64,000 nucleotides of DNA from Candidatus Bathyarchaeia archaeon. GTDB lineage: Archaea > Thermoproteota > Bathyarchaeia > Bathyarchaeales > Bathycorpusculaceae. The stretch covers positions 62,001-126,000 of the forward strand of contig JASEET010000002.1 in NCBI GenBank assembly GCA_030019335.1, read 5' to 3'. Positions 1 through 64,000 of the stretch are shown piece by piece. A program made the translations under genes and the position numbers. The notes beneath the pieces are model-generated. The model had not been told where the DNA came from. It searched no databases and saw only the letters and a list, made by a program, of their open reading frames with translations. Within the stretch, counting starts at the first letter, position 1; each line of letters opens with the position of its first letter.

Positions 1-1
1 T

Positions 2-874
2 GGGCCTCCGGGAACGATGGTCAGGGCTATGGTTCAGAACCCGCAGCCCAGACCTGATGATGAGTCGGTCAGACTCATATTCTACTTTAATAATGTGATT
101 GTTGGGAATTATACATATTCTGTACGGTTCTCTTCGTGGAGTACCGCTTTCCGGGTTCCAGACATTGAGCCCGGAAAATACACCATTAAGGTTTTGCTCG
201 TAGATTCAAACGCCACCGGCACGGCAACATTTACTGTTCTTCCGGCTCCTCCTCCCCCTAAAGCAGGTGTTATGGCTGGCGACTGGATAAAATATGATTA
301 TGCAGTTACCGGGTGGCCTGCTGGACAGCCGTATCCGCTTTGGCTGAAGGTGGAGTTTCTTAGCGTTGCGGAAACAAACGCTACTATACAGGCGACCATG
401 CACATGTCTGATGGAACAGAACAAAATGCAACGGTGCCTGTGGATGTTATGGCTGGAGGTCAAGCCCTTGGGCTTTCAGGATTCATCATCCCCGCCAACT
501 ACACAGCTGGGTATTCCATTAATATGGGTGGAGCAGGCTTCACATTCCCAGTTACAATCGCTGGCGAAACCACAAGAACTTATGCTGGAGCAAGCAGAAC
601 CGTTATCTATGCAAGCTTCTCGCAGTATGGAACCTACCTAACCTATTACTGGGATAAACAAACCGGAGTCATGGTGGAAGCATCTACAATTTCAGGCAGC
701 ACAACCGGAACCGCTAAGGCAACAGAGACAAACATGTGGCAAGCTGCGCCAGGTTTTCCGATTGACCCGATAATACTTTCGGTTCTCATAGCAATAGTGA
801 TAGTTATAGTCATAGCCATCTTTTTAGTGCGCAGGAAGAAAAAGCCAGCGGAAGCCCAGGGACCAGAAACATAA
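2..874 (+). CDS. Membrane-anchored extracellular protein, 5' end outside window
   Basis: The open frame runs in from the left edge (first in-window codons G-P-P-G-T), so the start is missing; the first in-window ATG is at 17. The first ~80 residues look like an Ig-like/PKD-type beta-sandwich ending in a proline-rich linker (PAPPPP). A beta-rich domain follows (AGDWIKYDYAVTGWP onward). The C-terminus is one hydrophobic segment (DPIILSVLIAIVIVIVIAIF) followed by RRKKK, a typical archaeal surface-protein membrane anchor with the body outside the cell. It resembles in type the remnant at 27667-28038. Ligand and role are unknown. Confidence 0.7.
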   Translation, partial: GPPGTMVRAMVQNPQPRPDDESVRLIFYFNNVIVGNYTYSVRFSSWSTAFRVPDIEPGKYTIKVLLVDSNATGTATFTVLPAPPPPKAGVMAGDWIKYDYAVTGWPAGQPYPLWLKVEFLSVAETNATIQATMHMSDGTEQNATVPVDVMAGGQALGLSGFIIPANYTAGYSINMGGAGFTFPVTIAGETTRTYAGASRTVIYASFSQYGTYLTYYWDKQTGVMVEASTISGSTTGTAKATETNMWQAAPGFPIDPIILSVLIAIVIVIVIAIFLVRRKKKPAEAQGPET

Positions 875-1024
875 TCGCAAAACCCAGTTTAGCAACCCAA
901 TCACCCAATGCACATTCAAGTCTCTTTCAGAGGAAAATGTATTTTAATGCTCCTCGGTTGAAATCTCTTTTTAAACTCATTTTGAGAACATTTTCCAGAA
1001 GGGAGAGCAAATCGAGTTTTAACG

Positions 1025-1053
1025 CCGATATTTTAAACCGATATTTGAACCTA
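1025..1053 (+). repeat. Half copy (arm) of the ~77-bp palindromic element
   Basis: A 29-bp arm starting CCGATATTTTAAACCG and ending GAACCTA. It is almost identical to the left arm of the full element at 31518-31595. No matching right arm is visible here. It lies in the 200-bp gap between the convergent surface-protein and acetoacetyl-CoA synthetase genes; nothing else is seen in that gap. Confidence 0.7.
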
Positions 1054-1074
1054 AACCGAGATACCATTGTAAGA

Positions 1075-3045
1075 TTATTCTTTTTGAAGTTTGAGAAGGA
1101 TTTTTTCATAAAAATCCAGCGATTCTGGATTAATCAAGGCATCTCTATTCATAACCGGCTTACCATTCAATATGTTAGCAACAGCGCTCTCGACCTTCTT
1201 CATATTAAAAGTATACGGAATATCTGGCGCTTCAATGATTAAGGCTGGAACATGCCTTGGAGAAGCTTCCTCACGCAAAGCCTTCTTAATCTTGTTTTCT
1301 AAGTCTTCTGTCAATTGGAATCGCTGAGCAAGTTTGACAAAAAGGATAATACGCTGATCCCCCTTCCAATCCTGCCCAACAACCATACTGTCCGCAATTT
1401 CTTCAAATTTTTCCACCACACTGTATATTTCAGCTGGACCAATGCGCACTCCGGAAGGTTTTAAGGTGAAATCAGAGCGACCCAAGAAGGTTATTCCACC
1501 TGTGTCGCTATGAATTATGATCCAATCACCATGCCGCCAAACATTGGGATAAACACTAAAGTAAGCATCCCCATACTTTTTACCATCGAGATCGTCCCAG
1601 AAATAAAGGGGCATCGAAGGGGATGGAGCCTCACAAACAAGCTCTGCCTCTTGATCAACTACCGAATTTCCTTTCTCATCATACGCCTTCACCTTCATTC
1701 CTAAAGCTGGACCCTGCAATTCGCCAGCATACACGGGCTGGATTGGAGTCCCGGCGGCAAAACAACCATTGATATCGGTGCCTCCGGAGATAGAATTAAA
1801 GTGTAAATATTCTTTGATTTCCCGGTAAACGTACTCAAATCCTTCGGACGAAAGAGGTGAACCAGTTTGGGATATTTCTCTTAACGATGACAAATCATAA
1901 ACCTGTCCTGGTTTAGCTCCCACACTTCGGAGATAGTTGATGTAACTTGCACTGCAACCAAAAATGGTTATTTTTTCATCCTGAACTAATCTCCACAGGG
2001 CACCCCAATCGGGATAGTTGGGATTGCCATCGTATAACACTACAGTTGCTCCTACCGCTAAAGAGCTTAGCAACCAATTCCACATCATCCAGCTAGGAGT
2101 TGTTATATAAAAAATCCTATCCTTGCGTTTTAGATCAGTATGAAGTATAAGCTCTTTTAAGTGATTGATGAGGATTCCACAGGCTCCTTGAACCATACAC
2201 TTTGGCTTACCTGTTGTTCCCGAAGAAAACATGATATACACAGGATGATCAGAGGGTAGTTGTTCAAATCGAATTTCCAGTGGTCTTTCTTGAGATATAA
2301 AATCGTTGTAAGGCACAGAGTTAGGAACATGTCTAATATCAGGTTTTTCTTTCATATAAGGAACTACAATAATCTTTTCCAGCGAGGGTACTCCTTTGGT
2401 GATTTTCTCAAGTCGAGGTAAAACGTTAAAAATTTCGCCTTTATAGGGGTATGCATCAACAGTGAACAAGACCTTCGGTTCAATTTGACCAAGACGATCC
2501 ACTACCGCTCCCGGACCTAGCTCAGTACCACAAGAAGACCAGATAGCACCGATACTTGTAGCGGCAAGCATAGCAACAGCCGTTTCCATAAGGTTTGGCA
2601 TATAAGCAGCCACACGGTCCCCAGAACCAACCCCTACTTCGCGTAGCGGTTTAGCTAGGCGTGCTACAGAATCGTACAGTCCTGCATAGGTCATTCTCGC
2701 TGATTTCCGAGTTTCTCCTCTGAGTATGAAAGCTAAATGATCAACTCTATATCTTAGAAGGTTCTCAGCGAAATTCAATCTTGCGCCAACAAACCACTTT
2801 GCGCCAGGAAACTTGCCTAAGTCGTCGACTACCACATCATATCCGCGGGAAGCTTTTATCTCCCCAAATTCCCACATTGCCTCCCAGAATTCCGATACAT
2901 TTTCAATTGACCATTTATACAATTGATCATAAGAGTCAACTTCAAGACCGTGTTTCTTATTGACAAAGCTGATGAACCGGGTTATATTAGCCCGTTTTTT
3001 GCGTTCTTCGGAAGGTACCCAAAGTGGTTTTCTCGTCCTTCTCAC
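1075..3045 (-). CDS. acsA-like/aacS: Acetoacetyl-CoA synthetase (acetoacetate-CoA ligase)
   Basis: ANL-superfamily acyl-adenylate ligase of 656 aa, the usual length for AACS. An N-terminal ACAS-type segment (FWEAMWEFGEIKASRGYDVV) is followed by the P-loop-like motif YIMFSSGTTGKPK, then TTPSWMMWNW and the C-terminal hinge/lid (GRSDFTLKPSGVRIGPAEIY). W-MMWN and the GGTDINGCF stretch are characteristic of acetoacetyl- rather than acetyl-CoA synthetases. It would activate acetoacetate with ATP and CoA in the cytoplasm, feeding thiolase or the 3-hydroxybutyryl-CoA enzymes encoded at 10.3-12 kb. The start is GTG with AGGTGA just upstream. The exact acid (acetoacetate or another short acid) is inferred from the family. 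Confidence 0.85.
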   Translation of the reverse strand: MRRTRKPLWVPSEERKKRANITRFISFVNKKHGLEVDSYDQLYKWSIENVSEFWEAMWEFGEIKASRGYDVVVDDLGKFPGAKWFVGARLNFAENLLRYRVDHLAFILRGETRKSARMTYAGLYDSVARLAKPLREVGVGSGDRVAAYMPNLMETAVAMLAATSIGAIWSSCGTELGPGAVVDRLGQIEPKVLFTVDAYPYKGEIFNVLPRLEKITKGVPSLEKIIVVPYMKEKPDIRHVPNSVPYNDFISQERPLEIRFEQLPSDHPVYIMFSSGTTGKPKCMVQGACGILINHLKELILHTDLKRKDRIFYITTPSWMMWNWLLSSLAVGATVVLYDGNPNYPDWGALWRLVQDEKITIFGCSASYINYLRSVGAKPGQVYDLSSLREISQTGSPLSSEGFEYVYREIKEYLHFNSISGGTDINGCFAAGTPIQPVYAGELQGPALGMKVKAYDEKGNSVVDQEAELVCEAPSPSMPLYFWDDLDGKKYGDAYFSVYPNVWRHGDWIIIHSDTGGITFLGRSDFTLKPSGVRIGPAEIYSVVEKFEEIADSMVVGQDWKGDQRIILFVKLAQRFQLTEDLENKIKKALREEASPRHVPALIIEAPDIPYTFNMKKVESAVANILNGKPVMNRDALINPESLDFYEKILLKLQKE

Positions 3046-3265
3046 TCACCTTTTGACATTAGTTTTAAAATGTTACTGTTAAGATAAAGTTTGTGATGGC
3101 TGTTTTCCTTCCAGCCAGAGTACATCAGTTTTGTTGGAGTTCCCTTGCAACGGACAAGGTCTGGGAAGATTTCAAGAAGACTGATAAAGGCTGTGGTGCT
3201 TGGCAAAGAACTGGAAGACACTTCAGCTTTAGAAAATCCAAAAGTATCGGAAGAAATAACAGAAG

Positions 3266-4600
3266 CTACGAAAACCTAGGCTTTTCAGCATTACGAAGCT
3301 GTTGAAGCTTCGGCTTTTGCTTTGTGACCTGTTCAACTATTCTCCAGAAGTCCTCTTCAGTTAAGCCTTTCCGCAGTTCTCTCCCCAACTTTTTGATCTG
3401 GTAAAACGTCATTTGCGTTTCGCCCTTATCTAAGCTTTCCTGTATTCTCTTTATCCTTCTAAGTATCTCATCTATTTGCGATGGTGTGGCTTTGATTTCA
3501 GCCAATGCCAAACGATTTTTAACAAGGTGTCCCCCGGTTTGTTTGCCTAAATAGAACACTGTTTCTCTTCCAATGATTTCTGGTGGAAAAGGTTCATAGA
3601 TAAGTGGATGGACTAGCATGCCGTGGATATGCTCGTCTACTTCGTAGGAAAAGGCGTTTTCACCTGTTATCGGCTTGTGAAACTGTATGGGTAACGCAAA
3701 GCTTTTTTCAGTCAACTGCGAAAGTCTATAAAGTTTTTTCATGTTTATCCCAGTGTCCACGTTGTAGAGTATTTCTAAGGCGGTAACAACCTCTTCTAAC
3801 GGTGCAACCCCTGCTCTTTCCCCAAACCCAACAACACAAGTATGCACATAATTTGCGCCTTCTTCCACAGCCGCCAAAGTGTTTGCCGTTGCCAAACCAA
3901 AGTCATTGTGGCAGTGCACTGAAAACGGAACTTCTTTGCTAATTAGTTGTGAAAGCCCTTCTCTAACACGTGAAATAAAGTAATGCATTGACAAAGGTCT
4001 AAGAAACCCAACAGTGTCCGCAATTACTAAGCGGTTTGCTCCAGCCTTTATCGCTGCTTCAAAAATCTGCAAAACATCTTGAAGAGGTGTCCTTGAGGCA
4101 TCTTCTAAAACAAAATCCACAGTTACACCATGCTTTTTTGCATATTCGATGCATTCAACAGTTTTTTCTAAGACTTGTTCCCTCGTCATTTTCAGCCTAT
4201 ATTGAAGGTTCAGCTCATTAAAAGGCGTGAATATCGGGATTTCTCTTATGCCGCATTCTAAACAAGCGTCTATATCGCTTTTAACTATGCGTGCGGAAGC
4301 AGCAAGGGTTGCTTGCTGAAAACTTTCATTTGCAATCCTTCTAACATTCTTTCTCTCTTTTTCCGAGATTGCGGGAAAACCAACATTTATTACGGCTACG
4401 CCCATCTCATCCATCATTTTGGCAAGCTTAACCTTTTCCACATAGGTTAAAAACACCGTTGGAGTCTGGACTCCTTCCCTTAAGGTTTCATCCCAAATGA
4501 AAACTCTTTTAGGAAGTTTCGGAGGCAAATTCTTTCTGAAGCGGTTATAATTTGCTATTAACCCTTGAGTCTCAAGTTTTTTGAATATTGTTTTTCTCAT
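3266..4600 (-). CDS. DRE-TIM metallolyase (isopropylmalate/homocitrate synthase-HMG-CoA lyase superfamily)
   Basis: 444 aa. The TIM-barrel opening motif is WDETLREGVQTP (the DRE metal/catalytic loop), and HCHNDFGLATAN supplies the metal-binding HxH; VGFGERAGVAPLEEV is the typical carboligase loop. The C-terminal ~130 aa are helical, without an obvious LeuA-type regulatory domain. Members condense an acyl-CoA with a 2-oxo acid (isopropylmalate, homocitrate, citramalate, Re-citrate synthases) or cleave HMG-CoA. No leu or lys genes adjoin, and the neighbours are acyl-CoA catabolic, so a Re-citrate-synthase-like or degradative role is possible. The specific substrate cannot be read from the sequence. 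Confidence 0.75.
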   Translation of the reverse strand: MRKTIFKKLETQGLIANYNRFRKNLPPKLPKRVFIWDETLREGVQTPTVFLTYVEKVKLAKMMDEMGVAVINVGFPAISEKERKNVRRIANESFQQATLAASARIVKSDIDACLECGIREIPIFTPFNELNLQYRLKMTREQVLEKTVECIEYAKKHGVTVDFVLEDASRTPLQDVLQIFEAAIKAGANRLVIADTVGFLRPLSMHYFISRVREGLSQLISKEVPFSVHCHNDFGLATANTLAAVEEGANYVHTCVVGFGERAGVAPLEEVVTALEILYNVDTGINMKKLYRLSQLTEKSFALPIQFHKPITGENAFSYEVDEHIHGMLVHPLIYEPFPPEIIGRETVFYLGKQTGGHLVKNRLALAEIKATPSQIDEILRRIKRIQESLDKGETQMTFYQIKKLGRELRKGLTEEDFWRIVEQVTKQKPKLQQLRNAEKPRFS

Positions 4601-4697
4601 TTAACGCACTTTCCAATAAAGCAAAGTAGGCATATTCTGTTATTTTACAGCCATTCATATAAGAATTGACTTTTTAGCCAATTTTAAAGCTTAAAAA

Positions 4698-5386
4698 CTA
4701 ATTTTCCACTACTACTTTTTTAGCTTTGCTTCCGTAGTCGCATAATTTTATGATTGGGCATTCATGGCATTTTGGATTCTGGGCTCTGCAAGTATATTTT
4801 GACAGAAGCCATAACAAGCCACCTGTTCTCTCTCCTTTTTCCCATGGTATGAAAACCTTAAGGGCTTTTTGAATTTCTTCGTATTTTGCGTCTTGCTTAA
4901 CCAAGCCTAACCTTTTCGCTATTCTTTCCATGTGAGTGTCCACAACCATAACTTCAGCATATGAATGCCGATGCGCAAGCAAAACATCAGCGGTTTTCCT
5001 GCCAATTCCAGGAAGTTCCATAAGCCTTTCCCTAGCTTCTTCTTTGGGCAAGGCAAGAACCGAAGATACGTCTCCTCCAAACTTTTCCAATACTGCTTGA
5101 GAAAGCTCCTTTTCGATTTGACATTGTAGAGGCCGTCACTCCCGATAGACAACCTTATATCTTCAATTTTCGCCCTTGCCAAAACCTCTGGTTTTACTTC
5201 AAATTTTGAGGATAATCCTTTATATGCTCTCACGCAGTTAATCTCACTCGTATTCTGAGAAAGAACAGTAATTATCAAATTCTTGAAAGGGTCTGTTGAA
5301 ACTTCTTCTGGGTATTCTACTGGCCACCAGTAGCGGCCATACTTTTCCTCCAAAATTGGAATATATTTCGGGTCTAGGGTTTTCAT
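4698..5386 (-). pseudogene. nth: Endonuclease III, frame broken by one base
   Basis: Two overlapping frames together give a full Nth-type DNA glycosylase/AP lyase for oxidised pyrimidines. The N-terminal part (MKTLDPKYIPILEEKYG... LSQNTSEINC) is read from 5386; the C-terminal part continues in another frame. All key residues survive: helix-hairpin-helix LPGIGRKTADVLLA with the catalytic Lys, the catalytic Asp in VVDTHMERIA, and the 4Fe-4S motif C-x6-C-x2-C-x5-C (CRAQNPKCHECPIIKLC). The frames join if one A is restored to the run complementary to 5110-5113, reading K-K-E-L-S-Q-A-V-L-E. Because both halves are intact, a sequencing error or a very recent mutation is as likely as true decay. Confidence 0.85.
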
Positions 5387-5621
5387 AATTCTTCCTTCTA
5401 GAGGCTATAAATGATATATATGATTTTAAGATATAATTGTTAGCAAAGCTCGTAGAGATGAACCTTTTGATTAAAAAATTCGAAACATCACCTTTCCAGT
5501 TTCGGACTGAAAAAGGCGACGACACCTTAACAGCATAGACTTTTGTATTCCCTTCGTAAAAGAATTTATATTCTTAGCTTAGAGATACTTCTGCAATAAA
5601 AACTTGGGTTGGGGGAAAGCT

Positions 5622-6788
5622 TTGGATTTTGAGTTAACTGCCGAACAAAAAATGATAGTTGAAGCAGCTTCTGATATCGCCAAAGATTTTGGTCCGGAAT
5701 ATTGGAGGGAAAAAGACAAGAATCATGAATTTCCCGAGGATTTCTGGAAAACTTTGGTTGAGGCTGGTTTTCCAAGTATAGTTATTCCTGAAAAATACGG
5801 TGGGAGCGAGATGGGAATGTTTGAGATGATTTTGGCCATGGAAACTTTGACCTCTGAAGGTTGCGGTTTGGCTGGAACATGGTTTCTAGTTTTGTCCCCT
5901 GTTTTTGGAGGCTTATCTATAGTGAAGCATGGAGATGAGAATCAAAAAGAGAAGTACTTGTCGAAAATTGCTAAGGGTATGGAGTTCTGTTTGGCTTTAA
6001 CGGAGCCTGATGCTGGAACTAACACTTTGAACATGAAGACTATGGCTGTAAAGGAGGGAGACGAATATGTAATTAATGGTCAGAAGATGTTTATTTCGGG
6101 TGCTGACAGGGCTAAGGGAATGGTGCTTATAACAAGGACTACTCCATTGGAAGAAGTTCCGAAAAGAACTCTGGGTTTAAGTCTCTTCCTTGTGGATCTG
6201 CCCAATTCTGCAATCGAGATTATTCCCATAGAAAAGCATGGAATCAACTACTCAAAAACTTTTGAAGTTTACATCAGCGATCTTAGGGTTTCTGAGGAAA
6301 GCCTGTTGGGTGAGGCGGATAAGGGTTGGTATCTTGTTTTGGATATTTTGAATCCTGAGAGGATGTCTTTTTCAGCGGCTTCGTGTGGAATTGGGCTTTT
6401 GGCTATACAGAAGGCTGTTGAGTATGCTAAGGAAAGGACGGTTTTTAGAGCTCCTATTGGTTCTCATCAGGCTATTCAGTTTCCGCTTGCCGAGGCTAAG
6501 GCTAAGATTGAGGCTGCTAGGCTGCTTAACTATAAGGCTGCTTGGCTTTATGACAAGGGACAGCGTTGTGGTGCTGAGGCTAACATGGCTAAGGTTGCTG
6601 CTGTTGAAGCAGGTACTGAGGCTGTTTATCATGCTATGCAAACTTTTGGTGGTTATGGTTATGCTGTGGAGTATGATGTGGAACGTTGGTGGAGAGAGGT
6701 AAATCTGATTAGACTTGCACCTGTGACTCATCAAATGGCTTTGGCCTTTATCGGTGAGCATGTTCTGGGTTTGCCCAAATCCTACTAA
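5622..6788 (+). CDS. Acyl-CoA dehydrogenase
   Basis: FAD-dependent acyl-CoA dehydrogenase, about 388 aa, normal length. It oxidises an acyl-CoA to the 2,3-enoyl-CoA with electrons passed to ETF or an equivalent. N-terminal helices (LTAEQKMIVEAASDIAKDFG), middle beta domain with ALTEPDAGTN, and C-terminal helical domain with the signature QTFGGYGYAVEYDVERWWRE; the Glu in VEYDVER is at the usual catalytic-base position. The frame opens at TTG 5604, but TTG 5622 is preferred because GGGGG lies 6 bases upstream and the product then begins L-DFELTAEQ as in the family. No ETF genes are in the window. Chain-length specificity is unknown. Confidence 0.85.
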   Translation: MDFELTAEQKMIVEAASDIAKDFGPEYWREKDKNHEFPEDFWKTLVEAGFPSIVIPEKYGGSEMGMFEMILAMETLTSEGCGLAGTWFLVLSPVFGGLSIVKHGDENQKEKYLSKIAKGMEFCLALTEPDAGTNTLNMKTMAVKEGDEYVINGQKMFISGADRAKGMVLITRTTPLEEVPKRTLGLSLFLVDLPNSAIEIIPIEKHGINYSKTFEVYISDLRVSEESLLGEADKGWYLVLDILNPERMSFSAASCGIGLLAIQKAVEYAKERTVFRAPIGSHQAIQFPLAEAKAKIEAARLLNYKAAWLYDKGQRCGAEANMAKVAAVEAGTEAVYHAMQTFGGYGYAVEYDVERWWREVNLIRLAPVTHQMALAFIGEHVLGLPKSY

Positions 6789-6928
6789 ATTTTACGACAT
6801 GCAAAACGTCTCTGAATTTTGATTACTCCAGAATTTCGAATCTTCATTAATGTTAACAGTATGCGCGTTTAAGTACACGACTTACGAAATTCAACGGATT
6901 TCTCACAAGCTTCGAAGCAAAAAGAAGT

Positions 6929-8266
6929 TTAGCCTTCTTTTCTTAAATCCTTAACTCTCTTTGCCTTTCCCATGGACCTTGGAAGTGAACCGTAGGGAAC
7001 CAGCTCAACATGTGCCTTCACCATGGTTACGGATTTAACAGAGTTGGAGATTTCCTCGCGGAGCCACTCCAGCTTTGATAAGTCTCCACCAACCTTCTCG
7101 AAAAGTTCTTTCCTCGGCTCCACCCGAAGAATCATGACATCAAGTTCTGCTGGTCTATCAATGACTATCTCATAGTTTTGGGAGACACCTTCCACCATTA
7201 AGAGCGCATGTTCCACGGTTGAGGGCCAGAACTTTACGCCTCTCACTTTTAGCATGTCGTCAGCTCTTCCAATCACGCGTCCCATTCGAGCAATCGTTCT
7301 TCCACACTCGCATTCATCGGTGGTAAGCTTGGTTAAGTCACCTGTTCTGAACCGAAGTTGGGGTGTGGCCTCTCTTGTAAGGGTCGTCAAAACCAGCTCA
7401 CCGACTTCACCCTCGTTTACGAGTTCACCAGTTGAGGGGACTATAACCTCCGCGAGAAAGTGGTCCTCGTAGATATGTAAACCATTGTGTTGAGGACATT
7501 CCACTGAAACCCCCGGCCCAATAATTTCGGAGAGACCGTAAATATCGAAGGCTTCAAGTCCCAAAAGCTCCTCGATTCTTTGCCTAAGCTCTTCAGACCA
7601 AGCTTCAGCCCCGAATAGGCCGATTCTCCATTTCAATTCCTTTTCGGGGTCTATTCCAAGCTTTTCACGTGCATATTCGCCGAGATGTGCCGCATAAGTA
7701 GGCGTACAAGTTAGGATTGTTGTTCCATACTCTTTGGCAAGTCTTATCTGGCGTTCGGTTTCACCAGCCGAAATCGGTAGAACCGCCACGCCTAATTTGA
7801 GGGCTCCATAATGAAAGCCCAAACCACCTGTGAAGAGACCGTATCCGTAGGCGTTCTGAACAATGTCGCCTTTCCTTGCACCCGCTGACGCGTAGATCCT
7901 CGCCATCACCGTTGACCAAACTTCGAAGTCATTTTTGGTGTATGCACAAGTGGTTGGGTGCCCTGTGGTTCCTGAACTTGCGTGAAGCTCCAAAACATTG
8001 TCCAAGCTTGTTGCGAGCATGCCATACGGGTAGGCGTCCCTCAAGTCGTTCTTCACAGTGAAGGGAATCTTTCTCAAGTCCTCAAGGGTTTTGATGTCGT
8101 CCGGTGTTATACCCGCCTCCTTAAACTTCTGCTTGTACAAAGGTATTCGCTCGTAACAATAACGAACAATTTTCCTGAGCCGTTCCTCCTGCAACTTCTC
8201 AAGTTTTTCCCTAGACATAGTCTCATATTTGGGCTGGAAAATCCATCCATCCCCTCGACGCTTCAT
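6929..8266 (-). CDS. paaK: Phenylacetate-CoA ligase family protein
   Basis: AMP-forming ligase, 445-450 aa, typical of PaaK. Motifs: ASSGTTGHPTTCAYT (P-loop), YGLSEIIGPGVSVEC (adenylate binding), LRFRTGDLTKL, and the C-terminal GRADDMLKVRGVKFWP. It would form an aryl- or arylacetyl-CoA from acid, ATP and CoA. In peptide-degrading archaea arylacetates arise from aromatic amino acids through indolepyruvate ferredoxin oxidoreductase, which is encoded 6 kb away. I prefer the ATG at 8266 (MKRRGDGWIF) with GGTGG upstream; the frame opens at TTG 8281. It is convergent with the acyl-CoA dehydrogenase gene. Paralogs act on benzoate or other acids, so the substrate is inferred. Confidence 0.8.
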   Translation of the reverse strand: MKRRGDGWIFQPKYETMSREKLEKLQEERLRKIVRYCYERIPLYKQKFKEAGITPDDIKTLEDLRKIPFTVKNDLRDAYPYGMLATSLDNVLELHASSGTTGHPTTCAYTKNDFEVWSTVMARIYASAGARKGDIVQNAYGYGLFTGGLGFHYGALKLGVAVLPISAGETERQIRLAKEYGTTILTCTPTYAAHLGEYAREKLGIDPEKELKWRIGLFGAEAWSEELRQRIEELLGLEAFDIYGLSEIIGPGVSVECPQHNGLHIYEDHFLAEVIVPSTGELVNEGEVGELVLTTLTREATPQLRFRTGDLTKLTTDECECGRTIARMGRVIGRADDMLKVRGVKFWPSTVEHALLMVEGVSQNYEIVIDRPAELDVMILRVEPRKELFEKVGGDLSKLEWLREEISNSVKSVTMVKAHVELVPYGSLPRSMGKAKRVKDLRKEG

Positions 8267-8354
8267 GAAACACGCCACCAAACACGCATAATTTTACAGT
8301 TTAAATAATAAAGTTTGTGAGAAAGATTCAGAAAGAAAAATGTTAGAACAAGCT

Positions 8355-9947
8355 TTAGCTTTTCGGCGTTGAAAATAGTTTTTCGAGTTTTTCTTCCGAG
8401 AGCGGTCTTGTGGCTAGGCTCACAAGGAAATAGATTAGGGCTGAGCCAAACATCAACAGCAATGCCCAGTAACCCCAATGATACAAGCCAACAAATTTTC
8501 CGTAGGCCTTGGGATGGAGAAGCGTGAGGATTAAACCATAGATTATGGTGGCGATTGCTCCCCATTTCGTTGCCCTTTTCCAGTACATAGAAACGCCTAC
8601 AACGAAAAAGAAGATTCCAGCCTGAGCCACAGCTGAGCCCGCCATAAACTCTGAAAGAATGGGCGGAGGCGAAGTAAAAGTCCACCATAATGGTATGGCA
8701 ATGAATGGGATGAGCATCAGTTTCGTGAGCCACAACAATTTCTTTGGAGACGCCTTCGGATAGGCATTGTAAATAAGGTCCCTTGTGATGTTGGTAGCCA
8801 TTATCATAACCATCCCAGCTAAAGTTGCAACAGACGCTGCAAAAACGCTTGCAGCAAACAAGGATGTGAGTGGAATGCCTCCGGCACTTATGCTTGCATA
8901 GACTGGTGCTGAATCTCCATACATAGGGTAATATGCATTAGTCATGAAGACATCGCCCCAAACAGTTCTGGCAGCAAATCCAACTACACCAATCCAAAGA
9001 GGTGTTAAACCGCCCACAATAAGTATCAGCAACATCACCCAATATTCTCGCTTAGTGATTTTTCGGGTGCCCAAGAAACGGGCTATGTTATGTGGAAAAC
9101 CTGTTGCCATAAAGAGAAACATGAACACTGCAGCCGTAACACCGACATAGTCTACGCCTGGAAAAGCCAAGCCTTCAAGCGAAGATAAAGGCAAGGTATA
9201 ATCTTTTAACGGAATTTGAGTGTATGTTGGGAAAGCATCCGGCGTTATTGGTGGTGCGGTGTATGTTTGCATTCCGATGACTTTTAAAATATTCGTTGGA
9301 CCGCCTGCCCAGATGAGGGCTATTATGCCAAATGTCCAGCCAATAATTGTTAACAAAATGCCTTGGAAACATGAAACCCATTGGGTGCCCGTATATCCTC
9401 CTACAATCAAGTACACGAGCACCAAAATTGCTGTTGCTAGCAGGCTTCCATAGAAGTGTGTATTAGTTGTTATCGTCCAGACGGTTGCCATGGCTTTGTA
9501 CTGCCCCACAGAGTAAACTATAAGGAGAACAATCATGGCCAAGCCAGCCAAAGCCTGCACCATTCGGCTTTCAAACCTTAACCTTAGCATTTCTGGCACG
9601 GTTCGGGCTCCAAATGCAACGTACCTGCGCATTCTGTAACCAATGACTAGACATAATGCCATGCCCATAATGCACATTGTTCCGATGAGCCAGCTGCCTG
9701 ACCAGCTATAAGCATATCCCAAACCAGCATTTCCAAAGATCGCCCAACCGCTCAAATAGGACGCAACCAAAGCGAAACCAGTTACAAGAGGCCCAATATC
9801 CCTACGGCCCACCAGCCATTCTTCGAAACTCTTAGCCCTCTTTCTCATAAAAAAGCCCAAGAGAATGCTTACGGTTAGGAATGCAGTTATGGCGGCGATA
9901 ACACCAACCACTATTTCTGATTCTGATTCAGGTATCGGAGGAGCCAT
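8355..9947 (-). CDS. Na+/solute symporter (SSS/SLC5 family)
   Basis: 530-aa polytopic membrane protein with about 13 hydrophobic segments, the SSS length. Family hallmarks are a cytoplasmic loop after TM1 with FEEWLVGRRDIGPLVTGFAL, TM2 ASYLSGWAIFGNAGLGYAYS, and TM5-6 GGYTGTQWVSCFQGILLT. Such carriers import carboxylates, amino acids, pantothenate or similar with Na+. It is preceded without any gap by a small two-helix membrane ORF. The position among acyl-CoA ligases suggests uptake of an organic acid; that is inference. Confidence 0.85.
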   Translation of the reverse strand: MAPPIPESESEIVVGVIAAITAFLTVSILLGFFMRKRAKSFEEWLVGRRDIGPLVTGFALVASYLSGWAIFGNAGLGYAYSWSGSWLIGTMCIMGMALCLVIGYRMRRYVAFGARTVPEMLRLRFESRMVQALAGLAMIVLLIVYSVGQYKAMATVWTITTNTHFYGSLLATAILVLVYLIVGGYTGTQWVSCFQGILLTIIGWTFGIIALIWAGGPTNILKVIGMQTYTAPPITPDAFPTYTQIPLKDYTLPLSSLEGLAFPGVDYVGVTAAVFMFLFMATGFPHNIARFLGTRKITKREYWVMLLILIVGGLTPLWIGVVGFAARTVWGDVFMTNAYYPMYGDSAPVYASISAGGIPLTSLFAASVFAASVATLAGMVMIMATNITRDLIYNAYPKASPKKLLWLTKLMLIPFIAIPLWWTFTSPPPILSEFMAGSAVAQAGIFFFVVGVSMYWKRATKWGAIATIIYGLILTLLHPKAYGKFVGLYHWGYWALLLMFGSALIYFLVSLATRPLSEEKLEKLFSTPKS

Positions 9948-10121
9948 TTACTCTTCCTCCCAATAATAATGGGTCTTTATGAAAACTGCTAGAATGCCAA
10001 AAATTATTGCAAGCAACGCATGACCCCAATAAGCGTACCAGCCACCGAATAAATATGCAATGACTGGAACTAAAATAATGCAGACAACCATGATTATTAA
10101 TAAACAGTGAATTTTGTTCAT
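9948..10121 (-). CDS. Small two-TM membrane protein paired with the symporter
   Basis: 57-aa ORF beginning MNKIHCLLIIMVVCIILVPV and ending HYYWEEE. Two hydrophobic segments (residues ~6-24 and ~29-49) are separated by FGGWYAYWGH. Its stop TAA (9950-9948) directly abuts the ATG of the symporter, giving strong translational coupling. Small proteins of this type (YhdT-like, DUF3311-like) commonly accompany SSS transporters; I do not assign a specific family. The upstream GAAGGGCGACTGCG may serve as its ribosome binding site. Confidence 0.75.
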   Translation of the reverse strand: MNKIHCLLIIMVVCIILVPVIAYLFGGWYAYWGHALLAIIFGILAVFIKTHYYWEEE

Positions 10122-10319
10122 CGCAGTCGCCCTTCAAAGCGTCATACTTTAACTACTTAACTCTTTAAAATAATAATCCTTGTTTGCTCAATTCTTATTG
10201 GTAGATTCGAGATGAGAGTTAACATTGTGCGAATGTTTAGATGACCCATGAAACTGGAAAACCTTTTTAACAAAACAATCGACTAAATAGTTCTCTGCTT
10301 AAAAAAGGTGAATGATTTG

Positions 10320-11183
10320 GTGGAAGTTAGGAAGATTGCGGTTCTGGGTGCAGGCTTAATGGGACACGGAATCGCCCAAGTTGCTGCCCAAGTTGGGAAA
10401 TATGAAGTCAGTGTCCGAGATGTGGAGCAAAGATTCCTTGACGGAGGCATGGGGATGATGCGTGAAAGCCTTCAGCGATTCCTCAGTAAGGGAAAGATAA
10501 CTGAGGCTGAAATGAATGAAACTTTAGCGAGAATTCATCCAACACTTGACCTTAAAGAGGCTGTTTCTAACGCTGACTTGATAATTGAGGCTGTACCCGA
10601 AAACGTCGATTTGAAGAAAGCGATCTACCGCGAGGTAGACGGTTTGGCACCTGCACACGCTATAATTGCCTCCAACACATCCTCCATTAGCATCACGGAA
10701 CTCGCTTCAGCGACCAACAGACCAGAAAAGGTTTGTGGAATGCACTTCTTTAACCCACCGCAGCTGATGAAGCTCGTTGAAGTCATTAAAGGAGCAAAAA
10801 CTTCAGATGAAACCCTACAAACAGTTTTAGACGTATCGCATAAAATGGGCAAGGAAACGGTTCTTGTGAAAAAGGATTGTCCCGGTTTTATTGTGAACCG
10901 CATACTTATTCCAGCATTAAACGAGGCAGCAGCTTTATACTGGGAGGGCATCGCCGACAGAGAAGACATAGACAAGGCCATAAAGCTTGGATTGAACTGG
11001 CCTATGGGACCACTTATGCTTATAGACTATATTGGAGCAGACACAACGTTGGCGATTGCAGAGGTTCTGATGAGGGAGGTAGACCCGAAGTTTCATCCAT
11101 CTCCAGGGCTGAAGCAGATGGTTAAAGCGCGGCTTCTTGGAAGAAAAACTGGGAAGGGATTCTACGATTGGACGCAAAAATAG
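10320..11183 (+). CDS. hbd: 3-hydroxyacyl-CoA (3-hydroxybutyryl-CoA) dehydrogenase
   Basis: About 287 aa, single-function length. Rossmann motif VLGAGLMGHGIAQVAA, catalytic region SNTSSISITELA and MHFFNPPQLMKLVEV (active-site His), then the C-terminal dimerisation domain ending GRKTGKGFYDWTQK. It interconverts 3-hydroxyacyl-CoA and 3-oxoacyl-CoA with NAD(P). The frame opens at GTG 10308, but GTG 10320 (V-E-V-R-K-I-A-V-L-G) is preferred since GGTG lies ~9 bases upstream. Enoyl-CoA hydratase follows after 14 bases, so the two act in sequence: enoyl-CoA to 3-hydroxyacyl-CoA to 3-oxoacyl-CoA. Confidence 0.9.
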   Translation: MEVRKIAVLGAGLMGHGIAQVAAQVGKYEVSVRDVEQRFLDGGMGMMRESLQRFLSKGKITEAEMNETLARIHPTLDLKEAVSNADLIIEAVPENVDLKKAIYREVDGLAPAHAIIASNTSSISITELASATNRPEKVCGMHFFNPPQLMKLVEVIKGAKTSDETLQTVLDVSHKMGKETVLVKKDCPGFIVNRILIPALNEAAALYWEGIADREDIDKAIKLGLNWPMGPLMLIDYIGADTTLAIAEVLMREVDPKFHPSPGLKQMVKARLLGRKTGKGFYDWTQK

Positions 11184-11197
11184 GAGGAAAAGCGAAA

Positions 11198-11980
11198 ATG
11201 GAGTTTAAATACATAATTTACGAGAAAAGTGAAGGAATAGCCACAATCACGCTGAACCGTCCAGAAGCGTTAAACGCCTTCAACAAAGAAGTCGTAGATG
11301 AAGTTTTGCATGCTTTAGAAGATGTTAAAAGCGATGGAAACGTACGCGTAATCGTATTAACAGGAGCTGGCGAGAAGGCATTTTCTGCTGGTGCGGACAT
11401 AAAAGCCATGAAAGGAATGAACGCTCTAAAAGCAAGAGAACTTTCACTCATGGGTGAAAAGCTCTGCAACGCCGTAGAGAACTTGGAGAAACCCGTCATA
11501 GCCGCCATAAACGGTTATGCCTTAGGCGGCGGTTTAGAAGTAGTCATGGCATGCGACATACGCATAGCCTCGGAAAACGCACGCATGGGACAAACAGAAA
11601 TCAACATCGGGTTAATTCCAGGATGGGGTGGAACCCAAAGACTTACACGCTTAATAGGAAAAACAAAGGCGAAAGAGCTTGTTTTCACTGGAAAAATGAT
11701 TGACGCAAAGACTGCAGAGCAACTAGGCTTAGTGAACATGGTTGTTCCGGCAGACAAGTTTAGAGAAAACGTGCGACAATTCGCTGCAGAACTGGCATCT
11801 AAAGCTCCAGTAGCCCTTAAAGTGGCTAAAGCCTTAATCAATAAAGGTGCAGACATGAGTTTGGATGCTGCAATATCCCTAGAACGTGAAGGCTTCGGCG
11901 TTGTTGCCTCTACAGAGGACCTGCAAGAAGGTGTTTCAGCCTTCATGGAAAAGCGAAAACCAATGTTTAAAGGCAAATAA
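11198..11980 (+). CDS. Enoyl-CoA hydratase/crotonase
   Basis: 260 aa from ATG 11198, which has GGAGG at 11183-11187; the frame itself opens earlier at 11168 without such a site. Crotonase fold: oxyanion-hole motifs AFSAGADIKAM and ALGGGLEVVMACD, plus TEINIGLIPGWGGTQRL. Both catalytic Glu positions of true hydratases (the Glu in GGGLE and in TEINIG) are present, favouring enoyl-CoA hydration over another crotonase activity. It is co-transcribed with the dehydrogenase at 10320. With the acyl-CoA dehydrogenase at 5622 it covers three of the four beta-oxidation steps; no thiolase is in the window. Confidence 0.88.
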   Translation: MEFKYIIYEKSEGIATITLNRPEALNAFNKEVVDEVLHALEDVKSDGNVRVIVLTGAGEKAFSAGADIKAMKGMNALKARELSLMGEKLCNAVENLEKPVIAAINGYALGGGLEVVMACDIRIASENARMGQTEINIGLIPGWGGTQRLTRLIGKTKAKELVFTGKMIDAKTAEQLGLVNMVVPADKFRENVRQFAAELASKAPVALKVAKALINKGADMSLDAAISLEREGFGVVASTEDLQEGVSAFMEKRKPMFKGK

Positions 11981-12096
11981 GCAAAAGCATTAATTCCGCG
12001 CTTCTTAAAACTTTCATTGTATAGAATAAACCCTCTCATCTAAATTCTTAGCGAACGACTCTAAAATTACTTATAAAAGAATAGAGCTGGGAAAAC

Positions 12097-13542
12097 TCAA
12101 TAATCGCCTAGTTCTTTTTTGAATGCTTCACACAGGTTTCTTCCCCAATTATCGATAGCTTCCAACTTTCCAAGGAAGAACCTGAGCACTGGTGGTTCAT
12201 ATACAAATTTTAACCCTTTTATTAAATCTCTGTGGTTATATAACCAATTTATTCTGTCAATTGCGTATTCAATGTGTGATATTGTATAAACTCTTCTTGG
12301 GAGTGCAATTCTTGTGAGTTCCAAATCCGCAAAGACCTCATTTCCTTCTTTATCTCTTTCCATTGAAATGGTTCCTCTTTCCATGCCCCTAATCCCTGAC
12401 GCTATGTAAAGCGCAGCGGTCAGAGCTCCTGCTGGATACTGTGATTGAGGAATATGGGGCAAAAACTTCATCGCATCCAAATGACAAGCTAATCCACCTG
12501 GCGGTGTAACCACCGGAATCCCGGTTTCAACAAGCCTCTTAACAAAATACTTTATCTGCTCTATCGCGCAACCAGCAAGATCAGGATCAACCATTTCTCG
12601 CATCCCAACAGCCATAGCAGCAACTTCTCTCTGGGACATGCCACCATATGTAAAGAAGCCCTCATACACTGGAAGCCAAGGTTGTATCTTTTCAAATAGT
12701 TCTTTGTTGTTTGTCGCTATACAACCGCCTCTAACGCATGTGTTTTTCCTTCCACTCATATAAAACAGGTCCGCCAGACTACACATTTCTTTAACTATTT
12801 CTGCCACAGTCTTGTTTTCATACCCTTTTTCTCGCTGTCTTATAAGATAGGCGTTTTCACAAATTAGACTTCCATCCAATACCAAAGGAATCTGGTATTC
12901 GTTGCAAATCTGCTTGATCTCTTTCAAATTTTTCATGGAAAAAGGCTGTCCACCGAGCAAGTTAGTTGTCGCCTCCATACGAACAAAGGGTATCTTTTCT
13001 TTACCATATTTTTTAATAGTATCTTTCAACTTTTGCGGATCCATATTACCCTTGAAGGGAAAAGTGTTTTCTGTCTTTAGTGCTTCATCAGTGTAAATTT
13101 CTAAGCATTCCGCGCCCCCAGTCAGTTCAATATGCACTTTAGTGGTAGTAAAATGATAGTTTGTAGGAACCACGTCACCTGCTTTAGCGAATACTTTCGA
13201 TATTAGGTGTTCTGCTGCCCTTCCTTGGTGAACATTCATTACGTATTTATACCCTAAAACATCTCTTACTGCATCAGCAAACTCATAAAAAGTCATACTA
13301 CCAGCATAAGCATCGTCGACTTTCATCATGGCAGCGAATTGGTTGTCACTCATGGCATTTGTGCCGCTGTCAGTAAGCATATCAAGAAACATGTCCTTGG
13401 TTTTAAGCTGGAATGTATTGTAACCAGCCTCTTCTATAGCCTTAAGCCGATGTTCCACTGGTGGCAACCAAATTTTTTGCACCATCCGCGCTTTATGCAT
13501 CTCAATGGGTATTTCTTTACCAGAAGACAATTTTATGGACAT
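12097..13542 (-). CDS. tpl: Tyrosine phenol-lyase-like PLP beta-eliminating lyase
   Basis: 481 aa of the tryptophanase/tyrosine phenol-lyase family: L-Tyr to phenol, pyruvate and ammonia, or L-Trp to indole. Visible features: SGTNAMSDNQFAAMM then DDAYAGS (the proton-donor Tyr loop), the PLP-lysine segment MSGRKNTCVRGGCIA (second basic residue Lys, as in SGKK of known lyases), and LTRIALPRRVYTISH. At the selectivity position GIRGMERGTIS carries Arg, as in tyrosine phenol-lyases (tryptophanases have Ile), favouring tyrosine. The usual GGH motif is GGLACHLDA here, so that His is replaced by Leu. It is divergent from iorAB. Tryptophan or another beta-substituted substrate remains possible. Confidence 0.8.
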   Translation of the reverse strand: MSIKLSSGKEIPIEMHKARMVQKIWLPPVEHRLKAIEEAGYNTFQLKTKDMFLDMLTDSGTNAMSDNQFAAMMKVDDAYAGSMTFYEFADAVRDVLGYKYVMNVHQGRAAEHLISKVFAKAGDVVPTNYHFTTTKVHIELTGGAECLEIYTDEALKTENTFPFKGNMDPQKLKDTIKKYGKEKIPFVRMEATTNLLGGQPFSMKNLKEIKQICNEYQIPLVLDGSLICENAYLIRQREKGYENKTVAEIVKEMCSLADLFYMSGRKNTCVRGGCIATNNKELFEKIQPWLPVYEGFFTYGGMSQREVAAMAVGMREMVDPDLAGCAIEQIKYFVKRLVETGIPVVTPPGGLACHLDAMKFLPHIPQSQYPAGALTAALYIASGIRGMERGTISMERDKEGNEVFADLELTRIALPRRVYTISHIEYAIDRINWLYNHRDLIKGLKFVYEPPVLRFFLGKLEAIDNWGRNLCEAFKKELGDY

Positions 13543-13581
13543 TACACAAACCCCATGAATGTTGCTGTTATCGGATACGCG

Positions 13582-13592
13582 TTTTAATATTT
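13582..13592 (-). promoter_or_regulatory. TATA-like box for the tyrosine phenol-lyase gene
   Basis: The minus strand reads AAATATTAAAAC about 40-50 bases before the ATG at 13542, the usual archaeal TATA placement for a short leader. It sits in the 157-bp divergent spacer shared with iorA. Confidence 0.45.
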
Positions 13593-13643
13593 CTTTCGGT
13601 CATAGCTCACTTTATTGAATATTGTTTCGATTTTTGACCAAAA

Positions 13644-13650
13644 CTTATAT
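13644..13650 (+). promoter_or_regulatory. TATA-like box for iorAB
   Basis: ACTTATATG lies 50 bases before the iorA start, giving a predicted transcript start near 13672. GGGAG at 13686-13690 is the likely ribosome binding site. The shared spacer would allow joint control of both aromatic amino acid genes. Confidence 0.45.
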
Positions 13651-13699
13651 GTGAAGGACTAGAGATGAAAGTTTTCTCCAAGATTGGGAGAGAAGTTTA

Positions 13700-15583
13700 T
13701 TGCCTGATTCACATGTGCTGTTAAAAGACAGCCCTGGAAAACATGTGCTTCTACTTGGTAATGAAGCCATCGCTAGGGGAATTTTAGAAGCTGGCATAAG
13801 CGTAGTTACAACATATCCAGGTACACCAGCATCTGAAATAGGTGACTCTATCTCGGCAATCGCAGCTGAAGCTGGTTTATACATGGAATATTCCACCAAT
13901 GAAATTGTCGCTGTGGAGGTCGCCGCTGGAGCTGCAAACTGTGGAATCAGAGCCCTAACGGCTATGAAGCACGTTGGGTTAAATGTGGCTTCGGATTTGG
14001 TTATGACATTGGCTTATGCTGGTGTAAGAGGCGGCTTTGTTATAGTTACTGCGGATGACCCAGAATGCTATAGTTCACAAAACGAGCAAGACAACCGCTT
14101 TTATGCTTTACTTTCAAATCTGCCATGCCTAGAACCTTCCAATTCTCAAGAAGCAAAAGACATGACAATTTCAGCGATTGAAATCTCTGAAAAACTAGAA
14201 TTACCAGTACTGTTAAGAACTACAACGCGTATAGGCCACACTCGCGGACCAGTAGCATATAGCAGACTTACAAAACCAAATTTGAAGGGCAAGTTCATCA
14301 GAGACGTAAAACGTTTAGTAATGATTCCAGCGAACTCCAGACCAAAGCACCCCGTGCTTTTGAAAAGTTTGGAGAAGGCTAAAGAAATCAGCGAAAAATC
14401 ACCCTACAACAGGGTTATGCATGAAGGGAAAAACAAAGAGTTCGGTGTAATTTCCTCGAGTTCAGCTTATAACTACACAGTTGAAGCAGCAGATTTGTTA
14501 GGCTTAGATGTTAGCATTCTGAAGCTTGGCATGACGCATCCGCTTCCGGAAAAAATGATTGGGAAATTTCTGAAAAGACATGAAAAAATCATTATTGTTG
14601 AAGAACTCGAACCTTACTTGGAAATGCAGATCAAAGCCATAGCCAAGGATTATGCGCCGAACGTTAAAATATATGGAAAAATGAATAAGCCATATTTCCC
14701 AAGGGAAGGCGAGCTTTCAACCCGCACGGTTGCAACAGGTTTAGCCAAGATAACTAGTAAAAAATTGCCAATAAACTTCAGAAAGATTGATGAAAGATAC
14801 GCTGAGATTGCCAAGGATTTGCCGCCGAGACCACCAATATTGTGTGCTGGATGCCCACATAGAGCATCCTTCTATGTTATAAAAAAAGTTGCAGGCGAAA
14901 AAGCGGTCTTTCCAACCGATATAGGTTGTTATGCTCTAGGAATTGCTCCGCCGTTAAATGTTGGCGACATAATGATATGCATGGGCGCGAGCATAGGCAC
15001 TGCCCAAGGAATAGGCAAGGTAACAAGCGCAGACACCATCGCAATAATTGGAGACTCAACATTTTTCCACGCAGGAATCCCTGGACTTATAAATGCTGTT
15101 TATAACAATCACAAAATCATTGTAGCCGTTTTAGATAATCTCACAACAGCGATGACTGGACATCAACCACATCCAGGAACCGGTATAACTGGCATGCATA
15201 ACCCAACAGAGAAAATACTCATTGAAAACGTTGCTGAAGGGTGCGGTGTAAAATATGTCAAGGTGGTTGACCCCTTCAAAATTAAAGAAGCCGAAGCAAC
15301 TTTAAAGGAGGCTCTGCAATACCCCGGACCTTCGGTCATAGTTTTTCGGGCGCCATGCGCCTTAATGGTGGTTAGAGAGAGAAGACGTAAAGGCGCAGAA
15401 ATAGTGGCTTGCAAGATTACCAACAAATGCATAAATTGCATGGCTTGCATTAAGCTGTTGGGTTGTCCAGCCTTAATCGTTGAAGAGGGAACAGTTAGCA
15501 TTAACGAAACCCTTTGCGTAGCATGTGGATTATGCGCTTCAGTCTGCCCTTACGACGCCATAGAATGTCCTGAAGAGGATTAG
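13700..15583 (+). CDS. iorA: Indolepyruvate ferredoxin oxidoreductase, alpha subunit
   Basis: 627 aa, the usual length. It converts aryl pyruvates (from Trp, Tyr, Phe) with CoA to arylacetyl-CoA and CO2, reducing ferredoxin. N-terminal pyrimidine-binding domain (TTYPGTPASEIGDSI, MKHVGLNVASDLVMTLAYAG), middle domain, TPP domain (GCPHRASFYVIKK, IGDSTFFHAGIPGLINAVYN), and two C-terminal 4Fe-4S clusters: CINCMACIKLLGCP and CVACGLCASVCP. The start is TTG 13700. It pairs with iorB 15 bases downstream. The product arylacetyl-CoA could be turned into ATP by an ADP-forming synthetase; none is visible here. Confidence 0.93.
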   Translation: MPDSHVLLKDSPGKHVLLLGNEAIARGILEAGISVVTTYPGTPASEIGDSISAIAAEAGLYMEYSTNEIVAVEVAAGAANCGIRALTAMKHVGLNVASDLVMTLAYAGVRGGFVIVTADDPECYSSQNEQDNRFYALLSNLPCLEPSNSQEAKDMTISAIEISEKLELPVLLRTTTRIGHTRGPVAYSRLTKPNLKGKFIRDVKRLVMIPANSRPKHPVLLKSLEKAKEISEKSPYNRVMHEGKNKEFGVISSSSAYNYTVEAADLLGLDVSILKLGMTHPLPEKMIGKFLKRHEKIIIVEELEPYLEMQIKAIAKDYAPNVKIYGKMNKPYFPREGELSTRTVATGLAKITSKKLPINFRKIDERYAEIAKDLPPRPPILCAGCPHRASFYVIKKVAGEKAVFPTDIGCYALGIAPPLNVGDIMICMGASIGTAQGIGKVTSADTIAIIGDSTFFHAGIPGLINAVYNNHKIIVAVLDNLTTAMTGHQPHPGTGITGMHNPTEKILIENVAEGCGVKYVKVVDPFKIKEAEATLKEALQYPGPSVIVFRAPCALMVVRERRRKGAEIVACKITNKCINCMACIKLLGCPALIVEEGTVSINETLCVACGLCASVCPYDAIECPEED

Positions 15584-15598
15584 AGGAGAGATTGGGCT

Positions 15599-16210
15599 AT
15601 GGAAGAAATCAATATCGTTTTGGCTGGTGTTGGTGGACAAGGCATACTTTTGGCAGCAGAAATTTTAGGCACAGCCGCCCTCAAAGAGGGATTAAATGTT
15701 CGAGTGAGCGAAATCCATGGAATGGCTCAACGTGGTGGAGCAGTAATTTCCAACGTGAGAATCGGAGAAAAAGTTTTAGCACCAACGGCTTTGGAAGGAA
15801 AAGCAGATATGCTCTTAGGATTTGAACCATTAGAAACCTTGAGGAATCTGAAATTCGCTTCAGAAAAGACTCTTATTTTGATGAATAATGAGGCTATTCC
15901 TCCACCAGGATTAACAACCAAAATGATGAACTATCCAAGCCTAGGGGAAATAACTGAAAAAATCCGTGCTTTTACGAAGAATGTTGTTGTTCTGGAGGCG
16001 GCAAAATTGGCTGAGGAAGCTGGAAGCATCCTAACTCGGAACATTGTTTTGATAGGTGGCTTAGTAGCCACTGGAAAAGTACCCGTCAAAATTGAGAGCT
16101 TAAAGGAAGCTATACGGGAGCTTGTTCCAGCGAGGTATTTGGACATGAACATGAAAGCGTTTGAGCTTGGCTACAAGTATGTTCAAAAGAAAACTAAACT
16201 TGCTTTTTAG
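15599..16210 (+). CDS. iorB: Indolepyruvate ferredoxin oxidoreductase, beta subunit
   Basis: 203 aa, the gamma-domain subunit of the 2-oxoacid oxidoreductase. N-terminal INIVLAGVGGQGILLAAEIL and the signature VSEIHGMAQRGGAV are typical of IorB. ATG 15599 follows GAGGAGAG. It forms the heterotetrameric cytoplasmic enzyme with IorA. Its last 17 bases overlap the tail of the convergent gene at 16194-16553. Confidence 0.92.
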   Translation: MEEINIVLAGVGGQGILLAAEILGTAALKEGLNVRVSEIHGMAQRGGAVISNVRIGEKVLAPTALEGKADMLLGFEPLETLRNLKFASEKTLILMNNEAIPPPGLTTKMMNYPSLGEITEKIRAFTKNVVVLEAAKLAEEAGSILTRNIVLIGGLVATGKVPVKIESLKEAIRELVPARYLDMNMKAFELGYKYVQKKTKLAF

Positions 16211-16553
16211 CCGTTGGATTTTCCTTTTCATTGTTTAAAATTGCTGCTAGCAAGCTTTTGAATATCTTCATGTCGGAAACGTTCACTATTGGAATTTGTA
16301 GACTCTTGTCAACCTCAAATATCCTTTCATACTTTGGAAACTCTGCATAGCACACATGACTTATTGGAAACTCCTTGTTTTTCATTTCATGTTCAAAGGA
16401 CTTCTCATAAACTTCCAAGCATAATATGTAGCCGTCCACCCAGTAAAGCCTATTCACTCCATAAGTTGCGGCACACCAAGCAATGTCACTAACTGAACGC
16501 TTATCCAAGCCTAAAATGCTAATTTTTCTGGTTGGAGCGATTTCCACTTCCAT
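16194..16553 (-). CDS. Hypothetical protein, 119 aa
   Basis: No family recognised. The protein (MEVEIAPTRKISILGLDKRS...) has alternating beta/helix character, WCAATYGVNRLYWVDGYILC in the centre and a Lys-rich end, with no signal peptide or TM segment. It lies 6 bases downstream of the XPF nuclease gene on the same strand and is probably co-transcribed with it. It overlaps iorB tail to tail by 17 bases. Codon pattern and tight spacing support a real gene. Confidence 0.65.
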   Translation of the reverse strand: MEVEIAPTRKISILGLDKRSVSDIAWCAATYGVNRLYWVDGYILCLEVYEKSFEHEMKNKEFPISHVCYAEFPKYERIFEVDKSLQIPIVNVSDMKIFKSLLAAILNNEKENPTAKKQV

Positions 16554-16559
16554 GCTTTT

Positions 16560-17267
16560 TCACCCTTTGAAAGGAGTGTTCAACACTTCTTTAACCTTAT
16601 TGCTTATTTTTGGTCCAAGTCCATAAACCGTTTTAGACCAATTGTCAACGTTTATTAGGGCATTCAATGGAGTTTGATAAGATTTAAGGATTGCTACGGC
16701 TTTTTCTCTTCCGACATTTGGTAGACTAGCTAAAAAGAATATTTGAGCATCAGATACGGTTTCAACCTTCTTAATTGGATGAACTATCGGAACTCTTTTT
16801 TCCACTATTTGTTCTTGACGGGCGGCTATGTAAAGGAAATCGATTGTTTCCTTGTATGATGTTGTGTTTATCATTGCTATCCCGTTTTTCGCTAGGTTGA
16901 ACATTGCTCCCCAAACTGATGCTGGCTGAATTCTGCTGAACTTGTAGATTATCGGCAGATAACCCTCTAAAAGAATTAACGCTTTTGGATAGACCTCTTT
17001 CAGCTTAAACAGTTGCTCGAAGAGGTAGCGACGTGTGAGCGTGTAGACAAAGTCTTGGACGGTTTTTCTCTCTACAGCACACTCGTCGGATAAAACGTAG
17101 TCGCCTTTTTCTAATGCTTCAATTTTGACGTTAACACCATGTTCCCTAAGCCCTTTAACGATTTTTGCGGCTGTGTTTGCTTCACGACTATCAACGATAA
17201 TTGTTGGCTCTTGCTCATCGCCTTTCTTTTCCTTTAAATACGGGAGTAAGGTTTCGGTTCCAGACAT
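16560..17267 (-). CDS. xpf: XPF/ERCC4-family structure-specific endonuclease
   Basis: About 235 aa: ERCC4 nuclease domain followed by a helix-hairpin-helix pair. Catalytic residues are visible as IIVDSRE, GDYVLSDECAVERKTVQDF (the ERKxxxD core) and a C-terminal HhH stretch (LASLPNVGREKAVAIL, YGLGPKISNKVKEVL). There is no helicase domain, i.e. the short crenarchaeal form rather than euryarchaeal Hef. It cuts branched or flap DNA, often with PCNA; no clear C-terminal PIP box is seen. The frame opens at 17354, but M30 at 17267 (MSGTETLL) fits the family start better, with GAGGGT upstream. Confidence 0.85.
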   Translation of the reverse strand: MSGTETLLPYLKEKKGDEQEPTIIVDSREANTAAKIVKGLREHGVNVKIEALEKGDYVLSDECAVERKTVQDFVYTLTRRYLFEQLFKLKEVYPKALILLEGYLPIIYKFSRIQPASVWGAMFNLAKNGIAMINTTSYKETIDFLYIAARQEQIVEKRVPIVHPIKKVETVSDAQIFFLASLPNVGREKAVAILKSYQTPLNALINVDNWSKTVYGLGPKISNKVKEVLNTPFKG

Positions 17268-17372
17268 ACCCTCAACTCTATATACTATGCGATTGTAACA
17301 TGAGAAAATACTTGCTTCCTTACTGATAAAACTTGAGCATAACACAAATTTCAAAAATGTGTTGATTTTATC

Positions 17373-17486
17373 TCAAACAAATTTGTTTTCCTTGGCTAAA
17401 GTAATTTTCGTATATGAAATTAAACGTCTATCTTTTTCCATTTCTTCACCACACTTAGGACACTTCTTGAGTTCACTTCCACTCAT
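17373..17486 (-). CDS. 37-aa single zinc-ribbon-half protein
   Basis: Short ORF MSGSELKKCPKCGEEMEKD... ending KENKFV. It has one CPKCG knuckle followed by a short beta-prone tail, like small stand-alone zinc-ribbon proteins of the CPKCGxEM(E/K) type. It lies ~100 bases upstream of the XPF start. With only one Cys pair it would need dimerisation to bind zinc fully. Confidence 0.45.
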   Translation of the reverse strand: MSGSELKKCPKCGEEMEKDRRLISYTKITLAKENKFV

Positions 17487-17696
17487 GACTATTCCTTCCT
17501 TTCAGTATTCTGATTAGCTCCTTTGGTTCTGCTATAACTTTTTCGCATTTTCTTCTATTAGAAGTCAAGCCATCCTTTCTTTTTTCTCTTTTTGCCAGCG
17601 TCCTTTCGCTTCTTTCTCCAAGTGCCGCATTTCGTTCTTTCTCATTCCTTTTCCCATTTTCCTTTCTTTACTTTAGGAGCCGGCATTCATAATCAC
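17487..17696 (-). other. 210-bp gap with a possible frame-broken basic ORF
   Basis: The minus strand is strikingly purine-rich. From ATG 17686 it reads MPAPKVKKGKWEKE then TGA; after a one-base shift the frame stays open to 17473 with Lys/Arg-rich sequence ending K-G-R-N-S-H-E-W-K. This could be a decayed or mis-sequenced ~70-aa basic protein. The evidence is weak. Confidence 0.25.
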
Positions 17697-18224
17697 CTAG
17701 AAAACCCAGTCACCACTCTTCTTTCTCTTTCGTTTCTTTTTATGCTCTTGCTTTGGCATATTTTTTATTTCTCGGTTTATTTGTTTCTCATTAAGTTCTT
17801 TGGATAAAGCAGTAACATATTGACGCTTAGATGGACCCAATCTAGTTTTGCTAAAGAACCCTTCCGATACTCTGCCCTTCACTCTGATTCTGTGATTTTT
17901 TGCGAGACACCTAAGTTCACGTAAACTCAACCTTTGCAAAAGCTTCTTGGTTTTCTCTTCTGATGTTTCGGGCAAACCAAGCTTCTTCCTAACCTGCTTT
18001 AGTGAAAGCGTTCTCATTGACCTGTTGCATGCAGAGCAGAGCAAAATAGCGTTCCTTAAAGTCAATTTTCCGCCCCTTGAATGAGCAATGTCATGACCAA
18101 TTTCAAAATTGAAAGGGTCAACCTTCACTCCGCAAACACGACATTTGCCCTTGTCTCTCTGATAGACCATTTTCTTCAGGGCTTTTCTCGGTGTGGGTCT
18201 TCTTTCTTCCTCATCCCACAACAA
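17697..18224 (-). CDS. HNH endonuclease-like protein with basic C-terminal extension
   Basis: 175 aa. The N-terminal HNH/zinc domain has CRVCG (residues ~28-32), IGHDIAHSRGGKLTLRNAILLC and SACN: two CxxC pairs, the His-His metal site and the Asn of the HNH core. A middle part (LSLRELRCLAKNHRIRVKG... KRQYVTALSKEL) resembles a SAP/Rho-N-like nucleic-acid-binding fold. The tail (KKKRKRKK) is very basic. Start TTG 18224. No modification or restriction partner is adjacent, so DNA repair, RNA-linked or selfish nuclease roles are all open. Confidence 0.75.
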   Translation of the reverse strand: MLWDEEERRPTPRKALKKMVYQRDKGKCRVCGVKVDPFNFEIGHDIAHSRGGKLTLRNAILLCSACNRSMRTLSLKQVRKKLGLPETSEEKTKKLLQRLSLRELRCLAKNHRIRVKGRVSEGFFSKTRLGPSKRQYVTALSKELNEKQINREIKNMPKQEHKKKRKRKKSGDWVF

Positions 18225-18570
18225 GTTCTTTCCCAGTTAGACCTCTCAGTTAGACCTTAAATAGATTGCTGTTGTCTTCCATGATTGTCAACCATGTCTT
18301 TGATTTTCGGTTTAGATTTTGACCCTTCAGTAGCCAGCAAGTTTGCAAGCTCATTTTTCAACACTCCGTCCACATTGTTTAATTCGGGATTCTAGCGTCT
18401 ACATTTCCGAACGTTCATTTTCCACCATCCATCTCATTCAACATAAACCCTAACAAAAACATATTTGGCTCCAAATAGACGGGCCTACCGCAATTGCACG
18501 CACACACAGAGCATAACATACACTAAACTACTAAAAATATCTGATAAAAGCATAAAAAGGGGAAAAGAAG
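18225..18570. other. 346-bp intergenic region downstream of EF-1alpha
   Basis: No ORF is supported. The only clear structure is the 49-bp repeat at 18460-18508 (listed separately). Confidence 0.6.
18460..18508 (-). repeat. 49-bp dispersed element, copy 2
   Basis: Read on the minus strand it begins TGTGTGTGCGTGCAAT and ends CAAATATG. It matches 43830-43878 at 41 of 49 positions with no gaps. The shared block CCCGTCTATTTGG is followed by a small inverted repeat (ATTTGG-AG-CCAAAT). GATGGATGGTGG lies 40 bases further on, as GATGGTGG does after copy 1. Confidence 0.75.
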
Positions 18571-19875
18571 CTATGGTCCCTTTTTCGTGATTTCTTTGAC
18601 AACGCCAGCGGCTACTGTTGTGCCCATGTCTCTAATTGCGAATCTTCCGAGCTCCGGAAATTCTGTGTAGGGTTCAATCGCTATTGGATGTAGAGGCTCC
18701 AGCCTTACTATGGCGCTGTCTCCGGTTTTCAGGAACGTTGGCTTTTCTTCCACAACTTGTCCTGAACGCGGGTCAATTTTCTTTAGTAGCTCAGTGAATC
18801 TGCATGCGACTTGTCCAGTATGATAGTGAACCACAGGCGTGTATCCCGCTGCTATGGCTGTTGGGTGATAGATGACGATTATTTGTCCAATGAATTCTTT
18901 GGCTACTGTTGGTGGGTTAGTAGCGTGTCCACAAACGTCTCCACGACGTACGTCTGTCCTTGCTATGCCCCTAACGTTAAATCCTACGTTATCGCCCGGT
19001 TCAGCCCTCGGCATTCTTGTATGGTGCATCTCTAGTGATTTTACTTCAGCCTTCTTGTTAGCTGGCATAAATATGATTTCATCTCCCTCTTTGAGTACTC
19101 CGGTTTCAACTCTGCCTACAGGAACCGTGCCCACACCTGTGATGCTGTAAACGTCTTGAACTGGAAGGCGTAAAGGCTTCTTCAGTGGTTTAGGAGGCAT
19201 CTCAAACGTGTCTAAAGCTTCAATCAACGTTGGTCCTTTGTACCAGGGCATTTTATCGCTTAGCTTCACAAGGTTGTCGCCTGTCCATCCTGAAGTGGGC
19301 ACAAAAGGTATTTTCTCTACCTTGAAGCCAACCATCTTAAGCATCCTTGAAACTTCATTCTTGACTTCATTGTATCGCTCTTCACTCCAGTTAACTGATA
19401 CGTCATCCATCTTGTTAACAGCCACAACCATCTGGTTAACGCCTAAGGTGAAAGCTAAGAAGGCGTGCTCCCTTGTTTGACCGCCTGGACCTATGCCTGC
19501 TTCGAATTCTCCTCTTTTGGCTGAAACGAAAAGTATGGCGCCGTCACCTTGGCTTGCTCCCGTAATCATGTTTTTAACGAAGTCCCTGTGTCCTGGCGCA
19601 TCTATAACTGTGAAATAGTACTTTTTCGTTTCAAACTTTAGGAATCGAAGGTCGATTGTTAATCCTCTTTCCCGCTCCTCTTTAAGGTTGTCGAGAACCC
19701 ATGCGAACTTGAACGTTTCTTTTCCTAGTTTTCTAGCTTCTTCCTCGAAAGCTTTTATGGTTCTGTCATCAATCGCTCCAGCTAGGTATAGCATGTGTCC
19801 TGTTGTTGTTGATTTTCCATGGTCGACGTGTCCAATTATTATTAGGTTTAAGTGTGGTCTTTCAGGTTTACTCAT
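18571..19875 (-). CDS. tuf: Translation elongation factor 1-alpha
   Basis: 434 aa, archaeal EF-1alpha: delivers aminoacyl-tRNA to the ribosome with GTP. G1 [11 protein letters not shown]3 DAPGHRDF, G4 NKMD, then domains 2 and 3 ([29 protein letters not shown]). The start ATG at 19875 has a strong AGGAGG 7 bases upstream. It stands alone rather than in the usual S12-S7-EF operon, separated from S7/S12 by a convergent GTPase gene. Confidence 0.97.
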
Positions 19876-19882
19876 TTCTTCT

Positions 19883-19888
19883 CCTCCT
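19883..19888 (-). promoter_or_regulatory. Strong Shine-Dalgarno of EF-1alpha
   Basis: AGGAGG on the minus strand, 7 bases before the ATG; this fixes the start at 19875. Confidence 0.8.
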
Positions 19889-19944
19889 TAATTTTCAAAT
19901 TTCCTTTAATTTTAGTGAATTCGTTTACACAACTATTCATTCAA

Positions 19945-19952
19945 TTATAAAT
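19945..19952 (-). promoter_or_regulatory. TATA box of EF-1alpha
   Basis: TTTATAAT on the minus strand about 70 bases before the start codon, predicting a leader of roughly 45 bases. Confidence 0.5.
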
Positions 19953-20122
19953 GGATTTTGGTGTGTTTTGATTATGGTAAGTTATTCTGTTGATTCCGTT
20001 TTATTGTTGAAGAACATTTTCTTTATCGCTAGAAAAAATCAGAGCAACAATTAGAATGGTGAAAACTTTGGAAACAAATATTAGAGCTGATTTTGGAATT
20101 ATTGTTTGGACGCGTCTAGGTT

Positions 20123-21298
20123 ATGCCAACAAACTTGCCTGCTGAAGCAAAACACAAGTGGGCTGAGGTTTCAGCAGCAAAAAATCCAAGAAAGAAACTT
20201 CAACTCCTACAAGAGTTTTTGAGCCTCGTTCCGAAGCATAAAGGTACAGCTAAACTTTGTGTCCAAGTTAAAAAGCAAATGGCAACTTTACGGAGAGAAA
20301 TTGAGGAAAAGAAACGTAAAAAGGCTGGGAAAGGCGGACCAAAATTTTTCATAGAGAAGGAAGGAGCAGCCCAAGTGGCGCTTGTAGGCTTGACGAACGT
20401 TGGAAAAAGTAGCCTACTTGAAGCCACCACAAATGCAAAGGTTGAGATTTCGCCTAGCCCCTACACCACAAAAGAGCCAGTGCCAAGTATGCTTGCTTAT
20501 GAGGATGTACAGTTCCAGATTGTGGAAGCCCCAGCGTTAATGAAAGGCTCTGCTGACGGTAAAGCATGGGGTCCCCAGACCCTTGCTTTAGCCCGAAATG
20601 CTGACAGTTTAATCTTGATGGTGGATTTAACGCAAGACCCTGTTGGACAATTATCCTTAATTTTGGATGAGATGAAGAAAGCCCGAATATTTGTTAGTAA
20701 ACCTATGGCACGCGTTGAGATTGAAAGAAAGTTTCTGGGTGCTGGCTTAAGAATAATTTTGATTGGTAGGCTTGTTGACTGCACTTTTAGAGATGTTGAA
20801 GAACTTCTCAAGAGCTACCGTTTCATGGATGCTGTTGTTAAGATTTATGGAGAAGCCACGCTTGACGAAGTTGAAGATGCGATTTTTGAAAGCACTGCGT
20901 ATAAGCCTGCGGTGATAGTTGCAAACAAAATAGATTGGGAGGGTTCTGAAGAGAATTTAAAGCTGTTAGAGACCTACGTTGGCAACAAACTGCCCATAGC
21001 TGCAGTTTCGTGTGAAAAAGGGTATGGCCTAGAAAAGCTCGGCGAAGTTCTATTCAAGACATTAAACATAATCCGCGTCTACACCAAAGAACCGAAGGAG
21101 AAAGAATTTTCTAAAAGACCATTCATCCTAAAGAAAGGTGCAACAGTCTACGACCTAGCCAAAAACATTCACAGTGATTTCAGCGAAAACTTTTCCTTTG
21201 CAAAGGTCTGGTCTAAACGTCTTGTTTTCAGTCCACAAAAAGTTGGTTCCACATTTGTTCTTGAAGATGGAGATGTTGTCGAGATTCATGTGAAGTAA
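20123..21298 (+). CDS. DRG/OBG-like GTPase with TGS domain
   Basis: 391 aa. N-terminal helical region, G domain with VGLTNVGKSSLLEAT (G1) and ANKID (G4), and a C-terminal TGS domain (FILKKGATVYDLAKNIH ... VLEDGDVVEIHVK). The G3 region reads VEAPALMKGSADG instead of DLPG, so the Asp and Gly of the switch II motif are not canonical. DRG-family GTPases bind ribosomes or translation factors. It is convergent with S7 and divergent from EF-1alpha, fitting a translation role. Confidence 0.85.
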   Translation: MPTNLPAEAKHKWAEVSAAKNPRKKLQLLQEFLSLVPKHKGTAKLCVQVKKQMATLRREIEEKKRKKAGKGGPKFFIEKEGAAQVALVGLTNVGKSSLLEATTNAKVEISPSPYTTKEPVPSMLAYEDVQFQIVEAPALMKGSADGKAWGPQTLALARNADSLILMVDLTQDPVGQLSLILDEMKKARIFVSKPMARVEIERKFLGAGLRIILIGRLVDCTFRDVEELLKSYRFMDAVVKIYGEATLDEVEDAIFESTAYKPAVIVANKIDWEGSEENLKLLETYVGNKLPIAAVSCEKGYGLEKLGEVLFKTLNIIRVYTKEPKEKEFSKRPFILKKGATVYDLAKNIHSDFSENFSFAKVWSKRLVFSPQKVGSTFVLEDGDVVEIHVK

Positions 21299-21316
21299 TT
21301 TTATTGAAGGTAGCTG

Positions 21317-21907
21317 CTATCTTGATGCTTGGGCTATTCTTTCTTTTTCGTGGCGTTTTGAAACCGCGTAGCTTTTCATGTCATGGTTTGCAGCTAGGAT
21401 TAGCTCTTCTGCTAGGCATTCCGCTATTGAGCGAGGCTTATGTACTGAAGCTTGTCTTGCTCCTTCACAGATGTGCCTTAAAGCGAGGTCAACTCTTCTT
21501 TGCGGAGAGACGTCTACAGACAAGTGGTAAACTATGCCTCCGTAGCTAAGTCTCGTTGTGTCTTCGCACTGTGCAGAATTCTCCACAGCCCTAACAAGCA
21601 CTTCTATCGGGTTTCTGCCAGTACGTAAATGGATTATTTCGAGGGCATGTTTCATAATGTTTATGGCTTTAGCCTTTTTCCCAGCGTTTTTCCCTGGTCG
21701 CATAAGATTGTTTATAAGTCGTTCCACGATGTTTACATTTGCTTTACGAAAGCGTTTGTGTTCATGACGCCCCATGCTGTGCAGAACTGCAACAGGCTTT
21801 AAGGATATGTATCTCTTTAAGCCTAAGTCTTGCACTTCGATGTCGTTGAAACTCCATTTCTCTAAAAGCTTTACTTCAGTTTCTTGTTTCTGACTCAAAA
21901 TTCTCAC
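21317..21907 (-). CDS. rps7: Ribosomal protein S7 (uS7)
   Basis: 196 aa. It contains the uS7 core ([67 protein letters not shown]) with the archaeal N-terminal extension. It binds the 3' major domain of 16S rRNA. Its ATG overlaps the stop of S12 (ATGA), so the two are translationally coupled. Confidence 0.95.
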
Positions 21908-22344
21908 CGCATCGGTTTCTGTTTTCTTCCAAGCACAAGCTCCTTTAAGGATACGCCGTTAATCATTATGACCTTCCATCTCACACCTGGAATGTCGCCC
22001 ATGGCTCTTCCACGTGAACCACCTATACCTTCAACTATCACCTCATCATGTTCGTCAACAACGTTTAAAGCTCCGTCCCCGGGCAGAAAAGCAGTAATAA
22101 GCCTACCGTTTTTTATCAGTTGAGTTCTCACACATTTCCTTATGGCGCTGTTGGGTTGCTTGCTTTCTACACCTACTTTTTCGAGGACTATGCCGCGGCC
22201 CATGGGTGCTCCTTCAAGAGGATCTGCTTTTACATCTAGCCTTAACATTCGCCGTTTATAGTATATGTCACTCCATCTGAACTTTTTCCGTTTTGCCAGT
22301 AGTTTTCTTGCGGCGAATTCGCCCTTTGGAGATTTCGAACCCAT
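21904..22344 (-). CDS. rps12: Ribosomal protein S12 (uS12)
   Basis: 146 aa, archaeal length. Decoding-centre loops are seen as [19 protein letters not shown] and [22 protein letters not shown]. First gene of the S12-S7 pair. TTTAAATATT (22383-22392, minus strand) is a suitable TATA box ~40 bases upstream. Confidence 0.96.
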
Positions 22345-22480
22345 GGTTTTGTTTTCCTCTCGCTACGTCTAATCGTATCTCTAATATTTAAACTGTAACA
22401 TGAAAGTTTTTCCAAAAAGTTTTAGTCCTCACCTTAACAATGTTGTAACGCTAACCCTTAATCTCAAGGGGTAATTAGCA

Positions 22481-23275
22481 ATGAATAGTTGGCAATTACT
22501 GAAACTTGAAACCTATAATGCTTTTATGAATATGGCTATTGACGAGGCTATTTTAAGAGCAAGGATTGAAAATCTTGTCCCTAACACCTTGAGGTTTTAT
22601 TGTTGGAAGCCGTCGACTGTTTCCATTGGAAGATTTCAAAACATCGAAAACGAAGTTCATTTAGACAACTGCAAAAAGTACGGTGTGTATGTTGTTAGAC
22701 GGATAACAGGAGGCGGCACAGTTTACCACGATGCTGAAGGCGAAATCACCTACAGCGTAGTCGTCAGCAAGAAAGACTTGGAAACCGAAGACATAACAGC
22801 TGTTTATGCGAAAATATACAGTGGACTAACTGAAGCGGGCAAAATTTTGGGGATAAACGTAGATTTCAACGAAGGCAACACAAAAACTTGTCCAAACTTA
22901 ACGGTTAATGGCAAGAAAATTTCTGGAAGTGCACAATCCCATAAGCGAGGAGTTGTTTTACAACATGGCACACTTCTAGTAGACGTGGACTTAGAGAAAA
23001 TGTTCACTTTCTTGCGTGTTCCATGGGCTAAAACATGCATGGAAGTCGTAAATGTTGCGAAACGGAAAATCACCTCAATAAAGAAAGAGCTGGAAAGAGA
23101 TGTTTCAATAGAGGAGGTAAACCAAGCTCTAACCGAAGGTTTTCAAAAAGCCTTAAACGTCAAACTTGTGGATGGTGAATTAACACTTTATGAACGTGAG
23201 CTTGCAGAAAAACTTTGTAAAGAAAAGTACGCTACTGACGACTGGAATTTTTATGGTAGAACCAGTGTGGTATAA
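22481..23275 (+). CDS. lplA: Lipoate-protein ligase A family protein
   Basis: 264 aa of the BPL/LplA catalytic fold: FYCWKPSTVSIGRFQ, VVRRITGGGTVYHD (ligand loop), NLTVNGKKISGSAQ (catalytic Lys region) and HGTLLVDVDLEKM. It activates lipoate with ATP and transfers it to a lipoyl domain. The large C-terminal domain of bacterial LplA is absent, although a short ELAEKLCKEKYATDDWNF end is present. Archaeal forms of this size may need a separate LplB subunit, or act as octanoyl or other acyl transferases. No lipoylated complex is encoded nearby. Confidence 0.8.
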   Translation: MNSWQLLKLETYNAFMNMAIDEAILRARIENLVPNTLRFYCWKPSTVSIGRFQNIENEVHLDNCKKYGVYVVRRITGGGTVYHDAEGEITYSVVVSKKDLETEDITAVYAKIYSGLTEAGKILGINVDFNEGNTKTCPNLTVNGKKISGSAQSHKRGVVLQHGTLLVDVDLEKMFTFLRVPWAKTCMEVVNVAKRKITSIKKELERDVSIEEVNQALTEGFQKALNVKLVDGELTLYERELAEKLCKEKYATDDWNFYGRTSVV

Positions 23276-23286
23276 AGTTCAGTAGC

Positions 23287-24711
23287 CTAATGCTTTTCGA
23301 TTCTCCATTTTACACCTTGAGGTGTATCCTCAATTATTATGCCCATGGCTTTGAGCTGTTCTCTGATTCTGTCGGCTGTCTTCCAGTCTTTAGCTTTTCT
23401 GGCTTCTTCCCTTTTACGAATAAGCTCTTCAGCCTCTTTGGATAATTTCTCTTCCTTCTTAACTTCGCCGATTACGCCGAGAACCTTGTCGAACCTCATC
23501 ATTAACTTGTAGACCTCTTCAGCCTCTTCCTTGCTGAATACATTGTCATCCATGAGTTTGTTCACTTCTCTAACAAAGTCAAATAAGGGGGCTAACGCGA
23601 CACTTATGTTTAGGTCGTCATCCATAGCCTCTTCAAAACGCCTCTGCACACTACTCATTAACGTCTTTATTTTTTCTCTGCATCCTCTTCCATCAGCATC
23701 TATTAGCCTATGCATGAAGTTTATTAGGCGGTCAACAGCGCTCTTCGCAGCTTCCAATCCTTCAAAAGTGAAGTTTAATTGCTGCCTGTAATGGGTTGAC
23801 ATAAGCAAGTAGCGTATAGCCTTCGGGTCATAACCTTTACCAAGCAAGTCTCTTAAAGTGTAAAAGTTGCCCAATCTCTTAGCCATTTTTCTTCCTTCGA
23901 CAAGTAAATGCTCATTGTGAAGCCAATAGTTGACGAATTTTTTACCCGTTGCTGCTTCGCTTTGGGCAATTTCGTTTTCATGATGCGGAAAAAGGTTGTC
24001 CACACCACCACAGTGAATATCCAGTGTTTCGCCCAAATATTTCATCGCCATTGCTGAGCACTCAATGTGCCACCCGGGCCTTCCTTTGCCAAGCTCCGTT
24101 TCCCAGAAAACATCACCGTCTTCTTCATCCCATGCTTTCCAGAGGGCAAAATCACGTGCCTCTTCTTTCCCGTATTCATCGACTTTCACTCTTGCGCCTG
24201 ATTTAAGCTCTTCGACTTTAATTTTTGAAAGCTTCCCGTAATCTTTGAATTTCGAGATATCATAGTAGATTGAGCCATCTTCGCCTCTGTAAGCGTAACC
24301 CTTCTCCATCAGCTTTTTTATTAAAGCGACCATCTCGGGGATGTGCTCTGTTGCCTTGGGATAACGTTCTGCCCTTTCAATGTTTAGTGTTTTTATGTCT
24401 TCAAAAAAAGCCTTTATGTAGTGTTCTGTGTACTCTTTAAGTGGTATTCCTTGTCTTCTAGACGCTACAATTGTTCTGTCATCCACATCTGTTAGGTTCA
24501 TGACTTGAGTTACATTAAAACCGCGATATTCAAGCCATCTTCTCAACAGGTCTTCGAAAATGAAGGCTCGGAAGTTTCCTATGTGAGCGAAATCATAAAC
24601 CGTAGGTCCACATGTGTACATTTTAACTTTGCCTTTCTCTGAAGGAATGAACTTCTCCTTTTTACGCGTCAACGTGTTGAAGAAGCGTAGATTTTCGGTT
24701 GAGGTTTCCAT
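23287..24711 (-). CDS. cysS: Cysteinyl-tRNA synthetase
   Basis: 474 aa class I synthetase. Zinc site and ATP motifs: CGPTVYDFAHIGNFRAF (HIGH variant HIGN), GWHIECSAM, HCGGVDNLFPHHENE, and KMAKRLGNFYT (KMSKS variant). C-terminal DALR-type helical domain ends MGIIIEDTPQGVKWRIE. It charges tRNA-Cys. AGGAGAG precedes the ATG. It is convergent with lplA, tails 11 bases apart. Confidence 0.97.
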   Translation of the reverse strand: METSTENLRFFNTLTRKKEKFIPSEKGKVKMYTCGPTVYDFAHIGNFRAFIFEDLLRRWLEYRGFNVTQVMNLTDVDDRTIVASRRQGIPLKEYTEHYIKAFFEDIKTLNIERAERYPKATEHIPEMVALIKKLMEKGYAYRGEDGSIYYDISKFKDYGKLSKIKVEELKSGARVKVDEYGKEEARDFALWKAWDEEDGDVFWETELGKGRPGWHIECSAMAMKYLGETLDIHCGGVDNLFPHHENEIAQSEAATGKKFVNYWLHNEHLLVEGRKMAKRLGNFYTLRDLLGKGYDPKAIRYLLMSTHYRQQLNFTFEGLEAAKSAVDRLINFMHRLIDADGRGCREKIKTLMSSVQRRFEEAMDDDLNISVALAPLFDFVREVNKLMDDNVFSKEEAEEVYKLMMRFDKVLGVIGEVKKEEKLSKEAEELIRKREEARKAKDWKTADRIREQLKAMGIIIEDTPQGVKWRIEKH

Positions 24712-24769
24712 GGCGTACTCTCCTAAGAAATAGCGGATAAACGATACTTAAGGATTTTACGCTAGCGAA

Positions 24770-24916
24770 TTAATCGTATTTTTTCAGTTTTATCATTTCT
24801 CTGAAGCTTTTCAGGTCTTGGGCTACGAGTTTTAAAAAGTAGAGTTCTTCCATTGTTTTTTCAAATTTTGCGAATTCTTCCCGGATTTTCTGCAGAGAAT
24901 GTTCATTTTGACCCAT
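24770..24916 (-). CDS. Small helical protein, 48 aa
   Basis: ORF MGQNEHSLQKIREEFAKFEK... ending MIKLKKYD: amphipathic, coiled-coil-like, no TM segment. It has a clean ATG with GTGAGAAC upstream and lies 58 bases upstream of cysS on the same strand. Base composition matches coding neighbours. No family recognised. Confidence 0.5.
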   Translation of the reverse strand: MGQNEHSLQKIREEFAKFEKTMEELYFLKLVAQDLKSFREMIKLKKYD

Positions 24917-25156
24917 TTGTTCTCACTTTCTTTTGGTGCTTCGAGTGGAGGGTTTTCATTGTTTTTTGGCTAACCACGCAGCCATTCCGTCATCGAGGAG
25001 AAAGGAGAAGGCTTCGAAAACGGAAAACAATTCTTGGCTGCTTGTGGTTTAGCCTTCAACCTCAGCCCTCCAATACTGCATCGTAAGACTTAATATATAA
25101 GCTCCTATAAAAACATTACTGAATAACACGAACATGCAAACGTTAAAATAAAAAGC
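24917..25156. other. 240-bp gap with a TATA-like box
   Basis: CTTATATATTAAG on the minus strand (centre ~25095) is a good TATA box for the small ORF at 24770-24916 and cysS. A very short minus-strand frame ending A-A-W-L-A-K-K-Q at 24958 is interrupted by a stop and is not called. Confidence 0.35.
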
Positions 25157-25705
25157 CTACCCGATAGCCAAAATGCCTTCCAAAATTTTCTCTTCACGAA
25201 CGTCCAACTGTTTAGAAAGCCAAGATTTCAAAAGTGACTCCTGTTTGGGAATCTCACCACTGTAGGTTATGACTTGATTGTTCTTTAAAGCATCCACCTG
25301 AAACGTTTTCTCATCTTCTTTATACAAGAAAGACAGTGTTTGAGCTTGATAAGCTAGAGTTTGAAAGTCTTTCCATTGTTTACAACGCAGAATCACTGGC
25401 GGACCTTGTGCCACTCTGATTGGTTGAGTCCTTTGTTCTTGCACTGGTTGTGCTGGTATTGCGGGGGCTTCAGGTGAAGTTGAGAGATACGTGATTAGGT
25501 TCGCTATTTCATTCTGTAACGTGGTAAGTCTTTCTTCCACCTTCTCTATTTTCCCACTTAACTCGCCAGCATCACCCAACCTTTCAGTTATACCGCCTAA
25601 CTCGTTTATCAGCCGGTCTAAATCCTTTTCATGCTCCTTCAAAACGTTTATTATGAAGTCTAAAGCTTCTAAAGCCTCGTCCTTGGATGGAGCTTTCTTA
25701 GACAT
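25157..25705 (-). CDS. Coiled-coil protein, 182 aa, function unknown
   Basis: Residues ~10-75 form a heptad-rich coiled coil (ALEALDFIINVLKEHEKDLD, IEKVEERLTTLQNEI). A Pro/Gln linker follows, then a compact C-terminal domain (VILRCKQWKDFQTLAYQAQ... KILEGILAIG). There is no signal peptide or TM segment. The layout suggests an oligomeric adaptor. No family recognised. Confidence 0.7.
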   Translation of the reverse strand: MSKKAPSKDEALEALDFIINVLKEHEKDLDRLINELGGITERLGDAGELSGKIEKVEERLTTLQNEIANLITYLSTSPEAPAIPAQPVQEQRTQPIRVAQGPPVILRCKQWKDFQTLAYQAQTLSFLYKEDEKTFQVDALKNNQVITYSGEIPKQESLLKSWLSKQLDVREEKILEGILAIG

Positions 25706-25866
25706 AGCTTTTTTCCCTTTCCTTTAGTTATTGAATGGCATTCTTTGTAAATAAAGGTAGCGAATCCTCAAAATGTATCCATATGCAGAGGCATCCGTAC
25801 GTATTGAAAATTAAAACTTGTATGGGAGAGTTAAAATATCTGGTTTCTAAATAAATAAAATGTTCA

Positions 25867-27306
25867 ATGGAAGGATGTATCCTTATGTATGGAACATTAA
25901 ATTTCCATGAAAAAGAGGAAATCGTCAAATTCATCTCAGAAAAGAGCATCAAAATCCTTAATTTATGTCACATTCCAGAAGATGGAAGGCTAAGAACCTT
26001 AAGTTTTTCAGTAATGAATAAAAAAAGGATTAATGAAATTTTAGAGTTCGGTGAAAGAGTTGACGGTTCAAATTTATTCTCATACATTGAAACAGATAAA
26101 AGCGACATTTACATAATGCCCAAGTTTGACAGAGTCTTCACTAATCCCTTTTCAAAAGCGCCCACACTAAACGTTTTATGTGAATATTTAGACGAAAACG
26201 GAAAACCGTTAGATGCCGCTCCAAAAAATGTTTTGGCGAGGGCTGAAGAAAAATTGCGTTCTTCAACTGGTATTGTTCTAAAGGCTCTAGCTGAACTTGA
26301 GTTCTACATCATTTCCAAACGCGAAACCGAAATGCTTTTTCCAGGAGCACCAGATAAAAACTATCATGAATCTGCTCCTTTCACGAAGTTTGAGGATTTA
26401 AGAAATGAAGTTTTGGTCACGTTGGAAGCTGTTGGGATCGCTACAAAATATGGACATAGCGAAGTTGGTCGAATATTACGCAAAGACGATGTATTTATGG
26501 AACAGCACGAAGTAGAGTTTATACCGCAGAATTTAGCGGAAATGGCTGAAACAATCACAATTGCAAAATGGGTCATTCGAAACATTTGCGCAAAACATGG
26601 AGTATCCGTCTCTTTTTCCCCTAAAATAGCTCTAGAACACGTTGGAAACGGAATGCACATTCACCTGTGCGGGTTAAAAAATGGGAAAAACATAATCGCA
26701 AATCCGGATGGAACCTTAAGCATCGAAGCCCTAAAAATGATTGGCGGAATACTAAAGTTTGCACCAAGCCTCGCAGCCTTCGGAAACACAACACCAGTAT
26801 CTTATCTGCGTTTTATTGCACGCAAGGAGTCTCCAATGCATATTTGTTGGGGTGCCAGAAACCGTTTAGCCCTAATACGCATACCATTATGGTGGAACTT
26901 TAGAAAAACAAGCGAAGAAGCAGATAATTGCAAGGAAACCTTTGAGTATAGAGCTCCAGATCCATTGGCAAACGCTTACTTGCTTTTTGCCGGAATAGCC
27001 GTAGCCGTAGATTATGGCTTAAAAAACCATGAAGAAGCATTGAAAATTGCCGAAGAATTACACATCGAAGGAAATGTTGCTGAAAGAAAAATGCTTAAAG
27101 TTTTGCCACTTTCTTGCAGTGGATCTGCGGAAAACCTTGAGAAGGATAGACGATTTTATGAAGCAGACGGAGTTTTCCCCAAGAAATTAATTGATAAGAC
27201 CATAGAAAAGCTGAAGTTCTATAAGGATAAAAATTTATGGGAGAAATTGGCTGGCAAGCAAGACGAAATCGAAGACGTGTTAGGGCAGTACCTACATTAC
27301 GGCTGA
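25867..27306 (+). CDS. glnA: Glutamine synthetase family protein
   Basis: 479 aa of the GS fold. Catalytic blocks: LAELEFYI (Glu pair), EQHEVEFIPQ, HVGNGMHIHLC (ATP/ammonia His), RNRLALIRIPLWWN, and FEYRAPDPLANAYLL (Arg-Glu). No adenylylation-site motif is seen. It could be a true Glu + NH3 + ATP enzyme or one of the glutamate-polyamine/gamma-glutamyl ligase homologues; HEVEF instead of the common HEID suggests a divergent branch. A second ATG at 25885 is preceded by GGAAGGATG and may be the actual start. Confidence 0.8.
   Translation: MEGCILMYGTLNFHEKEEIVKFISEKSIKILNLCHIPEDGRLRTLSFSVMNKKRINEILEFGERVDGSNLFSYIETDKSDIYIMPKFDRVFTNPFSKAPTLNVLCEYLDENGKPLDAAPKNVLARAEEKLRSSTGIVLKALAELEFYIISKRETEMLFPGAPDKNYHESAPFTKFEDLRNEVLVTLEAVGIATKYGHSEVGRILRKDDVFMEQHEVEFIPQNLAEMAETITIAKWVIRNICAKHGVSVSFSPKIALEHVGNGMHIHLCGLKNGKNIIANPDGTLSIEALKMIGGILKFAPSLAAFGNTTPVSYLRFIARKESPMHICWGARNRLALIRIPLWWNFRKTSEEADNCKETFEYRAPDPLANAYLLFAGIAVAVDYGLKNHEEALKIAEELHIEGNVAERKMLKVLPLSCSGSAENLEKDRRFYEADGVFPKKLIDKTIEKLKFYKDKNLWEKLAGKQDEIEDVLGQYLHYG
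25871..25884 (+). promoter_or_regulatory. Palindrome abutting an alternative GS start codon
   Basis: AAGGATGTATCCTT is a perfect 6+6 palindrome with a 2-base spacer, ending immediately before ATG 25885. It contains the purine-rich candidate ribosome site, so as RNA it could mask that site; as DNA it could be an operator. Confidence 0.3.
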
Positions 27307-27432
27307 TTAAGCCTGTTAAAACGTGAATGACAATAGAAAAATTTAATGACTGTTCTATTAGTCATACTCGTCCTCTAAATGAGAAATGCTTATAGCCTAT
27401 CTTTAACGGTTAAAGTTTCAGAAAAGCCTAAT

Positions 27433-27507
27433 GGGCGGGTAGATCAGCTTGGAATGATCGCCACGTTGGCATCGTGGAGGCCGCGGGTTCAAATCCCGCC
27501 CCGTCCA
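27433..27507 (+). tRNA. tRNA-Ala (GGC)
   Basis: Complete 75-nt cloverleaf. Acceptor GGGCGGG/CCCGTCC contains the G3:U70 pair that marks alanine tRNAs. D stem GATC/GATC, anticodon stem CCACG/CGTGG with loop TTGGCAT (anticodon GGC), T arm GCGGG-TTCAAAT-CCCGC, discriminator A. CCA is not encoded. No intron. Confidence 0.95.
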
Positions 27508-27666
27508 CAAATTTCGCGTGATTTCCAATTTGCGGGATGGATCTGCTGGTTTTCATTTTAATCGAAAATTCTGAAAGTTTAATATATGCCGCTGAGAATA
27601 GTACATTAAGCCTTTTTCGGAAGGACTCGGAGAGTTGAAACTTCTGGTTTTCTCCGGAATTGTTAA

Positions 27667-28038
27667 AATGCCCAAGTTGAAAAGGTTGTAGGTCAATCGG
27701 TAGCCTTCACGTCAACAGTTTCTGGCGGATACACTCCATACAGCTATCAATGGTATCTTAACGGCAACCCTGTTTCAGGCGCAACATCTTCCACATGGAC
27801 ATTCACGCCAACCTCAAGCGGCATATACTACGTACACCTCAAAGTCACAGACGATAAAGGAAATACAGCACAATCTGAAACCGCCCGCATAGCAGTTGCA
27901 ACCGTTCCAGTCGGAGGCTACTCATTCCCAATACAGGTTACCACCAAAACAGAACCAGTAATACCATACATTGCTTTGATAGCAACCCTAACAGCAATCT
28001 TCACAAAAATGAGACTAAAAACCAAAAGAAAACACTAA
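27667..28038 (+). pseudogene. C-terminal remnant of a PKD/Ig-domain surface protein
   Basis: An open frame without a start codon (it follows TAA at 27664). It encodes one PKD/Ig-like repeat (VGQSVAFTSTVSGGYTPYSY, TFTPTSSGIYYVHLKVTDD), a VPVGGYSFPIQ linker and a terminal hydrophobic stretch with a basic tail (KMRLKTKRKH): the anchor end of an archaeal surface protein. The 5' part is absent, consistent with truncation by rearrangement next to the tRNA-Ala gene. Confidence 0.75.
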
Positions 28039-28183
28039 AAAACCATGCAATCCCACTTTCAGCACAGATTCCAGCTGCGCAAGTAGAATAACAAACCATC
28101 AGCATTTATAACATTGTTCGAGTTCATTTAGTGTTTGGAGAAAACAGACCATAGAAGTCCCTTATCGGGAGACATCTCCACTT

Positions 28184-28213
28184 GGGGTCAGGTGCAAATC
28201 CCAGCGACCCCAC
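28184..28213 (+). other. tRNA 3'-arm-like hairpin fragment
   Basis: GGGGTC pairs with GACCCC (28206-28211) around a core GGTGCAAATCCC that resembles a T arm. There is no tRNA body upstream. It may be a decayed tRNA or integration scar. Confidence 0.35.
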
Positions 28214-28326
28214 ATTTTTGAGCAAGATTTAAGCAACTCCAGGGCGACTCATTTGCTGAAAGTCTGCAAGAAATTTGCTTCTTGAAAGTACTGGCAATCT
28301 TTTTGGAAGTATTTACACGCAGATTT

Positions 28327-28740
28327 CTAATCTTCTTTCTTGAAGCATTCAGATAAATACTGAAACAGCTCTTCGATGTTGGGTTTCAAAAGGCTGTCTC
28401 GAGACATTCGCTTAATGAGATCTACGTCACTCTCTCCTAATATTGTCAAGCGAAATTCGCCAATGAGATTTGAAGACAACGATAGGCCCTTGAGTCTGTC
28501 AAAAATAGCGTAGTAATCGCCATTTGTCAATATAACCCATCGAGCTCCCTGGTCAAGTGCATAATTGTAAGCTTGCTGAACTGCATCTGGACTATTATAC
28601 AGACTTAGGTTCCAATCTTTTTTGACCTCTACAATAACCAGTACTCTATTCTTGTCCCACAAAGAGATGTCTATTCTACCTTGTCTGTATCTTATATCAT
28701 GATGTTTTTCATAACCTAACGCGTGGAAAAAATCTTCCAT
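28327..28740 (-). CDS. PD-(D/E)xK nuclease (HsdR_N-like)
   Basis: 137 aa. The catalytic core is QGRIDISLWDKNRVLVIVEVKK: Asp of IDIS and ExK of VEVKK. It is followed by DAVQQAYNYALDQGARWVILTNG, typical of type I restriction HsdR N-terminal-like domains. The ATG lies 25 bases inside the end of the upstream EVE-like gene, read in a different frame. Together they look like a modification-reading domain plus a nuclease. No helicase or DNA methyltransferase is adjacent. A frameshift that split one longer protein at the T6 run is an alternative. Confidence 0.75.
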   Translation of the reverse strand: MEDFFHALGYEKHHDIRYRQGRIDISLWDKNRVLVIVEVKKDWNLSLYNSPDAVQQAYNYALDQGARWVILTNGDYYAIFDRLKGLSLSSNLIGEFRLTILGESDVDLIKRMSRDSLLKPNIEELFQYLSECFKKED

Positions 28741-29105
28741 TCAACATCACGGAAATGCGGATAGAAATCTTCTCTATCGTCAGAACCAGTGTCATGCTTG
28801 TACCTCTCATACTTGTATCCTGAAGAAACTACACCTATTCCAAAGAGACCATCATTTGTGTTGTTAACAGCCACAAAGTCTCCAATGTCTAGAGCCAAGA
28901 ACTTAGTGAAAGCATCGATTCCGCTTGCCTCATTATCATAGTTCTGCTCTCTGATCAATGCTATAACTTCATCAAGGGATTTTCCGGTCAAATCATATTC
29001 ATGTAACCAGCCAATTGCTATATAATCGCCATCGCGAAATTTGTTCCAAGCGTATTCTTTCTTTCCTGGAACATGTGTTGGTGAGATCGTCATGAATTTG
29101 GGCAT
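28716..29105 (-). CDS. EVE/PUA-like domain protein (McrB N-terminal type)
   Basis: 129 aa. ISPTHVPGKKEYAWNKFRDG-DYIAIGW, LDIGDFVAVNNTNDGLFGIG and HFRDVEWK follow the pattern of EVE-like domains found at the N-termini of McrB-type restriction proteins, which recognise modified bases. It ends STR-stop inside the start of the PD-(D/E)xK gene. Probable role: target recognition for the downstream nuclease, i.e. a small modification-dependent restriction pair. This is inferred from fold pattern and neighbours. Confidence 0.65.
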   Translation of the reverse strand: MPKFMTISPTHVPGKKEYAWNKFRDGDYIAIGWLHEYDLTGKSLDEVIALIREQNYDNEASGIDAFTKFLALDIGDFVAVNNTNDGLFGIGVVSSGYKYERYKHDTGSDDREDFYPHFRDVEWKIFSTR

Positions 29106-29548
29106 AATCGATTCCCTTTAAGATAGTTGGTCTGACAACTTTTTAAATTTCTGTTCTGGGACACATTATGACAACTCTCCCTACAATATCCCTATTCTTT
29201 CAGCATAGCGTATTTCTTGTTTGGTGACAAACCTTTTCTGAAACCTATCAACATTAGTCTTTCTGATACATTTTTTATTGATTTTCACAATTTCTTTTTG
29301 TTTTTTAGCATATCTTGTGTGTGAGGTTCAGCTAGATTCCCATAAGCCTCACTATCCATGGCTTTCTTTTTATCGCTTCCATGATAGATCCTGCTAGTTT
29401 GCTATCTATCACATAACGTCAATAGCAACTGTGGTAAGGGCTTATTCTTTTTTCAGAAGGAAAAGCTAAGCCTTGCCATATTGCGCGACATATGTTTCTG
29501 TGGCTATGAGAGCTGTACGAGGCTTCCACTTCCCTCGGTCGTATCCCT
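29106..29548. other. 443-bp intergenic stretch
   Basis: No supportable gene. The frame 29466-29741 overlaps the gene at 29549 and is probably a shadow or a displaced 3' end. The left edge should hold the promoter of the EVE-like gene; no strong TATA box stands out. Confidence 0.5.
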
Positions 29549-30136
29549 CTATCTTTCTGAGTTTTCGAATCCCTTTATAGGTTCCGAAGGGTTTCCTTTG
29601 AAGATTCTTGATGATGCAAAATAGACGGGACTGTTCAATGCGTTGGGCCCTACAAATGCATACGTACCCCATGCTAAAGACCGCGGTTGTAACTGAAACG
29701 ACTTTTGTGGTCTCGGTTTGAGTCTGGTGAAGGCAGGCCATCTCAAGACAAGAAAGAATTGTGCAGTGTCAATACTCTTCCAGAGCCTCTGACCAGTTTG
29801 AGTAAATTTCGATTGAATAAGGATCGCTCGTTTCTCGATAACACAGTTTCCTCTCCTAATCTTAGAAACAAACAATAAGTCCGCCATCTCTTTTAGAGCT
29901 GGATTCTTCCATGGTGTGCTATGATAGAATGCTACGATGGGTGACTTGTCTATGCTTCTAGCTCTCGTTGTAAATGATTGCTGTCCATAACTGATCGAAA
30001 TGTTCTGGAAAAATGATGATGTACGGTGAATGAAATCCAACTCATCAGACAGTTTGGGGTAACTTAAATTCAGATGACAATTCACAAGAATCTGTCTGAT
30101 CATGCTTTTTAACTGGGGACTTACGTTCATAGGCAT
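29549..30136 (-). CDS. Unrecognised protein with a possible D...QxK nuclease core
   Basis: 195 aa. The central stretch EMADLLFVSKIRRG... EKRAILIQSKF has an acidic residue followed ~20 residues later by a hydrophobic strand with Q-x-K, the variant active-site pattern of Mrr-like PD-(D/E)xK enzymes. Downstream is FFLVLRWPAFTRLKPRPQKSF and SLAWGTYAF. I do not recognise a named family. Same strand as the EVE/nuclease pair and the methyltransferase, in a region rich in defence-type genes. The 3' end may be displaced (other frames stay open past the stop). Confidence 0.5.
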   Translation of the reverse strand: MPMNVSPQLKSMIRQILVNCHLNLSYPKLSDELDFIHRTSSFFQNISISYGQQSFTTRARSIDKSPIVAFYHSTPWKNPALKEMADLLFVSKIRRGNCVIEKRAILIQSKFTQTGQRLWKSIDTAQFFLVLRWPAFTRLKPRPQKSFQLQPRSLAWGTYAFVGPNALNSPVYFASSRIFKGNPSEPIKGFENSER

Positions 30137-30463
30137 ATAATTGTCTAATATTGGGATTTAAGGTTATTATTGTTAATCAAGAACAAAACTTCATGGACAA
30201 ATGACTTATTAAGGGTTCAAACGTGGGCTCTAACCTATACGACCCCACCACAGTGAATGCGCACTTTAGTAGTTCTAGCACAAAAAGGGGGTTTTGGTAT
30301 AAATTACAGTCTGGGAACGGTAACTCCCGGGCTACCAACAAACCCGTATTCCAAAATTCTTTGTCAAAAATCAGCGTTATAGGTCAGATCCTTAGTTGAT
30401 CATCTTCCATCGTTGCTAAGAATACACGCTAGAAGTTCCATTGCGCTGCGTTGCAAACAAAGT
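30137..30463. other. 327-bp gap between methyltransferase and putative nuclease
   Basis: No ORF supported. It contains CCCGGGCTACCA at 30326-30337, identical to the centre of the palindromic element at 34009-34084, and a GGGTTCAAAC motif near 30213; probably a decayed element copy. Confidence 0.4.
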
Positions 30464-31330
30464 TCAATATTTCTTGCAAATTATCATGAAATGCTGACTG
30501 ACGTCAACTACGCTTGAATGTGTGCAAGTCCTTAAGTGGATTTCTTGCCAGTTCTTCCAAGCCTTTGGATACTTCTTGAAGAGTCTATTCGTTTCCTTTT
30601 GATGGAGAGTTGCAAGTCCTTCCAGACCGACCATTTCCAAAATTTTCACATTTCTCTTTCGAAAGGATCCCTCTAACTCTTCACGTAAGTAAAAATGGCA
30701 GGGTGCAAAACTGCGCTTCTTACCTGTGTACCATCTTGTGTAAATGCCACGACCGCCATAGTAAGCCCCAGTATCGCAGATTTTTTGGTAAAGCCCATCA
30801 TTTTCCATTTCTTTAGGCCAATAAATTAAAGCACAAACCAAGGTCGCTAATCTTCCAATCACAGATACAAAGATTGGAGCATTCTTCTTTGCAACTCTGA
30901 GTAACTCGTCAATTGCCTTTTCTCTTCGCTTTCCATTTACAATATGAGACAATGTCCCACCTAAACATAACACAACATCGAATGTATTGCTGTCAAACAC
31001 AGAGAGATCGTCAATAGAACCTTGTAATACTTGTTTCACTCTGTCCTCAACTCCTGCCTTCTTCATTTGTTTTCTTGCAATCTCCAACAATTCAGGTGTT
31101 AGATCAAGTAAGACAACATCATATCCCAATTTTGCTAATTCAATTGCATATCTGCCAGGTCCTCCACCGGCATCCAATACTAACCCTTCAAACGGTGAAT
31201 GTTTTTTGAAGAAGTGCATAGTCGTTTCAAACTCCAGCCGATGATAAGGGTCTCTAACAAGCCTTCTCCATTCTTTTACACCTATCTCAGAATAATATTT
31301 TCTTACCAATCGCTTGGTCGTAAGAAACAC
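30464..31330 (-). CDS. Class I SAM-dependent methyltransferase
   Basis: 288 aa. SAM-binding motif I is VLDAGGGPGRYAIELAKLGYDVVLLDLTPELL; motif IV region is FDVVLCLGGTLSHI. The C-terminal half is specific and carries several Tyr/Arg-rich loops (GAYYGGRGIYTRWYTGKKR). No NPPY/DPPY motif, so small-molecule or lipid methylation rather than DNA is more likely. Substrate unknown. Confidence 0.8.
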   Translation of the reverse strand: MFLTTKRLVRKYYSEIGVKEWRRLVRDPYHRLEFETTMHFFKKHSPFEGLVLDAGGGPGRYAIELAKLGYDVVLLDLTPELLEIARKQMKKAGVEDRVKQVLQGSIDDLSVFDSNTFDVVLCLGGTLSHIVNGKRREKAIDELLRVAKKNAPIFVSVIGRLATLVCALIYWPKEMENDGLYQKICDTGAYYGGRGIYTRWYTGKKRSFAPCHFYLREELEGSFRKRNVKILEMVGLEGLATLHQKETNRLFKKYPKAWKNWQEIHLRTCTHSSVVDVSQHFMIICKKY

Positions 31331-31517
31331 CTCCCTATGATATTTTCACAAGCTCACTTTTAAGTTGCATGCGTAAGTCTTTTAGGAAAAGTTTTTCGGC
31401 TTAGTCATTTATTTTGCAAGCCCAATCTTTGAAGCTATCTTGACCATCACTCAAAATCTTATTTGGGTTCATTTTTGGGTATATTTTTCTAAACAGGTAA
31501 ATAATTCTGTCATAACT

Positions 31518-31595
31518 CCGATATTTTAAACCGATATTCGAACCTATTTACTTTTGGCGGGCCCGAGTAGGTTCAAATCCCCGTTTAAATTCTCC
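31518..31595. repeat. ~77-bp palindromic element, full copy B
   Basis: Left arm 31518-31546 (CCGATATTTTAAACCG...GAACCTA) pairs with right arm 31568-31595 (TAGGTTCAAATCC...TTCTCC): 21 of 28 positions complementary. The centre is GC-rich with the palindrome CGGGCCCG. Total 78 bp. Confidence 0.75.
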
Positions 31596-31650
31596 ATGTT
31601 GAGCTTACTTATATTACGATGCTACCAGCAATAATCCTTTCCGTCACCCC

Positions 31651-31677
31651 GGGGTTCGAATCCCATCCCCTGCACTA
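31651..31677 (+). other. tRNA 3'-end-like fragment
   Basis: GGGGTTCGAATCCCATCCCC followed by TGCACTA matches the 3' end of the tRNA-Leu at 35123-35210 at 22 of 27 positions, but no 5' half of a tRNA precedes it. The orientation is opposite to that tRNA. Candidate decayed attachment site or tRNA pseudogene. Confidence 0.4.
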
Positions 31678-31768
31678 AGATTAACGGTTGACGTTTAAAT
31701 TTTCGGCTTTCATATTCCTTATGAATTCCTCATCGCAAATGAAAAATAGGAGTTAGCTTATTAAAAAC

Positions 31769-32860
31769 ATGGTGATACAATTGCCCATGGAGAAGTTGAT
31801 GAGAGAGACTGCTCGTGCCATAGTGACCAACATAGCATGTTTGAAGGAAAAGTTCAATGTGCTCGTTATATGCGGCATTCATAACAAAACTTTGGCTGAA
31901 CATATAACGCTGGAATCTTATGCGGTGGAAGCGTATCCTCACTTGTGGGTGTTTGACGAAAAGTTCTTTCTCAAACATGCAAAAATTCTTTCCGAAAACA
32001 CAATCGCCACTCTTCCAGAGCACCTGCGTTCTCTCTTGGAAAATTCAAATGTAATAATATGGCTTAGTCAGTTTGACGATTTAGATAAGTTTCCAACAAA
32101 TATTAGAAAAGCAATAGTTTCTTTTTGGGATTATGTTTACGAGACTATACGGGCTAAACCTCGTTTGTCTATAAATTTGCTCTCCGCTAGATGCGTAGAA
32201 GACATGGGCATAGACTATGAACAGTATCTTAAATCATTCATCAAAGCTGCTAATGTTGATTATAGCAAGCTTCGAAGAGTTGGGAACGCATTTGCCTCTA
32301 AGCTTGATAGAAAGAAACTAGTTCATGTTTATGACGCGAAAGGCACTGATTTGACCTTCAGCATTGATAAACGATATATTGGAGTAGAAGTCGGGACCTT
32401 AGAAGACTGTTTTTCGAGCGGAAAAGAATGCGAAATAGAGGTTCCAGGAGGAGAAGTTTATGTGGCTCCCATAGAAACTTCAGCAAACGGTGTACTTGCT
32501 GTGGAAGAGTTCAGAGACTTTAAAATTAAAAACCTTAAGCTTTATTTTAGCGAGGGAAAAATCGTTAGTTTCAAAGCTGAAAAAGGAAGTGATGTGTTTG
32601 GAAATTTGTTGGATAAGGCTGAAGGCGATAAGGATAGGATAGCTGAATTTGGTATTGGAATAAATTATGGCATGAAGCTTACGGGTTATAGAATATACGA
32701 TGAAAAAGCCCTTGGCACAGCCCACATAGCCATAGGCAACAATGTTCACCTTGGTGGAGTAAACAAAGCGTCGATACACTGGGATTTTGTCCTGCATAGT
32801 CCCTACATAGAAGTTGACGATGTACTTCTAATGAAAAAGGGGAAACTTATTTGTAAGTAG
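31769..32860 (+). CDS. M29-family aminopeptidase (leucyl aminopeptidase type)
   Basis: 363 aa of peptidase family M29 (AmpS/PepS), cytoplasmic metal-dependent exopeptidase. Visible ligand blocks: VPGGEVYVAPIETSANG, RIAEFGIGIN, EKALGTAHIAIGNN and ASIHWDFV (Glu, Glu, His and HxD metal ligands). Length is slightly below the usual ~370-410. An alternative start is ATG 31787 (MEKLMRETARAIV). It would release N-terminal amino acids from peptides, in line with the amino acid degradation genes elsewhere in the window. Confidence 0.85.
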   Translation: MVIQLPMEKLMRETARAIVTNIACLKEKFNVLVICGIHNKTLAEHITLESYAVEAYPHLWVFDEKFFLKHAKILSENTIATLPEHLRSLLENSNVIIWLSQFDDLDKFPTNIRKAIVSFWDYVYETIRAKPRLSINLLSARCVEDMGIDYEQYLKSFIKAANVDYSKLRRVGNAFASKLDRKKLVHVYDAKGTDLTFSIDKRYIGVEVGTLEDCFSSGKECEIEVPGGEVYVAPIETSANGVLAVEEFRDFKIKNLKLYFSEGKIVSFKAEKGSDVFGNLLDKAEGDKDRIAEFGIGINYGMKLTGYRIYDEKALGTAHIAIGNNVHLGGVNKASIHWDFVLHSPYIEVDDVLLMKKGKLICK

Positions 32861-32890
32861 ATGCAAGGCACTCGCTAGAATTACAATATT

Positions 32891-32919
32891 CCGAGAATTT
32901 AAATCGAGTTTTAAACCTA
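32891..32919. repeat. Arm of the palindromic element (copy E)
   Basis: CCGAGAATTTAAATCGAG followed by TTTTAAACCTA resembles the reverse complement of the right arm of copy D. It is followed at 32920-32930 by ACCCCCCGCAC, the same 11 bases as the acceptor end of tRNA-Leu. Confidence 0.5.
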
Positions 32920-33026
32920 ACCCCCCGCACTGCGATCAGAGATTTGAGTTTAGCCGTCTTTTTGGCGTTAATCTTTCGCTTTCAAGATTATATAGTGCCA
33001 ATCTCGTTATGATGAAGTGAAGACGC

Positions 33027-33986
33027 ATGAGATCGGTGTCAAAGGTAAAAGTGAATAGGTTTCCTCCATATCGAGGCCTAGAATGGAATAGAAAGGTAAG
33101 TAATCCCGATAATCCGAATTTTTGGAAATATGGTGTAACCGACCTTATTTTTCTGGATTTTACCAGGAACAAAAAGTTAGTGCTTGATCTTGGTTGCGGA
33201 ACGGGCGGCGCCTCCTTTTTCTTAGCAGAACACGGGGAGGCAGAGTGGATTGTTGGTGTAGACTTAGTAAGTGACATGATTAAGGTGGCAAAAACGAACG
33301 CAATTAACAAGGGGGTGGACCGAAAGATGTCTTTCCTAATTTGCGATGGACGACACTTACCTTTCAAAGCGTCATGTTTCGAGGCTTTAATATCGAGAGG
33401 AGACGTATTTTGTTTTTTGGTTCCCTTGAAAAGAACTGTTCAAGAGCTAAAGAGGGTTTTGAAGTCTAAGGGGATTATAGTCTTGGAAATGGACAATCGG
33501 GTGGATTGGAAACCAGGCACTATAATTTCAACAAGCTTTCGAAAGACTCTTGACGGAGAAATTGCTTACGTTGTAGAGGTATTTACAACTAAACGAAATC
33601 ATAAAGCTACTTCCTACATCTTAGACCCGAACGGTAAAATTGCCAAGGGCGTCATGAATGACTCGGAGTTTAGGGAAAAGGGCTGCAAATCATTGAAGTA
33701 TCCTCTTCAACAGATTAAAGAAGAAACTCTTGAAATAAAGCATGGAGTCCCAACACATTGGCCCACAGCGAAAGAACTGTTTACCATATTCAAGGGAAGT
33801 GGTTTCACTGAAGTAATGGTGATGGGCGATGGTTTGCTAATGAAGTTACTTCTTGACGGTGATGAAACAATTATAAAGGCCATGAAAAGAGACCCACAGT
33901 TATTTTTCGAGATTGAAAAAAGGCTTGTTCGATACGTAAATCCTGAAAAGGCTCCAACGCTCATCTTACGAGCCCCTGCGCCTTAA
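33027..33986 (+). CDS. Class I SAM-dependent methyltransferase (UbiE-like)
   Basis: 319 aa. Motif I LVLDLGCGTGGASFFLAEHG, acidic loop IVGVDLVSDMI, and CDGRHLPFKASCFEALISRG (motif IV, the pattern of methyltransferase type 11). A longer C-terminal region (~150 aa) has no recognised fold and likely gives specificity. Single gene flanked by palindromic elements on both sides. Substrate unknown. Confidence 0.8.
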   Translation: MRSVSKVKVNRFPPYRGLEWNRKVSNPDNPNFWKYGVTDLIFLDFTRNKKLVLDLGCGTGGASFFLAEHGEAEWIVGVDLVSDMIKVAKTNAINKGVDRKMSFLICDGRHLPFKASCFEALISRGDVFCFLVPLKRTVQELKRVLKSKGIIVLEMDNRVDWKPGTIISTSFRKTLDGEIAYVVEVFTTKRNHKATSYILDPNGKIAKGVMNDSEFREKGCKSLKYPLQQIKEETLEIKHGVPTHWPTAKELFTIFKGSGFTEVMVMGDGLLMKLLLDGDETIIKAMKRDPQLFFEIEKRLVRYVNPEKAPTLILRAPAP

Positions 33987-34008
33987 AACACTGAACTGCT
34001 CCAAAATT

Positions 34009-34084
34009 CCGATATTTTAAACCGATGTTTAAACCTATCCCGGGCTACCATGAACCCTAGTCAGGGTATTGTTCAAACTCTCGG
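34009..34084. repeat. ~77-bp palindromic element, full copy C
   Basis: Terminal arms CCGATATTTTAAAC and GTTCAAACTCTCGG are complementary at 11 of 14 positions; total 76 bp. The centre contains CCCGGGCTACCA and the hairpin ACCCT-AGTC-AGGGT. Confidence 0.7.
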
Positions 34085-34126
34085 CTTTACTGTGTCAACT
34101 ACAATACTCGAAGCGAAAATCCTTCA

Positions 34127-34384
34127 TTGTCTTCTCCGTTGAAAGATAAGCCGTTTGGGCTTTTTACTAATTCGTCCTCGGACGCCTACAGCGCCGTGCC
34201 ACTACAAGAGCATCTGGAAAAGTTCTGCTTGTGGTTACAAATGAAACCCATGACAATAGAAAAATGGCCCTTTAGAGGGGTGCATGGACAATTTCCCGTC
34301 GCAGAGGATTCACGAGCCCTGGAACTCGCAAGAACGCTTGGAAAAAATGTAGCAGAGTGTGTATGCAAAACCCCGATAATTTAA
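34127..34384 (+). pseudogene. C-terminal remnant of a flavodoxin-like protein
   Basis: 85 codons from a TTG. The pattern KPFGLFTNSSSDAYSAVPLQ, LEKFCLWLQMK and EDSRALELARTLGKNVAE resembles the C-terminal half of flavodoxin/NADPH-FMN-reductase-like proteins (final helix D-x-x-A-L-x-x-A-x-x-L-G). The N-terminal FMN-binding half is missing. It is bracketed by two palindromic elements (copies C and D). Confidence 0.4.
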
Positions 34385-34449
34385 ACCTGATGTCTGAACC
34401 TATCCTGGGCTACCACAAACCGTGGACAGGTCGAGGTTTAAATTCTCGG
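34373..34449. repeat. ~77-bp palindromic element, full copy D
   Basis: Terminal arms CCGATAATTTAAACCT and AGGTTTAAATTCTCGG are complementary at 15 of 16 positions; total 77 bp. The centre has CCTGGGCTACCA and the stem CCAC/GTGG. Its left arm overlaps the end of the flavodoxin-like remnant. Confidence 0.75.
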
Positions 34450-34489
34450 AATTTTCAGAGCCTCTTTTGCAGACCCATGAAAGGCTGTC

Positions 34490-35064
34490 CTATTTCTGTT
34501 TATTCTCCAGACTATGGCTGCTGTAGTGTTGCTTAATTTGTGAAGCTTGGTTTGTTAGTATTTTTGGTTCTTTCCATTCTTCTCTAAGAATACTGTAAAG
34601 GAAATGGCCTCTGTAGTTTCCTTTGGCATAAAAATATTTTCGCATTGTTCCTTCTTTTACGAACCCAACTTTTTCCAAAGCTTTTTGAGACGCCACGTTT
34701 CTGACGTCTGTTGTTACTTGGATTCTAACAACATTTTTTTGTGAGAAATAAATGGTCTACCATCAGTTGAATAGCTTCTGTTCCATAGCCTTTTCCTCTT
34801 TCGCTCGGAATCAAGGCAAAACTATCTCCATCGTTCTGCTTATCATCCAACTGGCGATATGCCCAATTTTGACTCCATCCTTCTTCTCAATTATGTAGAA
34901 AATCGTATTCTCAAGCATAATTTTTCAAGTTCTGGTAGGGTTTTTGTCATCACATCTTGGTATTCGCCCATGTACTGCGTATCGCCCCACCATCCCGTAA
35001 TTAAGAAGACATCATCTTTCTCAGCAATCCTCAAATTGACATTCTTACCTTCAAGCAATTTCAT
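34490..35064 (-). pseudogene. GNAT acetyltransferase (RimJ/RimL type), multiply frameshifted
   Basis: The pieces read in order on the minus strand: MKLLEGKNVNLRIAEKDDVF (N-terminus from ATG 35064), ENTIFYIIEKKDGVKIGHIA, then IPSERGKGYGTEAIQLMVDH (acetyl-CoA binding motif) and VASQKALEKVGFVKEGTMRK. They lie in changing frames, requiring three shifts near 34905, 34825 and 34735. An intact ancestor would be about 190 aa. With three lesions this is true decay. Confidence 0.8.
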
Positions 35065-35122
35065 TCACTAACTCTAATGGTTAAGTCGGTTCAGCTATAA
35101 CTTTTCCGCAAAATCAACATAA

Positions 35123-35210
35123 TGGTGCGGGGGGTGGGATTTGAACCCACGAAGGCCTACGCCATGGGGACCTGAACCCCACCCCTTAGACCTAGCTCGG
35201 GTACCCCCGC
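35123..35210 (-). tRNA. tRNA-Leu (CAG)
   Basis: Type II tRNA on the minus strand. Acceptor GCGGGGG/CCCCCGC, anticodon stem TGGGG/CCCCA with loop TTCAGGT (anticodon CAG), long variable arm, T arm TGGG-TTCAAAT-CCCA, discriminator A. CCA is encoded (35125-35123). No intron. Confidence 0.95.
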
Positions 35211-35392
35211 TCCGAGAACCTTAATAAAACTCTTTGAATTAACTTTTTTGTTGTCGTTCAATCGAATCTGCTTAGCTTCTAACTTGAAAACTGCGCCTTT
35301 GGTCAGGCTCGGCAACCTCCGCAATTATGGAAATACTTAAAGAAAAGGTTTAAGAGTTACTGTATGCTTTTGAATAAAAATGGTGTATTTGA

Positions 35393-35554
35393 ATGCCGAC
35401 TCATGGTTCGCTTGCTAAGGCTGGAAAGGTTAGATCTCAAACTCCTAAACTGCAGTCTACACCAAAAAAGAAGCCGGTGCCTAGATCTAGAAATAGGCGG
35501 AACTATGAGAAGAGGATAGCTCTGCAGAGAAAGCCTGGACAGAACCGGCTCTAA
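35393..35554 (+). CDS. rps30e: Ribosomal protein S30e (eS30)
   Basis: 53 aa, [20 protein letters not shown]... ending RKPGQNRL, the compact basic eS30 with the conserved GS-L-x-x-AGKVR-x-QTPK opening and a basic NRRNYEKR middle. It is a small-subunit protein of archaea and eukaryotes. Its own start ATG follows an A/T-rich leader. Confidence 0.92.
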
Positions 35555-35597
35555 ATGACTTTAAAGTTTTTATTTTTATTATTATACACTAGTAAAC

Positions 35598-37166
35598 ATG
35601 CTAGAGGCTACACTTGCGATTTTAAATGCTAACGTAATAACTTTGAATCCAAAGCAGCCCAAAGCCGAAGCAATAGTCATCCGAAACGGAAAAATAATAG
35701 CTGTGGGCTTCAATAAGGAAATTCGCAAATACATACGAAATAAAACAAAGGTGATTGATGCTAGAAACAAAACAGTTGTTCCAGGGTTTGTTGACTGCCA
35801 CGTGCACATGACTGGTTTTGGAAGATCTTTGCAAGCTTTGGACTTGAGAAATGTAAAGTCCGTAAAAGAAATGCAACAGAAACTGAGGGAATACGCTGAG
35901 AAAAACCCTGAAAAAAGCTGGATTCTTGGGGGAATATGGGATCAAGAAAAATTCGTTGAAAAACGTTTTCCAACCCGTTGGGATTTAGACGTTGGAGTAG
36001 CTGACAAGCCTGTCTTTCTAATTCGTGTTTGCGGGCATGTAGGAGTTGTTAACAGCAGAGCCTTGCAGCTAGCTGACATAACAAAAGAAACGACTATTGA
36101 AGGTGGAAAAATAGACTTGGACGAGGCTGCTGGCGAGCCTAATGGAATTTTGCGGGAAAACGCCCTAGAACTTGTTTGGAAAGCCGTCCCAAAACCAGGT
36201 CTAAAGGAGCTTGAAGACGCTTGCCTTCTAGCTTGTCAAAAGGCTGTTGAAGCTGGGCTTACTGGTGTTCACTGGATTGTGAATTCTGCGGAGGAAATAC
36301 GCACTATACAGAAGCTTTATTCTGAGGGGAAACTGCCTTTAAGGGTTTATTTGGGTATCCCAGCAGACCTTTTAGACGAACTAGTTAATTTGGGGTTGCT
36401 TACAGGCTTTGGCAATGACATGGTTAAGATAGGTTTCGTCAAGATTTTTGCTGACGGTTCTCTGGGTGCACGCACAGCCGCCTTAAAGGAACCTTATTCT
36501 GACAAATCTGAAACAAGCGGCATGATGCTATACACACAGAAAAAGCTGAATAAACTTGTTTTAAAGGCTCACAAGGCTGGTTTACAGTTGGCTGTTCACG
36601 CCATAGGTGACCGTGCCATAGAAGCCGTTCTAAAAGCTTTTTCAAAAGCTCTGAAAGAGTTTCCAAGGGAAAATCATAGACATAGGATCGAGCATTGCTC
36701 CGTTCTTAACCCAAAACTGATTAAACGTATGGAACGTTTAGGCTTGATAGCTTCTGTTCAACCCCATTTTATTATCTCTGACTTCTGGGTTGCAGATCGC
36801 TTAGGCAAAGCCAGAGCACGTTGGGTCTACCCCTTCAAAACGCTTATGCATGAAGACTTAATTGTTGCTTCCGGTTCGGACTGCCCAGTGGAACCTATAA
36901 ATCCCCTTTTAGGTGTTTGGGCGGCAGTGGCAAGGAAAAGCTTTCCAGAAGAAAGCCTCACAGTGGAAGAAACTTTAAGAGCCTACACTTTAAACGCTGC
37001 TTATGCTTCCTTTGACGAAGACAAAAGGGGAACAATCGATGTTGGAAAGTTTGCGGATTTAACAATTTTGTCAGATGACCCATTTAAAGTTCCGTCAGAC
37101 AAGATTAGGGATGTCATAGTTGATATGACCATTATGGATGGAAAAGTGGTTTATGCCAGAGAATGA
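35598..37166 (+). CDS. Amidohydrolase family 3 protein (YtcJ-like)
   Basis: 522 aa, metal-dependent hydrolase of the amidohydrolase-3 group. N-terminal beta part, VVPGFVDCHVHMTGFG (HxH metal motif), DGSLGARTAALKEPY, LAVHAIGDRAIE, RHRIEHCSVL (metal His) and ASGSDCPVEPINP (metal Asp), then a closing beta domain. Members hydrolyse N-acyl or formyl amides; the natural substrate is usually unknown. Start ATG 35598. Confidence 0.88.
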   Translation: MLEATLAILNANVITLNPKQPKAEAIVIRNGKIIAVGFNKEIRKYIRNKTKVIDARNKTVVPGFVDCHVHMTGFGRSLQALDLRNVKSVKEMQQKLREYAEKNPEKSWILGGIWDQEKFVEKRFPTRWDLDVGVADKPVFLIRVCGHVGVVNSRALQLADITKETTIEGGKIDLDEAAGEPNGILRENALELVWKAVPKPGLKELEDACLLACQKAVEAGLTGVHWIVNSAEEIRTIQKLYSEGKLPLRVYLGIPADLLDELVNLGLLTGFGNDMVKIGFVKIFADGSLGARTAALKEPYSDKSETSGMMLYTQKKLNKLVLKAHKAGLQLAVHAIGDRAIEAVLKAFSKALKEFPRENHRHRIEHCSVLNPKLIKRMERLGLIASVQPHFIISDFWVADRLGKARARWVYPFKTLMHEDLIVASGSDCPVEPINPLLGVWAAVARKSFPEESLTVEETLRAYTLNAAYASFDEDKRGTIDVGKFADLTILSDDPFKVPSDKIRDVIVDMTIMDGKVVYARE

Positions 37167-37212
37167 GTGTATATTTAGCTGGGGTTTATTTGTTTGTTTA
37201 TGTTAGTTTATT

Positions 37213-38823
37213 GTGGTTGCCGTCAAGTTGGGTGAAAACGAAGCTCTAAGGGAAACCGTAGAAGTCTTAATGCGTATTCCTTTGCCTACTCGTGATGATG
37301 TTAATCGTGTTAAGATGCAGGTTGCTGCCAAGTACAGGCTTCACAAGGTGCCATCCAACTCTGAAATAATACGTCTGCTAAAGGCTGAAGAGAAATCTAA
37401 GCTTATGCCGCTTCTACGCAGAAAAGCTACACGCACAATCTCAGGTCTCACTGTCGTAGCCGTAATGACTCAGCCTTATCCTTGTCCACAGCCTGAGCCG
37501 TGCGCTTACTGTCCAGGCGGACCACCATTTGGTGTGCCTCAAAGCTATACTGGTTTTGAGCCCGCTGCGATGCGTGGATTACAGAACGAGTTTGACCCTT
37601 ATCTGCAGGTTAAAAGCCGCATTGAACAGTTGCAAGCTATAGGGCATAACGTTGACAAAATAGAATTAATCATTATGGGTGGAACTTTCCCAGCCACACC
37701 GCTGGATTATCAAACGTGGTTTATCCAGCGTTGTTTAGATGCCATTACAGATAAGGAATCCGCTAACATTGAAGAGGCAAAAAAGAATGCTGAAATGAGC
37801 AGAATCCGTAATGTTGGCATAACTGTGGAGACCCGTCCAGATTGGGCTAAAGAGAGACATGTAGACCATGTGCTTGGTATGGGAGTGACACGTGTAGAAT
37901 TGGGTGTTCAAAACCCCAATGACGAAATCTACCGCTTAGTCGGCAGAACGCATTCCGTCCAAGACATGATTGAAGCTACACGTATAATGAAGGATTCTGG
38001 ATTAAAAATAGTATATCACTTAATGCCCGGACTGCCCAGTTCAAACCTTAAAAATGATTTAAAAGTTTTCAAAGAGATTTTCACAGGTTCTGATTTCAAG
38101 CCTGACATGATTAAGATTTACCCATGCCTAGTTTTGAAAGGCACGAAAGCCTATAAATGGTATCGCGAGGGCACGTATAAGCCATACACAAATGAAGAAG
38201 CAGCAAACCTAATCGTAGAAGTCAAGAAGATTATTCCACCTTGGATACGTATAATGCGTGTTCAACGCGATATTCCCGCGCCGCTAATCATTGCTGGTGT
38301 GAACAGGGGTAACCTACGCCAACTGGTTCAGCAGAAACTTAGAGAGCAAGGTATAAGATGCAGATGTATACGATGCAGAGAAGTCGGACATAAAATGCTA
38401 GCCGACAAAGTGAAGCCAGACCCTGAAAAAGTGAAAATTTTAACCACGAAATATGAAGCGTCCGAAGGAGAAGAAATTTTCATCTCAGCCGAAGACTCGG
38501 AAAATGACGTTTTAATAGGCTATTTAAGACTTAGAATCCCTTCAGAAAAAGCCCACAGATCAGAAATAAAAGCAAAGCCATGCTCTATAGTGCGAGAACT
38601 CCACGTTTACGGACCACTGGTACCTGTCGGCAAACACTTAGCTAAGGCATGGCAGCACAAAGGCTACGGCGGCATTTTATTGGCTGAGGCGGAACGCGTA
38701 ACAAAAGAAGATTATAATTTAAAAAAGATTTTAGTTATAAGTGCCCTCGGGACAAAACAGTACTATATGCGGTTCGGCTACAATTATGACGGAGTTTACA
38801 TGTCAAAAATGTTGGAGAATTAA
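37213..38823 (+). CDS. elp3: Elp3 tRNA uridine-34 modification enzyme
   Basis: 536 aa: radical-SAM domain with YPCPQPEPCAYCPGG (cluster cysteines), the following IMGGTFPA and ETRPDW blocks, then a C-terminal GNAT acetyltransferase domain (LVPVGKHLAKAWQHKGYGG). In archaea Elp3 acts alone to place carboxymethyl-type groups on U34 of tRNAs. Start GTG 37213. It is followed after 2 bases by gatD, forming a translation-related operon elp3-gatD-gatE. Confidence 0.94.
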   Translation: MVAVKLGENEALRETVEVLMRIPLPTRDDVNRVKMQVAAKYRLHKVPSNSEIIRLLKAEEKSKLMPLLRRKATRTISGLTVVAVMTQPYPCPQPEPCAYCPGGPPFGVPQSYTGFEPAAMRGLQNEFDPYLQVKSRIEQLQAIGHNVDKIELIIMGGTFPATPLDYQTWFIQRCLDAITDKESANIEEAKKNAEMSRIRNVGITVETRPDWAKERHVDHVLGMGVTRVELGVQNPNDEIYRLVGRTHSVQDMIEATRIMKDSGLKIVYHLMPGLPSSNLKNDLKVFKEIFTGSDFKPDMIKIYPCLVLKGTKAYKWYREGTYKPYTNEEAANLIVEVKKIIPPWIRIMRVQRDIPAPLIIAGVNRGNLRQLVQQKLREQGIRCRCIRCREVGHKMLADKVKPDPEKVKILTTKYEASEGEEIFISAEDSENDVLIGYLRLRIPSEKAHRSEIKAKPCSIVRELHVYGPLVPVGKHLAKAWQHKGYGGILLAEAERVTKEDYNLKKILVISALGTKQYYMRFGYNYDGVYMSKMLEN

Positions 38824-38825
38824 AA

Positions 38826-40163
38826 ATGAGCGAGAAAAAAGAATTTTTGGGTTACAAAGGCGAGGTGTTGGAAACTATCAAAAAGGCTGAAGCTGAAATA
38901 GGCGACATAATACGCGTGACAAAGAACGAAGAAGTTTACGAAGGCATCTTGATTCCCCGCTCAGAATACGGAGACGAAAAACACGTGGTCATAAAGCTGA
39001 GAAGCGGCTACAATATTGGCATACGAATAACACCAAACACAAAAATAGAAAAAATAGGCAAAGGAGCAAAACCAGCCTTCGCCCCAACTTCATCACCAGA
39101 GCAGAATCCGAAGCTGCCAAAAGTCGCTATAATAAGCACTGGCGGAACAATAGCCAGCCGTGTAGACTATAGAACAGGAGCTGTTCGACCAGCCCTAACA
39201 GCAAGCGACTTATACAGTGTTGTTCCAGAACTAGCCAACATAGCACGAATAGACGCCCAAATATTACTCAGTCTTTTCAGCGAAAACATAATACCCAAAC
39301 ATTGGACAGAAATAGCGAAGGCTGTTGCCAAGCAAATAGCCGAAGGCGTAGACGGTGTACTGATAGCACATGGAACAGACACCATGGGTTATACTGCTGC
39401 AGCCTTAAGCTTCGCCTTACAAAACCTGCCAGTTCCAGTAATACTCGTGGGTTCGCAACGTTCAGCAGACCGCCCAAGCTCAGATGCAGCAACAAATCTG
39501 ATAGGTGCAGTGACAGCAGCAGCAAAAGCTCCTTTCGCCGAAGTAGCATTAGCAATGCATGAAACACCATCAGATACTTCCATAACGCTTCATAAAGGGA
39601 CAAAAGTCCGAAAATGCCACACAAGCAGAAGAGACACCTTCAAATCTGTGAACGCACAGCTCATAGCAAAGGTAGAAAACCATAAAGTAACCATGCTTAT
39701 AGAAGATTATCGGAAACGTGACCCCTCAAGAAAGCTTGTGCTAAAACCAGAGTTCGACGAGAAAGTTGCATTAATAAAGTCTTATCCGGGGATGAATCCC
39801 GCGGTAATCGACTGGTGTGTTGAAAATGCCTATAGGGGTATAGTTCTTGAAGGGACAGGCTTAGGTCATGTGGGCAGATACTGTTTTGAGGCTATACGAA
39901 GCGCTGTAAAGCATGATATCGTAGTTGCTATGACTTCTCAGTGTATCTGGGGACGCGTAAACATGAATGTTTATGACCAAGGTCGGGATTTGCTGGCTTT
40001 AGGTGTGATTCCATTAGAGGATATGCTTTCGGAAACAGCCGTTGTTAAGCTTATGTGGATTTTCGGGCAAACCCGAGATATGGAAGAGGCCAAAAAGCTC
40101 TTGAAAACAAACATTGTGGGAGAGTTTTCACCGCGAACGCTTCCTGAGAAAAGCGGCGAATAA
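38826..40163 (+). CDS. gatD: Glutamyl-tRNA(Gln) amidotransferase subunit D
   Basis: 445 aa. An N-terminal beta-barrel (GDIIRVTKNEEVYEGILIPR) is fused to an asparaginase-type domain: ISTGGTIASRVDY (nucleophile Thr), AHGTDTMGYTA (second Thr, Asp), VGSQRSADRPSSDAATN. It supplies ammonia from Gln for conversion of Glu-tRNA(Gln) to Gln-tRNA(Gln), exclusively archaeal. Directly followed by gatE. Confidence 0.96.
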   Translation: MSEKKEFLGYKGEVLETIKKAEAEIGDIIRVTKNEEVYEGILIPRSEYGDEKHVVIKLRSGYNIGIRITPNTKIEKIGKGAKPAFAPTSSPEQNPKLPKVAIISTGGTIASRVDYRTGAVRPALTASDLYSVVPELANIARIDAQILLSLFSENIIPKHWTEIAKAVAKQIAEGVDGVLIAHGTDTMGYTAAALSFALQNLPVPVILVGSQRSADRPSSDAATNLIGAVTAAAKAPFAEVALAMHETPSDTSITLHKGTKVRKCHTSRRDTFKSVNAQLIAKVENHKVTMLIEDYRKRDPSRKLVLKPEFDEKVALIKSYPGMNPAVIDWCVENAYRGIVLEGTGLGHVGRYCFEAIRSAVKHDIVVAMTSQCIWGRVNMNVYDQGRDLLALGVIPLEDMLSETAVVKLMWIFGQTRDMEEAKKLLKTNIVGEFSPRTLPEKSGE

Positions 40164-40168
40164 GGAGG

Positions 40169-42085
40169 ATGAGATTGCCGTTGGAAATAGATTATGAGAA
40201 AATCGGGTTGAAGGTTGGGTTAGAAATTCATCAGCAACTCGACACGTCCGCAAAGCTGTTCTGTAACTGTAAACCAGAACTTTTCAAGGAAGAGCCAGAA
40301 ATCACATTCTTGCGCAGATTACGACCGACACAAAGCGAACTAGGTCAGATAGACCCTGCAGCCTACTTTGAATTCCAGAAAGGAGTGAAAATTCTATACG
40401 AAGCAAACACAGCAACTTCGTGTCTTGTTGAGATGGATGAGGAGCCACCTCACCCGTTAAACATGGAAGCTGTTGAAATAGTATTAGCAGCAGCCTTAAT
40501 GATGAAGGCTAAGCCTGTTGATGAGATTCATGTGATGCGTAAAACAGTTATAGATGGCTCAAACACCACGGGCTTCCAAAGAACATGTGTAATAGCTTTA
40601 AATGGCGAAGTGAAAACTGGAAAGAAAATAGTTCCGATTCAATATGTAAGCCTAGAGGAAGACGCGGCAAGAAAAATGGGTGAAGAAGAAGGCGATATAA
40701 TACGTTATCGTATAGACCGTTTAGGCATACCCCTAATAGAAGTAGCAACTGCGCCTGTCATAAATTCGCCTAAAGAAGCAGGAGAAGTGGCATTGGCAAT
40801 CGGGAGAATTTTGAGGGCTACTGGAAAAGTTAAGCGGGGCTTAGGGACAATCCGCCAAGACCTAAACATATCAATCCCAAATGGTGCAATAATAGAAATC
40901 AAAGGAGTGCAGGAACTTGAGCTGCTTCGGTTCGTTGTGGAGTATGAGGTTCAACGCCAATTAAATCTCCTAAAAATAAGCGATGAACTAGGGAAAAGTG
41001 AAGTGAAAGAAGAAGATATAAAAGAAGAGTTTTTCGATGTAACAGAAATTTTCAAACAGACAAAATGCAAAGTTGTCCATAAAGCTCTGGATAGAAATCA
41101 GCGAGTCTTCGCAGTGAAACTTCCAAAATTTAAGGGTTTTCTGAAACGGGAACTTGTGCCAAATTTCCGTCTTGGAACAGAGATGGCTTACAGAGCACGT
41201 TTCTGGGGAAGAGTGGGCGGCATATTTCACACAGATGAGTTGCCAGCCTATGGAATAACGGCAGAAGAAGTTGAAGAGTTAAGAAAAGCCGTCAAAGCTG
41301 ATGAACATGATGCTATAGTCTTTGTTGCAGATAATCCAGAAAACGCTAAAGATGCACTAAAGGCGGTTGTGGAAAGAGCCCGAGAAGCCATAAAGGGCGT
41401 ACCAGAAGAAACCAGAGCACCAAATCCTGATGGAACAACACATTACATGAGACCAAGACCAGGAGCAGCAAGGATGTATCCAGAAACAGACATTCCACCA
41501 GTGCAGATAACAGAAGACTACATAAAGCAGATTGGTTCACGCTTGCCAGAGCTGCCAGAGCAGAAACTTCAACGTTTAATGAAAGAGTATAGACTAAATC
41601 AGAAATTAGCTAAGCAGATTTTGGATTCCGAACATGGCGAACTGTTTGAGACTATTGTGAAAGAAAGTCGAGTTTCACCAACCACAGTTGCTGTGTTTTT
41701 AACTGAAACTTTGAAAGCATTAAAACGCGACGGCATTCAAATAGAGAAAGTTTCAGAAAATCAAATACGAGAAATTTTCAAAAGCATAAACGCTGGGGAG
41801 CTAACGAAAGAAACCATACCAGATATGGTTGTCTGGCTATCAAAACATGAAAACAAAAGTGTGCAAGAAGCAGTGAACAGTCTTGGCTTGAAAATAATTT
41901 CAGAAGATGAGCTGAGAGTGTTTGTTGAAAAAGTGGTTGTAGACAATAGAGAGTTGATTCAAGAACGGGGGGAAGACAGTTTTGGCATTCTCATGGGCAT
42001 TATCATGAGGGATTTGCGGGGCAAAGTGAACGCCGCCTTAGCCAGCAAGGTATTAAAAGAAAAGCTGAAGGAATTTATGGAGTAA
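40169..42085 (+). CDS. gatE: Glutamyl-tRNA(Gln) amidotransferase subunit E
   Basis: 638 aa, archaeal GatE. Opening LKVGLEIHQQLDTSAKLFC (kinase/amidase core), TVIDGSNTTGFQRT and GLGTIRQDLNISIPNGA, an AspRS-like insert, and the C-terminal YqeY-like tail (GILMGIIMRDLRGKVNAALA). It activates Glu-tRNA(Gln) with ATP. AGGAGG sits directly before ATG 40169. Confidence 0.96.
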   Translation: MRLPLEIDYEKIGLKVGLEIHQQLDTSAKLFCNCKPELFKEEPEITFLRRLRPTQSELGQIDPAAYFEFQKGVKILYEANTATSCLVEMDEEPPHPLNMEAVEIVLAAALMMKAKPVDEIHVMRKTVIDGSNTTGFQRTCVIALNGEVKTGKKIVPIQYVSLEEDAARKMGEEEGDIIRYRIDRLGIPLIEVATAPVINSPKEAGEVALAIGRILRATGKVKRGLGTIRQDLNISIPNGAIIEIKGVQELELLRFVVEYEVQRQLNLLKISDELGKSEVKEEDIKEEFFDVTEIFKQTKCKVVHKALDRNQRVFAVKLPKFKGFLKRELVPNFRLGTEMAYRARFWGRVGGIFHTDELPAYGITAEEVEELRKAVKADEHDAIVFVADNPENAKDALKAVVERAREAIKGVPEETRAPNPDGTTHYMRPRPGAARMYPETDIPPVQITEDYIKQIGSRLPELPEQKLQRLMKEYRLNQKLAKQILDSEHGELFETIVKESRVSPTTVAVFLTETLKALKRDGIQIEKVSENQIREIFKSINAGELTKETIPDMVVWLSKHENKSVQEAVNSLGLKIISEDELRVFVEKVVVDNRELIQERGEDSFGILMGIIMRDLRGKVNAALASKVLKEKLKEFME

Positions 42086-42093
42086 GGGAGTTT

Positions 42094-42420
42094 TCACTTG
42101 TAATCTTTTAATGCGATGAGAGGTTCGGGCAGCAACTTTATGTTTTCACCACAGTAAGGGCAAACTTTGAACTCCGGTAACAATGGTTTTCCACAGGTTG
42201 GACATTTTTTCGGATGCTTTATGCTTTCTTCAAACTTTTTGGTCTCCCTTTTTAAGCGGCTTAGCTCAGTTTTTAGTTTCTCAACATTCTCCTTTAATGG
42301 TTGAATTTCTTTAACTTCTGTTCTTATGTTGTATACTATGTCTTTAACTTGTGCTAGGAGCGTATTGTTCATTTCTACCGTTTCGTTCATTGCGTCTAGT
42401 ATTTCGCTTTTCTCTTCCAA
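42094..42420 (-). CDS. Coiled-coil protein with C-terminal zinc ribbon
   Basis: 108 aa. Residues ~5-70 form a coiled coil (IQPLKENVEKLKTELSRLKR), followed by a complete zinc ribbon KCPTCGKPLLPEFKVCPYCG (two CxxC pairs) and a hydrophobic tail. Convergent with gatE (8-base gap). Function unknown; the zinc ribbon suggests interaction with protein or nucleic acid. Confidence 0.7.
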   Translation of the reverse strand: MEEKSEILDAMNETVEMNNTLLAQVKDIVYNIRTEVKEIQPLKENVEKLKTELSRLKRETKKFEESIKHPKKCPTCGKPLLPEFKVCPYCGENIKLLPEPLIALKDYK

Positions 42421-42456
42421 TAACTGAGCTTCAACTGCACTCTGTGTTTTCGCGTC

Positions 42457-42729
42457 TCAAATTATCTTGTTTAGGAAGGTTTCCACAGGGTTTTCGAAGG
42501 TTATTGCACATGTGACTCCCCAGAGAATGAAGACCGCAGCGGCGCTTCCCCAGAAATACAACGTGGGTGTTATAGCCTGCAGACTCTCGCCTATCAGTGG
42601 ATAGAGTTGAAGAAGCTTAATTTGGTTGTTGAAGATTAAAACGGAAATCGATTCAATCAGATGTAAGAGGGCTATTAAGGTTAGGGAGCTGAAGAGCCAT
42701 ACGGAGATTCCCTTTTTAGCCAACTGCAT
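42457..42729 (-). CDS. Small membrane protein, 90 aa
   Basis: Two to three hydrophobic segments (GISVWLFSSLTLIALLHLIE; ITPTLYFWGSAAAVFILWGV), short ends. It lies 36 bases upstream of the zinc-ribbon gene on the same strand, so the two probably share a transcript and might work together at the membrane. No family recognised. Confidence 0.6.
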   Translation of the reverse strand: MQLAKKGISVWLFSSLTLIALLHLIESISVLIFNNQIKLLQLYPLIGESLQAITPTLYFWGSAAAVFILWGVTCAITFENPVETFLNKII

Positions 42730-42858
42730 TCCTCATGGTACCTGTGCTTTCATTATAAGTATTATATCTTAATATTTAATACGATATTTCCGATCCGAAA
42801 TATATCGAAATACGTAAACTCTAAAAAGAGTTAACACCTTCTATATGCTGGGATAAGT

Positions 42859-43338
42859 TTGTCTGGCAAAAAGGTTAAAGAAATCGGAAAGAATTTTGTT
42901 TTTCGCGTTAAAATAGGCGAGTATGAAGTGGAAATTAATGGGAGCTGTGAAGAAGTTTTGAAAACAATTAAGGAGTTGCCGGGTTTAATGGCTGATGTTT
43001 ACAAGGCTTTTGAAAGTTTTAAACCTAAAACGACAGCGACGCTCACTGTTAAAACGGCAGCTGCCAAAAAAGAAGCCCCAGCGCAAAAATACCCCAGAAT
43101 CTTGTATACAGAAAGCTGTAGTGAAGCTATTGTGAGGATTCTTGAAACTGATTGGGGAAAATGGCGTCCCCGAAATCTTGCTGAGTTGAAAGAGGCGTTG
43201 AAGGCTAATGGACTGCGTTATCAAGGACGCACTTTCGCAAGAGTTTTAACGGGACTTGTTAGGAAGGGAAAGGTTAGGCGTTGGAAGACTGACGCTGGCT
43301 ATGTTTATATTCTCGCTGAAAAGGAAGTTTTGGCTTGA
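42859..43338 (+). CDS. Winged-helix-like paralog family, member 1
   Basis: 159 aa from TTG 42859. The N-terminal domain FRVKIGEYEVEINGSCEEVL is a short beta-hairpin/helix module seen also in three nearby genes. The C-terminal domain (CSEAIVRILETDWGKWRPRN ... GRTFARVLTGLVRKGKVRRW ... GYVYIL) has a helix-turn-helix plus wing pattern. It is most like member 4 (45771-46169). Probable DNA-binding or adaptor protein; targets unknown. Confidence 0.65.
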   Translation: MSGKKVKEIGKNFVFRVKIGEYEVEINGSCEEVLKTIKELPGLMADVYKAFESFKPKTTATLTVKTAAAKKEAPAQKYPRILYTESCSEAIVRILETDWGKWRPRNLAELKEALKANGLRYQGRTFARVLTGLVRKGKVRRWKTDAGYVYILAEKEVLA

Positions 43339-43351
43339 GAGGGGATGCTGG

Positions 43352-43822
43352 ATGAAGAAGGTTAAAGCGAGAATAAAGACGCCTTTCGGCGAAATTATAA
43401 TTGAAGGCGAAAATCCACAGGAAATTCTCGAAGTGCTTGAGACTTTTCCAGAGAAATTTATGGAAAAAGTTGGGGACCTTGTCTCAAGTCGGTTAGTTCC
43501 GTCTGGGGTTCAGTTGAAGGGTATAGTTGAGTTCACTACGGAGGGCCCTGTGATAGTGACTCGTGAGAAGCTTACGCATTATGAGGCTGTAGGTTTGGTT
43601 TTGTATGCTTCGGAGGATAAGAAGAACACGGCGGCACAGATAACGATGCTTTTGGAGTCGAGTGGGATTAAGAGCATGGTTCCGGCACGCTTAAACGAAA
43701 TGACCAAAAGAGGGCAAGTTTTCAAACCAGATCCTAGTAGGCCTGAGTTTAAGTTGACTGTGCAGGGTGAGAGGTGGATTGAGGATGATGTTTTGGCTAG
43801 GCTTAGGGGTAAGATGGTTTGA
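43352..43822 (+). CDS. Winged-helix-like paralog family, member 2
   Basis: 156 aa from ATG 43352, preceded by GAGGGGATG; the frame opens farther upstream inside member 1. N-terminal module VKARIKTPFGEIIIEGENPQEILEVLE, then IVEFTTEGPVIVTREKLTHY and a winged helix (ARLNEMTKRGQVFKPD, FKLTVQGERWIEDDV). Closely similar in layout to member 3, with which it probably forms an operon. Confidence 0.65.
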   Translation: MKKVKARIKTPFGEIIIEGENPQEILEVLETFPEKFMEKVGDLVSSRLVPSGVQLKGIVEFTTEGPVIVTREKLTHYEAVGLVLYASEDKKNTAAQITMLLESSGIKSMVPARLNEMTKRGQVFKPDPSRPEFKLTVQGERWIEDDVLARLRGKMV

Positions 43823-43829
43823 GAATGCT

Positions 43830-43878
43830 TGTGTGTGCGTGCAATGGGTTTAGACCCGTCTATTTGGCTTCAAATATG
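43830..43878 (+). repeat. 49-bp dispersed element, copy 1
   Basis: Lies between members 2 and 3 of the paralog cluster, ending 21 bases before the ATG of member 3. 41 of 49 bases match 18460-18508 (minus strand). It contains the hairpin GGGTTTAGACCC. Confidence 0.75.
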
Positions 43879-43899
43879 ATGTGATGGTGGTTGTGGTGG

Positions 43900-44412
43900 A
43901 TGGGTGAGGCTGAGCGAGAGGTTACGGTTCGTGTTAGGTTTGGGGATGTGGAGCAGACGTTTACGGGCAGCGTTGAGGATGTTTGGCTGAGTTTAAACAG
44001 GTTTTTTGGCGAGTTTCTTCCATCTTTTGAGGTTGCGAGGAAGTTGGTTTTGAGTGTTGATTTGCAGAAGCTTGTGGAAGAGTGTGAGGGATTAATTGCT
44101 TTTTCGCCGGAAGGTGTGAATCTGTTGGTTTCTAAGGATAGGTTGACGGATAATGAGACTTTGGCTTTGTGGCTTTTAGCTAATTATGTGGGTCATCAGC
44201 TTAGCATGATTGAGAGTGATGCTGTTTCTAAAGAAGAGTTGCAGGCGAAGCTTGGAAAGAGTGGGAAGATTACGAGTACGCGGCTTGGAGAACTTGTTAA
44301 GAGTGATGTGGTTGTGAAGACTGATGATGACAAATATAGGATTACGACTTTTGGCGTAGTGCAGATACAGAAGGACATCATTCCGAGGATTAAGGCAAAA
44401 ATGGGTAGTTAA
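43900..44412 (+). CDS. Winged-helix-like paralog family, member 3
   Basis: 170 aa from ATG 43900 (frame opens at TTG 43891). N-terminal module VTVRVRFGDVEQTFTGSVED, then GLIAFSPEGVNLLVSKDRLT and a helix-turn-helix with wing (ITSTRLGELVKSDVVVKTDD, KYRITTFGVVQIQKDII). Homologous along its length to member 2. The 49-bp element directly precedes it and might be its leader or control region. Confidence 0.65.
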   Translation: MGEAEREVTVRVRFGDVEQTFTGSVEDVWLSLNRFFGEFLPSFEVARKLVLSVDLQKLVEECEGLIAFSPEGVNLLVSKDRLTDNETLALWLLANYVGHQLSMIESDAVSKEELQAKLGKSGKITSTRLGELVKSDVVVKTDDDKYRITTFGVVQIQKDIIPRIKAKMGS

Positions 44413-44567
44413 GCAGTTTTCTCCAGTACTCTGCGGAGACTAGACCTCCCTTATATATAGGTTGAACTTCTAATACGGTCTATTGTGAAACACAGATCAT
44501 CGAACGTTTTCGGTGAGTTTAAACAAACCTTAAATTTCCCGTTAGCATAATTTTATTTCTGGTTGAA

Positions 44568-44681
44568 ATGCCCTTTAGAGGAATCGTTGTTCTCGCGGGC
44601 GTCTTATGGACCGCTATAGGTCTATTCTTCTATATTTTCAGGGAATCCGCCGCAGACGACGAACCAGCCTTCTTCCCATAG
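44568..44681 (+). CDS. Possible 37-aa single-TM protein
   Basis: ORF MPFRGIVVLAGVLWTAIGLF followed by FYIFRESAADDEPAFFP: one hydrophobic segment then an acidic tail. It has a good ATG and an A/T-rich upstream, but its 3' end runs into the decayed paralog fragment, so the tail may be accidental. Confidence 0.35.
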   Translation: MPFRGIVVLAGVLWTAIGLFFYIFRESAADDEPAFFP

Positions 44682-44766
44682 TTTTTGTATTATTCCTTTG
44701 CATGTTTCTGCTCTTGGCGGCGTGCAACTCTTTCAATGATAGTCTGTGTTTCCTTCAGCTTTTTAT
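44641..44766 (-). pseudogene. Decayed fragment of a fifth paralog (like 45771-46169)
   Basis: DNA at 44661-44765 aligns with 45940-46045 (for example CCTTTGCATGTTTCTGCTCT in both). On the minus strand the fragment reads KKLKETQTIIERV then, after a shift, PRAETCKGIIQKLWEEGWF, matching PRAETCKGVIQKLWEEGWF of member 4. Both ends are missing. Confidence 0.7.
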
Positions 44767-45135
44767 TTCCAAATCAAATGTGCAAAATTCCTTAATCTTG
44801 TTTAGAAACTTGTCAGCATTATTCACTATGCTTGTGGCTCCTTCTTCTGAGAATATAAGATCATAATCAGCCTCTTCTCTTAAGCTTATGGCTTCCTCAA
44901 AGTTTTCAATTAGTTCCGATTCTAGCTGATTTTTGAAAAGTTCTCTTAATGCTACGAGTAATGCGTAATGACTTTTTTCTCTAAATCCTTTACTATACAA
45001 GAGCGCCCTTGCAGCATGAAACATCGAATAATAACCCTGTATAGTAGCCCCTTCAATTTCTTTAAGAACTAATTTTCTATCAACACTTATCCTGATTAAT
45101 TTTCTTTCCTCGACAAAACGCTTGAACATGCTCAT
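44755..45135 (-). CDS. hepT-like: HEPN-domain protein (toxin half of MNT/HEPN pair)
   Basis: 126 aa, all-helical HEPN: GYYSMFHAARALLYSKGFRE then KSHYALLVALREL, containing an R-x(3)-H catalytic-type motif (REKSH). HEPN proteins are commonly RNases. Its ATG overlaps the stop of the nucleotidyltransferase gene by 4 bases, the classic MNT/HEPN toxin-antitoxin arrangement. Ends within the decayed paralog fragment. Confidence 0.75.
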   Translation of the reverse strand: MSMFKRFVEERKLIRISVDRKLVLKEIEGATIQGYYSMFHAARALLYSKGFREKSHYALLVALRELFKNQLESELIENFEEAISLREEADYDLIFSEEGATSIVNNADKFLNKIKEFCTFDLEIKS

Positions 45136-45611
45136 TCAGACTCCCACAAGAGTATCCCCTTCAAAATCCTGTCATACAAGGGCTTGTCCTCCCTTCTCAA
45201 CTTTATGAACTCGTTAGAGTTAACTATAATTGGCGCTATCCTTTTCCCAGCTTTTTGATAAGCATTAATCTTCACTTTTACTCTATCCTTTTCATTTGTG
45301 AGAATAAATAAATCTACATCGCTTTCTTTTACGTCAGTTCCTTCTGAGCAACTTCCGAATAATATTATTCTCTTACAATCTTGTTTTATCTCCTCAACCA
45401 ACTCATTCAGAGAATAAACATTGAATAGAACTTTAAACTGTCTCGCCACAGCATTCTTCATGTTAAGACTGTAGAAAACCATTCTTCCCCTTTTATCCCT
45501 ATTAAGCACTTTAATTTCGGAAAGCTCTGAGAATTTTGTTCGCAGAACCTTTGCTAACTCTCGCTCTTCGCACAACTTCTCTCTCGTGTAATTCTTGCAT
45601 TGGCTCTTCAT
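45132..45611 (-). CDS. mntA-like: Minimal nucleotidyltransferase (MNT) antitoxin
   Basis: 159 aa. An N-terminal winged-helix-like part (REKLCEERELAKVLRTKFSE) precedes the nucleotidyltransferase motif LFGSCSEGTDVKESDVDLFI (GSx(n)SDxDL). In studied pairs such enzymes AMPylate the HEPN partner to silence it. First gene of the two-gene operon. Confidence 0.78.
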   Translation of the reverse strand: MKSQCKNYTREKLCEERELAKVLRTKFSELSEIKVLNRDKRGRMVFYSLNMKNAVARQFKVLFNVYSLNELVEEIKQDCKRIILFGSCSEGTDVKESDVDLFILTNEKDRVKVKINAYQKAGKRIAPIIVNSNEFIKLRREDKPLYDRILKGILLWESE

Positions 45612-45770
45612 GGAATAGGTAGAGAATTTTCAGCAGAGTCGGTGTAATGAAATCTAATTTATCGGGCATATGCTCATTATTTTGAGCCTAAAAGATAAAT
45701 AGCTTTCCCTCCTACGCTAACGTTACGAAATGATTCCAAAACTCAATTTTCCTTGTCCAAGCCGGTTCTG

Positions 45771-46169
45771 TTACGGTGGTCTTTTTTGGGCGTACTGGTA
45801 TCTTCTTGGTTTTCCTGTTCTTGTTAATATGTTATCCTTCACTAGGTCTACTAGTGCGTGGGCTACTGCTGTTCGGTCGTAGTGAAATCCCCGCCTCGCC
45901 ATTTCACTGTGCACCTCGCTTAACCCTTTAGGCGTAGCAAACCATCCCTCTTCCCAGAGCTTCTGAATCACGCCTTTGCATGTTTCTGCTCTCGGCGCTG
46001 GTGCAGTCCTCTCTGTTATCAATGGTGTTTCTTTCAGCTTTTTCGTCACTGTGGATAGAATTCTGTCTACTGCTGTTTGGAGTTGGTCTTCTTGGCATTC
46101 TATTTCGAATTCTATTTCTCCCACTTTCATTTTGACGCGTATTGGTGGTTTTTCTGTTTTTTCTGTCAA
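45771..46169 (-). CDS. Winged-helix-like paralog family, member 4
   Basis: 132 aa from TTG 46169, which has GAGGTGG just upstream; the frame opens at ATG 46214. N-terminal module RVKMKVGEIEFEIECQEDQL, then VIQKLWEEGWFATPKGLSEV and GFHYDRTAVAHALVDLVKDN (helix-turn-helix) with basic wing GKPRRYQYAQKRPP. Most like member 1. It is divergent from nurA-herA (95 bases between starts) and could control that operon. Confidence 0.65.
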   Translation of the reverse strand: MTEKTEKPPIRVKMKVGEIEFEIECQEDQLQTAVDRILSTVTKKLKETPLITERTAPAPRAETCKGVIQKLWEEGWFATPKGLSEVHSEMARRGFHYDRTAVAHALVDLVKDNILTRTGKPRRYQYAQKRPP

Positions 46170-46263
46170 TTTTCCACCTCGTTGTTTATTGTATTGTACA
46201 TCTTGTACATGCACAACACTTAAATACTTCTTACTTCAAACTATTGGCTATTGGTGAATCTTG

Positions 46264-47343
46264 GTGATTGAACAATACACTATTACAACAACACCAAAAT
46301 ATAACTTTCCACACCTCATAGACACAACATTACCTCAACGCCTTATAGAACTAAGCTTACACTCGCTAAAGCACGTGCAAAACCCCCCTTTTCAACTAAA
46401 TCAACAAACTTTTCAACAAGCCAACAGCTTAGAAGATCATATACAAACACTGCAGCCTAAACTGCAACCAATACCCCTAAAGCCTAAACCCCAAGAAACC
46501 ATGGTTGCTGCGGTAGACACATCAAGCATAAAAATCGGCGAAACGAGCACGGGCATATTAATAGCTGTCAGAGGAGCAAATGTTTGGAAACAAAACAAGA
46601 GTTACAGATACATAAGACTTGGACCCTTCCTATTTCACATAACAGAAGAAAACAAAAAAGAAGTCTACAACGCATTACGAAGGGCATACTTCAACTCTCC
46701 ACACGAGCATGACCGTCAAAGCTCGCCAAATCTTCTGCAGATGCCAACACGCATTGCAAATCTCCTTGAAAGATGGCTGCAAAAAATGTTCTCAAAAACA
46801 ATAAGCAATGGATTAATCCTTTTTGACGGCTCACTAACCTCTGGAATAGCGGATACCCCAACACAACGTATGACAGAAATTCTAACCACTGCAAGAAAGA
46901 GGAACAATGTTGTTCTGGCTTTCTCAAAAATGACCAGTCTAAGATTTAATGGCTACCTCATAACAGACGTGCTACTTAAGTACAAACCTCCTTACATGCT
47001 TGAGATGACTGGTTTGAAGCCTAAACCTCCAATCGTCTTGTTAGGTGATGTTTACGTGGCCAGGTTGACCAAGGGAAACTATGCCTTTAGACTTGACATC
47101 GACAAAGAAGTTTCTCATGAACATAGAATCGAAGCGGTTGAAAAACTTTTGGGAACCGACCTATTTTCACAAAGCTACCCTGAAACCTTACGTTTGGCAC
47201 ATATCCTCTGCACCTTCACGGCAAACGAGGTCATAGCCATGCAACATTTTATTGCACACAGATACGGGCTTAAAATCATCAATAGACCAGACATGCATAG
47301 GCTTTTGTTTGGACCTTTTGGTAAAGGTGAAAGGCGTTCATGA
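46264..47343 (+). CDS. nurA: NurA-family 5'-3' nuclease
   Basis: About 359 aa from GTG 46264. NurA-fold acidic sites are seen in MVAAVDTSSIKIG (Asp) and GLILFDGSLTSG (Asp), with the C-terminal ILCTFTANEVIAMQHFI. It overlaps herA by 4 bases. NurA with HerA resects DNA ends in archaea, usually together with Mre11-Rad50, which are not in this window. The N-terminal ~80 residues are Pro/Gln-rich and unlike the standard family. Confidence 0.75.
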   Translation: MIEQYTITTTPKYNFPHLIDTTLPQRLIELSLHSLKHVQNPPFQLNQQTFQQANSLEDHIQTLQPKLQPIPLKPKPQETMVAAVDTSSIKIGETSTGILIAVRGANVWKQNKSYRYIRLGPFLFHITEENKKEVYNALRRAYFNSPHEHDRQSSPNLLQMPTRIANLLERWLQKMFSKTISNGLILFDGSLTSGIADTPTQRMTEILTTARKRNNVVLAFSKMTSLRFNGYLITDVLLKYKPPYMLEMTGLKPKPPIVLLGDVYVARLTKGNYAFRLDIDKEVSHEHRIEAVEKLLGTDLFSQSYPETLRLAHILCTFTANEVIAMQHFIAHRYGLKIINRPDMHRLLFGPFGKGERRS

Positions 47344-48800
47344 AGCTATACAAGAAAGAGGGCAACATTGTTCAGATTTTGAGCTTCCCAAACGAAACAG
47401 TGGAGAAAGGCGACTATCTACTCATTGAAGATGCTGATGCTGGAAAAGCGTTAATCGTTCAAGTGATTGATGTTCAATTCGCAAGTATCCCAGGCATTCT
47501 TGAAGAACTCCTTCGCAGCCTCCCAGACGGTGGAGAGTTAATGCAGGGCGAAGACTTTGACCCGTTAGAAATTGCTCCACACATCACATATATTCAAGAT
47601 GCGAAGTTGAACATTTGCAAAATCCGCGCAACTGTAGAAAATGAAGGCTTAAGTCCGAGCAGTTCATGGCTTCCTTCACGTTCCCAATCAGCAATAAGGA
47701 AGCTGCCGATTCCAACGTTGCTTAAACTTGCAAAGATTGATGGAAAACTTCCAATAGTTTTAGGCGGTACAAAAGATTCTTCGTTTCTGACAATAGATGC
47801 TTCATCCTTAGATGGAAAGTTAAACATAATAACTGGGAAAAAGGAGACGGGCAAATCCCATCTATCCAAACTTTTGATGTTAAACTTGATACGGTATAAG
47901 GTTACGGTAGTTGTTTTTGACTTAAACGGCGAATATGTAAGTCTAGGCATGACAGCCGACGGAAAAAGAAACGCCTATTACAACAAAATTCACGTTTTAA
48001 CGCCTTCTCAAAACTTTAAGATCGCCCTAAAACAGTTGGATCTGCATGTTCTATTGAGCATCCTTATACATGCGCTCCACTTACCCGGCACCTCTGCCCG
48101 CGAGTTTAGGCGCATATGGCAATCCCTGAAGGAAAGAGGCAGTCTTGCTCTGCGCGAGTTAGGCGAAGCCATACGCAATTGGCGTTGCAATCAACATGTT
48201 CGCGATGCGTTATTTTCACGCTACTATGCTTTGGTTAATTCCGGTTTTTTCACAGACAATGTCGCTGAAGCCATGCTTCTGGAAGAGTGCCTATTTAAGG
48301 CTAGAGAGGAAGGCGGCGCAATTATAATAAACTTGCGAAACACTTCGGCGATCGACCGCCAAATAGTTGTTGAATATTTACTTGGGAAATTTGTTGAATT
48401 GTTAACAAGCTGGAAGCTTAAGGCGATTTTTCTTTTCGCTGAGGAGGCACATCTTTACTTGCGTGAAACTTACTGGGATGACATTGTAACGCGCATGCGG
48501 CATTTCGGAATCTTTACAACGTTCATAACAAATCAGCCTGACACAATCCGGCAAAACATCTACCGCCAAGCAGACAACATATTCCTCTTCAACTTCACAA
48601 ACGAACATGATTTAGAAGTTGTTTCACGAGCAGCCAGAGTGGACGCAGAAACCGTTAAATCCATTGCTGTAGACTTGCCTCCACACTATTGCTTGGTGCT
48701 TGGAAAAGTTGTGAAAGACTTCCCAATGGTTGCGAAAGTTAAAGCCTTAGATGTTAAAACAATGGGAGAAACAAGGCTATTCTTCAAAGACATGAATTAA
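47340..48800 (+). CDS. herA: HerA-like DNA translocase ATPase
   Basis: 486 aa of the HerA/FtsK superfamily. N-terminal HAS-barrel-like domain, Walker A ITGKKETGKSHLSKLL, Walker B KAIFLFAEEAHLYL, arginine-finger region TRMRHFGIFTTFITNQPDTI. It forms hexamers that drive the NurA nuclease. Walker A lacks the common G-x-T-G form (GKKETGKS is still a valid P-loop). Translationally coupled to nurA. Confidence 0.85.
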   Translation: MKLYKKEGNIVQILSFPNETVEKGDYLLIEDADAGKALIVQVIDVQFASIPGILEELLRSLPDGGELMQGEDFDPLEIAPHITYIQDAKLNICKIRATVENEGLSPSSSWLPSRSQSAIRKLPIPTLLKLAKIDGKLPIVLGGTKDSSFLTIDASSLDGKLNIITGKKETGKSHLSKLLMLNLIRYKVTVVVFDLNGEYVSLGMTADGKRNAYYNKIHVLTPSQNFKIALKQLDLHVLLSILIHALHLPGTSAREFRRIWQSLKERGSLALRELGEAIRNWRCNQHVRDALFSRYYALVNSGFFTDNVAEAMLLEECLFKAREEGGAIIINLRNTSAIDRQIVVEYLLGKFVELLTSWKLKAIFLFAEEAHLYLRETYWDDIVTRMRHFGIFTTFITNQPDTIRQNIYRQADNIFLFNFTNEHDLEVVSRAARVDAETVKSIAVDLPPHYCLVLGKVVKDFPMVAKVKALDVKTMGETRLFFKDMN

Positions 48801-49230
48801 ACTTTTCCAGTTTCTGCCTATTTCTCTGGAAGAATTCTCTGAAACTTTTTGTTAAATCGTAGTTTTCCACATCATCAAACGCAACCCATCTTAATTCTGC
48901 AGCGTCATCAGCGGCTTTAAGCGTTCCACCTCTAAGTTTCACAAAATAGTCAACTATCACAAAATGATACGTTATCTCGCCGTTTCCATCCACACTTATG
49001 TTGTCGACAACATCAATAAGTTCAGGCTTTTCAACTTCAAGGTTTGTTTCCTCCTTAACTTCCCTTATCACCGTCTGCTCTACACTTTCACCTAATTCCA
49101 CTAAACCGCCGGGAATACTCCATTTCCCTCTTCCAGGCTCGCCTTTTCTTTTTTCGAGTAGAATTTTGCCACTGCAAATTATGACTGCACCTACACCTAC
49201 AACTGGTTGGTTAGGGTAAAGCCTCTTCAA
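48784..49230 (-). CDS. NUDIX hydrolase
   Basis: About 148 aa. Complete Nudix box GGLVELGESVEQTVIREVKE followed by ETNLEV. TTG 49230 is the likely start (AGAGG ~6 bases upstream); the frame opens inside the neighbouring gene at 49305. It hydrolyses a nucleoside-diphosphate-linked compound, perhaps an oxidised nucleotide or ADP-ribose. Its end overlaps herA tail to tail by 17 bases. Confidence 0.85.
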   Translation of the reverse strand: MKRLYPNQPVVGVGAVIICSGKILLEKRKGEPGRGKWSIPGGLVELGESVEQTVIREVKEETNLEVEKPELIDVVDNISVDGNGEITYHFVIVDYFVKLRGGTLKAADDAAELRWVAFDDVENYDLTKSFREFFQRNRQKLEKFNSCL

Positions 49231-49256
49231 AGCGAATCCTCTCTTTACAAAATGTC

Positions 49257-50369
49257 TTACTCGTATCTTAAAGCTTCTACTGGTTTGAGTTTTGAAGCTC
49301 GCCAAGCTGGATAAAGTGCAAAGATTACGCTAACTACTATGCCGAAGGCGAAGGCACCTAAGAACACTGTTGGAGTTAAGACAGAGGTTATGGTCATTCC
49401 ACCTGCGGCTGCACCTCGATTTCCCATCTGCATTCCGCCACCTAATCCGAATCTTGCAACTACGTGTGCTAAACCCCAACCCGAAGCTATGCCAATTGCT
49501 GCACCCATCAAGCCAACTATTACAGATTCACTTAAGAAAATCAAAAGTACCGTTCGACTTTTCATACCCAGCGCTTTTAGTATACCTATCTCTCTCGTAC
49601 GTTCCATTAAAGAAACAATCATAATATTCATTATGCCTATGCCAGCCACCAAAAGCGAGATGCCAGCTATTCCAGCTAAGAAAAGTTCTATGGTGGAGAA
49701 AGCTGTTGAAATGGTGTCAAGCACAGCGGTTAGAGAAGTCACTGAAACTTGGCCACTGAAATGTTCTTTTATGGCTTCGGAAACGCTCTCAATTGTTGCT
49801 TCGTCGTCGTTTTTTAACTGCACAATTATCGCATTACATTCATCTGTCCCAAAGAAATTTTGAGCTTTCGAAATTGGAATGTAAACGCCTAAGTCTGAAG
49901 GTCCGCCGAGGCTGATGCCTCCAATCTCTCTAAGAATAGCTGCAACATAGCCAGTATAACTTTCATTTTTCAACGTATAGCCGCTTCTCGTAGTCCAAAT
50001 GATTTCAACTGTGTCATTTACATCACAGAGGATTGTTCCATTCTTCCAGGGGTCACTTATCCGCTTCCCAACTACGACCTCTGGACCTTCCGGGTTTAAT
50101 GGTATGTCTTCGCTTTCAGCTACAAAGGTGCTGCTGTAAATGTTTTTATATTTGGTGAAATTCACACATACTATGGTAAGTGGAAATTCTCTCCCACCAA
50201 ATTTAACATAGCATGTCTTTTGAATTACCGCCACTGACATGTTAACATTTTCTATTTCATCGATTGCTTGTGTATCATTGACTAGTGAACTACCACCATA
50301 CAAGTATAGTGGCTTCCTGCGACCGCCTTTACAGGCTGATGTTACAATCCATACCCAACGGAAAGGCAA
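49257..50369 (-). pseudogene. MacB/FtsX-type ABC transporter permease, N-terminally truncated
   Basis: The frame encodes most of the extracytoplasmic MacB-PCD domain (from about VNDTQAIDEIENVN) and the three C-terminal TM segments with RTREIGILKALGMKSRT and a WRASKLKPVEALRYE end. The first TM segment and N-terminus are absent; the first ~28 residues (MPFRWVWIVTSACKGG...) look like unrelated sequence read through an insertion boundary near 50290. No ATPase gene follows. It abuts an IS605-end-like hairpin at 50455-50496, suggesting transposon-linked truncation. Confidence 0.65.
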
Positions 50370-50454
50370 CGGATTGTGGAAACCGCTTTACACAGACCCA
50401 AATCCCTTGAGCGTTCCGTTAGTGAAAGAGAGGTTGAACGCGTTCAAAAAGTTT

Positions 50455-50496
50455 ACGCAATTCATCCACCGATTTCAATCGGTGGTCTTCTTGCGT
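50455..50496 (+). mobile_element. IS605/tnpB right-end-like hairpin, copy 1
   Basis: CCACCGATT / AATCGGTGG stem (50466-50474 with 50477-50485) inside an outer ACGCAA / TTGCGT repeat. The sequence AATTCATCCACCGATT followed by GGTGGTCTTCTTGC is the style of the 3' end (RE/omegaRNA hairpin) of IS200/IS605-family tnpB elements. A second copy lies at 62253-62294. The ~150 bases upstream on the plus strand are open but unrecognised. Confidence 0.55.
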
Positions 50497-50534
50497 GATT
50501 CTTATAAGCCTTATGCCAAAAAACATCTAAATAC

Positions 50535-51209
50535 TTATGCGATTAATGTTCCAACTTTTTCTCCATCAACAGCAGCCAAAACGTTTTTTGGTTTAAACCC
50601 ATTCACAACAACAACTTTAACTCGTCCCTTTTTAAGAATTTTAATAGCCTCTGGGTCGAGAATCTGGTGTATTCCAGCCTTGTGCTCATCTTCGCCGAAT
50701 ACACGCGGTAAATCTTCGAAACTTAAATGTTCAAGCTTAACGGCATCCGCGTACTTTCTAGGGTCTTTATTGTAGATGCCTTCTTGATCTGTGGCTTTGA
50801 TGAATAATTCACCGTTCATTTGTTCAACAATTAACGCCGCGACTGTGTCCGTGGTCATGCCCGGTTTTAAACCACCCATAACTGCAATCTTTCCTTCACG
50901 CAAACATTTTACAGCGTCCTTAATCGTTAACGGAACGGTTTTGCAGCCCAGTTCTCCGAGTTTTTGGAGGAAAAGCTGGGCGAAAACTCTTGAAACAGAG
51001 ATTGCAGCCTCATCTTGAGCGTTTTCATCAAGTCCCAAATTCTTCGCGACTCTAATGAACTCTCTTGCCAGAGCGCCGCCGCCAACAACAACCGCCACTT
51101 CATGTCCTTGCTTTCTTAAATCCTTCAATAAATCCACATACTCGCTGATTAGAGCTGGATTGATTGGTGAAGCAACAACAGAGCCGCCTATTCGAAGCAC
51201 AATCCGCAT
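50535..51209 (-). CDS. pyrH: UMP kinase (archaeal type)
   Basis: 224 aa of the amino-acid-kinase fold: VLRIGGSVVASP, VAVVVGGGALAREFI, MGGLKPGMTTDTVAALI, IKATDQEGIYNKDPRKY, HQILDPEAI. It phosphorylates UMP to UDP. Short archaeal form without the bacterial GTP regulatory features. The monocistronic gene starts at ATG 51209. Confidence 0.93.
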   Translation of the reverse strand: MRIVLRIGGSVVASPINPALISEYVDLLKDLRKQGHEVAVVVGGGALAREFIRVAKNLGLDENAQDEAAISVSRVFAQLFLQKLGELGCKTVPLTIKDAVKCLREGKIAVMGGLKPGMTTDTVAALIVEQMNGELFIKATDQEGIYNKDPRKYADAVKLEHLSFEDLPRVFGEDEHKAGIHQILDPEAIKILKKGRVKVVVVNGFKPKNVLAAVDGEKVGTLIA

Positions 51210-51263
51210 AAACTTTACATTCCTTACCGCATATTATACAAGCATTTCTGGTTAAAAATACTT

Positions 51264-52103
51264 TTAGAAAAATCTGTTTAAGCCTTGCTGAGTTCTCCTA
51301 CCTTTCCGTTGCACATTTATTGTTTCTCCAAAAGCTATCAGCATTCCATCCACAGAGGCAACCGTTGGAACTCCTGTTTTTTCTTCGATTAGTTTTGCCT
51401 CCTTTGCTGGTCCTTTGAATATCATTTGCATTCCAAAATGTGTCAAAACAGCTTGTTCGGGATGAGTTTCTTCGATGATTTTTATTGCGTCGTTTGTTGT
51501 CATGTGTCCTTTCCATGGTTTTCCAGCTGGTCTCATTACGCATAGTATAAGAAGCCTCACGCCTTCATAGTATTTGCCTATGCCCTCAAAGTATTCTGTG
51601 TCGCTTGTGTAAGCGAAGTCGCCAAACTCCTTAGTCTCAAATCTGAAGCCTACGGTGTCAGGGTCCATGTGTCTTGCTTCAGTCACCAAAACGTTAAAGT
51701 TACCAACTTTAAATTTCGTGTGTGGTAAAGCCTCGATTTTCTTTTCGGGCATTTGTTGATGATATTTTGAAATTGAAGATTCACACATGTCATTTCCACT
51801 TAAGACGCTTCTAGCAGCGGCTAACACTCCACGTTTTTGAGTCATACCTCGCGTCATAGCCTCAATTAGAATCTCAGCATCCGTGTAATGGTCTGGATGA
51901 GAGTGTGAAACAAAAACAGCATTAAGCTTCTGCGGGTCTAACCCTTCATCAATTGAGTAAATTAATGCTCCGGGTCCAGGGTCTAAATGCATGTTTAAGC
52001 CGTTGCCTATTATGCGTATTCCTGCAGTGCGTCTCTTTTGCGTAATTGTGGCGAACCTTCCTCCGCCCGTTCCAAGCAGTATTATCTCAATCTGAGAGCT
52101 CAT
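51264..52103 (-). CDS. Metallo-beta-lactamase-fold hydrolase (RNase Z-like)
   Basis: About 279 aa from ATG 52103 (MSSQIEIILLGTGGG); the frame opens at 52124. Metal motif FVSHSHPDHYTDAE (HxHxDH), then EARHMDPDTVGFRF, SDTEYFEG and LTHFGMQM supply later ligands. Layout is like RNase Z/phosphodiesterase-type MBL proteins but lacks the exosite arm. Substrate not assigned. Confidence 0.82.
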   Translation of the reverse strand: MSSQIEIILLGTGGGRFATITQKRRTAGIRIIGNGLNMHLDPGPGALIYSIDEGLDPQKLNAVFVSHSHPDHYTDAEILIEAMTRGMTQKRGVLAAARSVLSGNDMCESSISKYHQQMPEKKIEALPHTKFKVGNFNVLVTEARHMDPDTVGFRFETKEFGDFAYTSDTEYFEGIGKYYEGVRLLILCVMRPAGKPWKGHMTTNDAIKIIEETHPEQAVLTHFGMQMIFKGPAKEAKLIEEKTGVPTVASVDGMLIAFGETINVQRKGRRTQQGLNRFF

Positions 52104-52180
52104 AAACAGTTTTATAACAGCCATGTGATTTTTGTTTTATGCTATTTGAGAGCAAGCATTAGCTTTAAAGAGGAAAAGCA

Positions 52181-52707
52181 TTGCTTACAATTGAAAAAGT
52201 TAATAGGGACAATTTCAAAGATGTCCCCGGCCCATGCCGTTATTGCCTCTACTGGCAAACAAGCGGTCCATTTGATGAGAAAATGCTGAAGCCAGAAATG
52301 GAGCAGAGAAAACGAGAATGGTTCAACAAGGTAATTAGAGAACTTGGAAACTGTGGTTTTGTAGCATATCTCAGTGGTTTTCCAATAGGCTTTATCCAAT
52401 ATGCACCAGCAAAATTCTTCCCACGTGTAGGAGAATATGCTTCTGGACCACTAAGCGAAGACTCTGTTTTTCTTGCATGTCTCTACATTGCAAATAAAAT
52501 AAGAAGGAACATAGAAAAGGATTAGGAACAGCTATACTTGAAAATTTAATAGCTGAACTTAGAGGTAGGGGATTTAAAGCTGTTGAAACGTTCGCAAGGA
52601 AAAACTCACAAAATAACCCTTCAGGACCGCTAGAACTTTATTTAAAACACGGTTTCAAAATAAAAACTGACAGAAATGATTTTCCACTTGTGTGGTTGGA
52701 ACTTTAG
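52181..52707 (+). pseudogene. GNAT acetyltransferase with a one-base frameshift
   Basis: The first frame (MLTIEKVNRDNFKDVPGPCR ... GPLSEDSVFLACLYI) ends at a premature stop at 52523; the rest continues in another frame as KEHRKGLGTAILENLIAEL and LELYLKHGFKIKTDRNDFP. Restoring one A in the run at 52496-52499 joins them across the acetyl-CoA-binding motif (HRKGLGTA). Complete product ~175 aa. The CRYCLYW motif near the N-terminus is typical of a small GNAT subgroup. All parts are present, so this may be a sequence error. Confidence 0.75.
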
Positions 52708-52773
52708 AACACAACCGTTAAATCCATTTTTCTCCACTTTTTATTGAGATTTATTGCAGGTTGGTCAGATTAG

Positions 52774-53949
52774 GTGAAATTTGATTCCGTTATCGTTCGC
52801 TTTGGCGGGGAAATAGGCATTAAAGGCGAATGGACGAGACGAGCTTACGAGAAATTATTAGCGAAAAATATAAAGAAAACCTTAAAACATCACAGTGTTC
52901 TCTACGAGAAACTCATACACAAACGCGGCAGAATCTACATAAAAACAAAAAACGTTGAGGAAACCGCGTGCAAACTAACATGTATCTTCGGTGTTTCTTC
53001 GGTTTCTCCAGCCATAGAAACGACTTCCGACCTAAATGAAATAGTACAGAAAACCGTTGAATTAGCAGACGCCATATTGGAAAATGGAAGCAGCTTCGCG
53101 GTTCGCTGCCACAGAGTTGGAAAACACCCATACTCAAGCATGGATGTTTGCAAAGAAATTGGAAAACAAATTTTAGCACAACTCAAAAACCGAAAATTGC
53201 GAGTGGATCTGAAAAATCCCCAGTTCACTGTAAATGTTGAAGTTAGAGATGAATACGCATATGTCTTCGCGGAAACCTTGCAAGGTGTAGGTGGTTTTCC
53301 ACTCGGCTCCCAACCTAAAGCCATCTGCTTGCTAAGTGGAGGGATAGATTCAGCGGTGGCCTGCTGGCTTGCAATGAAACGCGGATGCCCCATTATTCCA
53401 GTATACTTTGATATTACACCCTTCACGGATGAAGCAACAAACGCCAAAGCCTTGGATGTGGCCAGAAAACTCTTTGAATGGTCTATCGGTTTTCCGAGAA
53501 AAGTGTACATTGTGCCGCATGGTAGAAACCTTGAAACCTTTGTTAGGGGAAGCCCGAGAAAGTTAACATGTATTCTGTGTAAACGGGTGATGTATCGTGT
53601 TGCTGAACGAATCGCAGAAACGGAGAAGGCTGAAGGCATAATAACTGGTGAAGCCATTGGAGAACAAGCAAGCCAGACGCTACACAACTTAAGAGTTTTG
53701 AACGAAGCTGCCACTAAATATCCTGTGCTTCGTCCACTTTTAGGCTTTAACAAACTGGAAACGGAAGAATTAGCCAAGAAAATCGGCACTTTTGAAATTT
53801 CAACCAGGAAAACTGAAGGATGCATCGCAGCTCCTAAGAAGCCTGCCACTAAAGCAAGATTGGAGATTGTGAAAAAGGCTGAGCAAGAACTTGACATAGA
53901 AGGAATGATCGAGGAATCGGTTAGAGAAGCCAAAATTGTAACAGTTTAG
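52774..53949 (+). CDS. thiI: tRNA 4-thiouridine synthase ThiI
   Basis: 391 aa from GTG 52774: N-terminal ferredoxin-like/THUMP domain (FGGEIGIKGEWTRRAYEKLL), PP-loop CLLSGGIDSAVACWLA, and KLTCILCKRVMYRVAERIAE with EAIGEQASQTLHNL. No C-terminal rhodanese domain, as usual in archaea; the two Cys of TCILC may take the sulfur-transfer role. It makes s4U8 in tRNA and may contribute to thiamine thiazole formation. Confidence 0.92.
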   Translation: MKFDSVIVRFGGEIGIKGEWTRRAYEKLLAKNIKKTLKHHSVLYEKLIHKRGRIYIKTKNVEETACKLTCIFGVSSVSPAIETTSDLNEIVQKTVELADAILENGSSFAVRCHRVGKHPYSSMDVCKEIGKQILAQLKNRKLRVDLKNPQFTVNVEVRDEYAYVFAETLQGVGGFPLGSQPKAICLLSGGIDSAVACWLAMKRGCPIIPVYFDITPFTDEATNAKALDVARKLFEWSIGFPRKVYIVPHGRNLETFVRGSPRKLTCILCKRVMYRVAERIAETEKAEGIITGEAIGEQASQTLHNLRVLNEAATKYPVLRPLLGFNKLETEELAKKIGTFEISTRKTEGCIAAPKKPATKARLEIVKKAEQELDIEGMIEESVREAKIVTV

Positions 53950-53996
53950 GCTTAACGAAACTTCTTATTAGGAAAATAAGCTATTTTGATTAAATT

Positions 53997-54344
53997 ATGT
54001 CATTAGGTGAACAAACCAAACCGTCAGAGAAATGGCAGAACATACGGCATCTTGCAGGTCTCATAGATGGAGAGGGAATATTCACTGCAAGTCCGCATTA
54101 CGCTCCAAAGGCATGTAAATGGTATGTTGACTTAAGGTTTGTTATCCATTTGGCGCATACGCCTGAATGGGAAAAAATTGCCATGTGTTGACAAAAACTT
54201 TACCGTGGGAAAATATATCATATAAAACTACCACTACCAAAAAAGCCTATCTTAAGATGGGCGATCTACGACATAAATCAACTCGAAAAGTTCCTAAATG
54301 ATGTTACGCCTTACCTAACCATAAAAAAGCAAGATGCAGAAAAA
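53997..54344 (+). pseudogene. LAGLIDADG homing endonuclease remnant, in frame with RIO2
   Basis: ATG 53997 opens a frame with RHLAGLIDGEGIFTASPHYA, the single LAGLIDADG motif, stopped by TGA at 54189-54191. After the stop the same frame stays open (LYRGKIYHIKLPLPKKPILR, then WAIYDINQLEKFLNDV) and continues without interruption into the RIO2 gene. TGG to TGA is a simple explanation (A-M-C-W-Q-K-L-Y). Confidence 0.75.
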
Positions 54345-55328
54345 ATGAAGAGATTTATAACCCGATATAAACTGATACCATATAGAGAAAAGGGACAACT
54401 AAACCGTGAAAAAGCCAAAGAACTCCGGAAAAAAAACTATTCTAACTTTATTGAACTGTTTCGTAAACTGGAAAGCGAAGACTTTAGAGTGCTGCAAGTG
54501 ATAGAGGCTGCCATGAGCAAACACGAATTTGCACCGAAAAACTTGATTTCAAAATTCACCAAATTCAGCCCTGAAGAAACAACGTTTAGACTCGGTCGCC
54601 TCGGCAAATTCCGCCTCATCCGCCAAATGCGAGGCGCCTATGTAGGGTACACGTTAAACTATGCTGGATACGACTGCCTAGCAGTAAACGCCCTCGTTAA
54701 GGCAGAAATACTCGAAGCTCTTGGAAAACCTCTAGGAGTGGGCAAGGAAGCAGACGTTTACGATGCATTAAACCCGAAAGGGGAAAGAATAGCCGTAAAA
54801 TTTCACAGGCTAGGCAGAATCAGTTTTCGCCAAACTAGAAGAAAAAGAGGCTACACGACAGAGCATACTGGCTGGCTTTTCCAGTCCAGACTTGCAGCAG
54901 AAAAGGAATTTCAAGCCCTAAGGCTTGTCTATCCACATGGGGTAGCCGTCCCAAAACCGATAAGCCAAAACCGCCACGTCCTTGCAATGGGGATGATTGA
55001 AGGAGCAGAACTTGCAGAATACAAGGAAATTCCTGAGCCTAAGAAAGTTCTGAAAGAAATACTGCATAACGTCCGAAAAACATATTTGAAAGCTGGCGTT
55101 GTCCATGCGGACTTAAGCGAATATAACATCATTTTGAAGCCTGATATGCATATCCTAATAATTGACTGGCCGCAATACATCACAAGAGAACACCCTAACG
55201 CCCAACAGCTTCTGACACGCGATGTTAAGAACATTTTGCGATATTTTAAACGCAAGTATACGTTAAAGGCTAAACTCAAAGAAGCTTTGGCATATGTTAC
55301 TGAAGAGCACAAAATGGCTATTTTTTAG
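54345..55328 (+). CDS. rio2: RIO2-family atypical serine/threonine kinase
   Basis: 327 aa. N-terminal winged helix (FRVLQVIEAAMSKHEFAPKN, FRLGRLGKFRLI), then the RIO kinase domain: GVGKEADVYDAL (ATP loop), IAVKFHR (Lys), HADLSEYNIIL (catalytic), ILIIDWPQYI (metal). It matures the small ribosomal subunit. The first ~38 residues (MKRFITRYKLIPYREKGQLN...) belong by pattern to the upstream LAGLIDADG protein; no other in-frame ATG/GTG/TTG precedes LFRKLESEDF, the usual family start region. Its 3' end overlaps the LSm gene by 11 bases. Confidence 0.88.
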   Translation: MKRFITRYKLIPYREKGQLNREKAKELRKKNYSNFIELFRKLESEDFRVLQVIEAAMSKHEFAPKNLISKFTKFSPEETTFRLGRLGKFRLIRQMRGAYVGYTLNYAGYDCLAVNALVKAEILEALGKPLGVGKEADVYDALNPKGERIAVKFHRLGRISFRQTRRKRGYTTEHTGWLFQSRLAAEKEFQALRLVYPHGVAVPKPISQNRHVLAMGMIEGAELAEYKEIPEPKKVLKEILHNVRKTYLKAGVVHADLSEYNIILKPDMHILIIDWPQYITREHPNAQQLLTRDVKNILRYFKRKYTLKAKLKEALAYVTEEHKMAIF

Positions 55329-55557
55329 GCAGATCCAACATTATGTAGAGTATGTTATTTCCACGCAACAAGACATTTCCATAATTAGTGATTAGTTGGT
55401 CATTTCTGCATTCAGTTGCTCCTTCCAGAAGTATGTTCATGTGCCCGTCACATTTGACCATTTTTCCCTTGTATTCGCAGCCATTCTTCAGCAGGACTGC
55501 AATATAGGCGTTTAATTGTTTAATCAATACATTTAATGGTTTCTTGCTAGGTTCCAT
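55318..55557 (-). CDS. LSm (Sm-like archaeal) RNA-binding protein
   Basis: 79 aa: Sm1 motif YKGKMVKCDGHMNILLEGA and Sm2 motif NVLLRGNNILYIML, with an N-terminal helix. It would form a heptameric or hexameric ring binding U-rich RNA. Convergent overlap with RIO2. Confidence 0.88.
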   Translation of the reverse strand: MEPSKKPLNVLIKQLNAYIAVLLKNGCEYKGKMVKCDGHMNILLEGATECRNDQLITNYGNVLLRGNNILYIMLDLPKK

Positions 55558-55690
55558 GCCAGCACCTTAGTTCTTTTCAATTACTCTATGCACGATATCA
55601 TTACATAAAAGCTTTATGAAAACTTTTTCCAAATTTAAAGACAATTTAACCTATATTCTGAGCCGCCTTCCAAAATAAATCGCGTTTTCA

Positions 55691-55888
55691 TCATAACTTT
55701 TTAAGTATAGACAAAGCTGCAATGATTAGGAATGCGATTCCAGCCAACCATAGGCTTTCTGTAAGAAACCAAACTACAAAGGCAACAAGAGCCGCAGGAA
55801 TTAATATGAAAAGCAGACGGATAACGAAGATTATTATTAGACCAATTATGATTAAGCCTATAAGTCCTAAGAGATCGAAGCCAATCAA
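55691..55888 (-). CDS. Small membrane protein, 65 aa
   Basis: Almost entirely hydrophobic: two TM segments (LIGLIIIGLIIIFVIRLLFI; AALVAFVVWFLTESLWLAGI). Single gene with its own upstream region. No family recognised. Confidence 0.6.
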   Translation of the reverse strand: MIGFDLLGLIGLIIIGLIIIFVIRLLFILIPAALVAFVVWFLTESLWLAGIAFLIIAALSILKKL

Positions 55889-55986
55889 ACTTGATGCCTC
55901 TAGATTCTAAGATATTATTAAAACAATAATAACTTTTCCCAAAAGCTAAAAAGAACTTTACAAAAACAATACTGGAGGAGTCTTAA

Positions 55987-56682
55987 ATGAAATATGAGAT
56001 AAAATATAAGCCGTCTTATTCAATGCTTGTTGTCGATTTGGAGCAGGGTGAGAAAATAACGGCTGAATCCGGTGCCATGACTTACATGGACCCAAACATA
56101 GAAGCTCACACACGGAAAAGGGAGAAAAGCTTTCTCGGCAGTCTTAGTCTTGCAGTTTTTGGACGTCAATCCTTTTGGGTAAACGATTACATAGCTTCAA
56201 GAGGCTCAGGAGAAGTGGCGTTTGTTTCAGCACCAGTAGGCGATATAGAAACATTAGAGGTTAAGCCAAACCAAGGCTACATAATCCAAAAAGCCGCCTA
56301 TATAGCGTCAACGGAAAATGTAGATTTAGATGTTAAATGGGAAGGTTTCACTAAGGGGCTATTCGGTCAAGGCTTATTCATGATAAAAGTCACGGGTGAT
56401 GGCACCCTTTTCATAAACACCTTCGGAGCAATAGATAAGCATGCCTTAAAGCCTGGACAAACCCTAATAGTTGACAACTTCCACCTAGTGGCATTCAGCG
56501 ACACATGCAACTACAAAGTCACAAAGTTTGGGGGATTGAAAGAAACTTTACTAGGCGGAGAAGGACTGGTAACCCAAATCACAGGTCCGGGAGACGTTTA
56601 TATACAAACAAAAAATCTAAGGGAATTCGTGGAATGGCTCTGGACATTAATTGAGCCTAGAGTTAGAGCAAGAGCCCGCTAA
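55987..56682 (+). CDS. AIM24/TIGR00266-family protein
   Basis: 231 aa with the typical beta-helical AIM24 pattern: SMLVVDLEQGEKITAESGAM, FGRQSFWVNDY, PGQTLIVDNFHLVAF, GGEGLVTQITGPGDVYIQT. Function unclear (mitochondrial AIM24 homologues affect inner-membrane organisation). Start ATG 55987 preceded by GGAGG. Confidence 0.85.
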   Translation: MKYEIKYKPSYSMLVVDLEQGEKITAESGAMTYMDPNIEAHTRKREKSFLGSLSLAVFGRQSFWVNDYIASRGSGEVAFVSAPVGDIETLEVKPNQGYIIQKAAYIASTENVDLDVKWEGFTKGLFGQGLFMIKVTGDGTLFINTFGAIDKHALKPGQTLIVDNFHLVAFSDTCNYKVTKFGGLKETLLGGEGLVTQITGPGDVYIQTKNLREFVEWLWTLIEPRVRARAR

Positions 56683-56827
56683 ACCCACGATTTTTTATCT
56701 CTCGAAATAAATCCGAATCGAAGAACAGTTGCATGCCAAAGAACTAAACAAATTTTATAGAATCTTGGAAAAAAGTTTTCTTTGAAAAAATTTAAGTAAG
56801 CGCCCACATTCTCAAGAATGATGAAAA

Positions 56828-57766
56828 ATGAAGATAGTAGTCGTCGATCACGTCTATCTGGAAAAAGAGCACGTTAAGAGGTTAAGATCGATCGGTGATC
56901 TAGAGGTCTTTAAGGACCCGCCTGAGACGCCTGATGAATTGAAAGAAAGAATAAAGGCAGCTGACATTGTAATAGTTGGTTGGAGCAATTTAACCAGAGA
57001 GGTTATTAATTCTGCTGAAAAACTCAAGATGGTCTCTATATGGGCTACCACCTGTCACTATGTAGATCTCGACACAGCAAAGGAGAGAGGAATCGTAGTT
57101 ACGCATGTTCAGGGCTACGCTACTGAAGCCGTTGCTGAGTATGTTTTCGCTTTGTTGTTGGCGGGTATTAGGAAATTGCCATTAGCTGATAAGCGTGTTA
57201 GAAAGGGGGATTTTGATTGGAGACCATTTGGAGGAGTCGAATTGCACAGAAAAACTCTTGGCATAATCGGCACAGGATCGATTGGCTGCAGAGTCGCTGA
57301 GATAGCCAAAGTTTTTAAGATGCAAATTTTAGCTTACGACAAATATCCGAACGTGAAAAAAGCTGAAGAGATCGGGATGAGGTACGTCGACCTTTATACG
57401 CTGTTGAAAGAAAGCGACTTCATAACTCTACATGTAACTTTAACATCCGAAACGGAGAGACTGATAGGGAAGAAAGAAATCAAAGCTATGAAAAAAGGTG
57501 CTGTTATAATCAACACATCTCAAGGCAAAGTAATCGACGAGAAGGCTTTAATTGACGCATTAAAATCAGGCAAAATAGCTTTTGCTGGCTTAGATGTTTT
57601 CGAAGAAGAACCTCCATCCAAAGATAATCCCTTGTTCAAACTTGAGAATACGATACTTTCTCCTCACGTCGGGTTCCATACCATCGAGGCAGCAAAGAGA
57701 TGCACTGATATCTGCATCGATAATGTCGTGAAGTTCTTGGAGGGACACCCGCAAAACGTTTGTTAG
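56828..57766 (+). CDS. D-2-hydroxyacid dehydrogenase family protein
   Basis: 312 aa. Rossmann motif LGIIGTGSIGCRVAEIAKVF, and the catalytic Glu/His in DVFEEEPP and SPHVGFHT. The usual catalytic Arg (N-x-x-RG) is replaced by Gln: INTSQGKVIDEKAL. Loss of this substrate-carboxylate-binding Arg suggests a changed substrate or reaction. Aconitase X subunits follow after 42 bases, so the three genes are probably one operon. Confidence 0.85.
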   Translation: MKIVVVDHVYLEKEHVKRLRSIGDLEVFKDPPETPDELKERIKAADIVIVGWSNLTREVINSAEKLKMVSIWATTCHYVDLDTAKERGIVVTHVQGYATEAVAEYVFALLLAGIRKLPLADKRVRKGDFDWRPFGGVELHRKTLGIIGTGSIGCRVAEIAKVFKMQILAYDKYPNVKKAEEIGMRYVDLYTLLKESDFITLHVTLTSETERLIGKKEIKAMKKGAVIINTSQGKVIDEKALIDALKSGKIAFAGLDVFEEEPPSKDNPLFKLENTILSPHVGFHTIEAAKRCTDICIDNVVKFLEGHPQNVC

Positions 57767-57808
57767 CATTGCCTTAGGCTGATGTTTCAAAATGTTGGGT
57801 GATTTGAG

Positions 57809-59014
57809 ATGTATTTAACCAAAGAGGAAGAACGAATCCTTAATGGCGAATTTGGAGAAGGAACACAGAAGGCAATTGAGTTGCTTGTAGCAATTGGAGA
57901 TGCATATGACGCTGAAAAAATGATCCCTATAAGCCGTGCGCATGCGGCTTCAAGTGGTCAGGAAGGAGACTTGTACTTTGTGGAGCTTTTAGCCAATGGA
58001 GGCGCCCGTTGTAAAGTGCCCACGAGCACGAACCCAGTATATGACATCGAGTATTTCGATAGACTGTTTGAAATTCCGAAGGATGAGGGTGAAGTGGCTC
58101 GGAGAGTAATGGAAGCCTACAAGCGAGTAGGCGCTATACTCAGCTGGAGTTGCGTGCCATATATGGCAGAGAATATTCCATTGTATGGTGAAACTGTAGC
58201 CTTCTCTGAATCAAGCGCTACACCTTATGTGAATTCTGTTATTGGTGCGGGAACCAATCGTGAAGCAGCTCAAAGTGCACTAGCTGCAGGAGTCATCGGC
58301 AAGACCCCTAAATATGGACTGCACATCAAACATAATCGGAAGGGCACGGTTCTAGTCAAAGCGGAAGCAGCGCTAAAGGATGAATTTGATTATACGCTTC
58401 TAGGGTACTACGTTGGCAAGCGGATAGGCTATGGAATCCCTGTGCTTACTGGTATATCAAGACGCCCGAACACGGAGGAACTCATAAACTTCTGCGCGAT
58501 GTCAAACACTTCTGGCGCCATATCCATGTTCTACATACCTGGATTCACCGTTGAGGCCTCAACTGTTGAAGAAGCCTTTCAAGGCGACACCCCAAGAGAC
58601 AAGATTACTGTGACAGATCACGAGCTTAAACAGACTTACGAAGAGCTTCAGACGACGAGTGGAAAAATAGACTTCGTCATGCTTGGATGCCCACATTACA
58701 CACTCAGGCAGATCGAAGAAGTTGCAAGACTCTTGAACGGAAAAAAGATACACAATGATGTGTCGTTTTGGATTTGCACATCCGCTACAGCTAAGATTTT
58801 GGCCGAGAGAATCGGCATCGTTGATATCATAGACAAGGCTGGTGGACACGTCGTAGTAGACACGTGCATAGATGAGCCATGTTGGGTCGCATACAGGGAC
58901 AAAGTGGGGATGACAGACTCGCCTAAATGCGCCTACTATCGGAGATTCAAAGAAGCCATAGTGGCGAGACTGAGAGACTGCGTTGAAGCAGCAATCGAAG
59001 GAAAATGGGGATAA
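57809..59014 (+). CDS. Aconitase X catalytic (large) subunit
   Basis: 401 aa of the AcnX/DUF521 family: RAHAASSGQEGDLYFVELLA, WSCVPYM, FSESSATPYVNSVIGAGTNR, DFVMLGCPHYTLRQIEEVA, FWICTSATAK, VVDTCIDEPCW. The Cys residues in these blocks are suitable Fe-S ligands. In archaea the two-subunit form is known as phosphomevalonate dehydratase of the modified mevalonate pathway; other AcnX enzymes dehydrate hydroxyprolines. The neighbouring hydroxyacid dehydrogenase keeps the second option open. Confidence 0.88.
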   Translation: MYLTKEEERILNGEFGEGTQKAIELLVAIGDAYDAEKMIPISRAHAASSGQEGDLYFVELLANGGARCKVPTSTNPVYDIEYFDRLFEIPKDEGEVARRVMEAYKRVGAILSWSCVPYMAENIPLYGETVAFSESSATPYVNSVIGAGTNREAAQSALAAGVIGKTPKYGLHIKHNRKGTVLVKAEAALKDEFDYTLLGYYVGKRIGYGIPVLTGISRRPNTEELINFCAMSNTSGAISMFYIPGFTVEASTVEEAFQGDTPRDKITVTDHELKQTYEELQTTSGKIDFVMLGCPHYTLRQIEEVARLLNGKKIHNDVSFWICTSATAKILAERIGIVDIIDKAGGHVVVDTCIDEPCWVAYRDKVGMTDSPKCAYYRRFKEAIVARLRDCVEAAIEGKWG

Positions 59015-59436
59015 GAAGTTTGGAGATCGTGTTGAAATGTCACAAGATTATAGGCGGCTACGGGGAAGGTGAGGCTCTGGTTTCTCATGAGCCCGTCTGC
59101 TTCTACCTTACAGATCCTAAGACGGGCATAGTTAGAGAGAGAAGCCATGAACTGGCTGGAGAGAATCTTGCAAACAAGGTGCTCGTGTTTTCGTCGGGAA
59201 AGGCCAGTTCGGTGGTTCAGATCGACGGTCTTTATAAACTGGCATCAAATAATGTTGCTCCCAATGCGATGATTGTTAAGGATGTGGAAACAGTGCTCGT
59301 CGTCAGCGCGTTTATAGCAAAGGTTCCTTTGGTAGACAGATTGGAAAAGGACCCGTTTGAGGTCATTCGCACTGGCGACTTCGTTAAGGTGGATGCCGAA
59401 AAGGGCATAGTCACAATAACAAGGCAGGAGGCCTAG
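59005..59436 (+). CDS. Aconitase X swivel (small) subunit, DUF126
   Basis: 143 aa: KIIGGYGEGEALVSHEPVCF, HELAGENLANKVLVFSSGKA, LYKLASNNVAPNAMIV match the swivel-domain subunit. It overlaps the large-subunit gene by 10 bases, so expression is coupled. It completes the dehydratase active site. Confidence 0.88.
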   Translation: MGIRSLEIVLKCHKIIGGYGEGEALVSHEPVCFYLTDPKTGIVRERSHELAGENLANKVLVFSSGKASSVVQIDGLYKLASNNVAPNAMIVKDVETVLVVSAFIAKVPLVDRLEKDPFEVIRTGDFVKVDAEKGIVTITRQEA

Positions 59437-59690
59437 CATAATCGCGACGTAACCTCTTGAATCGAGCGCGCTGGCTTGCCCCTATATTCTCGCAACTCAT
59501 ATCTCTTAGGCTTGACCACCTCTCTCCCATCCGTGATAGTTAAATTTTCGATTTCCGTGTAATCGTAGTAGGGGTCTTGCGTTCCTAGTAGGATGTGGCC
59601 CATCAGGAACTCCTGATCCTATGGGTCTAGCCTGTTGTTTCTTAGCGCTGACTCAAAGGCTTTCCTTAAGGCTTTCGGTGTAAGGTTAGA
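59433..59690 (-). pseudogene. C-terminal remnant of a tyrosine recombinase (integrase)
   Basis: Minus-strand frame TPKALRKAFESALRNNRLDP, one TAG stop, then DQEFLMGHILLGTQDPYYDY and a tail to the stop at 59433. LRKAF...ALRNNRLD and EFLMGH follow the helix around the catalytic HxxR/His of archaeal XerC/D-like integrases, with candidate catalytic Tyr in DPYYDY. The N-terminal part is gone. It marks the left edge of the accessory stretch. Confidence 0.7.
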
Positions 59691-59742
59691 AGAAAACTGT
59701 AAAGTTTTTAAATGCCAAGCTCAGTAAACATTTTGGATATTC

Positions 59743-59961
59743 ATGTCCGAAGATTACATTATACTTTCTGACCCTCGAATATGCGGAGGAAAGCCCGTCA
59801 TTAAAGGAACACGTGTTCCTGTTCAGTACATTCTAGAACTTTGGGAAAAAGGCTATAGTGTTGAAAGTATACATGAACAGTACCCGACAGTTCCTAAGGA
59901 ACAGATTGAAAAAGTTGTCCGACTGCTCAAGGAAGACCGCCTAATTAAGATTTTACATTGA
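59743..59961 (+). CDS. DUF433 protein (antitoxin-like)
   Basis: 72 aa. ILSDPRICGGKPVIKGTRVP and VESIHEQYPTVPKEQIEKVV are the DUF433 signature. DUF433 proteins usually precede a DUF5615 PIN-like toxin; none follows here, so this is a solitary antitoxin or a remnant of a pair. Confidence 0.85.
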   Translation: MSEDYIILSDPRICGGKPVIKGTRVPVQYILELWEKGYSVESIHEQYPTVPKEQIEKVVRLLKEDRLIKILH

Positions 59962-60142
59962 GCTTTGCGTCAGCTTACTCCACGAACACAACGTGGTTAT
60001 AATAAATCAAAAGGGTTGTTATGCGCTCTAAAATGGCTCGCTCGTTATTTTCCGCATTCCCAACCTGCATCCAGCCCTATGAAGCAAACAAGGCTACATA
60101 ACAAGTTGCAAAAGTATAATAATAGGCCACATCAATTCTAAA

Positions 60143-60409
60143 ATGGGGAAGGAATGTATGGATACGCTGAGGATCAGTAAATACAGCCCAGACGAACTCG
60201 CCGCGAAGGGCGAGGACATTTACAATAAAATACGGAATGAGGTGGAAGAAAAATATCGGGGGTTATTCATAGCCATAGAGGCGGACAGCGGCGACTACAC
60301 CATTGCCCAATCTCCCTTGGAGGCTGTCGATAAAGCCCGTGAAAAACATCCGGAAAGCGTCTTCTACGTCAAGAGAATAGGATACAGAGTGACCAGAATC
60401 CTTTACTGA
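60143..60409 (+). CDS. DUF5678-like small protein
   Basis: 88 aa. The core GLFIAIEADSGDYTIAQSPL followed by EAVDKAREKHPESVFYVKRI is the DUF5678 pattern (a value/identity strand, then A-x-x-K-x-x-E and V-F-Y-V). Such proteins often neighbour retropepsin-like proteins, as here at 61928 and 63726. TATAATAAT lies ~30 bases upstream. Internal ATG 60158 is an alternative start. Confidence 0.6.
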   Translation: MGKECMDTLRISKYSPDELAAKGEDIYNKIRNEVEEKYRGLFIAIEADSGDYTIAQSPLEAVDKAREKHPESVFYVKRIGYRVTRILY

Positions 60410-60506
60410 GGCCCACACTTGACAACCATCGAAGGACGCATTGACGAACTCTTAAGTCCAAGACTTAAAGTTAAATATGCTTTCCAAGTGTTAAAGTTTA
60501 AGGTCC

Positions 60507-60966
60507 GTGATCTTGAACGCTAAGAAGACCATCAAAGCCAGTGCATTTGACTAAAGTTAAGCAACGGCTTCTTGAAGAGGAATATGAGAATCTTCAGCGT
60601 TTCTTGCGTGGCGAATCGGCTGAGCTTTACTCAGCTAATAGACAGCAAGCTAACCGCTTCTACAGGAAAATTAAACCATACAAGGAATATCCGCTTTCCA
60701 TCAGAAAAGACCTTTTGAAGGTGGAACGGCGAGATACTAAAATTGCTGAGTATTGGGCTAAGATTCCAGTGAAAGGGAGAAGGGGCGGAGTATGGGTTGC
60801 CATTAAGCCTCACTGTCCAATAGAGCCAGACATGGAAATCTGCGAATCCAAACTTTTCAAGCGTAGCGCGCCCTTTTTTCTCGTTCATGGTGCTTGTCCG
60901 TACATTGGCATAAAAAGTTTTATTGATACTGAACCTACATTTGATGCAGGAGGACCCTTCAGGTGA
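60507..60966 (+). pseudogene. N-terminal fragment of a TnpB-like (IS605 OrfB) protein
   Basis: After a short opening (ILNAKKTIKASAFD) and a one-base shift, the frame from 60541 reads KVKQRLLEEEYENLQRFLRG, YSANRQQANRFYRKIK, YPLSIRKDLLKVERRDTKIA and WAKIPVKGRRGGVWVAIKPH, which I take as the N-terminal third of an archaeal TnpB. After CESKLFKRSAPFF the sequence no longer fits, and the RuvC catalytic part is missing. It is non-functional as a nuclease. Confidence 0.5.
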
Positions 60967-60970
60967 GAAT

Positions 60971-61657
60971 ATGAGCGAGATGGATATTGAAGAAACGGAA
61001 ACGGAATTTGAGTTAGAAGTGAAAGAGGAGTCGAGAACTGTTTATGCGGATAAGCTCGACTTGGATGTTGCAACTCTTTGTAACCGTGTCCAAACTGGGG
61101 ACTTAGTTCTTCAGCCTGAATTTCAGCGAGAGTATGTCTGGGACGATACTAAGGCAAGCCGCTTCATAGAGTCCATCTTAATGCAGATTCCCACTCCAGT
61201 GATTTACCTAGCTGAGGATAAAGATGGCAGACGGCTAACGATAGATGGACATCAAAGGTTAAGATCTGTCTTCAGGTTTTGGAGCAATGATTTTCCATTA
61301 AGGAACCTAACGGTTTTCAAAGAATTGAACGGTAAGAAGTTCAAAGACCTAGATAAAAAGTATCAGAGAAGTCTATTAAATGGCGTTATTCGTTCAATAT
61401 TAATCAGGCAGGAATCTGACGATGACGTAAAATTTGAATTATTCGAGAGGTTAAACACGGGTTCAGTTCATCTTAACGCGCAAGAATTACGCAATTGCGT
61501 ATACTTAGGCCCCTACAACGACCTCATTAAAGACCTCGCGAGTGACCGGGACTTCCTCTTTATATTGGGCCTTAAGACGCCTGACAAAAGGATGCGGGAT
61601 AGAGAGCTCGTTTTAAGATTTCTCGGCTTTGGACACTGGCATGTATTTGGAGCCTAA
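60971..61657 (+). CDS. DUF262 domain protein (GmrSD/ParB-like), short
   Basis: 228 aa from ATG 60971. LQPEFQREYVWDDTKASRFI, QIPTPVIYLAE and IDGHQRLRSVFRFW are the DUF262 (ParB-superfamily NTPase/nuclease) motifs, with FELFERLNTGSVHLNAQELR following. DGHQRL replaces the common DGQQR. DUF262 proteins are often part of modification-dependent restriction (GmrS-type). The frame ends abruptly at RFLGFGHWHVFGA, and the DUF1524/HNH partner is absent, so a C-terminal truncation is likely. Confidence 0.8.
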   Translation: MSEMDIEETETEFELEVKEESRTVYADKLDLDVATLCNRVQTGDLVLQPEFQREYVWDDTKASRFIESILMQIPTPVIYLAEDKDGRRLTIDGHQRLRSVFRFWSNDFPLRNLTVFKELNGKKFKDLDKKYQRSLLNGVIRSILIRQESDDDVKFELFERLNTGSVHLNAQELRNCVYLGPYNDLIKDLASDRDFLFILGLKTPDKRMRDRELVLRFLGFGHWHVFGA

Positions 61658-61927
61658 TAAAGATAGAATGTTAAAAACAAGTTTTTCTGTAAAATCAGGA
61701 GAATCGCCATCACAAGAGAAGCCTTCATCAAACACGCTCACGCCCGCTTCATAAAAACCTTTTTCCCTGCATGCTGCTCGGAAAAGCACAAGCTTACCGA
61801 GAACAAATATTGAAAGCCAGCAAAGAAAAACTTGCATATTTAATAAAAATCTCGTTAAATAGAGAGCATGTTCTGAGGTTGAATATGTTTTGGGTTTGGG
61901 CGGGAGACAATACGTGATTTGCCGATG

Positions 61928-62263
61928 TTAATAGAAAGTCACAGTAACTTTTCTTGTTTTATAGCTGATAGTTATGCTTGAGGATTTGAGCATGCTCGCT
62001 CCGATCAAAGCGTCTGTTCCATCAGTCAATATTACTTCAGCTCGTCGTTTTAGATCGTTTAATTCAACATTGCACGAGTAAACGGGAACTCTTTTTCTGG
62101 AGCCGTCGGCCAGCTCGACGTCATGGACATATTCAAGGATTAGCCCAATTTGAACGGCAAGGGTTATAGGTATGCACAGGTCTCCGTTGAAGTCCGTGTC
62201 TACTATGGCTTCCAGTTCGATGGTTCCTCTTAAGCCTGCCACCTTAACTTTAACGCAATTCAT
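61928..62263 (-). CDS. Retropepsin-like (clan AA) protein with altered active-site triad
   Basis: 111 aa. Pattern TIELEAIVDTDFNGDLCIPI ... VELADGSRKRVPVYSCNVEL ... GTDALIGASML is the clan-AA aspartic protease fold of small archaeal/bacterial proteins. The hallmark D-T-G is D-T-D here. The start ATG lies inside the IS605-end-like hairpin repeat (62253-62294), so the gene may have gained its start from it or been truncated there. Confidence 0.65.
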   Translation of the reverse strand: MNCVKVKVAGLRGTIELEAIVDTDFNGDLCIPITLAVQIGLILEYVHDVELADGSRKRVPVYSCNVELNDLKRRAEVILTDGTDALIGASMLKSSSITISYKTRKVTVTFY

Positions 62264-62294
62264 CCACCGATTGAAATCGGTGGTCTTCTTGCCT
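62253..62294 (+). mobile_element. IS605/tnpB right-end-like hairpin, copy 2
   Basis: CAATTCATCCACCGATTGAA followed by ATCGGTGGTCTTCTTGCC. Nearly identical to 50455-50496 over 42 bases (differences in the loop and the last outer bases). TTATAA follows within ~15 bases in both copies. No tnpB C-terminus adjoins; a tnpB N-terminal fragment lies 1.3 kb to the left. Confidence 0.55.
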
Positions 62295-62338
62295 AATGTT
62301 TATAAAGAAATCGTAAGAAGACCTCTGGTTAGCACACG

Positions 62339-62956
62339 CTACGTGGCTGAAGCCAGCAGCTTTCTCAGCGAGTTCATGTAAACTTTAGTTATTTTGGGCT
62401 GTATATTATACTGCTTTAGAATTTGGGTTACGTTTTCTAGATTTTCTATAGGGATCATGAAGCATCCGTTGCCGAGTTTTATTCCTCCGCCTTGTTGAAC
62501 CATGCCTTTTCTATATTGTTTTCCGAACAGGTGGTAGATCACTTTCATTTTCTCGTTTTGTGAAAGCCTGTTTAGTTTGTATTTCACTATTGCCATTTGC
62601 CTTAGGTTTTGTGAGAAAGCCGGGGCTTTAAATGGATGGCGTAAGTAGAGGAGGGTCCCCTGTTCAAGAATGTTTCGTCTAAAGGTTGGCTCTGTTTTTT
62701 CCATGAATTCTTTTATGCTTCTTGTTAAGACTTGCGTGAAAAGGCCTAGTTTTGCAACGTTTTCGAAGAGTGTTCTGCGATTTTCCCACATGGTTTCTTC
62801 ATGTTGGAAGATAACTAGCAGGTCATAATCCGAGTATTTGTCGTAGTTTCCTCTCGCCCTGCTGCCAAACAGAATTATGGCTACCACGCCTTCAACGCAT
62901 GCTATGACTTCAACTAGTTTACTTAAGTTTGATTCCAGTTCGCTTTTCAATTTCAT
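62339..62956 (-). CDS. MNT-type nucleotidyltransferase
   Basis: 205 aa: AIILFGSRARGNYDKYSDYD followed by LLVIF (GSRARGxxxxxSDxDL motif). The long C-terminal helical part may be a fused or degenerate partner domain (YLRHPFKAPAFSQNLRQMAI, KYKLNRLSQNEKMKVIYHLF). Its start overlaps the HEPN-like gene upstream by 38 bases. Probably a toxin-antitoxin or AMPylating regulator unit. Confidence 0.75.
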   Translation of the reverse strand: MKLKSELESNLSKLVEVIACVEGVVAIILFGSRARGNYDKYSDYDLLVIFQHEETMWENRRTLFENVAKLGLFTQVLTRSIKEFMEKTEPTFRRNILEQGTLLYLRHPFKAPAFSQNLRQMAIVKYKLNRLSQNEKMKVIYHLFGKQYRKGMVQQGGGIKLGNGCFMIPIENLENVTQILKQYNIQPKITKVYMNSLRKLLASAT

Positions 62957-63287
62957 AAAGAATTCTCTCCATGGCTCCTACAGCCTCTTTTGCTCGTCTT
63001 CCATCAATTCCATCGTAGCCTAGATCGCCGTAAGCGCTCCAAATAATGTCAATGTCTGCTGCAATCTCCGGAAAGTTTTTCTTAGCCCATTTCACCCTTT
63101 GCGCATGGGCACTTCTGGGGTTCAGATGGAAATGTTTTCCTTCCGCTGCGGCAGATGCTTCAATAGCTTGTTCAACAGCCTTAATGGTTAAATCGCCAAC
63201 TACTGTGTATCTGCCCTTCTTGAATTCGTCTAAAGCAGCAGCTCTCTTTTCCCTTGCTAACCATGAATGGTGAGCTTCGTCACCCAT
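62919..63287 (-). CDS. HEPN-like helical protein paired with the nucleotidyltransferase
   Basis: 122 aa, helical: REKRAAALDEFKKGRYTVVG, DLTIKAVEQAIEASAAAEGK, HFHLNPRSAHAQRVKWAKKN, YGDLGYDGIDGRRAKEAVGA. The layout and the following nucleotidyltransferase suggest a HEPN-family relative; a clear R-x(4-6)-H motif is not at the usual place (NPRSAHAQR is a candidate). Confidence 0.55.
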   Translation of the reverse strand: MGDEAHHSWLAREKRAAALDEFKKGRYTVVGDLTIKAVEQAIEASAAAEGKHFHLNPRSAHAQRVKWAKKNFPEIAADIDIIWSAYGDLGYDGIDGRRAKEAVGAMERILYEIEKRTGIKLK

Positions 63288-63492
63288 AGTTTACCCTTTC
63301 TTATAATAAGAAAAAACCTTATTATAAACCTATCGTAGACTTAAACGTTTATACATACACGATATTATTCCTCACTAGGGCATCCAGATTTTAACTTTGT
63401 CGGCGGGAAGTCCCCTTGCGAAAGGGTGGGGTAGTTCACATTCTTCGCTTGGGTTGAGATTCTGTAAATGGTTAAATAGTGTTCCGCATAAC

Positions 63493-63729
63493 ATGTACAC
63501 GGTGATCTCATTGGGCGTAGAATCAAGGAAATGGATTAACGAAAATCTGCCCAAACTTAGATTGAAATACCCAAACAAAACGATAATCGTTTGTAATAAC
63601 AGGGTTATTAAAGTATTCGACGGAATAATAGATCCAATCCAACTGAATGAAGTGGCCAGGCAAATATGCGAAGGTAAAGATTGGAGCTACACCTTCGTAT
63701 CAGAGGAAGAAGAAGAGTACATTCTATGA
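63493..63729 (+). CDS. DUF5678-like small protein (second copy type)
   Basis: 78 aa from ATG 63493. KYPNKTIIVCNNRVIKVFDG then NEVARQICEGKDWSYTFVSE and an acidic end (EEEEEYIL) fits the DUF5678-like layout. Its stop overlaps the start of the retropepsin-like gene (ATGA), i.e. a coupled pair. The frame opens further left at 63397 without a good start. Confidence 0.55.
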   Translation: MYTVISLGVESRKWINENLPKLRLKYPNKTIIVCNNRVIKVFDGIIDPIQLNEVARQICEGKDWSYTFVSEEEEEYIL

Positions 63730-64000
63730 TACTCATAGACATCGAAATCTACAACCATTCCAAAAAACGCTACGAACTTTTTGAAGCCATCGTAGATACA
63801 GGAGCAACATTCTGTGCCATAGCCAAACATATAGCTGACGAAACAGGAATACCCTTCCACGAATCAACACACCTGTGGCAAGTAAACGGTCCCTTAACCT
63901 TAACAAAAACCAAACTAAAAATCAGGTACAGAGAAACTGAGCATCAACTAGATGGTGTCATAGTCAACATATCCCAAAATTACTTGCGCTCAGCAACCCA
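63726..64000 (+). CDS. Retropepsin-like (clan AA) protein, 3' end outside window
   Basis: At least 91 codons from ATG 63726. MILIDIEIYNHSKKRYELFE then AIVDTGATFCAIAKHIADET contains a canonical D-T-G-A active site; WQVNGPLTLTKTKLKI follows the flap/psi-loop pattern. The C-terminus lies beyond the window edge. Coupled by ATGA to the DUF5678-like gene. Confidence 0.65.
   Translation, partial: MILIDIEIYNHSKKRYELFEAIVDTGATFCAIAKHIADETGIPFHESTHLWQVNGPLTLTKTKLKIRYRETEHQLDGVIVNISQNYLRSAT

Follow-up and report, generated by a model that had tools for sequence, protein, structure and literature searches.

An ancient set of two-domain winged-helix-like paralogs and a single conserved 23-bp promoter site linked to nurA-herA in Bathyarchaeia and their relatives

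What is a group of small, mutually similar two-domain proteins doing beside the genes for the NurA nuclease and the HerA DNA pump? Earlier work has placed HerA–NurA in the Mre11–Rad50 pathway. The pair is described as essential for viability in a study of Sulfolobus islandicus (PMC4351679). The locus lies in a 64,000-nt stretch of DNA, referred to here as the window, from Candidatus Bathyarchaeia archaeon (GTDB lineage Archaea; Thermoproteota; Bathyarchaeia; Bathyarchaeales; Bathycorpusculaceae; GCA_030019335.1, contig JASEET010000002.1, positions 62,001 to 126,000, forward strand). Four intact open reading frames, already proposed with their strands in the initial annotation, were confirmed: M1 (159 aa, 42859–43338, plus strand; pI 9.8), with the N-terminal module at approximately 42886–43026, a basic linker and a winged-helix-like half; M2 (156 aa, 43352–43822, plus), with the module at approximately 43352–43495 and then a MarR/PadR-like winged helix; M3 (170 aa, 43900–44412, plus), with the module at approximately 43906–44061 and a winged helix homologous to that of M2; and M4 (132 aa, 45771–46169, minus), with the module at approximately 46023–46151 and then a winged-helix half. 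The start codon of M4 is TTG, 3' of a conserved GAGGTG ribosome site. Because each member has orthologs in 41–53 of 61 related genomes, we regard all four as real genes, and as part of a wider family.

The four proteins share an N-terminal module joined to different C-terminal halves, as had been suggested from the window. When the N-terminal ~45 residues were compared as ortholog profiles, the six pairings of M1–M4 gave probabilities of 96.4, 94.4, 94.7, 92.1, 68.8 and 93.3%, against 0.8–35% for reversed-sequence controls, and the common beta-hairpin/helix module is statistically real. The C-terminal halves, which are basic (pI 8.9–9.9), were compared separately and fall into two classes, M1 pairing with M4 (class I, 97.8%) and M2 with M3 (class II, 98.9%). 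A genome-wide search found the module only in M1–M4 in the window's own genome, and in the other genomes tested it was confined essentially to the M gene set, a distribution that is compatible with a private interaction domain.

AlphaFold2 predicted a beta-hairpin and helices followed by a winged helix for M2 (mean pLDDT 81.7) and the same hairpin-helix arrangement, at lower confidence, for M4 (pLDDT 68.7), so that related rather than unrelated folds were obtained for these members. The M2 model has the predicted winged-helix fold of MarR/PadR regulators; in a Foldseek search with it, MarR/PadR structures headed the list, none at E<=0.001, with superpositions of ~85 columns at 2.4–4 Å. None of M1–M4 matched Pfam or NCBIfam above a curated cut-off. 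Penicillinase_R (BlaI/MecI, PF03965) scored 14.4 bits against the window's M4, under its gathering cut-off of 22.6, and weakly matched 19 of 30 M4 orthologs at E<=0.01 (best E=2e-4). PHROGs and PADLOC gave no name to the four, and PDB sequence searches with the M2 sequence and the M2, M3 and M4 profiles found nothing credible. No curated family covers these proteins and we found no description of the M cluster in the literature, which agrees with the initial statement that no described system has this layout.

The family had also been called expanding, a term that we would withdraw. M1–M4 are separate, old paralogous clades found across several families of the phylum, each normally in single copy, and gene order is conserved, usually with one of each per genome. 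M2 is the most widely retained member (mean column identity 80%) and is kept in four Bathyarchaeia in which neither NurA nor M4 was detected, so it must either have another job or pair with an undetected type of NurA; M1, with orthologs in 41 of the 61 relatives, is missing from 12 genomes that have NurA. A viral origin was considered and rejected: M3 and M4 had no relative in the IMG/VR viral contigs, and the fold matches in BFVD were generic.

The nurA and herA genes are adjacent in the window and were identified by profile. HerA (486 aa, 47340–48800, plus) matches DUF87/HerA (PF01935, 7e-15), and the diverged NurA that adjoins it (360 aa, 46261–47343, plus) matches PF09376 at E=0.0019, below the curated cut-off; at three distant loci with M4, the match of NurA to Pfam is much stronger (1e-14 to 1e-23). 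NurA orthologs occur in 44 of the 61 relatives. Both M4 and NurA are present in 43 genomes, M4 only in two, NurA only in one and neither in 15 (Fisher 3e-11), and two of the three discordances lie at contig ends while the third is a cross-hit to M1. In each of the 43 relatives with both, M4 and nurA are divergently oriented, normally across a gap of 86–147 bp. In distant families (loci L191–L202) M4 again flanks NurA-HerA, and at L203–L205 and L209 other members of the family adjoin nurA. The adjacency noted in the window is thus a phylum-wide linkage of the M genes to nurA-herA, with near-strict co-occurrence of M4 and NurA.

The promoter shared by M4 and nurA carries a single conserved 23-bp palindromic, operator-like site, TTGTACATCTTGTACATGCACAA (46194–46216), which contains the inverted repeat TTGTACAT-N7-ATGCACAA and also two TTGNNCAT units 9 bp apart, and which is conserved in M4-nurA intergenic regions. 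We scanned 22 genomes, including 16 M4-positive Bathyarchaeia; all 16 have one copy at this promoter with 0–1 mismatch. Across the 22 genomes there was no further exact copy and only three more one-mismatch matches, and the reversed-pattern control gave 0–2 matches per genome at up to two mismatches. A wider regulon for the site was rejected on the same absence of exact copies elsewhere. Distant relatives have TTGNNCAW units, tandem or palindromic, in an equivalent position relative to the TATA box. Three bases from the site is a TATA-like TTAAATA (46220–46226), conserved in the intergenic alignment, which probably serves nurA on the plus strand and, on the opposite strand, M4; on that assignment the 23-bp site covers the TATA-to-start region of M4 and lies just upstream of the TATA box of nurA. 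Upstream of M1, GTAAA-TCTAAAAGGAG (42814–42830) is conserved in relatives and is probably a promoter, while the palindrome TATTTCCGATCCGAAATA, also upstream of M1, showed no conservation in them. No Rfam family of structured RNA was found at 40–50 kb of the window.

Taken together, the M set and the 23-bp site probably form a previously undescribed module with a control or accessory part in DNA-end processing. The form of this proposal that we prefer, and to which we give an even chance, is that M1–M4 are an ancient paralogous set, probably of sequence-specific DNA-binding proteins, dedicated to HerA–NurA end resection, and that M4 acts through the 23-bp site on its own expression and on that of nurA-herA. 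M4 would dimerise through the N-terminal module, and the dimer would bind at 46194–46216, repressing its own gene and setting the expression of nurA-herA; M1–M3 might form hetero-oligomers with M4 through the common module and either tune M4 or bring the complex onto DNA. The winged half of M2 resembles MarR/PadR repressors and AspA, and M4 weakly matches the BlaI/MecI type, as a regulator might. Other observations sit less easily with M4 as a regulator: the conservation of a single-target regulator rarely exceeds that of its target, yet M4 is mostly more conserved than NurA in the same genomes (about 70–89% against 43–75% identity); M2 is kept where neither NurA nor M4 is detectable; the fold model of M4 is weak; and M4 was not found at L203–L205 and L209.

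A possible, although less favoured, explanation is that M1–M4 are physical accessory subunits of HerA–NurA. The common module would hold a hetero-oligomer together, and its two or more winged helices would recognise DNA ends or structures as well as loading or restraining HerA–NurA, in the place that Mre11–Rad50 has in the classical gene cluster; the promoter site would then reflect ordinary autoregulation. Single-copy paralogs with one common domain, conserved order and very high conservation are what a complex would show, as is the near-perfect coupling of M4 to NurA; moreover, in the classical archaeal arrangement nurA-herA is linked with rad50-mre11 (PMC2288612), and the neighbourhoods retrieved here contain no ORF that has both the size and the character of Rad50. 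However, a conserved promoter site occurring once per genome favours specific binding and regulation, and the loss of M1 from NurA-containing genomes and the retention of M2 without NurA mean that the stoichiometry is not fixed. The fuller proposal of a phylum-wide, previously unrecognised accessory complex for DNA-end resection, in which winged-helix paralogs hetero-oligomerise via the private module, assemble at one chromosomal site and act physically on HerA–NurA to direct or license it, replacing the Mre11–Rad50 linkage, we hold to be doubtful.

The genes for GatD and GatE (38826–42085, plus) lie upstream of the M cluster in the window and in many genomes of the phylum, and the Elp3-GatD-GatE-M-NurA-HerA stretch is conserved as a whole. 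This, with the very high conservation of the M proteins and the retention of M2 without NurA, would suit general housekeeping nucleic-acid-binding or chromatin proteins held beside their neighbours by frozen gene order. We consider this improbable, because M4 stays beside nurA in two genomes in which it is ~70 kb from M1–M3 and because genomes without NurA also lack M4; neither this tie nor a dedicated promoter site would be expected from frozen order alone.

Much less probable still is a partition or landmark system in which M proteins nucleate at the single 23-bp locus and spread, with HerA, a member of the FtsK-HerA superfamily, acting there. Of the domain-level superpositions of M2, that on AspA (5k5q) is one of the best (TM 0.73 on target, 2.4 Å; E ~0.1, not significant), and the palindrome described for AspA has the length of the M-locus site, 23 bp (PMC5120986), the latter occurring once per genome. 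Yet PadR/MarR folds are common, the 23-bp site hugs a TATA box as an operator would, and the annotated neighbours are GatDE, NurA and HerA, with no ParA/ParB-like partner among them.

The window also holds an MNT/HEPN pair inside the M cluster (HEPN, 44755–45135; MNT nucleotidyltransferase, 45132–45611; both minus; Pfam, PADLOC PDC-M05-like), but a defence or toxin–antitoxin island with the M proteins as accessory regulators is scarcely credible and already contradicted, since neither MNT nor HEPN was matched at any of the 49 named Bathyarchaeota loci carrying the family that we scored for synteny, PADLOC did not match M1–M4, and viral contigs gave no relatives of M3 or M4. The cluster does surround the pair, as first described; a functional link of the M proteins to the pair, or to the 49-bp element discussed next, is not supported, and the pair is a lineage-specific insertion that is not part of the M system. 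The 49-bp element at 43830–43878, which has an inverted 84% copy at 18460–18508, was found only in the closest relative among the loci compared, so that of the two proposed co-occurrences only that with herA-nurA stands; the element and the pair are recent insertions at the locus. The reported decayed family member is a remnant of M4 (~44662–44760, minus; ~100 nt, 74% identical to the middle of M4, roughly residues 44–90) that lacks the N-terminal hairpin module, and it adjoins M3, the position occupied by M4 in several relatives.

These results bear on the control of HerA–NurA in large lineages without laboratory models, the Bathyarchaeia and their relatives, where nurA-herA travels together with a deeply conserved set of genes and a DNA site that is unique. 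As regulators, the M proteins would be an archaeal switch dedicated to end resection; as subunits, they would be a new component of the HerA–NurA machine.

Three known systems invite comparison. With MarR/PadR and BlaI/MecI regulators the M proteins share the winged-helix DNA-binding half, through the M2 fold in the first case and, weakly, the Penicillinase_R matches of M4 orthologs in the second, but they lie under the curated cut-offs, their hairpin module is unmatched and they form a multi-paralog set coupled to DNA-repair genes. Archaeal segregation protein A (AspA) of Sulfolobus pNOB8, a winged-helix dimer, is described as binding a palindrome of 23 bp that lies upstream of the gene for AspA itself, and as spreading (PMC5120986); its partners, however, are ParB and ParA rather than HerA–NurA, neither the M2 sequence nor the M2 and M3 profiles detected homology to it, and the published description, as far as it was available to us, mentions no hairpin module of the kind carried by the M proteins. 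The nurA-herA-mre11-rad50 cluster resembles the present locus in having HerA and NurA as neighbours at a conserved position, and differs in that here they are accompanied by a paralogous two-domain winged-helix set and a dedicated divergent promoter site.

The four small open reading frames reported in the initial annotation are present, namely M1 (42859–43338, plus strand), M2 (43352–43822, plus), M3 (43900–44412, plus) and M4 (45771–46169, minus), M4 most plausibly starting with the TTG at 46169, which is preceded by a GAGGTG ribosome site conserved among orthologs. Profiles were built from alignments of orthologs from related genomes together with distant members, split into N-terminal and C-terminal halves, and compared. 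The N-terminal halves matched with probabilities of 96.4% (M1–M2), 94.4% (M1–M3), 94.7% (M1–M4), 92.1% (M2–M3), 93.3% (M3–M4) and 68.8% (M2–M4), against 0.8–35% for reversed-sequence controls; the C-terminal halves matched within the pairs M1–M4 (97.8%) and M2–M3 (98.9%), the cross pairs giving 3.6–61%. The four proteins therefore have one N-terminal module in common, followed by one of two kinds of winged-helix half, class I in M1 and M4 and class II in M2 and M3, which is the pairing originally proposed. The AlphaFold2 model of M2 (pLDDT 81.7) runs from a hairpin through helices to a winged helix, and that of M4 (pLDDT 68.7) from a hairpin-helix to a helical half modelled with little confidence.

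A profile of the N-terminal module found exactly four matches in the window's genome, M1 to M4 themselves, and its clear matches in 19 other genomes were cluster genes or further family members. Three of four family-negative genomes gave no match and one a marginal partial match (E 0.007), and the few leftover matches elsewhere were also marginal (E 0.01–0.09); by these searches, the module is private to the M1–M4 family. No family in Pfam, NCBIfam, PHROG or PADLOC reached threshold for the window's M1–M4, no sequence relative was found in the PDB, and viral contigs held no relative of M3 or M4. Among 61 related genomes, Bathyarchaeota according to named records, orthologs were usually single copy (M1 in 41, M2 in 53, M3 in 46 and M4 in 45), and profile matches across 200 genomes of the phylum fell in 14, 44, 65 and 54 genomes, respectively. 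Trees separated M2, M3-like, M1 and M4 clades, with M3-like copies often two per distant genome. Because each clade holds members of several families, the duplications are old, and the earlier description of an expanding family is wrong.

The usual order in 49 named loci is Elp3, GatD, GatE, (zinc ribbon, membrane protein), M1, M2, M3; M4 follows in convergent orientation, NurA–HerA lies farther on, and distant families show the same core. A GTAAA-TCTAAAAGGAG upstream of M1 (42814–42830), conserved in relatives, is probably the promoter of the M1–M2–M3 operon. In termite-gut Bathycorpusculum contigs (L152–L166), M2 is kept, beside GatE in some, and often followed by an Lsm-like gene; M1 and M3 were not detected there. 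Gene content of the M3–M4 gap differs by lineage. In two families, mutually similar genes of about 235 aa (L194:8891–9604 and L195:7763–8467) separate M4 from the class II genes, the L195 copy having a weak TrmB-like helix-turn-helix match.

M4 is closely tied to nurA (46261–47343, plus) and herA (47340–48800, plus). NurA was detected in 44 of those 61 genomes; 43 had both it and M4, two M4 only, one NurA only and 15 neither (Fisher p = 3e-11, uncorrected for genome relatedness), and the discordant genomes reflect contig ends (G033, G052) or an M1 cross-hit (G043). All 43 M4–nurA pairs were divergent on one contig and 86–147 bp apart, except for one cut by a contig end. Even where M4 lies about 70 kb from M1–M3 (G006, G035), it adjoins nurA. 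Distant loci that had seemed to lack HerA–NurA (L193–L195) have a NurA nearer the Pfam model and divergent from M4, and in L193 and L195 a HerA adjoins this NurA; the 864-aa HerA of L195 (3562–6156, minus) has its ATPase domain split by an intein (PF14890). M2, unlike M4, is kept in several genomes without M4 and without detectable NurA.

The intergenic region between M4 and nurA shows striking conservation and contains an operator-like site, TTGTACATCTTGTACATGCACAA (46194–46216), three bases from TTAAATA (46220–46226). The site is an inverted repeat, TTGTACAT-N7-ATGCACAA, with one mismatch, and can also be read as two TTGNNCAT units at 9 bp spacing; the 64-kb window has a single copy of this tandem unit, where shuffles predict 0.15, and nearly all its occurrences among the loci examined are at the M4/nurA promoter. 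Scanning 22 whole genomes with two mismatches allowed placed the site at this promoter in all 16 M4-positive Bathyarchaeia (13 exact, three with one mismatch), with no further exact copies in any of the 22 and 0–2 matches per genome for the reversed pattern. Distant families carry tandems or palindromes of the TTGNNCAA type at the same promoter position, also where NurA is of the other type. Judged by position, the site would reach from the TATA towards the M4 transcription start and overlap the region just upstream of the nurA TATA box.

The C-terminal halves of M1–M4 are basic (pI 8.9–9.9), that of M2 superposes on MarR/PadR regulators and AspA, and orthologs of M4 show a weak match to BlaI/MecI repressors. 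Since the shared promoter has one dedicated palindrome, the most economical reading is that an M4 dimer would bind it, limiting its own synthesis and setting nurA–herA expression; M1–M3 would have the oligomerisation module in common with M4. The rival reading, in which M1–M4 physically assist the resection machine as accessory subunits, is less likely; we retain it because in most genomes M4 (about 70–89%) is more conserved than NurA (about 43–75%) and M2 persists where NurA is undetected, both of which count against a pure repressor role.

The MNT/HEPN pair (MNT 45132–45611, HEPN 44755–45135, both minus), which the cluster surrounds in the window, is not part of the system and has no counterpart in the 49 named loci. 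Here it is accompanied by a decayed copy of the middle of M4 (44662–44760, against 45940–46039 in M4; a partial duplication of about 100 nt, 74% identical), at the site beside M3 where several relatives have M4. This copy and intact M4 stand on opposite sides of the insertion, which suggests that it arose via duplication or recombination at M4. A 49-nt element between M2 and M3 (43830–43878) forms an inverted repeat pair with 18460–18508 (84%); among the loci compared, the M2–M3 copy recurs only in the closest relative (L121/L032, 82%), and it therefore looks like a small mobile repeat. Elsewhere in the window, an AT-rich motif of about 43 nt (CCGATATTTTAAACCGATATTTGAACCTA) has five dispersed, promoter-like or regulatory copies (1025–1067, 31518–31560, 32891–32933, 34009–34051 and 34374–34416), and a 56-nt element containing the palindrome CACCGATTTCAATCGGTG, which may be a mobile repeat or an attenuator, is found twice (50452–50507 and 62250–62305, 88%).

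In the classical archaeal arrangement, nurA–herA is linked with rad50–mre11 (PMC2288612); judged by size and character, no open reading frame in the neighbourhoods examined resembled Rad50. Ca. Nitrosocaldus cavascurensis is reported to encode HerA–NurA. HerA–NurA and winged-helix proteins are known kinds; the M1–M4 set, its two-class architecture, the private module, the strict tie to nurA–herA and the once-per-genome site are undescribed in the literature searched, and together they mark a HerA–NurA locus with a new, dedicated module predicted to bind DNA.
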